From a virus: a stretch of DNA of 36,259 bases. Positions within the stretch are counted from its first letter, which is position 1. Every line of letters starts with the position of its first letter. The stretch covers positions 1-36,259 of the IMG/VR virus record IMGVR_UViG_3300012147_000039. The stretch is one strand, 5' to 3'. The notes beneath the pieces are model-generated. The model worked only from the letters and a program-made list of their open reading frames with translations, was not told the DNA's origin and did no database searches. Positions 1 through 36,259 of this stretch are shown here, piece by piece. A program made the position numbers and the translations under genes.

Positions 1-179
1 ATCCATCCCGCCGCCTGTATCATCTTGACGGCTGACGCCCCGCAGGCAATCCATAACGGCTCAGTAGGGTCCGGGACCAGCCATTGGGGGTTGAGAAGCA
101 CGGACGCCCCCGGAGCATTAAGCTGTCCGAGGGCGGTGTTTACATCGGCGGGGTCGCCATCACAGACTATAAGTCTCAC
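1..179 (-). CDS. Hypothetical protein, C-terminus cut by window edge
   Basis: An open frame runs from a GTG at 179 to the left edge (about 59 codons visible, no stop). It starts MRLIVCDGDP and continues with ordinary protein composition. The GTG overlaps the TGA stop of the upstream gene as GTGA, the coupling arrangement used several times in this genome, which is the main support for the start. I recognise no domain in the visible part, and the function is unknown. Confidence 0.6.
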   Translation of the reverse strand, partial: MRLIVCDGDPADVNTALGQLNAPGASVLLNPQWLVPDPTEPLWIACGASAVKMIQAAGW

Positions 180-952
180 TTGACCCCCTCTGATAGTTTT
201 CCGATAGCCGGAAAATTGCTGGTGATCCAAGGCTTGAGCGCGGCGTAATAGGCCCCGAACAATGCCCGATACTCAAAAGCATATTCATCGGTATAGGGGC
301 CTGTCATAGCGGCATGTCCGGTCATACGATCTTCGCCCGAGGACGCTAGCCCCAACCGTTTCAGGATATCAGCTAGGTCCCCTTCTGGCGCGGTGTTATG
401 GTTGGTCGTGGCTCGGAAGCTGACAGACTCCTTTTTGAGCCGGGCCGCGATCTTGAGGTGTGGTCCGATAAAGCATGTTTTGTATATGGAACCAGAAGAC
501 GTGCCAAGGACTGGCTGGTAGAGGTCGCTAGCTTTATGAAGATGGATCGTGCCGGGGAATAGCTGGCTTGCGACGTGAACAACCCATTGATCATCCGTCA
601 TGGTATCTGGGTCGTCTGACTGCGCCGGGATAGGGACACCGCCTAGCGCCTCTGACTCTGGCGAATACTTCGGAAGGGCCGCATAATCAATACCAGCAGA
701 GTGGGTTAACTGCACGAGGGTCTTGCGCGCTAGGTGCATACGAAGTGAATTACCCCCTTTGATATCGGGAATTCCGAAGGGCAGGTCAACCCTGACCCCG
801 TTACAGTGCAGCGAGGTTCGAGTTAGGCCGGTGTGTATTTCAACTTCATCCGGCAGGCCGAAGGCGGTTCGAACCTTTTCTTGCAGGAAAGCAAATGTCT
901 TGGTTGTGTCGGGTTCCCCCGCGTCGGGTGCGTTCTTAAATTTGACGGCCAT
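176..952 (-). CDS. Hypothetical phage protein with MAVKF N-terminus
   Basis: A 258-residue protein I do not recognise. The ATG at 952 follows a TTGGAGA Shine-Dalgarno and lies 31 nt beyond the -10 of the promoter at 983-1011, so the start is secure. There is no membrane segment or signal peptide. The first residues, MAVKFKNAPDAGEP, resemble the N-terminal tag and Ala/Pro linker of the SSB-like protein (23091) and of the genes starting at 20093 and 18263. It is the first gene of its own short transcript and is probably coupled to the gene starting at 179. Confidence 0.8.
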   Translation of the reverse strand: MAVKFKNAPDAGEPDTTKTFAFLQEKVRTAFGLPDEVEIHTGLTRTSLHCNGVRVDLPFGIPDIKGGNSLRMHLARKTLVQLTHSAGIDYAALPKYSPESEALGGVPIPAQSDDPDTMTDDQWVVHVASQLFPGTIHLHKASDLYQPVLGTSSGSIYKTCFIGPHLKIAARLKKESVSFRATTNHNTAPEGDLADILKRLGLASSGEDRMTGHAAMTGPYTDEYAFEYRALFGAYYAALKPWITSNFPAIGKLSEGVK

Positions 953-966
953 TGTGGTTCTCCAAG

Positions 967-976
967 GGTGTGGTGT
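967..976 (-). promoter_or_regulatory. Conserved 5'-leader element (ACACCACACC)
   Basis: The predicted mRNA 5' end for the gene at 952, about 7 nt after the -10, reads ACACCACACC. It is a variant of the ACACCACAACC leader seen at 5661, 15426 and 28388. Seven bases (CACCACA) can pair with the apical loop of the predicted small RNA at 28456-28541. Confidence 0.4.
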
Positions 977-982
977 ACCTAC

Positions 983-1011
983 ACCCTATTCCCCTTATTT
1001 GCGTTTGTCAA
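983..1011 (-). promoter_or_regulatory. Sigma70-type phage promoter for the gene at 952
   Basis: On the minus strand: TTGACA (1006-1011), a 17-bp spacer beginning AACG and ending with a G-run, then TAGGGT (983-988). The -35 lies inside the last codons of the upstream phosphatase gene. The start codon at 952 is 31 nt downstream. It matches the shared promoter family of this genome. Confidence 0.75.
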
Positions 1012-1591
1012 CCGTATTGACATACTTTTGTGGAGGCTTGGTGGCCCCGTAGTGAACCACGAGGAAGTTTTCCTGCGCTTTGCTTTCAATGGCCCGGTCG
1101 CAATAGTTATTCCGCGTCCAAGCGATGCAATCCCCTTCGAAGTAATGTGAGGCGACGGCGGCAATTACCAGCCCCGTGCGGCCATGTCCGCCGATGCACC
1201 CAACATGAACCCGCTGCCCAAGGTCTAGATAGCGCCGGATCAGCTTAACCAGTTCCGCAAAGTTGTCTGCGTGCCGGGGTATTTTCATGTTCTCAATCGG
1301 GTAATATACGCAGCGGGGGGCGTCCGTGATAGACATTTCCGGTAAAAATTTCGGGTGCTCCATCGAATAATCCAGAGCGACGTAGAGGGCTACATCCTTA
1401 TGCCGGTCGTGGTTCCGGCAGTTACCCCCGATAAGCGTTCCGATGCCAATAGGGAGGTCCGGGTGCGTCTCGTGACACCGCTTCCCCTGCGGGATAAAAA
1501 CCCTCTGCCCCTTCCCCTTGCTGGAGTAGCCAAGGTCTAAATCGTCCATGTCTGAGAAGTCGATAAAACCCATACCCTTATGTCCTGACAT
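995..1591 (-). CDS. CX5R dual-specificity/tyrosine-type phosphatase
   Basis: This 198-residue protein has the cysteine phosphatase P-loop VGCIGGHGRTG, with catalytic Cys132 and Arg138. The family forms a phospho-cysteine intermediate and removes phosphate from proteins, nucleotides or lipids. The usual His before the catalytic Cys is Gly, exactly as in the second phosphatase at 2611-3147, so the two share an unusual subtype. The start codon overlaps the upstream stop as TAATG. Substrate is unknown. The proximity to a dikinase-like phosphotransferase (3790-5661) suggests linked chemistry, but that is inference. Confidence 0.8.
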   Translation of the reverse strand: MSGHKGMGFIDFSDMDDLDLGYSSKGKGQRVFIPQGKRCHETHPDLPIGIGTLIGGNCRNHDRHKDVALYVALDYSMEHPKFLPEMSITDAPRCVYYPIENMKIPRHADNFAELVKLIRRYLDLGQRVHVGCIGGHGRTGLVIAAVASHYFEGDCIAWTRNNYCDRAIESKAQENFLVVHYGATKPPQKYVNTVDKRK

Positions 1592-2544
1592 TACGCTTCC
1601 TTTCGCTCATTAGTGGTGTTTATCGTGTAGACCCCAAAGGGGTGGGCTGTGATCTTAGCCCCGTTTTCCGTGGTAGTAGCCGAGGCCTCTGAGGCTTTCG
1701 AGCCATCCGCATGGACCCCGCCGCCGTCACCGGCTTGATACTCAGGTTTGACCTTCTGGATAGCCGCGAGGGCGCGGTGCTTAAATTCCTTGAACTGGTC
1801 CAGCACCTGATGCGAATAGAGGGCTTCAACCTTATCCGCCATGGTGAAAACTGATGAAGCGGCCTGAGCGTTCAGGAGGGCTTGAAGGTTCCCATCATGA
1901 AGCGTGAAATAGAACCCTTTATTGAATATCGGACCGGTGTTGTGCACGAGGGACCATGCCCGGTCCGCCGCCAACATTGCGCTGATATCGCCTTTCAGAT
2001 ACCACAGTAGGACAAGTGCAATATCGGCCCATTTCTTACCACCGAACGCGCCAGCCCAGCCCCCATGCCGGTAGTTTTGTTCGACTGCTTCAATATAGGC
2101 TAGGGCGGTTATATGAGGGTATTTGGCAACATGATCCATATAGTTCCCGGGCTGGGATGATATCGCGGTGCATAACGCAACAGCGTCTGGGTCGAAGGTG
2201 CCTGAGGAAAAGGCTTTGTGGCATTTGGCTGAATTGCCGTGCCGGAGTTCCTTGGAAACAATTCGCCAGACGTAGAACATAAGCTGCTTCGTGACGGCCC
2301 CGCAGGAACCGTACCAGTATTTAGCCAAGTCTGCTCTTTCCGAAGCGCTAAGGTCCGGTTTGGTGATCGTAAGCATATCCGCCAGTTCAACGCCGCCGTA
2401 GTGGATATAGGCCCCCATAGACGGGTGCATGGCAGGCTCTAGGATAGTGGCTTTTTCAGCAGTCAGAAGACTTCCAATAGTAACATCAGCCTGCGATTTG
2501 GCGACCCTGAGCGGGTGGGTCTTGAAATAATCTAGGGTAATCAT
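1591..2544 (-). CDS. Hypothetical phage protein, 317 residues
   Basis: I do not recognise this protein. It starts MITLDYFKTHPL. The ATG at 2544 follows an AGGAGG Shine-Dalgarno, while an in-frame TTG at 2556 overlaps that ribosome site and is rejected. The middle is rich in Trp, Tyr and His, with helical segments. The last 55 residues or so are a Gly/Ala/Ser/Thr-rich low-complexity tail. No signal peptide or transmembrane helix is clear. It is the first gene after the promoter at 2577-2605 and is coupled to the phosphatase gene downstream by TAATG, so the two may work together. Confidence 0.75.
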   Translation of the reverse strand: MITLDYFKTHPLRVAKSQADVTIGSLLTAEKATILEPAMHPSMGAYIHYGGVELADMLTITKPDLSASERADLAKYWYGSCGAVTKQLMFYVWRIVSKELRHGNSAKCHKAFSSGTFDPDAVALCTAISSQPGNYMDHVAKYPHITALAYIEAVEQNYRHGGWAGAFGGKKWADIALVLLWYLKGDISAMLAADRAWSLVHNTGPIFNKGFYFTLHDGNLQALLNAQAASSVFTMADKVEALYSHQVLDQFKEFKHRALAAIQKVKPEYQAGDGGGVHADGSKASEASATTTENGAKITAHPFGVYTINTTNERKEA

Positions 2545-2576
2545 TGTATCCTCCAAGGGGCTTATGGTGTTCTCCC

Positions 2577-2605
2577 ATTCTAAGGGCGTCTACCCCGTTT
2601 GTCAA
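2577..2605 (-). promoter_or_regulatory. Sigma70-type phage promoter for 2544-995
   Basis: On the minus strand: TTGACA (2600-2605), 17-bp spacer starting AACG, TAGAAT (2577-2582). The -10 is 33 nt from the ATG at 2544. The predicted leader begins ACACCATAAG, related to the ACACCACAACC leaders. Confidence 0.75.
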
Positions 2606-2610
2606 CCCGG

Positions 2611-3147
2611 TTACTCAGCCCATATGCGTGAAAAGAGGCGGCGCACCCAGCCCTGTTCAGTGTGAGGCCGCGTGGCATTACCCTCTGTAATTTCAGGATA
2701 GGGGGATTTGTTCAGACCAGCCCCATAGCGTGAGTCGATCCGCACATAGGTCCTGACTTGCTTTTCCTGATCTTTTGTCTCAATCGCGCCGGGCTTGTAA
2801 ACCTGCCGGATATAGTCGATTGCCCGGCCCCCGGTGAAGGCCGGGTGCTGTGCGACCAGCAAGGCCAGCAGCGTCCCTGTTCGTCCGGTTCCGCCCATAC
2901 AGCCAACATAGAGCGGGCGTCCAACTTCAAGGTCCTCAATAATTCCCGGCAGGGCGGCATCCAGATTTTCCTCTTCGAAGGTGGCGAAGTCTCTGACACC
3001 TAGGTCATAGGCGATGTACTCTTCCGCGACCGGGATTTCTTCCGCACACCGAATGAGCATGTATCCGGGTGGGAGGTCTTTCGTGGGGCCAGCATGTAGC
3101 CAGCCTGTCAGACCATTTTCGAGAGGGATGGGGACAGCTTTTATCAT
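2611..3147 (-). CDS. Second CX5R dual-specificity/tyrosine-type phosphatase
   Basis: This 178-residue protein has the P-loop YVGCMGGTGRTG, with catalytic Cys83 and Arg89. As in the phosphatase at 995-1591, Gly replaces the usual His before the Cys. The rest of the two proteins differs, so they are diverged paralogues or separate acquisitions rather than a recent duplication. The family hydrolyses phosphoesters on proteins or small molecules. The ATG at 3147 overlaps the upstream TGA as ATGA. The C-terminal 40 residues are basic and aromatic and resemble nothing I know. Confidence 0.8.
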   Translation of the reverse strand: MIKAVPIPLENGLTGWLHAGPTKDLPPGYMLIRCAEEIPVAEEYIAYDLGVRDFATFEEENLDAALPGIIEDLEVGRPLYVGCMGGTGRTGTLLALLVAQHPAFTGGRAIDYIRQVYKPGAIETKDQEKQVRTYVRIDSRYGAGLNKSPYPEITEGNATRPHTEQGWVRRLFSRIWAE

Positions 3148-3518
3148 GGTTTATTGCCTTTCATATCGCAGAGTGGTTGGGCGTTATCAAACGCGCGGGG
3201 GCAGGGCCGTTGGGCGACCCCTTCCTTGCCGTCTATGATCGTAACGAATGGGTAGGCCATCAGACCCCGGCATAGTTTGCACTCTGAAACCGGGCGATGA
3301 TCAATCTGCTGCGGTCCTATCATCGTAACCGAAGCGATATGCCTATCCTGTATGAGTAGCACAAATGGCCCGTAGGTGGCGTTTCCGGCCATATGGGTAG
3401 TCGGGGCCGCTTGTGAGGCTAGACCCCTTACCCGGGCCGCTGTATCGACCCAGAAGCCATAACTGCGGGCTTGCCTTACCGCCGCCTCTGATACCGTGAA
3501 TTCATTCGGGTGGGTCAT
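3144..3518 (-). CDS. Hypothetical protein between CsrA-like and phosphatase genes
   Basis: About 124 residues from the ATG at 3518 (MTHPNEFTVSEA), overlapping the end of the CsrA-like gene by 17 nt. An in-frame ATG at 3554 would lengthen it by 12 residues but lies deep inside the upstream gene and lacks a ribosome site. Cysteines occur at ECKLC, at RPC and near the C-terminus, so a small metal site is possible but not shown. No family is recognised. It is coupled to the phosphatase gene by ATGA. Confidence 0.65.
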   Translation of the reverse strand: MTHPNEFTVSEAAVRQARSYGFWVDTAARVRGLASQAAPTTHMAGNATYGPFVLLIQDRHIASVTMIGPQQIDHRPVSECKLCRGLMAYPFVTIIDGKEGVAQRPCPRAFDNAQPLCDMKGNKP

Positions 3519-3774
3519 AGGGCAGTTCCCGGATGCGGATAGACTTCGGCGCATCGAACAGAAACTTGATCCGTTGAGAAAAGCCCGCCGTGCGGCTGAC
3601 TGTTACCAGAACCTCTGGGAATATCGCCAGCTTTCGGTCCCATCCAATTAGGATGGTTCCGGGTTCCCCTTCTATTTCTAATGAGACAACGCCCGGACGT
3701 AGCACGGACACCGGGCGGATGATACGGTCCCCAACCAGAATGGACTGACCCTCTTGTGCGTTTACTATGAACAT
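3502..3774 (-). CDS. CsrA-like post-transcriptional regulator with duplicated core
   Basis: A 90-residue protein. Residues 1-35 follow the CsrA core: MFIV start, G9, then ILVGD at 12-16, then alternating hydrophobics to SLEIEG. Residues 40-84 repeat the second half of the fold, with VLVTV, RIKFLF and APKSIRIRE matching the CsrA stretch that ends APK-x-V-x-V-x-R-E-E. CsrA normally has about 61 residues and works as a strand-swapped dimer that binds GGA-containing mRNA leaders to block translation. This chain looks like one and a half to two fused cores, perhaps a single-chain pseudo-dimer. The RNA-binding residues at strand 1 are altered, and the C-terminal Arg alignment is ambiguous by one residue. 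It sits just downstream of the dikinase-like gene. Family assignment is by pattern only. Confidence 0.6.
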   Translation of the reverse strand: MFIVNAQEGQSILVGDRIIRPVSVLRPGVVSLEIEGEPGTILIGWDRKLAIFPEVLVTVSRTAGFSQRIKFLFDAPKSIRIRELPYDPPE

Positions 3775-3789
3775 CTGACACCATGGCTT

Positions 3790-5661
3790 TTAACCCCCTA
3801 GCAGGTCAAGGAGGTCAAGGATGCTTATCTCATTTTTGAGATTGACCGATACCCCTAGCATTTCGGTGACTTTAGGAGCCATAGCGTGACTGACACCGTA
3901 GGCTATAGTGGTCCCGGCGATGTCACCAGCAAAGTTGTCTGCGATACCTTGAAAGAGCGTCTCTGCCGTATCGCTGAAAAGGTCTTCCCCCATGCCCTGC
4001 ATTTCGAAGGCGAGGACGACATTCTTGCCCTTCTCTTTCATCTTTTCCATGCGTTTTAGCTGGGTTTCTACCTGATCCAGATCGGCTGGGTTGAGGGGTA
4101 GCACTACATCGTAGCCAATCCCGCAATCGTAGTAGTATACCTCTGACGCGACCTCAATACCCTTGCTTTTTACAATATAGTGAAGCGCCTCATAAATGGA
4201 GCGTGGGGGCTGCTGTTTCTTGACCGGGTGTTCTCCAGTAAATACCTGACCTAAGGTCCCATCTAGCGTGATATAGCTTTCCTCTTGTATCTGGGTGCTA
4301 CCTATAGTGACCCAGCCCTGCTTAGTGAACGTAAGATCACCGGCCCCAACTACTGCCGGAACCCCGATGCCCCGAGCGACCACCGCCGAGTGGCAGGTAA
4401 AGCCCCCGGTCTTGGTTAGGATGCCGCCGCACTTCGCCATGATAGGGAAATCGTCTGGCGATGTATCCTCTGCGACCAAAATACAGTCCTTACCAATCTT
4501 GGCTATCGGCGTCGTGCGAAAGACAATCCTGCCTGAGATAGCGCCCGGGGCTGCGGGCAAACCGGTCATAGTCGGTTTCATGTCGGTATCGACTACCGCG
4601 ATGCGCGTTTGCTCTACCATGCGGCGCGTGAGACGGGCCTTGAGGTAGCTGTAGCGCTGGGGGGAGGGCATGGAGGCGCAAAGGGCCACCGCCGTTTCTA
4701 TACGGGCGCGGGCTGACATCTTAGCCGTGCGGGTTTGAAGGACGTAGAGGGTCCCATCCTCTACCGTGAATTCAATGTCCTGAACGTCCCCGAAATGGGC
4801 TTCCAGTGTGGAGCAGAGACTGCCTAGCTGTGAGTGCAGGTTTTCCCAATATGGGTTGCCGGAATGTGCCAGATCGTCTAGGGACATGGGCGTTATTTCA
4901 CCTGATACAACTTCCTCACCTTGAGCGTTGAAGGCTATCTCACCTTTCATTTCGTTCTCACCCGTGGCCGGGTTCCGGGTAAACATGACGCCTGACCCCG
5001 AGAGGCCCTTGGCTGTCCCCATTACCATTTTTTGTACCACGCAGGCTGTGCCCATATCTTCCGGGATATCGTGCATCTTGCGATAAGCCCGAGCGCGTGG
5101 GGTATCCCATGAGCGGAATACGGCTTCGATGCAGGCCAGCACCTGTTCGGTGCGCGCTAAGGGAATGTCGAGGCCCTCTGCGCTTTTGATTACCCCTGCC
5201 ATCAGAGAAAACCGCCGTTCGCTGCTGTCTGCGCGGGCCTCTATCATTTCGGAGAGGGTCTTTACCCGTGCCTTTGGCACTCCCTTGACGATCTCTAGCC
5301 ACGATGTAGCAAAGCGGTGAAACGCGCCGGGATACATATCATCCAGTTCTACTGTTACTCCAACATTCAGAACCGTGTCCATCATCCCCGGCATGGATAC
5401 TGGAGCGCCGGAGCGAACACTAAACATGCAGTCTTTGTCGTCACTGACGAACCATGCAACTCGATCAATGAGTTCGTCTGGCAGCTTGTTATGGGTTTTG
5501 TAATACTGCCATGCGAGGGTCGTAATGACCAGCGCGCGGGGAACGGGTAACTGTGCCTGCGCCATTTCGATAAGCCCCGCACCCTTACCACCATAGATGG
5601 CTTTATCCGGTGGCGGGGCGGTGTGCGGGAAGCCTGTAGTTGCGGCCCAATACTGTGACAT
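3790..5661 (-). CDS. Pyruvate-phosphate-dikinase-like protein lacking PEP barrel
   Basis: A 623-residue protein from the ATG at 5661, which follows TTGGAGA (the in-frame TTG at 5673 overlaps that site). It has clear PPDK signatures: GGKGAG near 24, SVRSGAPVSMPGMMD at 81-95, GVMFTRNPATGE at 224-235 and LYVLQTRT near 305 form the ATP-grasp domain. TGGFTCHSAVVARGIG near 418-433, with phospho-acceptor His424, is the swivelling domain. PPDK moves the beta-phosphate of ATP to this His and then to pyruvate on a C-terminal TIM barrel. Here the barrel is absent (family length is about 870-890 residues) and about 150 unrecognised residues follow. The Thr two before the His, the regulatory site of plant PPDK, is kept. 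The acceptor must differ from pyruvate or be handled in trans. Confidence 0.85.
   Translation of the reverse strand: MSQYWAATTGFPHTAPPPDKAIYGGKGAGLIEMAQAQLPVPRALVITTLAWQYYKTHNKLPDELIDRVAWFVSDDKDCMFSVRSGAPVSMPGMMDTVLNVGVTVELDDMYPGAFHRFATSWLEIVKGVPKARVKTLSEMIEARADSSERRFSLMAGVIKSAEGLDIPLARTEQVLACIEAVFRSWDTPRARAYRKMHDIPEDMGTACVVQKMVMGTAKGLSGSGVMFTRNPATGENEMKGEIAFNAQGEEVVSGEITPMSLDDLAHSGNPYWENLHSQLGSLCSTLEAHFGDVQDIEFTVEDGTLYVLQTRTAKMSARARIETAVALCASMPSPQRYSYLKARLTRRMVEQTRIAVVDTDMKPTMTGLPAAPGAISGRIVFRTTPIAKIGKDCILVAEDTSPDDFPIMAKCGGILTKTGGFTCHSAVVARGIGVPAVVGAGDLTFTKQGWVTIGSTQIQEESYITLDGTLGQVFTGEHPVKKQQPPRSIYEALHYIVKSKGIEVASEVYYYDCGIGYDVVLPLNPADLDQVETQLKRMEKMKEKGKNVVLAFEMQGMGEDLFSDTAETLFQGIADNFAGDIAGTTIAYGVSHAMAPKVTEMLGVSVNLKNEISILDLLDLLGG
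4325..4340 (-). promoter_or_regulatory. 16-bp dyad site 1 (GTGATCTTACGTTCAC)
   Basis: One of eight copies of the family GTGNNC-N4-GNNCAC with core GATCTTA. It lies inside the dikinase-like coding region and is read in a different peptide context from the other copies, so protein sequence does not explain it. Proposed as a protein-binding site. Confidence 0.55.
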
Positions 5662-5677
5662 TGCTATCTCCAAGAGT

Positions 5678-5688
5678 GGTTGTGGTGT
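5678..5688 (-). promoter_or_regulatory. Conserved 5'-leader element (ACACCACAACC)
   Basis: This is the predicted first 11 nt of the mRNA for the dikinase-like gene. Positions 5678-5687 are the exact complement (10 nt) of the apical-loop sequence of the predicted small RNA (28478-28487). Confidence 0.5.
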
Positions 5689-5694
5689 TAGAAC

Positions 5695-5723
5695 AACCTA
5701 ACCCCCATAGGGTAGTTAGTCAA
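5695..5723 (-). promoter_or_regulatory. Sigma70-type phage promoter for the dikinase-like gene
   Basis: On the minus strand: TTGACT (5718-5723), 17-bp spacer starting AACT and containing a G-run, TAGGTT (5695-5700). The TTGACTAA also encodes the last residues and stop of the upstream gene. The ATG at 5661 is 34 nt downstream. Confidence 0.75.
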
Positions 5724-6339
5724 CCCTCTTTATGACATCTTCTGCGAAGGCATAAAGGCCCGTCTCGGTGATTGCATTATAGGCCAGTCCAGCCTGTTGA
5801 ATAGCGTGAACGCGAGACAGGGACCAATCCCCGACTTCATCCGTCTCAGCGTCTTCTTTCAGCATGAGCGCCGCCATACAGGCCGGGGCGTCCGGGGGGT
5901 AGCGCCAATCGTCAGCCAGCGTCACCGTAGCGTGTGCGACCGCATAGAGGAATTCTCGGTTGTTCAGGTAAAACCCCTGCTTTCGGATCGTGTCATAATA
6001 CCTGTCCAGTTGGTTCGCCATACGCTTCCGGTCCTGCTCTTTGAGCAAGAGAGAGGATACCTTGGCAATACCAGCTACGATGGCCGTGTGTACGTCATGG
6101 CGCACGACTGCTTGGAACGTCGCGTGGCAGTCTGCAATGGCTTGGTGCATAAGGTAGGGCGGCAACGCAAGGGCGACCGCCTGCTGAACTGAGCGGGGGC
6201 GTGCCTTTTCCTTGGCCGCACGGCCTCTATAGATTTCCGCCCACTGTTCTTCATCCGTCTTGTCCCGCCAGCGCGGGATTTTCTTAGGACGGGGTTGATT
6301 TCCAGTTAGAATTGATGAGCCTGCGTTTGTCTTTTGCAT
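5716..6339 (-). CDS. Hypothetical phage protein following glycosyltransferase
   Basis: About 207 residues from the ATG at 6339 (MQKTNAGSSILTG), with GGAAGG upstream. A longer frame to 6450 exists but has no ribosome site and lies deeper in the upstream gene. The N-terminus is basic (PRPKKIPRWRDK), followed by a helical, Ala-rich body. I recognise no enzyme motif. The start overlaps the end of the glycosyltransferase-like gene by 56 nt. The TAA stop is part of the next promoter (GTT GAC TAA). It shares the terminase transcript, but nothing in its sequence ties it to packaging. Confidence 0.7.
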   Translation of the reverse strand: MQKTNAGSSILTGNQPRPKKIPRWRDKTDEEQWAEIYRGRAAKEKARPRSVQQAVALALPPYLMHQAIADCHATFQAVVRHDVHTAIVAGIAKVSSLLLKEQDRKRMANQLDRYYDTIRKQGFYLNNREFLYAVAHATVTLADDWRYPPDAPACMAALMLKEDAETDEVGDWSLSRVHAIQQAGLAYNAITETGLYAFAEDVIKRVD

Positions 6340-7150
6340 GTGAATTCGCCTTCCAGTAGTCGCTTTTGTGATCAATAAACAGGTCGTTTTTGCGGGGCTT
6401 CCCTGTGATCTTACGTGCATCCCCTTTGAGGTGGTCAAGGTATTCCCCAAGGAAGCTGTTTATCATGGGATGGCCCGCACCGCTTCGCTTGGGTAAATGC
6501 CCGGTCAGGTCCTTGCCTTGCAGTTCGTCCCCCATCTTTTCCTTGGCCCGATCAAACAAGTAGCTGTCATGGTATTCTCGTTCTTTTCGGAAGGTCCCTT
6601 CGGTGTAGTAGCTAGTCCAGTTGTCGATAAGATCGCGCGCGGGCTTCCGCGTGAGGTTGAAATATAGGAAGCCACATTCCGTGTATTTATAGCATCTGCC
6701 CAGAAACATCACGTCATACTCTGCCGGTGTCATTTCAGATAAGGCATCTGGGCTGACAGGGTTGTGAGTGAGGGTATCGGCATCCAACCATATCAAGGCT
6801 TCGTAAGGGGTCAGACCATCCTCAGATTTCCGCATGAGGTTTTGAATACAGAAGGGCTTGTGGCAAAACTTTACGGCATCGAACCGGTAGTCATAGCCCG
6901 AGGCCATAGCCCCTGTATAGGCGTCAGTGCTCGCGTAGAGGCTCAGGAAGGTGTCCTTCTCTTCCATCCGGTCGTAGACCCCCCGAACCCTCGGATCGGT
7001 GGACAGGGGGACCTTTTCGTCAGGGTAGAGGTAGAGGTCTACACCCTGCGGCCAGTGCTTTACCCAAGCTGAAACCATTCGTTCGGCGTAGAGGTCCCAG
7101 CCTGCGCGTGAGAAGGTCGTGACGACTGCGGTTTTTCTGAGCCGGGTCAT
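6284..7150 (-). CDS. Putative glycosyltransferase (DXD type)
   Basis: A 288-residue protein from the ATG at 7150, coupled to the terL stop as ATGA. The N-terminus (KTAVVTTFSRAGWDLYAERM) and the metal-binding DXD in IWLDADTLTH (123-125) are typical of nucleotide-sugar-dependent GT-A enzymes. FLGRCYKYTECGFLYFNL afterwards resembles the acceptor region of small phage and capsule glycosyltransferases. It likely moves a sugar onto DNA, virion protein or a host glycan, but the acceptor cannot be told. It lies directly after terL, away from the glycan gene run at 28572-32993. Confidence 0.7.
   Translation of the reverse strand: MTRLRKTAVVTTFSRAGWDLYAERMVSAWVKHWPQGVDLYLYPDEKVPLSTDPRVRGVYDRMEEKDTFLSLYASTDAYTGAMASGYDYRFDAVKFCHKPFCIQNLMRKSEDGLTPYEALIWLDADTLTHNPVSPDALSEMTPAEYDVMFLGRCYKYTECGFLYFNLTRKPARDLIDNWTSYYTEGTFRKEREYHDSYLFDRAKEKMGDELQGKDLTGHLPKRSGAGHPMINSFLGEYLDHLKGDARKITGKPRKNDLFIDHKSDYWKANSHAKDKRRLINSNWKSTPS
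6405..6420 (+). promoter_or_regulatory. 16-bp dyad site 2 (GTGATCTTACGTGCAT)
   Basis: Plus-strand copy of the GTGATCTTASGTGCAC family, one base off the GTG...CAC dyad. It is located inside the glycosyltransferase-like coding region. Confidence 0.5.
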
Positions 7151-9003
7151 GCCTCTTGTTCCTTTTTCTTTATGGTCATGGAGGACTTTGTCGGGTCTAT
7201 CCCATAGTCCACCCATATTTGACGTTTAGAGGCCAGCCCATAGCAAACCCCCGCTATTGTGTCAGCCACGTCTTTCGACCCATCCGGCAGGTGATCTACC
7301 TTCGTGTTCTGGGATACCCATACAAGGTCCCGGAGTTCGGCGCAGGCAAGGTCGCTGGCCGGTCCGCTGACCATCCCGTCAAGGATCAAGGTTCGGGTCA
7401 CCATGTAGGGGTCCGGGGTTCGATCCATCGAAACAATGCCTGATATAAGATTGTTTCGTCGCATCGTTTGTATGAAGTCTGCCGATTGGAACCCGTCCAA
7501 AGATACCCACCTGATCGGGTAGCCCATTTGGATCAACGCCAATACCAGTTTCTTGATTTTCCATATGGGTATCTGGGACCCACTAGAAGGCCGTATCGTC
7601 AGGCATCCATCCACATTGATGTAAGGGAGGGTATCCGCCATGCCGCCGCCCCGGTCCACGGTTCCGAAGCCCGGACAATGGCCCATCGTCAAAGCGGCGT
7701 AATCCATTGATAGTGCGAGGTCCACATGGACATACCGCTTGGCGTTCGGGTTGATGATGTTGTGGGGTCGGATGGAGGCCGGTTGCTTATTGAAGTCGCA
7801 CCAGTCTGGTTGAAAGATATTCTTGCGGGGTCCGAAGGCAGCTTTGATTGCAGCATAGTTGCTGATGAAACTTGAGAAGCCATGTAGCGCAATACCGGCC
7901 ACGTCTTTTACCGCGCCGGATAGGTCGCTTTCAAAGGTGTTCCGGTAGTCTTCCGGCACGTCCATGATAAAAGGTTTGTCCCCGTCCCCTACTATATCGC
8001 TTGGGGCCAATACGCGCGGCTTTCGCGTTCCGTCCCCTAGGAAGACTTTGAACCGCTTAGGGGAAAACCGATCAGGTGGCTGCATGTCCCAAGGGCGCTT
8101 GTCAAAGATATAGATACTGGTCTCGTTGTCGCGCTCAAGCTGCATGTCTCGTTCTTTTTTCTTCCGGTCAGTAAACTGGCCCGCATAGTTGGCCGAGCCG
8201 ACAAGGCATAGCATACCCGGCACTTCGCCTGTCCGCTGAAACCGGCTTTCCCGGCGGCGCGCGATAGCCCGGTAGTTTTCAAGCATCTGGTCGTGAGTTT
8301 CCCCGTCCTTTTTCTTTGAGGACTGCTGAGTCACCTTCATGTGATTTACTTCGTCAATCAGGCCCCCGAACACGTTCTCACCAATGGCGGCTGTCTCGGT
8401 GCCGGGTAGGGGTTGAATAAAGATAGGACGGCCAACGAACTGGATCGTGGCCTTGCGGTCTTTCTCATGGGGTGCATTTTCCCTGAACCAAGGAGACCCT
8501 TCCAGCATCCGGCGGAAGCGCATGTAGTCAACCGTGAAGGCCGTGCCGCCGGTCACCGACTGCATGACGAAAGCGATTTCCGAGGCAGGGTCCAGCCCAT
8601 AAACCTTGTGCGGGTTCCGTAGGTTCATAAGGCGGTAGAGGAAGTAGGCCAGTATGTAGAGGGCGGCGGTGGTCTTCCCGGTCCCGATAGCCCCGGTAAA
8701 TACAGCTTCGATGTATCGCCCAGAACAGGCTTCGAGGATTTCTTCCCGGAGGGCAGGCCATAGCGTCTCCTTGGCCCCCATAAAGTAAGGGTCGTCAAGG
8801 AAAGTCGCTGGGTCTACCGGGACTTCAAATTCGTACTGCTGGGCTTTATACAGGGCCTCTGCCGTCGCCAACATCTTATCATAGAACAGAAGCCGCTTGG
8901 ACAGGTCTTCGATCCCCTGCCCCTCTTCTACTACCAGATCAAGGTTGTACCCTTGGATCAGGCCTTGTTCGATAGATTTCAAATGAGACAGAAGGGCGTT
9001 CAC
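7147..9003 (-). CDS. terL: Terminase large subunit
   Basis: A 618-residue packaging motor. ATPase domain: Walker A GAIGTGKT at 104-111 and Walker B GLIDE at 214-218. Nuclease domain: acidic residues in HVDLALSMDYAAL (Asp428), SLDGFQSADF (Asp503) and DGSKDVADTIAG (Asp578/Asp581), the usual RNase H-like layout. It cuts the concatemer and pumps DNA into the prohead. The GTG start overlaps the TGA of the small-subunit gene (GTGA). It lies between the methylase/ParB cluster and a metabolic cluster rather than beside head genes, which must lie outside the window. Confidence 0.93.
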   Translation of the reverse strand: MNALLSHLKSIEQGLIQGYNLDLVVEEGQGIEDLSKRLLFYDKMLATAEALYKAQQYEFEVPVDPATFLDDPYFMGAKETLWPALREEILEACSGRYIEAVFTGAIGTGKTTAALYILAYFLYRLMNLRNPHKVYGLDPASEIAFVMQSVTGGTAFTVDYMRFRRMLEGSPWFRENAPHEKDRKATIQFVGRPIFIQPLPGTETAAIGENVFGGLIDEVNHMKVTQQSSKKKDGETHDQMLENYRAIARRRESRFQRTGEVPGMLCLVGSANYAGQFTDRKKKERDMQLERDNETSIYIFDKRPWDMQPPDRFSPKRFKVFLGDGTRKPRVLAPSDIVGDGDKPFIMDVPEDYRNTFESDLSGAVKDVAGIALHGFSSFISNYAAIKAAFGPRKNIFQPDWCDFNKQPASIRPHNIINPNAKRYVHVDLALSMDYAALTMGHCPGFGTVDRGGGMADTLPYINVDGCLTIRPSSGSQIPIWKIKKLVLALIQMGYPIRWVSLDGFQSADFIQTMRRNNLISGIVSMDRTPDPYMVTRTLILDGMVSGPASDLACAELRDLVWVSQNTKVDHLPDGSKDVADTIAGVCYGLASKRQIWVDYGIDPTKSSMTIKKKEQEA

Positions 9004-9437
9004 CCCGTATCCGCCTGCCCTATCTCTTCACGGGCGGCTGCTAGGCGCTTCTTCATTTCAGCATCCCACGAGAAACGTGACGGTTCCAAATCCGTCTGAG
9101 GGATAAGTGTCGCATCCTTCTCTTGATCCGCAAAGTGAAACCCCGCGTGGAGCAGGAGAGTGATGTTCCCCCCGAGTGCGAGTTGAAGCTGTTTCTGCCT
9201 GACCGCTACAACGGTTTCAGCACGGCCCCGGCTATAGGCTTGCTTAGCTTCCGAATAGCCCATGAGGCGGGTCACGGACCTTGTGGGCACGCCGTAGTAC
9301 TCTGCTATCTGGAGGTGAGTCATGCGTAGCCGTCCAAAGACTTCTAGCTGCTCCAGCTTGATCTGTGGGTATTTCTTTAACATGGACCCAGTGGAAGAGG
9401 CCGTAGCCTTATCCGACCCAACAATTTTGACAGCCAT
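9000..9437 (-). CDS. terS: Terminase small subunit-like HTH protein
   Basis: A 145-residue protein with a helix-turn-helix (THLQIAEYYGVPTRSVTRLM, about 40-59) followed by a helical region, the typical plan of a small terminase that recognises the packaging site. The call depends on position: directly upstream of terL with a GTGA overlap. It starts MAVKIVGSDKATASS, similar to the MA-I/V-K tag on other proteins here. The ATG at 9437 is 32 nt from the -10 at 9469, and a 16-bp dyad site sits in the leader. Confidence 0.75.
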   Translation of the reverse strand: MAVKIVGSDKATASSTGSMLKKYPQIKLEQLEVFGRLRMTHLQIAEYYGVPTRSVTRLMGYSEAKQAYSRGRAETVVAVRQKQLQLALGGNITLLLHAGFHFADQEKDATLIPQTDLEPSRFSWDAEMKKRLAAAREEIGQADTG

Positions 9438-9449
9438 CCTAGCGTCTCC

Positions 9450-9465
9450 GTGATCTTAGGTGCAC
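9450..9465 (+). promoter_or_regulatory. 16-bp dyad site 3 (GTGATCTTAGGTGCAC), operator-like
   Basis: This copy lies 4-19 bp beyond the -10 of the terS promoter, across the predicted transcription start, the classical place for a repressor operator. It has the perfect GTGNNC-N4-GNNCAC dyad. Confidence 0.65.
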
Positions 9466-9468
9466 CGC

Positions 9469-9498
9469 ATCATAGAACGGCCCACCCCCTAGTTGCAA
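9469..9498 (-). promoter_or_regulatory. Variant promoter for terS-terL
   Basis: On the minus strand: TTGCAA (9493-9498), 18-bp spacer, TATGAT (9469-9474). A TTGACG at 9500-9505 resembles the -35 of the other promoters but has no -10 at 17 bp, so I favour this assignment. The 32-nt distance to the terS ATG fits the rest. Confidence 0.6.
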
Positions 9499-9501
9499 GC
9501 G

Positions 9502-10173
9502 TCAACCTTTGGCGTCCCGTAATTTCTTTTCCGCCCGGATCATAGTGCGGGACTTCCAAGCCTTGCTGTATTCAGCCTTTTCGAACAGCTTTGAAAAGCC
9601 GCTGATATGTTTTAGGCGGGCTAGTTCCCCGGCTTCCATGCCAAGTTCGTTGCAGATATCCGCATCGCCCCATCCTTCATCCAGCATCGAAAACACCATG
9701 TTGGACATACCAGCTATTGAGTGCTTCCCCCGGGCGCGGTTGTGTCGGACGGTAGAGGCCATCCGGTCATTGATCCCTTTGTCAATTACAACAATGGGTA
9801 GCCGCCCGTTGTTCCGGGTTCGAATATCTTCATTCATCTTGCAGACATAATAGCGGTGGAAGCCGTCCACAATTACAAAGACCCCGGCCTCTTCATCCCA
9901 TATCGTAACAATAGGCTGAGTATAGCCATCATTCTTAATGGAGTGATACAGCAGCTTCATTTCGACTTCGGCTACGGCGTTGGGGTTGTAGTCATTCGGG
10001 GACACCATTTCGATAGGGACCCACCTGATACGATCAACTGGTTGGCTTTTTAGCGGGCTGACCAGATGCAGCTTTTCCCGGATGGCTTCGATGGCGTCCA
10101 ACCGCTCATCGTCGCTTACCGCGTCTAACCCGGTCAGGAGTTCGTCTAGGCTTTGGTCCAAGGCGGAGTTCAT
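9502..10173 (-). CDS. IbrB-like ParB/sulfiredoxin-domain protein
   Basis: A 223-residue protein. The ParB/Srx fold spans about 50-150: VPIEMVSPNDYNPN, then SIKNDGYTQPIV, then VDGFHRYYV and the NRARGKHS segment. A helical C-terminal part (DADICNELGMEAGELARLKHI) looks like an HTH. It lies immediately after a PAPS-reductase-like gene. That pairing matches IbrA/IbrB of Escherichia coli prophages, where the two together affect gene expression. Whether it binds nucleotide or DNA here is unknown. TGA and ATG are separated by a single base from the upstream gene. Confidence 0.75.
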   Translation of the reverse strand: MNSALDQSLDELLTGLDAVSDDERLDAIEAIREKLHLVSPLKSQPVDRIRWVPIEMVSPNDYNPNAVAEVEMKLLYHSIKNDGYTQPIVTIWDEEAGVFVIVDGFHRYYVCKMNEDIRTRNNGRLPIVVIDKGINDRMASTVRHNRARGKHSIAGMSNMVFSMLDEGWGDADICNELGMEAGELARLKHISGFSKLFEKAEYSKAWKSRTMIRAEKKLRDAKG

Positions 10174-10174
10174 A

Positions 10175-11365
10175 TCAGCGTCCTTTCACGAACTTGATGT
10201 CGGCATGGTATTCTTCTCTGATCCACTGAGCAAATTCCCGTTTCACTTCGCCACCCTTGCGCCACTTCGTGTATTCCCGGACGCGAGGCTGAACGTAGAA
10301 GTCATTCAGTTTGGTAAAGTCAGTATCGTTGGCGAGGACCGTTGTGATATGCACCTTCACATATCGGTCGGGGTTGAGCATGAGGTCATAGAAGGCATCG
10401 TCCCTGTCGAAGCGGGCCTTGAAGTTTGCCTTTGTCTCTTCGTTCGTAATCAGCTTGTCCAGAAGGTGATCCCGGTATTCAGACCAGCTTCGAAACATCC
10501 AAGGAAGTGTCTTTATCGTCTTGAACATTTCACCCATTTCCATGTTCCGAGTAACGTGGATACCCCCGATGCGGCGCACCATCTTGTCCCACGTTTCTTG
10601 CTCAATCTCTTGGAGGTAGTAGAGGGACCGGACGGCAGTTTGGTGGTGCAGGCTAGACACCCGCATGTCCCGGACATTGACGCCATGCTGATAGAAATAA
10701 TCATAGATCAGGCAGTAGGGCAGGGCCTTGTCGTGGATGTATTTCCAAACGTCTTTGTAGGACCAGTCATAAATCGGATAGAACGTCCAGTGCGGGTGCT
10801 TGTCCTTGTTCAGGCGCTTCCCCCATGTGACGTGCTGATACTTCGGGTTCGTGGTCAGGGCTTGATATCGGGCCGGGCTTTCTTCCGCCCGGACGCCGCC
10901 AATCATGCAGGCCTTTTCGTCAGGGTGCCACTTCGCCATGATCGCGTGAAACATCATGTGAAACCGGGTTTCGTCAAAAGTATTTTCTTTGATTGACACC
11001 GGGTCTTTCTCACGCATCCAGACCGCCTCTTTTTCGGGGTCCCAGCAATTCAGGTAATTTTCCGTTTCGGAGGTAGAGTTGGTCAGTTTGAAAGGGACTT
11101 GTAGCCAGTAGGGGTCGATGCGAGGATCATACATAACCGTTTCGACATAGTTAATCACGGCCTGCCATTCGGCCTCCTGATCCAGAAAGAATACCCGGAG
11201 GGGTAGTCGCCCAAGGCGTTCGGCCACTTCCAAGGCGAGGTTCAAAACTACCGTGCTGTCCTTCCCCCCAGAGAATGAAACATAGACCGTATCGAATTGT
11301 TCGAAGAGGTATTCGATGCGCTGTAACGCCGCCTCATATACGTTCTCTTTCATGTTGATTTTCAT
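10175..11365 (-). CDS. IbrA-like PAPS reductase family protein
   Basis: A 396-residue protein from the ATG at 11365 (ATGA overlap with the upstream methylase-like gene). It has the PP-loop SGGKDST at 32-38 and IGGVRAEES further on, both typical of the PAPS reductase/ATP-pyrophosphatase superfamily, plus a long Trp/Tyr-rich C-terminal region as in IbrA. The family uses ATP or PAPS to adenylate or transfer sulfur. Phage members are often found beside ParB-like partners. With two methylases next door, a nucleic-acid modification role is possible, but this is inference. Confidence 0.8.
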   Translation of the reverse strand: MKINMKENVYEAALQRIEYLFEQFDTVYVSFSGGKDSTVVLNLALEVAERLGRLPLRVFFLDQEAEWQAVINYVETVMYDPRIDPYWLQVPFKLTNSTSETENYLNCWDPEKEAVWMREKDPVSIKENTFDETRFHMMFHAIMAKWHPDEKACMIGGVRAEESPARYQALTTNPKYQHVTWGKRLNKDKHPHWTFYPIYDWSYKDVWKYIHDKALPYCLIYDYFYQHGVNVRDMRVSSLHHQTAVRSLYYLQEIEQETWDKMVRRIGGIHVTRNMEMGEMFKTIKTLPWMFRSWSEYRDHLLDKLITNEETKANFKARFDRDDAFYDLMLNPDRYVKVHITTVLANDTDFTKLNDFYVQPRVREYTKWRKGGEVKREFAQWIREEYHADIKFVKGR

Positions 11366-11949
11366 GCGCCCCAGCCCTTCATTTCCTGCGCGATATAGCC
11401 ACAACAGTTCGCGTTGTAATCCGTCAGAACGCAGGTCTTTCCAGCTTCCATAAACAGCCGCCCAGTTGTCCCATACCCGCAGCAGAAGTCGCCTACCCTA
11501 TCATAGCGTTTTGCTAGGTTTCGGATGATTTCCTGATTGCTGTTCCCCGTAGCAAAGGCCCCGTTCCAGAAAGCCGCCTGAACCTTGTTGCCATTCAGGA
11601 TCGCGCTGACCGTAAAGTCAGGCGGGGGAGTGTGCCTAAGCGCATTGGCCCCCACAAACATGACAGTCGGCTTATTCAGCCTTTCAATAAAGGATGCGAT
11701 AGCCCCGGCATATGCAGCATAAGAGTCAGTCTTGACCCCGGCCCGAGCATCGAACCGCTCTAGCCCCCCGGGCCAAGACGGCTCTGCGTAGATCAGGTCA
11801 CACGTCAGGTAGGCTTCTGGGATGTCGGGGGTGGTTACGTCCCAAACGAAACAAGTGTTCCCCTGCGCGTCGGTATGGACCCCTTGAAGGGGTTCGGCCT
11901 CTTCGCCTTTTCCCTGTTTAAGGGCACTGTGATATGGGATTTTGTCCAA
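11362..11949 (-). CDS. DNA-methylase-like protein with altered catalytic motif, TTG start
   Basis: A 195-residue protein. The order of motifs is that of beta-class DNA methylases: LIYAEPSWPGG (catalytic motif, normally D/N-PPW/Y) comes before VGDFCCGYGTTGRLF (SAM-binding motif I). The catalytic motif has AEPSW instead of DPPW, so activity is uncertain. The only suitable start is TTG at 11949, with AGGGGG before it. A TAG lies 9 nt upstream. It may pair with the intact methylase at 11959-12606. Confidence 0.65.
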   Translation of the reverse strand: MDKIPYHSALKQGKGEEAEPLQGVHTDAQGNTCFVWDVTTPDIPEAYLTCDLIYAEPSWPGGLERFDARAGVKTDSYAAYAGAIASFIERLNKPTVMFVGANALRHTPPPDFTVSAILNGNKVQAAFWNGAFATGNSNQEIIRNLAKRYDRVGDFCCGYGTTGRLFMEAGKTCVLTDYNANCCGYIAQEMKGWGA

Positions 11950-11958
11950 GGGGACCCC

Positions 11959-12606
11959 CTACTTGATCTTGCCAAACCGGGCAATGGTCTTGGCCAGACG
12001 CTTTTCGTTGAGTTCGTTGCCCCGGAAGTCTAACCCGAATTCGAGAGCGCATCTTGCCGTGTACCCCATGCCACAACATGGGTCCATGATGATCGGGTCG
12101 CTGCTCTTTTTCTTGACCATTTCCGCAAGGGGCTTAACCGCCTTGGCTATACAGTCATAGCCATGCGTTCCGGCCACCGAGGCGACGTAGCCCGGGGGGA
12201 GGGGCATCCCGCCTTTAGAGAAGACATGCAGATGAAGTGGGAGCATCTTGGCCCCGCTGCGATACTGGATATCCACGACCACGAGGGGCGTAAAACCCCG
12301 GTCAGTCGCGTGTTTCTGAATAGCGTCCAGCCACCGGCATCCGTATTCGATACACAGATAATCCTGAGTGTAGTGAGCCGCGAGGTCAAAGATAGCGTTG
12401 AGGAAGTCGTCCAGCGGGGGCTGTTCCATGACCTGTCCGGTCATTTTCTTGTTTATCGTTGACCAGTATTTCAGATTGCCCTGACCCCACGGCGGGTCTG
12501 AATAAAAGATGTCGGCAGCGTCCCCATCCATGAGGGCATCAATACCGGCCCGGTCCATGACGTTACCGTGGCGAACGCGATGAGGCCCAAACTGTTGAAT
12601 AGTCAT
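11959..12606 (-). CDS. DNA methyltransferase, beta class (DPPW)
   Basis: A 215-residue protein from the ATG at 12606 (ATGA overlap with the ParB-like gene). It has catalytic motif IV SDPPWGQG near 36-43 and the SAM-binding motif DPCCGMGYT near 175, followed by ELNEKRLAKT. The order and the DPPW motif fit amino-methyltransferases acting on adenine N6 or cytosine N4. It is short and has no obvious target-recognition domain, so specificity may come from the adjoining ParB/Srx proteins. Fusions of these two domain types are common in phages. No restriction enzyme is visible beside it. Confidence 0.8.
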   Translation of the reverse strand: MTIQQFGPHRVRHGNVMDRAGIDALMDGDAADIFYSDPPWGQGNLKYWSTINKKMTGQVMEQPPLDDFLNAIFDLAAHYTQDYLCIEYGCRWLDAIQKHATDRGFTPLVVVDIQYRSGAKMLPLHLHVFSKGGMPLPPGYVASVAGTHGYDCIAKAVKPLAEMVKKKSSDPIIMDPCCGMGYTARCALEFGLDFRGNELNEKRLAKTIARFGKIK

Positions 12607-13256
12607 TTGGACGCCCCTACCCATGCCTTCGCCATTGATAGGAGCGCCTGCGACTGGTTTACCAGTTCATGCTGGGTGCGGTATTTCTCAAGCGCCGCCA
12701 TCAGGATATCCCGGTTCGCCGCCGTCATATGGAAGGACAGACTGACATAATCTGGGTCTGCTGGGGTCCCGGCATCGGCCAACTTCGTCTTGTTCACGGA
12801 GGGCGCGACCGGCTTTGGTTCAGCGACTTCCTTGATCAGCTTGTCAAATTCGGAACTGTCAAACCCTGTCAGGTTCAGGTCTAGCCCGCCCGCCATAATC
12901 GCTTTCATTTCGGTGCCAAGCAGGTCGTTGTCCCACTCAGCCCATTCGACCGATTTGTTCAGGGCGATGCGGAGCGCCCGTTCTTCGGCTTCCGGCATTG
13001 CACCAACGTCGATAGTCGGGACCGTTGCCATACCCATCTTGGTTGCGGCCTTGATACGCAGGTGCCCGTCCACGATCTGGTTGCCCCGGACCAGCAGAGG
13101 GACCTTAAACCCAAACTTCTTGATCAGGTCTACCATGCGCGGGACCTGATCATCGTTCTTGCGCGGGTTGTTCGCGTAGGGTTCGAGGTCAGCCACGGCC
13201 TTGTAAACGATAGCCAGTTCGTTTGAGGCCGCAGCCCCTTTTGTCTTCACGGCCAT
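12603..13256 (-). CDS. ParB/Srx-domain protein associated with methylase
   Basis: A 217-residue protein from the ATG at 13256 after AGGAGG (the in-frame start at 13310 lacks one). The ParB/Srx domain covers about 20-115: LEPYANNPRKND, FGFKVPLLV, IVDGHLRIKAA, then EERALRIALNKSVEWAEWD, the stretch typical of ParB domains joined to DNA methylases. It begins MAVKTKGAAAS, another MA-I/V-K start. It is coupled by ATGA to the methylase gene. It probably recognises DNA or guides the methylase, and the exact role is unknown. Confidence 0.8.
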   Translation of the reverse strand: MAVKTKGAAASNELAIVYKAVADLEPYANNPRKNDDQVPRMVDLIKKFGFKVPLLVRGNQIVDGHLRIKAATKMGMATVPTIDVGAMPEAEERALRIALNKSVEWAEWDNDLLGTEMKAIMAGGLDLNLTGFDSSEFDKLIKEVAEPKPVAPSVNKTKLADAGTPADPDYVSLSFHMTAANRDILMAALEKYRTQHELVNQSQALLSMAKAWVGASK

Positions 13257-13270
13257 GGGGGCCTCCTGTG

Positions 13271-13834
13271 TTAGATTGTGATTTCGAAGTCTTCGCCACA
13301 GTGCGGGCAAGCCACGGTATAGTCCGCCTTTGCTGGTGCGGTGGCGTTGGCCGGGTCAAACTGACCAGTCAGCTTATCAGATGCGGCCTGAGCCTGAGCC
13401 TCTGTTACGTTGCTGGTATCGAAGTTTGGGTTCACAGATGGGTTAAACAATTCCGTGTTGAACGCCGTCATGTCGAGGAAGCCCAGATCAAAGTTTGCGG
13501 CGTTGAGCCGTTTGATCTGGTTGTTCAGGATTTCCTCATCCCATTCTGACTGTTCGGCCAGCCGATTGTCAGTGATCTGATAGGCTTCCTTGGCTTCCGC
13601 CGTCCAGCCCGTTGCCACGATACAAGGGCCTTCCTTTATGCCAAGTCTCTTCGCGGCGGTAACCCGGGCGTGGCCCGCGATTATCATGTTTTCTTCGTCA
13701 ATAAGAACCGGGATTGTCCAGCCGAATTTTTGGATGGAGGCCATGATCTGTTTGATCTGATAGGCCCCATGCTTACGCGAGTTCTGGGGCGCTGCTTTAA
13801 GATCGGATAGCGCGCGTTGTTCTATTTTGTCCAT
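13271..13834 (-). CDS. ParB/Srx-domain protein with C-terminal CxxC
   Basis: A 187-residue protein. The ParB/Srx domain spans about 5-110: LKAAPQNSRKH, FGWTIPVLID, IIAGHARVTAAKRLG, ITDNRLAEQSEWDEEIL. It ends in a small CPHCGEDFEI tail, half of a zinc ribbon, so a metal site would need a dimer or partner. It is the first gene of the modification-like cluster, read from the promoter at 13865-13893. Together with the neighbour at 12603 it gives two related but distinct ParB-like proteins in tandem. Confidence 0.8.
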   Translation of the reverse strand: MDKIEQRALSDLKAAPQNSRKHGAYQIKQIMASIQKFGWTIPVLIDEENMIIAGHARVTAAKRLGIKEGPCIVATGWTAEAKEAYQITDNRLAEQSEWDEEILNNQIKRLNAANFDLGFLDMTAFNTELFNPSVNPNFDTSNVTEAQAQAASDKLTGQFDPANATAPAKADYTVACPHCGEDFEITI

Positions 13835-13864
13835 GAGGTCCTCTGGGCTACGCAGGAAGCCGTA

Positions 13865-13893
13865 ACTATGGCCCCTATCATTGCGTTCGTCAA
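13865..13893 (-). promoter_or_regulatory. Sigma70-type phage promoter for the ParB/methylase/IbrAB cluster
   Basis: On the minus strand: TTGACG (13888-13893), 17-bp spacer starting AACG with a G-run near its end, CATAGT (13865-13870). The -10 is weak, but the -35, spacer length and 31-nt distance to the ATG at 13834 fit the family. Confidence 0.65.
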
Positions 13894-14486
13894 TCCACGA
13901 CCTTGACCGCGTTGGAAACTGCCGTCTTAAGTTGGCCCCCTATTCCGTCCATTAGCGCCTGAGTTAGCATACTGGCAAGGACAGGGTATAGGTGTTCATC
14001 AAAGTAGCTTTCCCCTTTCTCAGCTATTGCGTGAGAGGGGATTGCCACGTTCATAGTAATGTCTGTTATTTTTAGCTTTGCTACGTAGCTATGCGTCACC
14101 GTATCCTTGTAAAATAAAACCGTTATGCCAACATTATTTTTTACCTTTGAAGAACCCTCACCATGATCGAACGTCATATTCGTATAGCCTTTCGGCGTAT
14201 CCAATGGCGTGACTGGGACCAGCCCCTTAGGGTTTGGAGTAGCCGCTAGCTTAAACACGGCTTCCTTTAGGTCTTCCTCAGTGATGTAGTCCTGAACCTC
14301 AGGGCTATCGGGTGAGGCCACATCGAACCCTGATAGATCGTCCGGGTCCAGTGGTGGTAGGGGGCCTATAAGGGGCTTAATGACCTTCACGGGGATAGGT
14401 ATCTGGTCAAACTCGTGATCGCCCCCCATGAACGCCCCTTCGTCTTTCAGTAGACCTTTGGCCAGTTGTTTGATCTTTGTAACCAT
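13890..14486 (-). CDS. Hypothetical phage protein
   Basis: About 198 residues. The ATG at 14486 gives TGATG with the upstream stop. A GTG at 14489 would give the GTGA coupling used elsewhere, so the start is uncertain by one codon. The N-terminus is basic and helical, followed by a Pro-rich segment (GPLPPLDPDDLSG) and a C-terminal region with alternating beta-strand character. No family is recognised. The final codons overlap the next promoter. Confidence 0.7.
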   Translation of the reverse strand: MVTKIKQLAKGLLKDEGAFMGGDHEFDQIPIPVKVIKPLIGPLPPLDPDDLSGFDVASPDSPEVQDYITEEDLKEAVFKLAATPNPKGLVPVTPLDTPKGYTNMTFDHGEGSSKVKNNVGITVLFYKDTVTHSYVAKLKITDITMNVAIPSHAIAEKGESYFDEHLYPVLASMLTQALMDGIGGQLKTAVSNAVKVVD

Positions 14487-14809
14487 CACCGGTTCCGCGT
14501 CGTATACGGGCGCATAGGCCCTCCATTCGGGCCAGTCTGCTGCCGTGATACCCCGGACAGCGGGTGTTCAGGAGGAACCATCATACTGCGCCCCATCGTC
14601 CGGGCGGAGCGATAGCTTATTTCAACAATGTTTGGCCACTCTGCCCGGCAGGCCGTGCCCTCCATAGTTTCAAAATAGAGGGCGTCGTCTGGCGTTGTGT
14701 GTGCACCATCGTAGACGCCATCAAAGACGCGGCCTGACGCCACGGTGACCCTGATCGTTTGGCCGTCTGTGGCATTATTCAGGAACTTATCGGTTTCTGC
14801 TTCGGTCAT
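14486..14809 (-). CDS. Small hypothetical protein, possibly Sm-like fold
   Basis: A 107-residue protein starting MTEAETDKFLNNATDG. The pattern IRVTVASGRVFDGVYDG, then DDALYFET and finally IVEISY, resembles the strand order of Sm/LSm domains. This is a fold guess from hydrophobic pattern only. The last 35 residues are Pro/Gly/Arg-rich and probably disordered. It is coupled to both neighbours by ATGA and GTGA/TGATG overlaps. Confidence 0.65.
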   Translation of the reverse strand: MTEAETDKFLNNATDGQTIRVTVASGRVFDGVYDGAHTTPDDALYFETMEGTACRAEWPNIVEISYRSARTMGRSMMVPPEHPLSGVSRQQTGPNGGPMRPYTTRNR

Positions 14810-15426
14810 GCCGTTACCTTCTTTTGATAAAAATGATAGTGCCCATCGCTGGACAGGTTACGTTGATAGTCCAAGTCATTCATCGTCCGGGTGAGCCATA
14901 CCGGTGGAGCGCGGCGTTTCCATGTAGCAGGTTTGGGGACCGTTCCAAAGGAAGTCTTTTCACGGGAGTAGTAGCTGCGGTAGCTGACGACTGCTTGTGC
15001 CAGTGAGGCGAGACCCCGTTTATCGCGCCCCTTATGGGCATCTGGCATCGCTAGGTAGAACCCCGCCCCGCTCATGCCGTTTCGTGCGCTGTTGCCCCGC
15101 TCTGTGAGTTTGCGGCGCATATCCTCAGTATCGTAGGAGTGCCTCTTGCCATAGCGGTAGCGGTATTCCCCGAGTAGCCCGATAAAATGACGATGGGCAT
15201 AGTCCCAGACTATCTCAGAGGAAGCGGATAGGATGCAGGGATTGTTCTTCTGGCTGGCTGGGATACCAACTATCTCATGCGTCTGGTTGGGCTGTATCGC
15301 TTGCATAATCGGGCGGGTCCCGCCGTCCAAGAGTTGCGCTGTCTCTAGGATCATTTTTAGGACGTGTTTATCATTGAGCGCTGTGGCGGCGGTAAGCGGG
15401 TTTGTATCTAGCACGAAGAGGTTCAT
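14806..15426 (-). CDS. Conserved-looking phage protein with DKHVLKMILETAQLL signature
   Basis: A 206-residue protein. The start MNLFVLDTNPLTAATALNDK followed by HVLKMILETAQLL recalls a protein family found in many tailed phages whose function I cannot name with confidence. A Tyr/Arg-rich middle (RYRYGKRHSYD) and a TWKRRAPPVW segment suggest nucleic-acid contact. The ATG follows AAAAGG and lies 34 nt from the -10 at 15460. It heads the transcript 15426-13890. Confidence 0.7.
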   Translation of the reverse strand: MNLFVLDTNPLTAATALNDKHVLKMILETAQLLDGGTRPIMQAIQPNQTHEIVGIPASQKNNPCILSASSEIVWDYAHRHFIGLLGEYRYRYGKRHSYDTEDMRRKLTERGNSARNGMSGAGFYLAMPDAHKGRDKRGLASLAQAVVSYRSYYSREKTSFGTVPKPATWKRRAPPVWLTRTMNDLDYQRNLSSDGHYHFYQKKVTA

Positions 15427-15442
15427 GGGGTTAGCCTTTTGC

Positions 15443-15453
15443 GTTGTGGTGAT
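15443..15453 (-). promoter_or_regulatory. Conserved 5'-leader element (ATCACCACAAC)
   Basis: Predicted 5' end of the mRNA for the gene at 15426. Positions 15443-15452 (TCACCACAAC) are fully complementary, over 10 nt, to the apical loop of the predicted small RNA (28477-28486). Confidence 0.5.
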
Positions 15454-15459
15454 CGGCCC

Positions 15460-15488
15460 AGCATCCGGTCTCTTGCCCCGTTTGTCAA
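15460..15488 (-). promoter_or_regulatory. Sigma70-type phage promoter for the gene at 15426
   Basis: On the minus strand: TTGACA (15483-15488), 17-bp spacer starting AACG, GATGCT (15460-15465). The -10 is poor, but the -35/AACG block is perfect and it follows a terminator directly. Confidence 0.6.
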
Positions 15489-15490
15489 CC

Positions 15491-15517
15491 GAAAAGGCCG
15501 GAGTGTTACCCCCGGCC
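15491..15517 (-). terminator. Rho-independent terminator after the 15547 gene
   Basis: On the minus strand: stem GGCCGG (15512-15517) with CCGGCC (15496-15501), 10-nt loop, then TTTT (15492-15495). It separates the transcript ending at 15547 from the promoter at 15460-15488. Confidence 0.75.
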
Positions 15518-15546
15518 CTGTTACAGTCTTTAGTTAGATGTATCGG

Positions 15547-16713
15547 TTAGGTGGTCCCATTATAGTTGGGTGGGAACGTGACTGCGACTTCTACGGTGGG
15601 CCATACCGCTTCGAGTGCGGAGAAGACCACCATAATTGCGTTGGCCGGATCATCGTTCGCCATCTTTGAGAAGACGTTGGTAAGGCCCTCCACTGAGGTA
15701 TCGGGCATAATCGCGCCTATCGTGGCATCCGAGGCCGGGGACCCTATATAGGCCGATGCGATGATATCCAAGGCCGCGCCCATGCTGTTGACGTTGGCCG
15801 CGTTCTTGGCCTTGTCGATAGCCGCTGTGATATTGGCGTTCTGTTCTGCGTAGACGTTGAACACCTTCGATGTGAGTTTCTCCTGTTCCGGGATAGCTTC
15901 GCCCGTGGCGGTATCACCCGGAGCGGGGAGTGCCCCAGCCTGCTTGGTCTTTTCTTTGTAGACCTGTTCGATCAGCGTGATGTGGGTGCTGGACCGTGCG
16001 GCGTCGAGCCACTTCTTGTAATTCGTTGCCGTGAGAATAGGGACGATATGGCGGAGCGCCGCCCATGTCACGCCGGTCAGGTCTTTCGCCGGGATGCCAA
16101 GTTCCTTGACCGTGTTGAAATTCTTGATCAACTGAACGCCCTTGCGGTAGTCCATCGTGGTTTCCGCGTGAAGGAATTCCCGGAGGTTGTCATACCCGAG
16201 TTGGATGTAAAGGTCTGCTTTCTGGATATGCGCCAGCAGCGCGCCGATGCGGATATGTTCGAATTGCATCCGGTCTTCGGCTTCGTGAAGGTTCGCCTTG
16301 GACTGTACGGCGTCCAGCCCAGCGACCTCTGATACGATCACTTCAAAAGCGCCTTCAACGAACGCGGTGGGTGTGTCCTGTGTCGGAGTGTAGGCGGTGG
16401 CTTTGCTGACATCTGTGCCGGTCGGTGGCTCAGGGGCCGGTTCCTGAGGCGTCTCTGATACTTCGGGGAGGTCCGATGTTTCCCATTCGGAATAGTCGGT
16501 GTCCGTGCCTTTTTCTTCCCCGTAGAACACGACAAATTCCTTGCGGAGTTCCGAGGACTGTTCAAGGGCTTCGAGCATGTTAGCCCGCTTTTCCGGGGCA
16601 CGCAGCTTCGACCAGCCTTCGATTTCGACGGTATCTGTAACGAGTTTCAGGAACGCGGTGAGTTTCGGGATGGCGAGTGCTTCGACCGCCTCTTTGTAGA
16701 TGATAGGGTTCAT
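15547..16713 (-). CDS. Hypothetical protein, 388 residues
   Basis: I do not recognise this protein. An N-terminal helical region (about 1-65) is followed by an acidic Pro/Thr/Glu linker (about 70-115). A long helical domain then includes IGALLAHIQKADLYIQLGYD and LREFLHAETTMDYRKGVQLI, and a C-terminal helical domain follows. The middle resembles small DNA-associated phage and plasmid proteins with a lysozyme-like helical bundle, but that is a weak impression. It has its own promoter (16747-16775) and terminator (15491-15517), so it forms a monocistronic unit, suggesting a product needed in its own amount. Confidence 0.75.
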   Translation of the reverse strand: MNPIIYKEAVEALAIPKLTAFLKLVTDTVEIEGWSKLRAPEKRANMLEALEQSSELRKEFVVFYGEEKGTDTDYSEWETSDLPEVSETPQEPAPEPPTGTDVSKATAYTPTQDTPTAFVEGAFEVIVSEVAGLDAVQSKANLHEAEDRMQFEHIRIGALLAHIQKADLYIQLGYDNLREFLHAETTMDYRKGVQLIKNFNTVKELGIPAKDLTGVTWAALRHIVPILTATNYKKWLDAARSSTHITLIEQVYKEKTKQAGALPAPGDTATGEAIPEQEKLTSKVFNVYAEQNANITAAIDKAKNAANVNSMGAALDIIASAYIGSPASDATIGAIMPDTSVEGLTNVFSKMANDDPANAIMVVFSALEAVWPTVEVAVTFPPNYNGTT

Positions 16714-16746
16714 TTTGATTGTCCTTTGTTGCTTAGTGGTATTCGT

Positions 16747-16775
16747 AACCTAAGCCCCTTCGTGGCGTTAGTCAA
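16747..16775 (-). promoter_or_regulatory. Sigma70-type phage promoter for the gene at 16713
   Basis: On the minus strand: TTGACT (16770-16775), 17-bp spacer starting AACG and ending GGGGCT, TAGGTT (16747-16752). A 16-bp dyad site lies 7 bp upstream of the -35. The leader begins ACCACTAAGC. Confidence 0.75.
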
Positions 16776-17292
16776 CCCCCGATGATCTTAAGATCACTTT
16801 TTCTGCGCCCCACCGAGCCAGTAACAGGGACTCAGCCAGACCTACGTTCTTTTTCTTGGCAAAGAGTGAGGTATGAGAGGGGTAGAGGGCTATCGCTTTT
16901 TCCAGTGACAGGTTTTTGTCCGAGGTTAGACCCATATCCTTTTTCCATGTAGAGGGCCAAGCGTCAATCACGCGACTTCTGCTAAACATGATTTCACATA
17001 GCGCGCGCAGCATCCCATAGTTCTGATGAACGGTATGAACGCTGCCCATCATCGCCGGGCCTTTGGAAGATATCTGAGGCTTGACCACGGCCTGTTCCAG
17101 CGCGACATATTCAGCCCCAACGCGGCGCGCTTCCTTGAGAAGTTCAAAGGCCCCCTGTGCGTCGATGCGTCTCTTGCCCTTTACCGGGGGGACAAAGAGC
17201 GGCATGAGGCGCAGAGAGACTATTTCTAGGGTCTGCGTGTCAATCACGGCAAAGCCGCCGTTCAGGTCCGGGTCGCAGCCACATACCCTCAT
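16768..17292 (-). CDS. RuvC-like Holliday junction resolvase
   Basis: A 174-residue protein from the ATG at 17292 (ATGA overlap). It has an RNase H-like nuclease pattern: GCDPDLNGGFAVID gives Asp7, YVALEQ gives Glu66, and VGLAESLLLA gives Glu154. RuvC proteins normally also have an Asp just before the Ala-Glu pair (H-D-x-A-E-A), which I do not see, so one metal ligand may be missing or shifted. It would cut recombination junctions before packaging. It lies downstream of two PD-(D/E)XK nucleases and a RecA-like protein, a recombination set. Confidence 0.75.
   Translation of the reverse strand: MRVCGCDPDLNGGFAVIDTQTLEIVSLRLMPLFVPPVKGKRRIDAQGAFELLKEARRVGAEYVALEQAVVKPQISSKGPAMMGSVHTVHQNYGMLRALCEIMFSRSRVIDAWPSTWKKDMGLTSDKNLSLEKAIALYPSHTSLFAKKKNVGLAESLLLARWGAEKVILRSSGVD
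16782..16797 (-). promoter_or_regulatory. 16-bp dyad site 4 (GTGATCTTAAGATCAT)
   Basis: Near-perfect palindrome TGATCTTAAGATCA at the 3' end of the RuvC-like gene and 7 bp upstream of the -35 at 16770-16775. It is placed as an upstream operator or activator site. Confidence 0.55.
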
Positions 17293-18263
17293 TTGAAACA
17301 CTCCTTGCACACGACACAGTTTTTCGCCTTCGTGTCTTGCGCGGTTTGACATACCCGTTCGGGCATCGGGTTATCGTTCGGGCTTACCCCAAGATCATGC
17401 TTCTCACGCCAGAGCCTATAGGACATCGCGGCGTCTATCTTGTTCGCCACCATGCTGTCATTTCGGTTGACCCAGTATTCCTTGACTGAGGACTTCGGCC
17501 AGTCAGACAGTTTCCATTCCTTGATCTTAGGGCAGTCGGCCCAGCCTTCCTTCGTAAAGTAGAGCACCCGGCCTTCATTCGGGTTTAGGCCCTTGTCTAC
17601 CATCCCGGGCGTTTGGGCGATCAGCCAGAGATAAAGCATCGTGCGCCACTCGTGATCAAACTCGGGCTTCGTTCGCGGCTTGAAACTACTGTTGCCTTCC
17701 GTCTTGAATTCCATCGGCGTCTTGATACCGTTCCCGAGGATATCCACAAAACAATCGACTGACCCCACGATCTTACTGACCGGATCACGCAGGAAGACTT
17801 CCACATACCTGATAGCTTTCCAGTTTCCGCCGCAACCGCCGCACTTTGTAGGGGAGTAGCTGAATTTCATTTCGTGGCTGCATGATCGGCACTTCCAGTT
17901 ACCCCATACCTTTTGCCTAGGGATAAGGTCCATGAGAAGATCGGCCCCCTTGTAGCCCATACCCCATGTCATACGCTGTGCAGTCGATACAAAGTCTGAC
18001 TTCCGTTTTTTCTTATGGAGCGTCAGGAGCGCCGGTTCTTTCGGACACCAGTTGCGCACCGGGTCAAGATCGGAGGCGTGCACCACGTCATGTGGCCGTG
18101 CGGAGCGGGGCGCAGGGGTATTCTTGTGGATATGGTAAAGAACGTGGTTCTCGGGGAAGTCTTTTATCTGGAACAAGGGTTCATGGTCTGCGCTTTCGGC
18201 GGGCGCGGCCTTCCCTTTTTTGGGTGGTTCCGGGGCAGGGGTCTTCGATTTGAATTTAATCAT
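17289..18263 (-). CDS. Cas4/RecB-like PD-(D/E)XK nuclease with Cys clusters
   Basis: A 324-residue protein. Nuclease core: GSVDCFVDIL (Asp170), PMEFKT (Glu185, Lys187) and a later HEWRTMLYLW resembling the Q-x-Y motif. Cys73 in NWCPKEP together with C-terminal Cys305, 316, 319 and 322 fits the one-plus-three iron-sulfur layout of Cas4/AddB nucleases. An extra CRSCSHE...CGGCGG zinc ribbon (Cys125, 128, 141, 144) is inserted before the core. It begins MIKFKSKTPAPEPPKK, a Pro/Ala-rich tag. It likely degrades or resects DNA ends in recombination. Confidence 0.8.
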   Translation of the reverse strand: MIKFKSKTPAPEPPKKGKAAPAESADHEPLFQIKDFPENHVLYHIHKNTPAPRSARPHDVVHASDLDPVRNWCPKEPALLTLHKKKRKSDFVSTAQRMTWGMGYKGADLLMDLIPRQKVWGNWKCRSCSHEMKFSYSPTKCGGCGGNWKAIRYVEVFLRDPVSKIVGSVDCFVDILGNGIKTPMEFKTEGNSSFKPRTKPEFDHEWRTMLYLWLIAQTPGMVDKGLNPNEGRVLYFTKEGWADCPKIKEWKLSDWPKSSVKEYWVNRNDSMVANKIDAAMSYRLWREKHDLGVSPNDNPMPERVCQTAQDTKAKNCVVCKECFK

Positions 18264-18588
18264 CGTCTGGCACGAGCCTTTCGAATTGTGAGAGGGGCAT
18301 CACGGCAAATTTCTCGCCTGTCCCGATTTCCACTATTAGAACCCCCGGTTTACCGTTCGTCAACCCATCGTTGCGCAGTTTTCCCATTATCTCAGCGGTG
18401 ACCGGGAAGCTGGCGTGCTTCGTCGCCTTAACTTCGACCATCCATTTTCCCCGCCGGAGGTCCCCCTTGACGCTGGACGCCCCGGAGTTCGGGGTGGTCT
18501 TATAGCCACCACGCTTGACGATACCAGCCTCTTTGCGGTTGCCATATTCGCGGGGGTTATCTGCGGGGAAGTTTCGCCGGATGCTCAC
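18256..18588 (-). CDS. Small PD-(D/E)XK endonuclease / resolvase-like
   Basis: A 110-residue protein. PNSGASSVKGDL, then WMVEVKATKH, gives Asp43, Glu52 and Lys54, the minimal nuclease signature seen in small phage endonucleases and Hjc-like resolvases. The GTG start overlaps the recA-like stop (GTGA). An intragenic promoter lies near its 3' half. It may act on recombination or replication intermediates, and is partly redundant with the RuvC-like protein. Confidence 0.75.
   Translation of the reverse strand: MSIRRNFPADNPREYGNRKEAGIVKRGGYKTTPNSGASSVKGDLRRGKWMVEVKATKHASFPVTAEIMGKLRNDGLTNGKPGVLIVEIGTGEKFAVMPLSQFERLVPDDD
18335..18363 (-). promoter_or_regulatory. Intragenic sigma70-type promoter for 18263-16768
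   Basis: On the minus strand: TTGACG (18358-18363), 17-bp spacer AACG...GGGGGT, TCTAAT (18335-18340), inside the small nuclease gene. It is 72 nt from the Cas4-like start, further than usual, but every element matches the family. Confidence 0.6.
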
Positions 18589-19700
18589 TTGTGGCCTGCT
18601 TTCTCGGCTTCCTCTAGCTGCTTCTTGATATCGTCTTTGTAGAGCAGAAGGAGGTCGTCAATCAGGAATTTAGTGAGAGCATCATACCGTTCCACGGCCC
18701 AGTCTACCGCCGCCGTCTTCGTCGGGAATTGCAGCAGTTCCCCGGCGTCTGGGTGTTCGATGTCGAACAGGTCCCACTTCCCTTTCACGGTCGCGCTCTT
18801 GCTGAGGTAGTCGAGGTCTTCCAAGAGGGCTTCGGCATGTGTCCGGTTGTTGACTTCCAGCGGCCAGTGTTTCTTCCCGGCATGTTCCCACGGGTAAAGC
18901 ATCGTCTGCCATTCACAGGACTGCCTGATACATGGGAATTTCTTTTTGACGATCTTGGCCGTATTGTCAGAGTAGATCGGGATGGGGGATATCTTTTCCT
19001 TGAGGATAGCCTTGCCCGTCAGGCGTAGTTTCAAAAACGCTTGAAAGTTCTGCATAACGGGGCCGGGCAGGAATTCCGGGTTACCCATATGAAACCCGAT
19101 TTTCATACGAGGCTGATTGATATAAATGACGGTTAGGGTCTGACCAGCCTTTGCGTGTTCGGTAATGCCCGCGCCTATCTTGCGCAGTAGGGTAGTCGAT
19201 GGCTTCGCCGCACCGGCCACCACAACCTTCTCTGCGGACTTCTCTAGCTGGTCGATAGAGGACATGGCCGCAATGGAGTCCACGATGATCAGGCCCGCGT
19301 CCTGTGCCATCGCCACTTCGTCGGCTACGTCCGCCGCCTCTTCCGCCGTGGTTGGTCGAAACAGGTAGACTTGATCCGGGTCAACCCCGTGAAGTCGTAC
19401 CCACTCCTCATCCCATGCGTTTTCCACGTCCAGCCAGACAACCTTCCGAGCGTTCTTACCCTTCCCGTGCCTCTTCTGAAACTGCGCGGCTAGGCGGAGC
19501 GCAAGGGAGGTCTTCCCACTACTTTCATTTCCATAAATGAGGGACACGGCCCCCATCGGTATTCCCCCAGCAAGTGCTAGGTCAAGCGTCAAGATACCTG
19601 TGGGCAGTCTGGCGAAGGAGGGGAACCGGAAGCCCAGTCCCCCTGCGGTCTTGCCGTATGCTTTGGTGATCGTGGACACTGCATCAGTTAGCTTGTGCAC
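18585..19700 (-). CDS. RecA/UvsX-like recombinase
   Basis: A 371-residue protein. Walker A GNESSGKTS at 57-65 and Walker B LIIVD at 137-141, with VVWLDVENAWDEEW between them, are the RecA core. Family members coat ssDNA and catalyse strand exchange with ATP. The C-terminal 120 residues are not RecA-like in motif and are acidic and helical. The GTG start at 19700 follows AAAGGTG, and the ribosome site and start lie inside a 16-bp dyad site (19695-19710), so a bound protein could affect it. It is coupled to the small nuclease gene. Confidence 0.88.
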   Translation of the reverse strand: MHKLTDAVSTITKAYGKTAGGLGFRFPSFARLPTGILTLDLALAGGIPMGAVSLIYGNESSGKTSLALRLAAQFQKRHGKGKNARKVVWLDVENAWDEEWVRLHGVDPDQVYLFRPTTAEEAADVADEVAMAQDAGLIIVDSIAAMSSIDQLEKSAEKVVVAGAAKPSTTLLRKIGAGITEHAKAGQTLTVIYINQPRMKIGFHMGNPEFLPGPVMQNFQAFLKLRLTGKAILKEKISPIPIYSDNTAKIVKKKFPCIRQSCEWQTMLYPWEHAGKKHWPLEVNNRTHAEALLEDLDYLSKSATVKGKWDLFDIEHPDAGELLQFPTKTAAVDWAVERYDALTKFLIDDLLLLYKDDIKKQLEEAEKAGHK

Positions 19701-19710
19701 GTAAGATCAC
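19695..19710 (-). promoter_or_regulatory. 16-bp dyad site 5 (GTGATCTTACGTGCAC) over the recA-like start
   Basis: A perfect GTGNNC-N4-GNNCAC dyad. The final GTGCAC contains the GTG start codon of the recA-like gene, and its first bases complete the Shine-Dalgarno AAAGGTG. Confidence 0.55.
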
Positions 19711-19712
19711 CT

Positions 19713-20093
19713 TTATGTTTCGTTTTGTTGTTCTTCAATAAGCTGGTTCAGCTTCTCTTCGACCCATTTGTGGGTGCTGTCGAAGACTGTATCGGCGTTG
19801 GTCTCAACCGGGTTAAACGGGACAGAGCGGCGCACCGAGAATTCCAGCATCGTATAGGAGGCCACCGGCATCTTGAAGGACATGCCAACTTCGATGCGCT
19901 CGAATGGGAAGGCGAGGTTCACCGGTATGCTTTCTGTCTGGATGGTCTGACTGAGCGGTTCCTTCTCTGTCCCAGCTTCGGTCATGGTCTTCCCGATTTC
20001 CGTTTGAATTTCCGCAGCCGCTTCGTCGTGTGCAGAGGCTTGATCTGGGGCTTGCTCAGGGGCCGGAGCCTTTTCGTGAATTTTAATAGCCAT
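19713..20093 (-). CDS. Small phage protein with MAIKIH tag, recombination neighbourhood
   Basis: A 126-residue protein from the ATG at 20093. It begins MAIKIHEKAPAPEQAPDQ, nearly the same start as the SSB-like protein (MAIKIHGSKPATATKQ), then an acidic Ala/Glu/Gln-rich linker. Its folded part is about 60-125 (PFERIEVGMSFKMPVASYTM, then STHKWVEEKLNQLIEEQQ). The short beta region plus final amphipathic helix resembles small phage proteins found beside SSB and recombinase genes, but I cannot name it. It sits directly upstream of recA. Confidence 0.75.
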   Translation of the reverse strand: MAIKIHEKAPAPEQAPDQASAHDEAAAEIQTEIGKTMTEAGTEKEPLSQTIQTESIPVNLAFPFERIEVGMSFKMPVASYTMLEFSVRRSVPFNPVETNADTVFDSTHKWVEEKLNQLIEEQQNET

Positions 20094-20094
20094 T

Positions 20095-20559
20095 TCAGTT
20101 TTTCCAGTTTGCTTTGATGGTGGCAATAAGCGTTTCTAAGTTGGCAGTCGCCATAACGCCAGCTTCGCTATTCGGAACCCGCAGGTGTGCCGAATTCTTT
20201 TGCAGGAAGGCTTCGAGTTCCCGGAGCCTATCACGCTGGGCCTCGGTGTAGAGGCGCACCGGGCGGCTAACGATAGCAGTAGGGATATACCCAGCCTTCT
20301 GCATGTATTTGAGACGGGACTTGTCAATACCAAGGTCGGAGCAAAGGGTGTCTACCGTCAGCGCGGCTACCTTCTCCCCATTCAATTCCAGATAAGGACT
20401 GGCATAGAAGGCCTCGCGTTCGAGTTTCTTCTGCTCACGGTATTCCCGTGACCGGGCCTTGGCGGCTTCACGGTAGTCTTTGTCATTGGCGTACTTCTTG
20501 CGGCGTTTTGCAGCGACCTTCTTGCCTTCGCGCTGCCACCATTCGGGGGTATAACCCAT
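20095..20559 (-). CDS. MerR-type helix-turn-helix protein
   Basis: About 154 residues from the ATG at 20559 (MGYTPEWWQREGKK). An upstream GTG at 20586 would precede the transcription start predicted from the promoter at 20589-20617, and AAAGG is spaced for 20559. It has a basic Lys/Arg-rich coil at 10-50, then a MerR-like winged helix (LTVDTLCSDLGIDKSRLKYM, GYIPTAIV, RLYTEAQRDRLRELEAFL). It is a probable DNA-binding regulator, excisionase or replication accessory. It is one candidate for the protein that binds the 16-bp dyads, though no copy is at its own promoter. Confidence 0.75.
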   Translation of the reverse strand: MGYTPEWWQREGKKVAAKRRKKYANDKDYREAAKARSREYREQKKLEREAFYASPYLELNGEKVAALTVDTLCSDLGIDKSRLKYMQKAGYIPTAIVSRPVRLYTEAQRDRLRELEAFLQKNSAHLRVPNSEAGVMATANLETLIATIKANWKN

Positions 20560-20588
20560 ATCCATACCTTTCCGGTCTAGGCTCACTG

Positions 20589-20617
20589 AGGATAAACCCC
20601 CCTGCTACGTTAGTCAA
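20589..20617 (-). promoter_or_regulatory. Sigma70-type phage promoter for 20559-18585
   Basis: On the minus strand: TTGACT (20612-20617), 17-bp spacer starting AACG with six Gs near the end, TATCCT (20589-20594). It overlaps the stop of the SF2 helicase gene. The ATG at 20559 is 30 nt downstream. Confidence 0.75.
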
Positions 20618-21972
20618 CCGAAAAGACCCTTCCAAGTGGCCCCCTGTTTTCTCAGGTATTCCCAGCGGGCTTTTGCTATCCGAGACAGGGATTGAGAGTT
20701 TCGATCCCATATGTCAATCACAATGGGGGTGGGCTTCCCGGGTAGTTTTCTCAGGATACGGCCTGCCGCCTGTCGTGGATCATATATCGGGTGAGCGAAG
20801 ACGGCGGTATCAAGTGGGGGTATGTTCGTCCCTTCCGCCGTATACTTATAGGTGGCGATCAGAACAATACCTGCCAAGCAGTCCTTGGCGCGTTTCTTGT
20901 CCGCCGCGTTTATCCCCCCATTGTATTCCACAATGCTACTGGCCGGGACGTTCATCGACCGGAGCGCGGCCTTGATCTTTTCCCCGTGCTTCGTCTGTTC
21001 CACGAAGACTATGGTGCGGCGTCCGCCTTTGTGGGCGCGGTAGACGGCACCGGCGATTTGTGAATTCCTGATCGGATCAGCCATCATGCTGCGCTTCGCC
21101 TGATTGGTCCGGGACGGGTCATACTGGATCATCTTGCCCTTACCATCGAGCGGTTCTATCCACGTTGAATTGATCACATAATAGTTGGGCTGTTCCGCGT
21201 CTGACTGGCCGATGATGTGACGCCATCCCATGTGTGCGTGGATAAGGTCCATCTTGCCGTCGCGGCGTTCCGGGGTGGCCGATAGCCCGAGGCGAAACAT
21301 CGCCGGGAATTTCCGCATGACCGCGCTGAATTCAGCGGAAGCTATTCTGTGGACTTCATCGACTATCAGGCAGGCGAAGCGGTTATAGACTGCCTGCGGG
21401 TAGATGCCGTCGCGGTAGACTGATTGCAGCGAGGCTATCACGACCCAAGCGCCCGGGTCCGGTAGGTGTTGCCCTGACCAGAAGTCGATCTTTTCTTTCG
21501 GGATGCTGGTGTGGTGGAGCATTTCCTTGTCCCAATCCAGATCGCCCTTGGGAACCACGATACATACGGGGCGTCCTATGCGGCACGTCAGGGCGCACCC
21601 GGTAGTCGTCTTACCGAAGCCGGTAGGGGCTTCCCCTATACAGCCCTGTTCGGTTTCCAGCGTGTGAAACACCTGTTCCACGAAGGGGACTTGTTCTTCC
21701 CGGAGGTCTGACTGAAACGAGGCATCGAAGTCAAAGGCCCCCACGGCCCGGTTATCGTTCGCTGTGACGCCCGAGGGGGCCAGTGTCCGGGGGACCCCTA
21801 CCAAGTGGTGTTTGTTCGGGTGGTAGCGCCGGAGGGGGACCACTTCATCCCGCGCCTGATACTGCATCTTGGACAGTTCATAGGCGTGATCATGTTCGTC
21901 ATACCAAGCGAGGGCGTCTACCTCTTCCGGCGGTGCGAGCATCTTGGGGAAGTCGGAGGGGACTGTGCTCAT
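20614..21972 (-). CDS. SF2 DNA helicase (UvsW/RAD25-like)
   Basis: A 452-residue protein. Motif I APTGFGKT at 115-122, motif II DEVH at 205-208, motif III SATPERRDG from 231 and motif VI QAAGRILRKLPG near 400 define a superfamily 2 helicase of the RAD25/UvsW type. UvsW-like proteins remodel forks and branched DNA. It fits with the RecA-like, RuvC-like and nuclease genes downstream. The ATG at 21972 follows AAGGATC. The preceding 99-bp gap contains two hairpins and no promoter of the common type. Confidence 0.88.
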   Translation of the reverse strand: MSTVPSDFPKMLAPPEEVDALAWYDEHDHAYELSKMQYQARDEVVPLRRYHPNKHHLVGVPRTLAPSGVTANDNRAVGAFDFDASFQSDLREEQVPFVEQVFHTLETEQGCIGEAPTGFGKTTTGCALTCRIGRPVCIVVPKGDLDWDKEMLHHTSIPKEKIDFWSGQHLPDPGAWVVIASLQSVYRDGIYPQAVYNRFACLIVDEVHRIASAEFSAVMRKFPAMFRLGLSATPERRDGKMDLIHAHMGWRHIIGQSDAEQPNYYVINSTWIEPLDGKGKMIQYDPSRTNQAKRSMMADPIRNSQIAGAVYRAHKGGRRTIVFVEQTKHGEKIKAALRSMNVPASSIVEYNGGINAADKKRAKDCLAGIVLIATYKYTAEGTNIPPLDTAVFAHPIYDPRQAAGRILRKLPGKPTPIVIDIWDRNSQSLSRIAKARWEYLRKQGATWKGLFG

Positions 21973-21993
21973 GTGGTGATCCTTAAAAGTGAA

Positions 21994-22050
21994 GCGCGGT
22001 CCCCTCAGCTTCCATGCGGAACCGCGCCTCTAACCCCCGGTTAAGGGGGT
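21994..22050 (-). other. Two hairpins in the SSB-helicase gap
   Basis: The 99-bp gap 21973-22071 holds stem ACCCCC/GGGGGT (22033-22038 with 22045-22050) and then GCGCGGT/ACCGCGC (22021-22027 with 21994-22000), followed by TTCACTTTT on the minus strand. The second could be a weak terminator or attenuator between the SSB and helicase genes. The T-tract is interrupted. Confidence 0.45.
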
Positions 22051-22071
22051 ATTCCTACCTGCCAATAATTC

Positions 22072-23091
22072 TCAAAATGGAATTTCTGAGTCCATGTCCT
22101 TAGTAGGATCGTTGCCAAAGCCCGATACCGTAGAGTTGTTATCAAGGGGTTGATAGGCGGTAAAGCCCGCCATGCTGGCAATATCGGGCCGGAGGCTGGC
22201 AATTTCCGCGTTGGTCAGGATCGGGTAGACTTTGGCATAGTCGTAGACTGTTGTGGGCGCGTCTTCCCATGCTTTCTTCGTGGCGCTGTACTGCGTCCCA
22301 AGCATTGGATACTTGTTCAACACACCCTGCATGGGAACATCCTGCATGTATTCTATATCGTCGCCAGTGCGGGCCGCTTGTTTGGACTCACGACTGAATT
22401 GATAGAAGGACCCCGCCAGCTTGTTGTCATGGTTCTGGGCGCGCTTCATCAACTTTTCCCGAACCTTGAGTGTGGCAGGGAATAGTTGGAGCCGCGCGGG
22501 CAACACCTTGCCTTTGTTCGGTCCACCCTGAATGGTGTAGGGCATCGCGTTGATCACGGTGAAAAGCTGAAACGTCATAGGCTGGGTCCCATCCGCGTTG
22601 CTATCGCAAACTACGCAGTTTCCCTCGGTGTGTCGGTTGCACACAAACTTGGCCCAGTTTCCGCCGATTTGCAGGAAGTGTACGCTGATCATCGGCGTGT
22701 CAAAGACGTTATCCGAAAGCAGCTTACCATCAAGAAAATACAGTTTGGCGAATTCCCCGGGGTTCAACCAGAATTCCCGCGCGCCTCCCCTGAGTTTGGA
22801 GCGAAGGTCCTGAACCGCTTTGACCTGATCAACTTGGGTTCTCTGTTGTGTCCCCGTCATAAGGAAGGCTGCGCCCGTTTGAGTGCCGGGGGCCTCTATA
22901 TTGGTCGCTGGGGCGCTTTGTGTTGTTGGGGAGGTATCCGCCGAGGGGGTAGCATTAGTGCTTTCCTGAGGCGTCTCTGAGGGCGTGGCGGTCGTCGTGC
23001 CGCCTATGGTCCCTAGGTCTGTCTGAGTGTCAGAGGCCGGAGCCTGCTTGGTAGCCGTAGCTGGTTTAGAGCCGTGAATTTTGATAGCCAT
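22072..23091 (-). CDS. Single-stranded DNA-binding protein, gp32-like
   Basis: A 339-residue protein. It begins with the tag MAIKIHGSKPA and a Thr/Ala/Pro-rich linker to about residue 85. A zinc-type cluster CNRHTEGNCVVC (Cys151, His154, Cys159, Cys162) sits in the body, as in T4 gp32. The end is acidic and finishes DMDSEIPF, like the DDIPF tip through which bacterial SSBs recruit partners. It coats ssDNA at the phage fork. The combination of gp32-like zinc region and bacterial-type tail is notable. Gene position among primase, helicases and recombinase agrees. Confidence 0.8.
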   Translation of the reverse strand: MAIKIHGSKPATATKQAPASDTQTDLGTIGGTTTATPSETPQESTNATPSADTSPTTQSAPATNIEAPGTQTGAAFLMTGTQQRTQVDQVKAVQDLRSKLRGGAREFWLNPGEFAKLYFLDGKLLSDNVFDTPMISVHFLQIGGNWAKFVCNRHTEGNCVVCDSNADGTQPMTFQLFTVINAMPYTIQGGPNKGKVLPARLQLFPATLKVREKLMKRAQNHDNKLAGSFYQFSRESKQAARTGDDIEYMQDVPMQGVLNKYPMLGTQYSATKKAWEDAPTTVYDYAKVYPILTNAEIASLRPDIASMAGFTAYQPLDNNSTVSGFGNDPTKDMDSEIPF

Positions 23092-23177
23092 CTGGCTGTT
23101 CCTTTCGGGGGTGTAAAGTAGTGCGCGCCATAGGCGGCTTAGTCAGTCTAGTCTCTTCCGAAGCGTTTGCCTACCCT

Positions 23178-24146
23178 TTATTTCAGGGTCTCTAGCTGCG
23201 CCTTAATCTCTGCTGGAGTGGCTTCACCCGGATCATCCCGGCCCGGAGGCGGGGGCAGGTGCCATACTCGTGAGCCTTTGCTGGCGAGTTTATCCAAACG
23301 GCCCCGAGCAAGCTGCCCTCCCTGCCCTACATCGAACATGCTAATCCAGCGAGACACCCCTGTATTCCATCCGAGGCCGGGGTGCCGGAACCCGATAGAC
23401 AGCGCCGCCGTGACGTTCCTGTAGGTCTGCCATACCTTGAGCGCATCAAAGATGCCTTCGACCACGACGATAGGTTTTGAAAGGTCCAGTTCGTTTTCGT
23501 TCCACCAAGTAAATCCCCGAGGGGCATTGCCCTTATAGGGGTAGTAGAAATAGCGTGGCCCCTCTGGGTTCGGGATTAGGGTGCGTCCAATAAGGCCTCG
23601 AAACCGCTGCGCGCGGTCGCGTAGGGGAAAGCAGACGCGGTATCTCTGGGGGTCAAACCGAACATCGAAGTGCATGGCAACGCGGGGGCTGATCCCCCGG
23701 GCGTTCAGGTACTCGCAGGCGCGTGTGTGCGAGGGGTCTACCGGAGGAAAGCTGATTAGCCAGTCTTCGTCCGGGAACGGGTCGTCAAGGTTGTGGGTCG
23801 ATAGGGATAGCGGAAGGTTGCCCGTCTTGACCGTTTCCATCGTTGTCATAACAGCCCCGAGGTCTGCGACGGTTAGGTCCTTGTAGGCATAGAGCAAAGA
23901 AGCGATTTCCCGCACGTCACCAGAATAGCCACATGAGAAACAGTGAGCGTGGCCTTCCTCCTTATGAGCCTCTGCTGAGTTGTAAACGACGCCGAAGGAG
24001 GGGTTGTTATCAACGCCGCCTGTGTGGTTATAGGCCGCTAGGGGGCAGGATGAATGGACCCACCCCCGCTTCGTATCGCCTATCGTGACGCCCATTTGTT
24101 CAAGGACTGCACGAATAGCCTCTTCATTTCCGATGTCTGTTTCCAT
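23178..24146 (-). CDS. DnaG-like primase (zinc + TOPRIM)
   Basis: A 322-residue protein. N-terminal zinc motif: Cys34, His41, Cys69 and Cys72 (HCFSCGYSGD). TOPRIM part: VVVEGIFDA (Glu230) and then ISMFDVGQGG (Asp272). In DnaG the second motif is DxD-x-AG, but here only one Asp is kept, as DVG, so the metal site is altered. The end LPPPPGRDDPGEAT resembles the KDPDE region of primases. It makes RNA primers with the DnaB-like helicase encoded upstream. The 86-bp gap after it contains only a weak promoter-like sequence (CTGACT at 23141-23146). Confidence 0.82.
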   Translation of the reverse strand: METDIGNEEAIRAVLEQMGVTIGDTKRGWVHSSCPLAAYNHTGGVDNNPSFGVVYNSAEAHKEEGHAHCFSCGYSGDVREIASLLYAYKDLTVADLGAVMTTMETVKTGNLPLSLSTHNLDDPFPDEDWLISFPPVDPSHTRACEYLNARGISPRVAMHFDVRFDPQRYRVCFPLRDRAQRFRGLIGRTLIPNPEGPRYFYYPYKGNAPRGFTWWNENELDLSKPIVVVEGIFDALKVWQTYRNVTAALSIGFRHPGLGWNTGVSRWISMFDVGQGGQLARGRLDKLASKGSRVWHLPPPPGRDDPGEATPAEIKAQLETLK

Positions 24147-24149
24147 CGT

Positions 24150-24638
24150 TTAGAAGTCGTCCAGTTCGGAGTATTCATCACTGGCCCGGTTATCCCGTAA
24201 GGTGATCTTAGGATCACTTTTGCCGCGCGTGACGTGCCGATTGAATTCTGCCGGTTTCATAATCGTTTTGAGCGCCTTTAGATCAGGCTTGTATGTAATC
24301 CGAATTTGTTCATCAGTCAGCATTTCGACCGTCTTGTCCCGGTCCTTGAGCGTGATCGTTTCAGCTTCCGCCGTGTAGGTCAGCATCCCAACTTCGGTGC
24401 GCGTGGTTACCCGCTTTTCCGGCGGCATGGCAGCATAGGCTTTCTTGAGGCGGGCGCGCATCAGGTCTTCGATAGGCGCTAGGGCCTCTGCCTTTTCGCG
24501 TTCGCGCTTGCAATAGATGGCAACTTCTACCATCGCCTCCAAGGGCATGTTCTTATCCTTGAGAAGTGCGGCAACGTCTGCCGGGTCCTGTCCGCTCAAC
24601 GTCACGGTAGGCAGCGTGATATTTCCAATCTTAGGCAT
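24150..24638 (-). CDS. Hypothetical replication-module protein with acidic tail
   Basis: A 162-residue protein I do not recognise. The helical middle (CKREREKAEALAPIEDLMRA) is followed by a beta-rich part (VGMLTYTAEAETITLKDRD) and an acidic aromatic tip YSELDDF. The tip loosely recalls SSB tails, so a partner-docking role is conceivable. The ATG at 24638 follows AAAAGGA and is 37 nt from the -10. It is the first gene of the transcript that also includes the primase. It contains a 16-bp dyad site near its end. Confidence 0.75.
   Translation of the reverse strand: MPKIGNITLPTVTLSGQDPADVAALLKDKNMPLEAMVEVAIYCKREREKAEALAPIEDLMRARLKKAYAAMPPEKRVTTRTEVGMLTYTAEAETITLKDRDKTVEMLTDEQIRITYKPDLKALKTIMKPAEFNRHVTRGKSDPKITLRDNRASDEYSELDDF
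24202..24217 (+). promoter_or_regulatory. 16-bp dyad site 6 (GTGATCTTAGGATCAC)
   Basis: A nearly perfect palindrome, GTGATC-TTAG-GATCAC, near the 3' end of the gene at 24638. It shares the flanking AAAAGTGATC context with site 4 on the minus strand. Confidence 0.55.
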
Positions 24639-24674
24639 TTGGTGATCCTTTTCGAGTGTGGTGGTTATGAGGCC

Positions 24675-24703
24675 ATACTAAGCCCCCTTGTAGCGTTAGT
24701 CAA
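24675..24703 (-). promoter_or_regulatory. Sigma70-type phage promoter, best match
   Basis: On the minus strand: TTGACT (24698-24703), 17-bp spacer AACG...GGGGGCT, TAGTAT (24675-24680). It drives 24638-23178. The leader contains AACCACCACAC, a variant of the ACCACAACC element. Confidence 0.8.
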
Positions 24704-24712
24704 CCAGTTTGA

Positions 24713-26002
24713 TCATAGGTAGGTCAGGTCTGATGTCATTTCCTGCGGGGTAATTTCATCGAAGTTCATATCGGAGAACAACCAGTTTATGTCGAACCCC
24801 CCAACTTCCCCGTTGCGGCCTTTCATAATCGTAATGTGTTTCTTGTTCATCTGCGCCACGGACTTCGGATTTTCCAGCAGGCCGAGGATGAGCGTCATAT
24901 ATTCCCCGATAGCGTGAGAGTAGCCGATATCATCCAGATCAGGTGTGCCCCCTTGTTCGTCCTTCCCGGCCCCGCGCTTAAACTGCCATGAGGATATGGT
25001 AGCGCACCCCGTCCGCTGACACCATTGTTTCATCAAGTCTAGGTTTTCAGGGACGCGGGCGTACCTGCCTAGGCGCGGGTCAGGGTGTCGGAGCATATAA
25101 GCCCCGTCTATCCAGATACGTTTTACCCCGTGCATCGCCGCGATGGTTTCTATGTCCGCCACGGTCCCGGCCATCTTGCTATCGTAGATAAGGAAAGGGG
25201 ACTGAGCATGGTTCAACATTACCCGGGCCTCTTCCAGCTTTGACAAATAGGCTTCATGCGTCAGGCCCCCAACTTCGTAGGTATGGGCTGACCCCTTGTA
25301 GAGTGGGGTGGGGTTGACACCGGCTATCATGGGTAAGGCCCGGCGTTCGATCTGTTCCGCGCTCATTTCCTGAGTAACGAACATATGGGGTTCTGCCTGC
25401 TTGGACCAATGGTTGAGCGCCGTTTTCAGCATAAGCCATGTCTTGCCAGAAGCCGGTCTTCCGACAATCGCCATCATGTCCCCGTTTTCGATCCCGCCCT
25501 GCGCGTCAAGGCTAGGGTATCCCAACTCTTCGATGGGAGGCCCCAGCCCTGCCAGAGCCTGCTCATAGAGGGCCACGACCTGCGTATGGCGTAGGTCGGT
25601 AAGGGAATAGCCCCCTTGCCCCTGTGTGACCGGTAGGAGGTCGCTTATGAGGGACGCCAGCGCCGCCTTCGCATTGCCTTCCAGTAGGAGAGAGGAAGCC
25701 TTGTCCGAGGCGGCGCGCATTGAGTCTTCTATGAAGCGGTTCTTTAGCTGACCAACTTCAAAATCGAAAGTCTCCTGAGCCGGAGGTAGGAACACTGATA
25801 CCTTGTCCAGAATAGTATCGGGGTGCGGCATCTTTCCAGTGCTGGCGAAGTGAGACCGCACGAAGTCGAACACCTTCTGGTCTTCGTCATAGGTGAGGTA
25901 GGGCTGAACCCGCATGAGTTCAGCCCCGGCATGTTTAGTTGGCAGATCGAGTATGCCCCGCAGGACGCGAAGGCCCGCCGTACTGGCGTTCATAGAGGCC
26001 AT
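24713..26002 (-). CDS. DnaB-like replicative helicase
   Basis: A 429-residue protein. Walker A GRPASGKT at 181-188, the following MFVTQEMSAEQI and the WIDGAYML Walker B region, then SWQFKRGAGKD, are typical of RecA-fold DnaB/gp41 helicases. The N-terminal 130 residues are a helical domain smaller than that of bacterial DnaB. It unwinds the fork 5' to 3' as a hexamer. The ATG at 26002 follows AAAGGAAAT. It is adjacent to a degenerate DnaC-like gene and a winged-helix gene, which together look like helicase, loader and origin protein. Confidence 0.88.
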   Translation of the reverse strand: MASMNASTAGLRVLRGILDLPTKHAGAELMRVQPYLTYDEDQKVFDFVRSHFASTGKMPHPDTILDKVSVFLPPAQETFDFEVGQLKNRFIEDSMRAASDKASSLLLEGNAKAALASLISDLLPVTQGQGGYSLTDLRHTQVVALYEQALAGLGPPIEELGYPSLDAQGGIENGDMMAIVGRPASGKTWLMLKTALNHWSKQAEPHMFVTQEMSAEQIERRALPMIAGVNPTPLYKGSAHTYEVGGLTHEAYLSKLEEARVMLNHAQSPFLIYDSKMAGTVADIETIAAMHGVKRIWIDGAYMLRHPDPRLGRYARVPENLDLMKQWCQRTGCATISSWQFKRGAGKDEQGGTPDLDDIGYSHAIGEYMTLILGLLENPKSVAQMNKKHITIMKGRNGEVGGFDINWLFSDMNFDEITPQEMTSDLTYL

Positions 26003-26017
26003 GTGATTTCCTTTCCC

Positions 26018-26608
26018 CTACTTTGGGGATTGCGCACCGTGTTTGACGGCGAAGTGTTTCGTGTAAAGGGGCGCTTCCGCCCCAAAGATATCACTGATCG
26101 CTGTCTTGTCGGGAAGCCCGAGCACCGTCTGCCTGCCCCGTGAGATACGGCCCATCAGCCACGAGGATAGCGCCCGGCGCGTGGCCGGGGGAGCATCCCT
26201 GTATGCGAAGTCTGGGACGGCCACGAGGTCTGCATTAGGCTGACGCCGGTTGTCGAACAATTCGGACACGAGTTCTTCACGGACGATAAGCCGCGCCGTG
26301 ATGAAGTTACGCAGGAGCGCGCCGCATACCGTTCGGCATCGGAGGGCTACCGCAGGGTCGTGCTGTCCAACGTAGATGATCCCGAGTTTTCCCGTCTCTT
26401 CCGTGCGACGAAAGCCCTTGAGATAATCCAGTTCAGTATCGGTCATGTGATAGGTGGCCCCGGTTACGTCGCCCGGAGTGATCCCGGCATCGTGCGCGAT
26501 ACGATCTATTTCTTTGATCAATGTGTCGTGGATACCCTGCCGCAGCTTGCCGGGGGCAAAGGCGTTATAGGCCCCCGGGGGAGCAAGGCTGTGTGCTTCT
26601 GTGTTCAT
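26018..26608 (-). CDS. Degenerate DnaC-like helicase-loader candidate
   Basis: A 196-residue protein. From about 70 on, its pattern follows DnaC/DnaI AAA+ loaders: GIIYVGQHDPAVALRCR where the loader has its GPPGTGKT loop, then a helix CGALLRNFITARLIVREELV, then DLVAVPDF in place of the Walker B LLVIDDFG, then a RRALSSWLMGRISRG helix. The lysine and threonine of Walker A are missing, so it would not bind ATP normally. Position next to the DnaB-like helicase supports a loader-like role. Fold assignment is by pattern and needs structure comparison. Confidence 0.6.
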   Translation of the reverse strand: MNTEAHSLAPPGAYNAFAPGKLRQGIHDTLIKEIDRIAHDAGITPGDVTGATYHMTDTELDYLKGFRRTEETGKLGIIYVGQHDPAVALRCRTVCGALLRNFITARLIVREELVSELFDNRRQPNADLVAVPDFAYRDAPPATRRALSSWLMGRISRGRQTVLGLPDKTAISDIFGAEAPLYTKHFAVKHGAQSPK

Positions 26609-26614
26609 GGTGCC

Positions 26615-27574
26615 TCACTTGGCGTCCTTGCCTTTTTTGAAGAGGTGCATCATGCCACCCTTCTTTGGCGGGGTTACCACGTCAGGCCCATTCTGGGAAC
26701 CCGTTTTTAATTCGTCAACTGCTGGGGGTGACTGAATTATCGCATCTGGTATCAGCGGAGCCATACCGGGGATGGTATAGTCTTCGTCGTCTTGAACGGT
26801 GGCGAGTTTCTGGAATAGGGGGTCGGTGCGATTGATTGCCCAAGGATGCGGCGCGGCCTTACCCAGAGCCTTCGGGCGATGTTCCTGCCATGCGCTTATG
26901 CGGCGTTCCAGTTCGACTTCAAAGGCCCCTACGTTAGGGCTGTCGAAGAGAGATAGCGTTTTGCTGATATGTTTCAGGTGCTTTCCATCATTCGGGTCGA
27001 ACCCAAGATACCCATATTCCCCGAGGATGCGGACCCAAGCGTGAGCGACGATCTTGGGTTTAGGCTGTTGATCCCGGACGTGCGCGCGCGCGGTGTCTTT
27101 CTTTTCTTTGATCCTGTCAGCCGCCCCGGCCAGATTTCCGCGCAACCTTCCTGAATTTTCAGGGATACTTGTATCCACCGTGATCCCGGCAGTCCCGGAG
27201 GGTGCTGCCGTGTTTGAGGTTTTAAGTTTTTCAGAAGGTTTAAGACAGGACGTTGCGTCCGCGCAACGTGTGACGTTCGTTTGACGTTCGTTTGACGTTG
27301 CGCGGGTCTTGATAAGCGGGCGGATATAAAGCCGGGGGGAGCGGTTCCATCGGTCGCGTATAATCTGAATTATACCCTGAGCCTCTAGCCAATTTAATGC
27401 CCGACTTACAGATGAACGGGCCTTTAGACCCACCATACTGGCCATCTTATCTAGCTGAATGGCGAGGTAAGGCTTCCCATCCCGGAGTATCGTTGAGGTC
27501 TTGTGAAGGTTTAGAATTAACCTGAGTAGGTTCGCCTGAGTAGGCGTATGGGTCAGAACGCGCGTGTCTATCAT
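26615..27574 (-). CDS. Winged-helix replication protein (initiator-like)
   Basis: A 319-residue protein from the ATG at 27574 after TTGGAGT. Upstream in-frame codons lie in the terminator region and are rejected. Residues 1-87 form a winged helix: SVSRALNWLEAQGIIQIIRD with a basic wing (RWNRSPRLYIRPL). A Thr/Ser-rich linker follows, then a domain with AHAWVRILGEYGYLGFDPND, then a Lys-rich tail ending HLFKKGKDAK. Winged-helix proteins beside DnaB and a loader commonly bind the phage origin. The gene begins directly after a terminator without its own promoter. A promoter for the next gene lies near its end. Confidence 0.7.
   Translation of the reverse strand: MIDTRVLTHTPTQANLLRLILNLHKTSTILRDGKPYLAIQLDKMASMVGLKARSSVSRALNWLEAQGIIQIIRDRWNRSPRLYIRPLIKTRATSNERQTNVTRCADATSCLKPSEKLKTSNTAAPSGTAGITVDTSIPENSGRLRGNLAGAADRIKEKKDTARAHVRDQQPKPKIVAHAWVRILGEYGYLGFDPNDGKHLKHISKTLSLFDSPNVGAFEVELERRISAWQEHRPKALGKAAPHPWAINRTDPLFQKLATVQDDEDYTIPGMAPLIPDAIIQSPPAVDELKTGSQNGPDVVTPPKKGGMMHLFKKGKDAK
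26690..26718 (-). promoter_or_regulatory. Intragenic sigma70-type promoter for 26608-24713
   Basis: On the minus strand: TTGACG (26713-26718), 17-bp spacer starting AATT, CAGAAT (26690-26695), inside the winged-helix gene and 82 nt from the ATG at 26608. It could uncouple the loader and helicase genes from the upstream terminator. Confidence 0.5.
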
Positions 27575-27586
27575 GGGGTAACTCCA

Positions 27587-27620
27587 ATAAAAAAGCACGC
27601 CCGGTTCAAGGGGCGTGCTA
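27587..27620 (-). terminator. Rho-independent terminator before the winged-helix gene
   Basis: On the minus strand: stem AGCACGCCC (27611-27619) with GGGCGTGCT (27594-27602), 9 perfect pairs, 8-nt loop, then a T-tract (27589-27593). The Shine-Dalgarno of the winged-helix gene begins a few bases later, so that gene depends on read-through. Confidence 0.85.
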
Positions 27621-27644
27621 ACTGCGGTGGTAAAACCGCCCCGG

Positions 27645-28388
27645 CTAGTCGGTGGTTTCAGGTTCCGCCGGTGTGAGGGCGGGGGCCTGTCCGAGTAGAT
27701 GAACCTTAGACCCTTCCGTACCTGTAGCGGGTTTGTCAACCGGCTTTTCAGAGTTATCCACAGGTATTTTCTCTGGGTCAGGTTCGTAATCCCCACTCAC
27801 GTCCAGTTTCTTTACTGAGGCCCCGGTGCCTGCCGGTTCCGGTTCCGGGACCACCTTGAAGGGCACCTCTGGGCCGTGTTCCGCCGCCGCTGCCATATAG
27901 ATATTCATATCGAAGAGGCTCAGGAGGGCGGGCACCTTTGAGAAGTTTTTGGCTGGGGATATCGGAGCAATGACTGAGGTAACCAGCTTCGCAAAGTCTG
28001 TAACAAAGTCGTCCCTCAGGTGATTGATATAGAGCACCGCCTTCTCTTGCTCTTCCGAAATGGGCAGGAGTATGCCCGAGACCTCGCTGACCAGCTTCTT
28101 GGCAACGATATCTGGGAAGCCGGAGCCAACCTTTTCCACGGTGAAGCCAGTATTCAGCATCAGGGTGCCGCGCAGAGTATTCTTCGACCGCTCAATACCC
28201 GACACCAGAACAGACTTGGGGACCATCATGGGGTCAAAGTAATCTGTTTGAAGGGATTTGAACCGGCACCGCAGCGCGAGGATTACGGTAGTGGATTGGA
28301 TAGTCAGCGTCGGCGTAATCGACAGTTCGAATTCGTCAGTATTGGCGAGGACGGCGTATACATTATTGCCGCCAGACTGCACAAGCAT
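27645..28388 (-). CDS. Hypothetical phage protein, own promoter and terminator
   Basis: A 247-residue protein I do not recognise. The N-terminal 170 residues are beta-rich with a helical C-terminal part (FVTDFAKLVTSVIAPI). The last 75 residues are a Pro/Glu/Lys-rich low-complexity tail. There is no signal peptide. The ATG at 28388 follows AAAGGAAA and is 31 nt from the -10 of the promoter at 28419. It is the gene directly downstream of the predicted small RNA, and its leader (ACCACAACC) is complementary over 9 nt to that RNA's loop. Confidence 0.75.
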   Translation of the reverse strand: MLVQSGGNNVYAVLANTDEFELSITPTLTIQSTTVILALRCRFKSLQTDYFDPMMVPKSVLVSGIERSKNTLRGTLMLNTGFTVEKVGSGFPDIVAKKLVSEVSGILLPISEEQEKAVLYINHLRDDFVTDFAKLVTSVIAPISPAKNFSKVPALLSLFDMNIYMAAAAEHGPEVPFKVVPEPEPAGTGASVKKLDVSGDYEPDPEKIPVDNSEKPVDKPATGTEGSKVHLLGQAPALTPAEPETTD

Positions 28389-28403
28389 TTGGGATTTCCT
28401 TTC

Positions 28404-28412
28404 GGTTGTGGT
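28404..28412 (-). promoter_or_regulatory. Conserved 5'-leader element (ACCACAACC)
   Basis: The predicted first 9 nt of the mRNA for the gene at 28388, complementary to the apical loop of the predicted small RNA encoded just upstream (28479-28487). Confidence 0.45.
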
Positions 28413-28418
28413 CCCGAA

Positions 28419-28447
28419 GGTATATAATCTTTAGGACCGTTTGTCAA
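28419..28447 (-). promoter_or_regulatory. Sigma70-type phage promoter for the gene at 28388
   Basis: On the minus strand: TTGACA (28442-28447), 17-bp spacer starting AACG, TATACC (28419-28424) within an A/T-rich stretch. It begins just after the terminator at 28458-28498. Confidence 0.75.
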
Positions 28448-28455
28448 CCCCAAAA

Positions 28456-28541
28456 CTAAAAAGGACGGGCGCTAGCTCACCACAACCTGCGCCCGTCCAG
28501 TTTCACCACCAAGCGACTGCCTTGGAGAAACAGCGCTAGGT
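28456..28541 (-). ncRNA. Predicted phage small RNA, about 85 nt
   Basis: A promoter (28547-28575) is followed by a strong terminator (28458-28498) with no gene between; at all eleven comparable promoters an ATG follows within 28-37 nt. The RNA would start ACCTAGCGC, form hairpin 1 (GTTTC/GAAAC at 28527-28531 with 28500-28504 and CCAAG/CTTGG at 28521-28525 with 28509-28513, 7-nt loop) and end in the terminator hairpin, whose 16-nt apical loop contains GGUUGUGGUG (28478-28487). That sequence is the exact complement of the leader of the dikinase-like mRNA, and shorter complements occur in other leaders. Only a 10-codon GTG reading frame exists in it. Trans-acting regulation is inference. Confidence 0.6.
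28458..28498 (-). terminator. Rho-independent terminator of glycan/lysis run and small RNA
   Basis: On the minus strand: stem GGACGGGCGC (28489-28498) with GCGCCCGTCC (28463-28472), 10 perfect pairs, 16-nt loop, then TTTTT (28458-28462) and more T-rich sequence. It is the strongest terminator in the window. Confidence 0.9.
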
Positions 28542-28546
28542 GTGAG

Positions 28547-28575
28547 TATATATAGGCGTTTACCTTGTTCGTCAA
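28547..28575 (-). promoter_or_regulatory. Sigma70-type phage promoter with no downstream gene
   Basis: On the minus strand: TTGACG (28570-28575), 17-bp spacer starting AACA, TATATA (28547-28552), overlapping the end of the glycosyltransferase gene. The next feature is a terminator about 50 bp on, so it should give a short RNA. Confidence 0.75.
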
Positions 28576-29384
28576 GCCGCCGCCGCCAAGAGGGCCGTGT
28601 TCAGATCATCCCAAGTTTCCAGAGCGCCGCGCTTGGCCGCGTATTCCAGCCAAGCAGATTTCTCATCAGTCCATGCGTCAAAGGCTTTCGGGAATTCGGC
28701 ATACCGCTCAGGGTTTAACCAAGGGCTGAATTCGGAGTAGTGAATACCCCCGGGGGCCTCCTGTGCCGGGTCCAGCGAGGGGATATAGTGCCAGCGCGGG
28801 TCCACTTCCCAGAAGCGATTTTTATCCAATCCAAGGAAGCCGTGAAGGGCGCGGCCCGTCCGGTTGTTAACCGCTTGAACGTCGAAGAGCGCGGCCCACT
28901 CCTGAGTAGGCATGAAGGTAAAGAGGGCTGACCACAGTTTCCGGTGATACGCCTCTTGAACCATACCATCCATCTTGGTCGAGCCTTCTTCGATTTCACG
29001 GTGACGGGACACGACCCCAATCTTGTCAGGGTTCTTCTCTTGCTGTGCCATGAGTTCGCCCGGGTCATTGAGGAACAACCAGTCACAGTCGATAAACATA
29101 CAGGGGCCGGTGCACCTAAGATCACGAGCCAGCGTGAACGCGAGGAAGCGGGAATGAGAGAAGGCCGTAGAGAAGGGCTTATGATCCAGTGTGTCATAGG
29201 TCTGCCCTGTGGCAGTCGTGAGCCATTCCCTGTCAAACTTCTTGAGCGCCCGGAGCATCTGATGTTCGATCAGGAATATCTGCGATCTGCGGTTCGCCCG
29301 GCGCAGGATTGAGTACCCCGCTATGCAGGCGGCTTCGTGTTCGCGCGCATCATAACCTAGAAAATAGGTGTCCCGTCTGGTCAT
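28572..29384 (-). CDS. Glycosyltransferase (DXD type)
   Basis: A 270-residue protein. SRFLAFTLARDL followed by CMFIDCDWLFLND supplies the DXD metal site (Asp99, Asp101) of GT-A enzymes. GGIHYSEFSPWL near the C-terminus resembles the acceptor/His region of family 8-like transferases. It likely adds a sugar to a glycan on the virion or host surface. It is the last gene of the long lysis-glycan run, coupled by ATGA to the methyltransferase gene upstream. Confidence 0.75.
   Translation of the reverse strand: MTRRDTYFLGYDAREHEAACIAGYSILRRANRRSQIFLIEHQMLRALKKFDREWLTTATGQTYDTLDHKPFSTAFSHSRFLAFTLARDLRCTGPCMFIDCDWLFLNDPGELMAQQEKNPDKIGVVSRHREIEEGSTKMDGMVQEAYHRKLWSALFTFMPTQEWAALFDVQAVNNRTGRALHGFLGLDKNRFWEVDPRWHYIPSLDPAQEAPGGIHYSEFSPWLNPERYAEFPKAFDAWTDEKSAWLEYAAKRGALETWDDLNTALLAAAA
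29110..29125 (-). promoter_or_regulatory. 16-bp dyad site 7 (GTGATCTTAGGTGCAC)
   Basis: Identical in all 16 bp to the operator-like site at 9450-9465 but in the opposite orientation, inside the glycosyltransferase gene 20 kb away. Confidence 0.55.
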
Positions 29385-29956
29385 TTCCTGATCCCTCTCA
29401 AAGTGTGTAGCTGCGCCCGGCTGATAGGGCTGACCCCCGTTGGGGGTGGGGTCCGCGTGGATACCATATCAAAGCCGTCCGCTGTCTGTCGAACCCGCGC
29501 GGGCTTCCACCCTTCCGAAAGGTAATTATCGCGCCACCATTCATAGGGGCGTTCCGTGATATGTGCGTTCCGCCCGTCGCTCAAGGTCTTGGAGGAAGCC
29601 CGGGTATTCACAACGCAGAACATGGCGATGTTGGTATAGCCCCATATCTCTGCCATAACTGCGGGGACGAACGCCTCTTCGATATGTTCCATAACGTCTA
29701 GGCATACCACCAGATCGAAGCGGCCTGAGGGCTTCTTGGGGAACGTCACCGGATCATACGCGGCGTATTCAATACCCAGCCGTTTGAGGTAGGGTCCAAG
29801 CGTCCCCTTGCCAGCGCCGTAGTCCAGCACTGACCGGCAGTTGAGGACGTCACAGATTTCCGCGACGTGGCCGAGCCAGTAATGCCCGGAGGAACCATAG
29901 GCCCCCTCGTGAAGCGCTTCTTGTGTGCGCAGGTACTTCGCCGTGATCGTCTTCAT
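29381..29956 (-). CDS. Class I SAM-dependent methyltransferase
   Basis: A 191-residue protein. SVLDYGAGKGTLGPYL is the SAM-binding motif I, and FDLVVCLDVMEHIEEAFV is the typical post-II region of small-molecule or sugar methyltransferases. There is no DNA-methylase DPPY motif. Between a glycosyltransferase and an FkbM enzyme it most likely modifies a sugar. Overlaps on both sides are ATGA-type. Confidence 0.8.
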   Translation of the reverse strand: MKTITAKYLRTQEALHEGAYGSSGHYWLGHVAEICDVLNCRSVLDYGAGKGTLGPYLKRLGIEYAAYDPVTFPKKPSGRFDLVVCLDVMEHIEEAFVPAVMAEIWGYTNIAMFCVVNTRASSKTLSDGRNAHITERPYEWWRDNYLSEGWKPARVRQTADGFDMVSTRTPPPTGVSPISRAQLHTLRGIRK

Positions 29957-30681
29957 AGGTATACCTCATGGACCATAATGTGATCGCCTGACATGGTTTT
30001 GACTACCTTGAAGCCCCATTTGGTCAGGACCTCTACTGCCCCAAGTGGGGACATCCCATAGTAGTCTGATCCCTTTTTCTGCTCCACTATCAGGAGGGGG
30101 CGGTGCTCACGGATGGTAGCCTCTGCCCCCCTTACCACCAATTCCTCAAAACCTTCGCAGTCGATCTTGATCACACCGGGCGCGGGGGAGTTGGGCATGA
30201 CGCTCATTTTTAGGTCCAGAGTGGTCATGGCCACCTGAATGATAGGCAGGCCCTTATTTTTCTGTCTGGTAGCGTGAGTGTTGCCCGTGTTTTCCTTGTT
30301 AAAAGACAATTCCAAACAGCCCGGCTGGTGGCCTAGGGCCTCAGATAGCAGGAGATATCTGCCCCGGCCTTGCATGTTGGCCCGGTAGAGTTCCCGCATT
30401 TCCGGGATAGGCTCAAAGGCTATGGTCCCGGCCATCAGGCAGGACCACCACATTGACCAAAGCCCAACATGCGCGCCCACGTCTATGAAGGATCGGGTGC
30501 CATAGTCAGGGATATATTTTATCATGGCGTCCTGAGCAAAGGACTGCTTGGCCCATTGATAGGTCAAAACACCATCCTTTTCAAAACGGCCTTTGCTCTT
30601 GACCATCCACTCTGTCAGGTGCTGTTCATCCTTTGGTAACCAGACGCCGCCAACTTTCTTCCCGATATCATCGAGTACCAT
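29953..30681 (-). CDS. FkbM-family methyltransferase
   Basis: About 242 residues from the ATG at 30681 (MVLDDIGKK), with AGAGGA upstream. A longer frame to 30729 lies inside the upstream gene. SFIDVGAHVGLWSMWW, then AFEPIPEMRELYRANM and GVIKIDCEGFEELVVRGA, are the hallmark segments of FkbM enzymes, which O-methylate sugars and other small molecules. It pairs with the class I methyltransferase downstream, suggesting a doubly methylated glycan. Confidence 0.85.
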   Translation of the reverse strand: MVLDDIGKKVGGVWLPKDEQHLTEWMVKSKGRFEKDGVLTYQWAKQSFAQDAMIKYIPDYGTRSFIDVGAHVGLWSMWWSCLMAGTIAFEPIPEMRELYRANMQGRGRYLLLSEALGHQPGCLELSFNKENTGNTHATRQKNKGLPIIQVAMTTLDLKMSVMPNSPAPGVIKIDCEGFEELVVRGAEATIREHRPLLIVEQKKGSDYYGMSPLGAVEVLTKWGFKVVKTMSGDHIMVHEVYL

Positions 30682-31510
30682 ACCACATTCCTCTGCGTTT
30701 CTCTTGCGGGACGGCCAGCAGGCTTTCAATTATGCGACCGCTCGTGAAGTCTTTCTTGGTCTTTTCGTACTGAGCCACGCGCCTCATCAGGTCCATAACG
30801 TCTTCCGGCGGAGGGGGAGCCGCCATGCCCACGTTTGGGAGTTTAACGGGGGCGTAGGGGGAGAGCGTGCAGTCAAGTGTGCAGTAGGCCGGGATGCCAT
30901 AGCGGAGGGCCTTTATGCAGGAAGCCGAATTCAGGCTGACCACGATACCAGCGCGTGCGATCTGCTCAAAGAAGTCTTCCGTCTGCGGCCCGCGCTTCTG
31001 GGGTTTTTCGCGTGTCTCTACCCGGTAGCCCTTCATCGTCAGCAGGCGCGTCGTAGCCCGTTCCCAAACGTCTCGTGAATAGCCCAGTGACAGGTTGTCA
31101 AAATAGGCCCGGGATTGGAGGATAAGCAGCGCCAGATCGTTCTGGGGTTTCCGGTCTATTTCAGGCAGGTCCGGGAAGTAGAGTTTCCCCCTGACAGGTT
31201 CCATATCCCGAAGGAAGGACTGAACGCCGTTCCATGTATAGCGCAGGGTTGGGAGTTCTCTGGTCGATAGCCACCCGTTGTCCAGATAGACCGCGCGCCG
31301 TTCCGCTTTATAGAATTGGAAGGCCGCATAGGTTGACGGAATTACCCCATAGAATACCCCCACGCGGTCTTTGACGGGCTGATTGCTATCGGTAACAATG
31401 CAGTCATACCCTAGGGCGGTGCATCCCTCTTTGAAGAACTGCGCTATGGCTTCGGCTTTCGGCTTATGAGTATGAAAGACGAACCGTTCTATGGATATCC
31501 TATTGGTCAT
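30668..31510 (-). CDS. Capsule-type transferase-like protein A
   Basis: A 280-residue protein. The C-terminal half has IVVSLNSASCIKALRYGIPAY, the pattern found in capsule polysaccharide proteins (KpsC/KpsS-like) where a Ser/Asn-rich loop binds nucleotide sugar. PAYCTLDCTLSPYAPVKLPN follows. The first half has YLDNGWL and PDLPEIDRK. It is similar in plan to the neighbouring gene 31507-32325, so the pair may have arisen by old duplication. A role in surface glycan transfer is probable; donor and acceptor are unknown. Confidence 0.6.
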   Translation of the reverse strand: MTNRISIERFVFHTHKPKAEAIAQFFKEGCTALGYDCIVTDSNQPVKDRVGVFYGVIPSTYAAFQFYKAERRAVYLDNGWLSTRELPTLRYTWNGVQSFLRDMEPVRGKLYFPDLPEIDRKPQNDLALLILQSRAYFDNLSLGYSRDVWERATTRLLTMKGYRVETREKPQKRGPQTEDFFEQIARAGIVVSLNSASCIKALRYGIPAYCTLDCTLSPYAPVKLPNVGMAAPPPPEDVMDLMRRVAQYEKTKKDFTSGRIIESLLAVPQEKRRGMWYGTR

Positions 31511-32325
31511 TCTAGCCTGTCTCTAAGCAAATGCCGAAAGGCTGTCCCTGCCTCAATCTCTGAGAGGGACCATTGCGCCCATGCGAGTTTCTTGAAGGCT
31601 GTCAGCCTATCCGGCTCAAGAGGGGCAGGCAAGGTGCTTAAATCAGACATGGCCGCTTCGTTCACATGATAGGGTGCGCACCGGAAGGTCGGGATGCCTT
31701 TCAGGAGTGCAATGTTCGCCACATTCGAAGCCCATGTTACCACGGCCCGTGCGCCAGCCAGATCAGTCTCCAACGGCGTGAGTGACTCGTGCCGCCCGGG
31801 ATGAACCCTTAGCCGAATTTCTGGTTGATACCCCGTCTTGGAAAACACCCGGAGGATTTTAGGTCTGACTGACTCATAGAATAGCTTCGGACATCGCATG
31901 AGGTCTGAGCCAATACCGCGCTGATCCGTAACCAGTATGTAACCACCGGGCCGGGTTACCCAAGGTTCAATAATCTGACCCAGCTTGGCCCACCGGTCTT
32001 CTGTCCCCACGATCCAAGACCCAGACCCATTATGTCCGTCCCGGGCAATGGCATAGGTTTGAGGGGGGCCGTACCGGGGGGTGATATAGCCATTCTCTGC
32101 AACGATCAGGGCCGCACCTACCTTGTGCGCCTCTGCCGCCGCCGGTTGATACCGTGGGTTGAGGTTCCAAGTGACTACCACATCTTGTGGGCGCACTTCA
32201 TTGCCCGCCGGGAAAGCCATTTTTACACGGAACCCCAACCGTTCGAACCCGTCCGCAAAGGCGTCAGCCCGGTAGGGCGGTTGATGTCTGAGTGTGAGCC
32301 AAGCTATGGGGTGCGTTCGTGTCAT
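31507..32325 (-). CDS. Capsule-type transferase-like protein B
   Basis: A 272-residue protein. IRLRVHPGRHES and VVTWASNVANIALLKGIPTF match the RxHP and S/N-N-xx-A-L-x-x-G-I-P pattern of capsule Kdo-type transferases. The N-terminus includes YRADAFADGFERLGF, then VVVTWNLNPRYQ and ALIVAENGYI. It is coupled by ATGA to both neighbours. It probably works on the same glycan as protein A. Confidence 0.62.
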   Translation of the reverse strand: MTRTHPIAWLTLRHQPPYRADAFADGFERLGFRVKMAFPAGNEVRPQDVVVTWNLNPRYQPAAAEAHKVGAALIVAENGYITPRYGPPQTYAIARDGHNGSGSWIVGTEDRWAKLGQIIEPWVTRPGGYILVTDQRGIGSDLMRCPKLFYESVRPKILRVFSKTGYQPEIRLRVHPGRHESLTPLETDLAGARAVVTWASNVANIALLKGIPTFRCAPYHVNEAAMSDLSTLPAPLEPDRLTAFKKLAWAQWSLSEIEAGTAFRHLLRDRLE

Positions 32326-32993
32326 ACGGAGGTCTTCAAATCCTTTAGGGCCATATCGAAAGGGGTAGAGGGTATGTCCGCCGCCGTGGGGGTTATGGCT
32401 GAAACAGAAATGCCACGATCATGCAGTGCGCGCACGAGTTCTTCAAGCTGCGGTTTGAACCGTCGCGTATAGTTGGACTCGGAGGACGGAACAAGGTGGC
32501 CTTCATGCCAGTGCGTTCGGCCCCCCGGGAAACCCATATCAAACCCAGCCAGATAGATCGTCGGTGATCCTAGGTGCACCGCAAGCTGAATAGCTGCGTG
32601 TCCCGTATTCTTTCCGGTCAGGAAGTTTCGGTCGGTAGTCAGCGCTTCTGCTATCCCCTTTTCGAAAGCGTAATGGGTACGCGGCTTGGGTATCGTCTGT
32701 CCGGGTCGCAGCGCGGTGATGGGCAGGTGCCCTAGTTCTGCTACATTGGTTCCGTGCCATTCCCACCAGCGCCGGTCAAGTGCGAGGACCGGGGCGGGTC
32801 GGGGCCATAGGGTATAGGCGTTGTTTGTCAGGATGGCTCTGGGGGCCGCATGGAGGGCTTGGGTATGTCCGGGTAGTAGCCCCGGCCCCCCACCTAGTAT
32901 GACCACAGGGAGGCCGCGTAGAGGCTCTGAGCGCGTAGTATGGAAGGCCCCCCGGGGTTCCCACTCTATTTTATCGAACCATTCAGCCCCCAC
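32322..32993 (-). CDS. MptE/DUF115-like protein
   Basis: A 223-residue protein with a GTG start at 32993. VVILGGGPGL (nucleotide-binding-like loop), ILTNNAYTLW, VLALDRRWWEWHG and later GHAAIQLAVHLGSPTIYLAGFDMGF are typical of the DUF115/MptE group, which includes flagellin glycosylation (Maf-like) and pterin diphosphokinase proteins. In this glycan run a sugar or glycosylation role is more likely. It contains a 16-bp dyad site. Start support is modest because the ribosome site is weak. Confidence 0.7.
   Translation of the reverse strand: MGAEWFDKIEWEPRGAFHTTRSEPLRGLPVVILGGGPGLLPGHTQALHAAPRAILTNNAYTLWPRPAPVLALDRRWWEWHGTNVAELGHLPITALRPGQTIPKPRTHYAFEKGIAEALTTDRNFLTGKNTGHAAIQLAVHLGSPTIYLAGFDMGFPGGRTHWHEGHLVPSSESNYTRRFKPQLEELVRALHDRGISVSAITPTAADIPSTPFDMALKDLKTSV
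32564..32579 (+). promoter_or_regulatory. 16-bp dyad site 8 (GTGATCCTAGGTGCAC)
   Basis: One base different from sites 3 and 7, with the full GTGNNC-N4-GNNCAC dyad, inside the DUF115-like gene. Confidence 0.55.
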
Positions 32994-32995
32994 GC

Positions 32996-33274
32996 CTAGA
33001 AAGCCTGTGACATGATCTTGCGTTGGCGTTCGTAGTGGGCCTGAACCGCCGCCTTCCGTTCGGCGCAGTCAGCGAGGGACGCGGCGTAGGCCACGACTGC
33101 CCGGCGCAGGCCCACCGACTGAACCCCTTCCGGATTGCCGGGCCATGTGCAGACAGCTTCTAATTCAGGGCTGGGGCGTTTGAGGTCGAAGTCTTTCGAG
33201 GGTGTCGTTAAGGGTTCGCATCCCATCAGCAGAAATGCACTCAAAGTTAGAATTGAAGTCGAGGGTCTTTTCAA
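32996..33274 (-). CDS. o-spanin (Rz1-like lipoprotein), embedded
   Basis: About 92 residues if started at TTG 33274 (KRPSTSILTLSAFLLMGC). A signal peptide is followed by the lipobox LLMGC, so Cys19 would be lipidated and the protein anchored in the outer membrane, with a Pro-containing N-terminal part after it. It starts in another frame inside the i-spanin gene and runs past its end, the usual Rz/Rz1 overlap. No ATG is suitably placed. An AAGAGG precedes TTG by 11 nt. The frame is open to 33388, so the true start could differ. It would fuse inner and outer membranes at lysis together with the i-spanin. Confidence 0.7.
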   Translation of the reverse strand: MKRPSTSILTLSAFLLMGCEPLTTPSKDFDLKRPSPELEAVCTWPGNPEGVQSVGLRRAVVAYAASLADCAERKAAVQAHYERQRKIMSQAF

Positions 33275-33512
33275 ACTCTGCGACAACCTCTTCCCGTTCG
33301 CGGCTGAGTTCCCGGATAGCCGCTTCGTCCTTGCGGCTTTGTTCGTCGGCCACCCGAAGGTCAGCCCGGAGTTTCGCGGTGATTTCATCTTGTCGATCCT
33401 TCCATACCTGACGTTCGCTTTGAACCCCTAGGCGGTTTGCGTACCAAAGCGCGGTGGCGATAGCTGCGGCAATGGCGATCCAATGGCCGTATCTGAGCAG
33501 AAAAGGTATCAT
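33165..33512 (-). CDS. i-spanin (Rz-like)
   Basis: A 115-residue protein. An N-terminal transmembrane helix (WIAIAAAIATALWYA, about 11-25) is followed by a long charged helical region with many Arg/Glu/Gln (LREREE-type spacing) that should form the periplasmic coil of an Rz-type spanin, then a Cys and a Pro-rich end. It connects to the o-spanin across the periplasm in the final step of lysis. It is directly downstream of the endolysin (ATGA overlap) and overlaps the o-spanin gene. Confidence 0.8.
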   Translation of the reverse strand: MIPFLLRYGHWIAIAAAIATALWYANRLGVQSERQVWKDRQDEITAKLRADLRVADEQSRKDEAAIRELSREREEVVAEFEKTLDFNSNFECISADGMRTLNDTLERLRPQTPQP

Positions 33513-34561
33513 CCAAATTCCCCCTGTTGCGGATCAAACCGGTATTCAACGAGGCGGTCCTTCTTGGATTTCTTCATCCAGAGATAGGCGAAACCACCGA
33601 CCCCGGCCAGCACCACAATAGCGGCGATCAGGCTTATGCGTACCGCGTCCGAGGGGGCGTCCCCTAGAACGGTGGTCACCGCGCCCGTACCTGTCGTAAG
33701 CGCAGCCGAGGCAACGGCCACCTTTTCGGACAGGTTTTCGGATACGGTCTGCGTGAGTTCCGGCTTGGGGGAGTAGGCCGAAGTCTGGCGGAGTTGCTGC
33801 CACGTCATAGCCCCGACCATACCGTCCGCCGTGAGGCTTTCGGCCTTCTGAAATTCAAGGACAGACTCATATGTTTCGGCCCCGAAGTAGCCATCGACCC
33901 CGACAGGGTACCCACGAGTAGCCAGCGCCTTTTGAAGTTCCGTGACGGTCGCGCCTTTCGATCCGAGGCGCAGCACCTTGGGCGATCCGGAGCCGGTGAT
34001 GCTGGCGTAGGCTGAGGCGAGTTTCTTGCCATAGACGGCTGGCTGTCCGGAGCCATTGTATTTCCGGGCGAAGCCGGTCCAGTTCTGCGCGCGCAGGTCC
34101 CCATCCGCTTTGATGAATTTCACGAAGTTGATGAAGGCCCGAAGCTGGGCTTCGATGGAACCAGCGAAGGCTTTGACCATATCCCGGGCGGATTTGAAGC
34201 CCGAGCGTTCGGCGTTGAAACCCATGATCTGAAATGCGCCCCACGAGGACGCGCGGCAAGCGCCTTCCGGGTCCACGGCGTAAGCACGGTCGAACATCTT
34301 GCGGCGCGAGGAAGTCTTGATCTTGAGGCTATCCCGCCAGTTCCCCCGGAAGCCTAGTTCCTGCTTAATGCGGGGTGTGCCGTGGTGCGGTTCGAACCGG
34401 CGGACCATACTGCCGTCGCCGTTGTACCATTTGCCCCCGGCTTCTACCCGGATCACCGCCTGCATGACGGCGGGCGATACCCCTATGGAGTCCGCCGCGT
34501 TCTTGATCATCGAAGGGGTAGGGGTCCGGTCGATCCCCGCGTAAACGTAAGGGCCAGCCAT
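33509..34561 (-). CDS. Endolysin: N-acetylmuramidase + PG-binding + C-terminal TM
   Basis: A 350-residue protein. Residues 20-190 match phage N-acetylmuramidases (RVEAGGKW with likely catalytic Glu40, RRFEPHH, SSWGAFQIMG at 105-114, FARKYNGSG). Residues 195-258 are a peptidoglycan-binding domain 1 (LRLGSKGATVTELQKAL, VDGYFGAET, EFQKAESLTADGMVGAMTW). A linker is followed by a hydrophobic helix (about 307-328, ISLIAAIVVLAGVGGFAYL) and a basic end (MKKSKKDR). It cleaves cell-wall glycan. The C-terminal membrane anchor is uncommon for a soluble endolysin and no separate holin is visible. Promoter at 34589. Confidence 0.88.
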   Translation of the reverse strand: MAGPYVYAGIDRTPTPSMIKNAADSIGVSPAVMQAVIRVEAGGKWYNGDGSMVRRFEPHHGTPRIKQELGFRGNWRDSLKIKTSSRRKMFDRAYAVDPEGACRASSWGAFQIMGFNAERSGFKSARDMVKAFAGSIEAQLRAFINFVKFIKADGDLRAQNWTGFARKYNGSGQPAVYGKKLASAYASITGSGSPKVLRLGSKGATVTELQKALATRGYPVGVDGYFGAETYESVLEFQKAESLTADGMVGAMTWQQLRQTSAYSPKPELTQTVSENLSEKVAVASAALTTGTGAVTTVLGDAPSDAVRISLIAAIVVLAGVGGFAYLWMKKSKKDRLVEYRFDPQQGEFG

Positions 34562-34588
34562 GAGGCATACTCCAATGTGTTTTCGGAG

Positions 34589-34617
34589 ACACTACACGAG
34601 GCTGGCCCGTTCGTCAC
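34589..34617 (-). promoter_or_regulatory. Sigma70-type phage promoter for the lysis-glycan run
   Basis: On the minus strand: GTGACG (34612-34617, one change from TTGACG), 17-bp spacer starting AACG, TAGTGT (34589-34594). It is 28 nt from the endolysin ATG. It would transcribe about 6 kb to the terminator at 28458-28498. Confidence 0.65.
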
Positions 34618-34624
34618 TGTTCTT

Positions 34625-36259
34625 TTAAGTGAGGTAGAGGAATATACCAATCTGGCTGATCGCGCCATCGTTATAGGTCCCATCATCCCGCCAGAATTCC
34701 AAGTCCAGAATAAAGTCGATAGTGTCCGAGGGAACCACTGCGTCTAGCGTAATGGGTATGACTTCATTCGTTATGGCCACGCGGCCAGTTTCAAGGAAAG
34801 TATTGGTCCCGGGCCGATTAAATTCAATGCCGATGCCCGCATCGTCGTCGTCATTTGCATTGAACAGGGACGCGGTAATCTGGATACGGGCCGCGCCCGT
34901 GGCAACCTTATCAGCCCATCCGGAAGGAATAGGTAGCGTCCTGAATATCCGGCTGTTAGCGTTAGTCGGGCCACCAGCGTAGTGTGGTCGATCCCCGCCG
35001 CGCTGCCAGTCCCCATCCGAGGTAAGGATTACAACGACCCCCGTATCCCCCGACCAACCAGTAAGGCTGGCTTCCTCTTCGGAGAAGAGCATGACTGCCT
35101 CAGTAGCCTCACCATTACCTTGTTTCAGAGTGCAGGCAATATCTTTCACGTTACCGTTCAGTTGCGTCCCCGCTTTACGGAAGCCTTGCCAGCCAATGCG
35201 GCATACGCGCGTACCCGGAGGGACCCTGATATCATTCTGGCTGGTAGCCGTTTCGACAGTCGGTAGTTGATCCTCAGTAAAGCCCCGGCCAAGGAAGTCT
35301 GATCCGGTCGATCCGTCGAGGAATTCCACTATGGCAAAGCAGCCATCATCCCCCCCCAAAGATTTTATCACATGAGACAGATCGACCAGTGCGTTGCCAG
35401 CGTCGATGAAGGGGATGAAGCCATCCGGGACCGCGAATTCCTGATAGTGGATAACCCGGTCATTCGTCAAAGAGGGGACCCAGAAAGTTGGTTCGGAACC
35501 CCAAGCGGTAAGAACGCTTCCCCCAAAGCGCGACCAATCGCTGGCCGTACCGGTCGCATCCGTAGAGAGGATGGGGAAGTCATAAGGGTCTATGGGTAGT
35601 ATGGTGACCGTGGCGTCGGTAACGGCTAGGGCCTTCTGCTCTAAGGCAGTCCACGAGAGAAGGCCGAAGTCAATAACGTCTACCCATGTGGTACCGTCGC
35701 TAGACTTTTGAAGTTTCAAATCCTTCGGGGATTGAAGCGGGTCATTCAGGCCGGTTACCAGCACTTCTGAAATAGTGGCGGGCGTAACAAAATCATAGGT
35801 GATCCAAGCGTTGAGTTGATCCCCGCTAGCAGTAGTCCAGACATTATCAGCCCCCGCCGATACCACATCATCGAAAGCGTTTTGAGCCGCGAAAGAAGCT
35901 GAAAGTTCACTACTGGATGTAGCAGCCCCGGCTAAGGCGTCCGCCGGGTCCGTAAGGTCGGTGCCACCTACGGCAGTTCTGAATTCGATTTCAGTCAAGC
36001 CCACAAAAGTTTGCGTCGGGTCAATGCTGTCGGTCATAAACAGACGCCAGTACCGCGCGGCGGGGGAGGGCGTAGCAATCGCCCCAGCCTTAAACCCGAC
36101 TTTTAGGCGGTCGATATCACCGGGCGTCCAATCGACCCCTGTATAAGGATTGGTTTCCCACGTTGTCAGAAAGGGCTTTGACCCACGTTCCAGACTGTGA
36201 ACATCGCCCCCGAAGACTTCTCCACCAATTTCAACCGATTGAGTTAGGGTCTGAGGTCC
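34625..36259 (-). CDS. Tail/fibre-like structural protein, N-terminus cut by window edge
   Basis: The frame stays open beyond the ATG at 36037 to the right edge, and the upstream residues are clearly protein (SVEIGGEVFGGD, TTWETNPYTGVDWTPGDIDR, ARYWRLF), so 36037 is internal; at least 544 residues. WTPGDIDRLKVGF and TFVGLTEIEFR segments are typical of phage tail-tip or fibre proteins with discoidin-like beta-sandwich domains, where ARYWRLF and LTEIEFR recur. The second half is Gly/Asp/Thr-rich beta structure. It would contact the host or form part of the tail end. It is followed by the lysis genes. Confidence 0.75.
   Translation of the reverse strand, partial: GPQTLTQSVEIGGEVFGGDVHSLERGSKPFLTTWETNPYTGVDWTPGDIDRLKVGFKAGAIATPSPAARYWRLFMTDSIDPTQTFVGLTEIEFRTAVGGTDLTDPADALAGAATSSSELSASFAAQNAFDDVVSAGADNVWTTASGDQLNAWITYDFVTPATISEVLVTGLNDPLQSPKDLKLQKSSDGTTWVDVIDFGLLSWTALEQKALAVTDATVTILPIDPYDFPILSTDATGTASDWSRFGGSVLTAWGSEPTFWVPSLTNDRVIHYQEFAVPDGFIPFIDAGNALVDLSHVIKSLGGDDGCFAIVEFLDGSTGSDFLGRGFTEDQLPTVETATSQNDIRVPPGTRVCRIGWQGFRKAGTQLNGNVKDIACTLKQGNGEATEAVMLFSEEEASLTGWSGDTGVVVILTSDGDWQRGGDRPHYAGGPTNANSRIFRTLPIPSGWADKVATGAARIQITASLFNANDDDDAGIGIEFNRPGTNTFLETGRVAITNEVIPITLDAVVPSDTIDFILDLEFWRDDGTYNDGAISQIGIFLYLT

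Follow-up and report, generated by a model that had tools for sequence, protein, structure and literature searches.

What does a complete phage promoter make when no gene follows it? The window analysed here (36,259 nucleotides, positions 1 to 36,259 of IMG/VR record IMGVR_UViG_3300012147_000039) raises this question on its minus strand, where a promoter (28547-28575; TTGACG at 28575-28570, a spacer of 17 nt, and TATATA at 28552-28547) is followed by a terminator with a 10-bp stem (28458-28498). The initial annotation had remarked on the missing gene, and both the sequence and the ORF calls bear this out: no start codon with an open frame was called by our script downstream of this promoter. 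The promoter, the fold of the predicted transcript, the ordered complementarity of both of its loops to phage mRNA leaders, and conservation with stem compensation lead us to read the locus, with a probability of roughly three in four, as encoding a trans-acting antisense small RNA with two hairpins that would repress a phage-wide set of mRNAs.

The locus and its predicted transcript

The candidate locus (28541-28458, minus strand) is located between a glycosyltransferase-like gene, which ends at 28572 and whose label is taken over from phage relatives, and the gene 27645-28388. Its predicted RNA (28458-28541), with a 5' end placed from the -10 element and a 3' end placed from the U-tract, is about 84 nt long and holds no called ORF. 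Hairpin 1 spans 28508-28541 and has the apical loop CUCCA (28527-28523). Hairpin 2 (28463-28498), which is the terminator hairpin, consists of a GC-rich stem of 10 bp (28498-28489/28472-28463) and a 16-nt loop (28488-28473), and is followed by the U-tract (U5, 28458-28462) of the intrinsic terminator. This two-hairpin fold, as proposed earlier, has a predicted energy of -40.7 kcal/mol (z -4.1), and none of 200 shuffled sequences folded as well. In the window the locus has its own promoter, no coding gene and a defined 3' end, as do members of the general class of trans-encoded base-pairing small RNAs.

The earlier count of eleven comparable promoters, each with a start codon within 28-37 nt, was roughly right. 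Our pattern found 14 TTGAC-type sites on the coding strand of the window, one of which is that of the small RNA; nine of the other 13 have a start codon 23-36 nt past the -10 element, and four lie inside ORFs by position. A coding role for the locus was set aside, as the sole frame is a 10-codon one with a GTG start that, by eye, is not kept in the relative described below. An antisense mRNA leader on the opposite strand was also set aside, no promoter being seen there by eye. The covariance models of Rfam 15 gave no match in the window at the gathering cut-off.

Two loops complementary to one shared leader

The promoters of this phage share GGTTGAC[A/T/G]AAC, and behind them lies a common leader that starts near the predicted transcription start with ACACCACAACC and in many cases ends with CTTGGAGA followed by ATG. 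We collected 34 such leaders from four records (21 from the window phage and its 85-kb record, the middle of which was represented by the window sequence, 3 from a 24-kb record, 5 from a 19-kb record and 5 from a 31-kb record), choosing them by promoter and start codon and making no use of the leader motif. Of 61 pattern sites, 43 had a start codon and 34 were kept; nine were dropped on start codon, distance or promoter letters. At least two of the nine have the look of true leaders (L061:14966, and L061:5460 with a TTG start picked by the script); a further two, L063:8934 and 11057, are leader-type promoters with long leaders. Conversely, a few of the sites kept, such as window site 13893 and L021rc:6776, are perhaps not real promoters. 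All six sense-strand CACCACAACC sites in the 85.2 kb fall inside collected leaders, as do 8 of the 10 CCACAACC sites in the 85-kb record.

Both loops of the predicted RNA complement this leader. The loop of hairpin 2 contains GGUUGUGGUGA (element 2, 28477-28487), which complements the leader 5' motif (A)CACCACAACC; the loop region of hairpin 1 contains UUUCUCCAAG (element 1, 28521-28530), the complement of (C)CUUGGAGA(A), which is the Shine-Dalgarno segment of those leaders. The antiparallel order of the two is correct. The initial annotation missed the match of the hairpin 1 loop, and the finding is stronger than it saw. Runs of 9 or more contiguous pairs are possible for element 2 in 18 of the 34 leaders, and runs of 7 or more for element 1 in 22; 20 leaders fit both in order (at least 6 pairs for element 2 and at least 7 for element 1), and five match neither at those thresholds.

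Within the window, where all the leaders concerned are on the minus strand, the leader of the pyruvate phosphate dikinase-like gene (5662-5694; ATG at 5661) pairs over 10 nt with element 2 (5678-5687) and over 8 nt with element 1. Element 2 also pairs over 10 nt, shifted by one, with the leader of gene 14806-15426 (15427-15459), which has no Shine-Dalgarno match, and over 9 nt with that of the adjacent downstream gene 27645-28388 (28389-28418). These three complementarities to element 2 had been noted before and were recovered here. The leader of gene 176-952 (953-982) pairs over 7 nt with element 2 and 10 nt with element 1, and that of gene 1591-2544 (2545-2576) over 5 and 8 nt, respectively; element 2 pairs over 7 nt with the weaker target leader of gene 24150-24638 (24639-24674) and over 5 nt only with a weakly matching site of the same promoter class (16714-16746). 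First genes behind well-matched leaders include the dikinase-like gene, a member of a PHROG 'DNA binding protein' family (14806-15426) and the head gene of the DnaB region. Most target leaders lie outside the window; among 10 first genes scanned there, eight had no PHROG match and two matched families of unknown function. None of the 21 leaders lies in the piece that encodes the tape-measure and tail proteins (L066), on whose coding strand a single TTGACC site with a start codon was filtered out; that site has no leader motif.

By sequence alone the element 2 10-mer is not striking, since it occurs at 6 places in the window with at most one mismatch, with 2.25 expected, and 5 of 100 shuffles reach 6. 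What gives it significance is its location at promoters, along with the complementarity of the other loop and the conservation. When paired with the 21 window-phage leaders, the window RNA had a mean longest run of 8.76, compared with 5.69 in 500 shuffles (maximum 7.52), and a duplex energy of -28.8 compared with -21.2 kcal/mol; no shuffle reached either value. Single elements arose in 12 and 7 of 20,000 shuffles of the window RNA, and in 55 and 18 of those of the relative's RNA, whereas both in order were found in none, for each of the two RNAs. In the sequences examined, both elements come within 110 nt of each other on the coding strand at the two small-RNA loci and nowhere else; the minus-strand places are leaders read in reverse. 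The initial annotation had cautioned that the complementarity could be a by-product of a shared leader sequence. This now appears unlikely, because two separate complementary segments are found, both in hairpin loops, and none of the 20,000 shuffles had both in order.

It also seems that the leader is more than a part of the promoter, as a full copy, TTCACCACAAACCTTGGAGACAATTATG, starts immediately behind a stop codon within an operon, without a TTGAC-type promoter (L020:4707). This copy, together with the match of the second loop to the Shine-Dalgarno segment, speaks for a leader that is read in the form of RNA and points to an action at the RNA level.

In the favored reading, loop 2 would pair through GGUUGUGGUGA with the first nucleotides of the leader-bearing mRNAs, and loop 1 through UUUCUCCAAG with their Shine-Dalgarno segment. 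The two loops would thereby occlude the short leader between its 5' end and the ribosome-binding site, both included, and block initiation of translation, and the pairing would probably also shorten the life of the mRNA. Transcription of the locus, pairing in cells, repression, its timing and the part of any chaperone are what we infer from these features.

The seeds of the RNA, which complement several mRNAs near ribosome-binding sites beyond chance, are only partly unpaired in its predicted fold (mean unpaired 0.43-0.56). Cofolding gave a modest mean gain of -5.7 kcal/mol for the 21 window-phage leaders versus -2.7 for 49 other gene starts (p 5e-5), in a calculation that cannot model loop-loop contacts. 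In isolated leaders the Shine-Dalgarno segment is partly folded (mean unpaired 0.36), and pairing starts close to the predicted 5' end of the mRNA, which could be protected in this way. Both points are compatible with an RNA that pairs with the leaders and raises their expression, by shielding the 5' end from decay or by opening leader structure. However, element 1 covers the Shine-Dalgarno sequence itself, and the 5' ends of the leaders are already mostly unpaired (mean 0.80). We give activation a small chance, and favor repression.

The locus in a syntenic relative

One relative, IMGVR_UViG_3300022723_000136 (the 24-kb record, L005), is the sole one whose record covers the syntenic site. Its neighbouring proteins are 55% and 51% identical to those of the window, and its DnaB helicase is 67% identical. 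At the syntenic site it has, in the same place, a promoter (TTGACA and CCTATATAT), a homologous hairpin 1 with the loop CUCC, and a hairpin 2 with the same loop as in the window; both elements are identical and both 11-nt loops are kept. When stretches of 202 and 227 nt were compared, the longest common strings, of 11 nt each, were GTTTCTCCAAG and GGTTGTGGTGA, which are the two loops, and GTTGACAAACG of the next promoter; the leader of the next gene, ACCACAACCG, gave a shared string of 10 nt. Random pairs of stretches of the same sizes shared at least one 11-mer in 62 of 3,000 cases. All 10 pairs of hairpin 2 are kept, six unchanged, three with double changes and one with G-C replaced by G-U, whereas slid controls had 26-45% of cells paired. 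Covariation alone is modest evidence, since there are only two sequences and 60 of 500 shuffles reach the same count.

The stem of hairpin 2 in the relative is not followed by a U-tract, so that the 3' end of its RNA is unclear. The initial annotation had held that related phages which keep the terminator and lose the loop would speak against a small RNA; the one relative found shows the reverse, with the loops kept and the U-tract lost. For the same reason, the locus does not fall into the class of simple intrinsic terminators, even though the window has both the stem and U5. The kept promoter and loops, the compensated stem and the second, ordered loop support the earlier proposal of a trans-acting RNA aimed at phage mRNA 5' ends.

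A 19-kb contig from the same sample as the relative (G004) has non-overlapping genes, the same leaders and the same operator variant, and is probably part of the same phage. CUUGGAG is present in none of the three leaders of the 24-kb record and in four of the five of this likely sister contig. The energy of the relative's RNA against the eight leaders of its sample was reached by 1 of 500 shuffles, and the run length by none. In cross-pairing, the energy of the window RNA against the leaders of the 24- and 19-kb records was reached by 5 of 500 shuffles and the run length by none, and the relative's RNA against the 21 window-phage leaders was matched by none of 500 on either measure. The leader is also present in a third phage, represented by the 31-kb record (G003), and no shuffle in 500 reached the values of either RNA against its leaders. 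No anti-leader hairpin was found in the 31-kb record, which by gene mapping does not span the syntenic site.

The lost U-tract also bears on a possible function in cis. In the relative, a long transcript could hold both the hairpins and the leader of the next gene, as expected if the locus were a leader or attenuator of the downstream gene at 28388 and the other matches simply followed from its shared leader. We regard this as unlikely. The window has a full terminator and then a separate promoter, and element 1 matches CUUGGAGA, which is absent from the leader of the downstream gene in both phages; selection on element 1 therefore points to other genes.

The window matches an 85-kb IMG/VR record, IMGVR_UViG_3300035034_000707, over 16.6 kb that include the locus without a mismatch. 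Across window positions 2198-36002, the two loci that were compared have 3 and 6 mismatches (99.99% and 99.96% identity), all outside the small-RNA locus, and positions 1-2197 were compared in part; the few single-base differences mean that the window is a near-identical relative or variant of that record and not the same sequence. By its proteins the phage is close to Rhodobacter phage RcZahn and to SIO-2-like phages of Vibrio. The terminase is 38-44% identical among the 15 matches listed, and several of these phages also have relatives of the dikinase and DnaB. At E 0.001, none of the four records gave a tyrosine integrase or serine resolvase, so that a role in lysogeny is without support.

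Searches for further members of the family gave few additions. Three pattern scans of IMG/VR for the small RNA (13, 6 and 30 stretches) yielded no third locus; the gap allowed in the first was too long to match even the locus of the window. On inspection the locus was present in the 85-kb record and the 24-kb relative only, and the other stretches were rejected as lacking the promoter-hairpin architecture. Protein-based scans likewise reached these two records alone. A scan for promoter and leader (29 stretches) found true leaders in the 85-kb, 31-kb and 19-kb records and in an 11-kb record that is 99.98% identical to part of the 85-kb one; L056 and L065 look like chance, as do the three matches of a promoter-and-leader scan of bacterial genomes. 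A blastn search against phage records gave no match. RcZahn, DLP_5 and SIO-2 have stereotyped Shine-Dalgarno leaders of their own (CCAAGGAGGG, 13 copies; CAATGGAGTG, 15; GCTAAGGAGC, 9), and no exact reverse complement of these was found on their coding strands.

Several other features were observed in these genomes. A 16-bp near-palindrome, GTGATCTTACGTTCAC, is dispersed over 25 places in the 85 kb (at most 3 mismatches), among them window 4325, 6405, 9450, 16782, 19695, 24202, 29110 and 32564 and places in L019, L020 and L066; several are just upstream of leader promoters. It takes the form GTGAACTTGAGTTCAC in the 24- and 19-kb records (G002/G004) and GTGAACTTGCGTTCAC in the 31-kb record, which suggests operators or stoperator-like sites that differ from phage to phage. 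The distant relatives DLP_5 (L096/L097), RcZahn (L060/L067), SIO-2 (L100/L101) and RHph_Y1_11 (L098/L099) have another dispersed palindrome, TGCAATCAATTGCA, whose core GCAATCAATT is present in 19 copies, in one orientation, in DLP_5; RHph_Y1_11 has a TGCAACAAATTGCA-like form of the palindrome. A tRNA with the anticodon UUA, which reads the stop codon UAA, is predicted in the 19-kb relative (L063:10178-10252), and DLP_5 is annotated with a CTA suppressor tRNA. The DNA polymerase ORF at L019:7-4137 (1376 aa) has a match to an HNH endonuclease in its middle (residues 545-713) that looks like an insertion. At L019:10477 (minus strand), a leader-type promoter opposes the genes and is followed by no called ORF; its transcript, with a CCGGGAACAGCCCGG hairpin near the beginning, may be a further non-coding RNA.

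Comparison with known RNAs and implications

Among the known RNAs compared here, the closest design is that of the alphaproteobacterial alpha-r14/NfeR1 RNAs and the closest phage analogue is the c4 RNA. The alpha-r14 ('cuckoo') family, which includes NfeR1 of Sinorhizobium meliloti, is host-encoded and is described with three hairpins, each with an unpaired CCUCCUCCC (PMC10746234). Like the phage RNA, its members combine several hairpins with short, ultraconserved unpaired antisense motifs and differing stems, and target many mRNAs at the start of translation (PMC10746234). Loop motifs that are conserved while stems differ are also found here, in two sequences only. The phage RNA is not a member of that family as described there (PMC10746234), as it has two hairpins with two different loops, UUUCUCCAAG and GGUUGUGGUGA, which fit two segments of one shared leader. 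Because an anti-Shine-Dalgarno sequence in a loop is a design known from alpha-r14/NfeR1 (PMC10746234), UCUCCAAG might be a general loop of this kind with host mRNAs as its main targets. This seems distinctly unlikely, since the loop has leader-specific letters beyond the Shine-Dalgarno core and element 2 matches a phage-specific motif.

The c4 antisense RNA of P1 and P7 is likewise made by a phage and prevents translation of a phage gene by acting around its ribosome-binding site, with complementary parts that are likely in loops, but the account in PMC12197685 describes one target, ant, whereas here 20 of 34 leaders from four records fit both loops. The sar RNA of P22 and the OOP and aQ RNAs of lambda also restrain phage genes, each being described as antisense to one gene (ant, cII and Q, respectively; PMC12197685); unlike these, the RNA studied here lies apart from its predicted targets, except for the leader of the adjacent gene, and fits a shared leader. 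VpdS of VP882 and PreS of lambda are separate, phage-encoded, trans-acting small RNAs, and VpdS influences both phage and host mRNAs; they differ in being Hfq-dependent and aimed wholly or partly at host RNAs, and no shared phage leader is described for them in the part of the review concerned (PMC12197685). Most of the phage antisense RNAs covered there either hold back a single phage gene or have host RNAs as all or some of their targets (PMC12197685). Among the matches listed by a literature search, from which subscription journals were mostly absent, none was a phage RNA that targets a leader common to mRNAs of the phage.

The position of the leader motif at a fixed place after promoters, together with the presence of another dispersed, operator-like palindrome in the phage, could suggest that a phage regulator uses the motif as its operator on the DNA, the loop being an inverted copy of that operator. 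We consider this very improbable, as it leaves unexplained element 1, the placement in loops, the compensated stem and the leader copy inside an operon. Chance, or a non-functional relic of an inverted leader, is hardly credible: a single inversion could start complementarity between leaders and RNA, but the promoter on the RNA strand is conserved, both loops are intact between phages as divergent in their flanking proteins as these, the stem is compensated, and the shuffles do not reproduce the two elements together.

If the locus does encode a trans-acting antisense RNA, the leader that many operons have in common would place the whole set under one RNA, which could, for example, end early and middle expression. 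We see as evenly poised a further proposal of an RNA-based operon code in which one two-loop RNA reads a bipartite address, the 5' end and the Shine-Dalgarno segment, on many phage mRNAs and, instead of a repressor protein, governs the expression of a phage-wide gene set. As the loops, known from two phages, match leaders from three, the RNA of one phage could also silence an incoming relative. A single RNA that reads a two-part address on many of the virus's own mRNAs would, if true, give a virus a new means of timing its genes. The pairing code would be simple and amenable to reporter tests, and it suggests a general search for stereotyped phage leaders paired with anti-leader hairpin RNAs.
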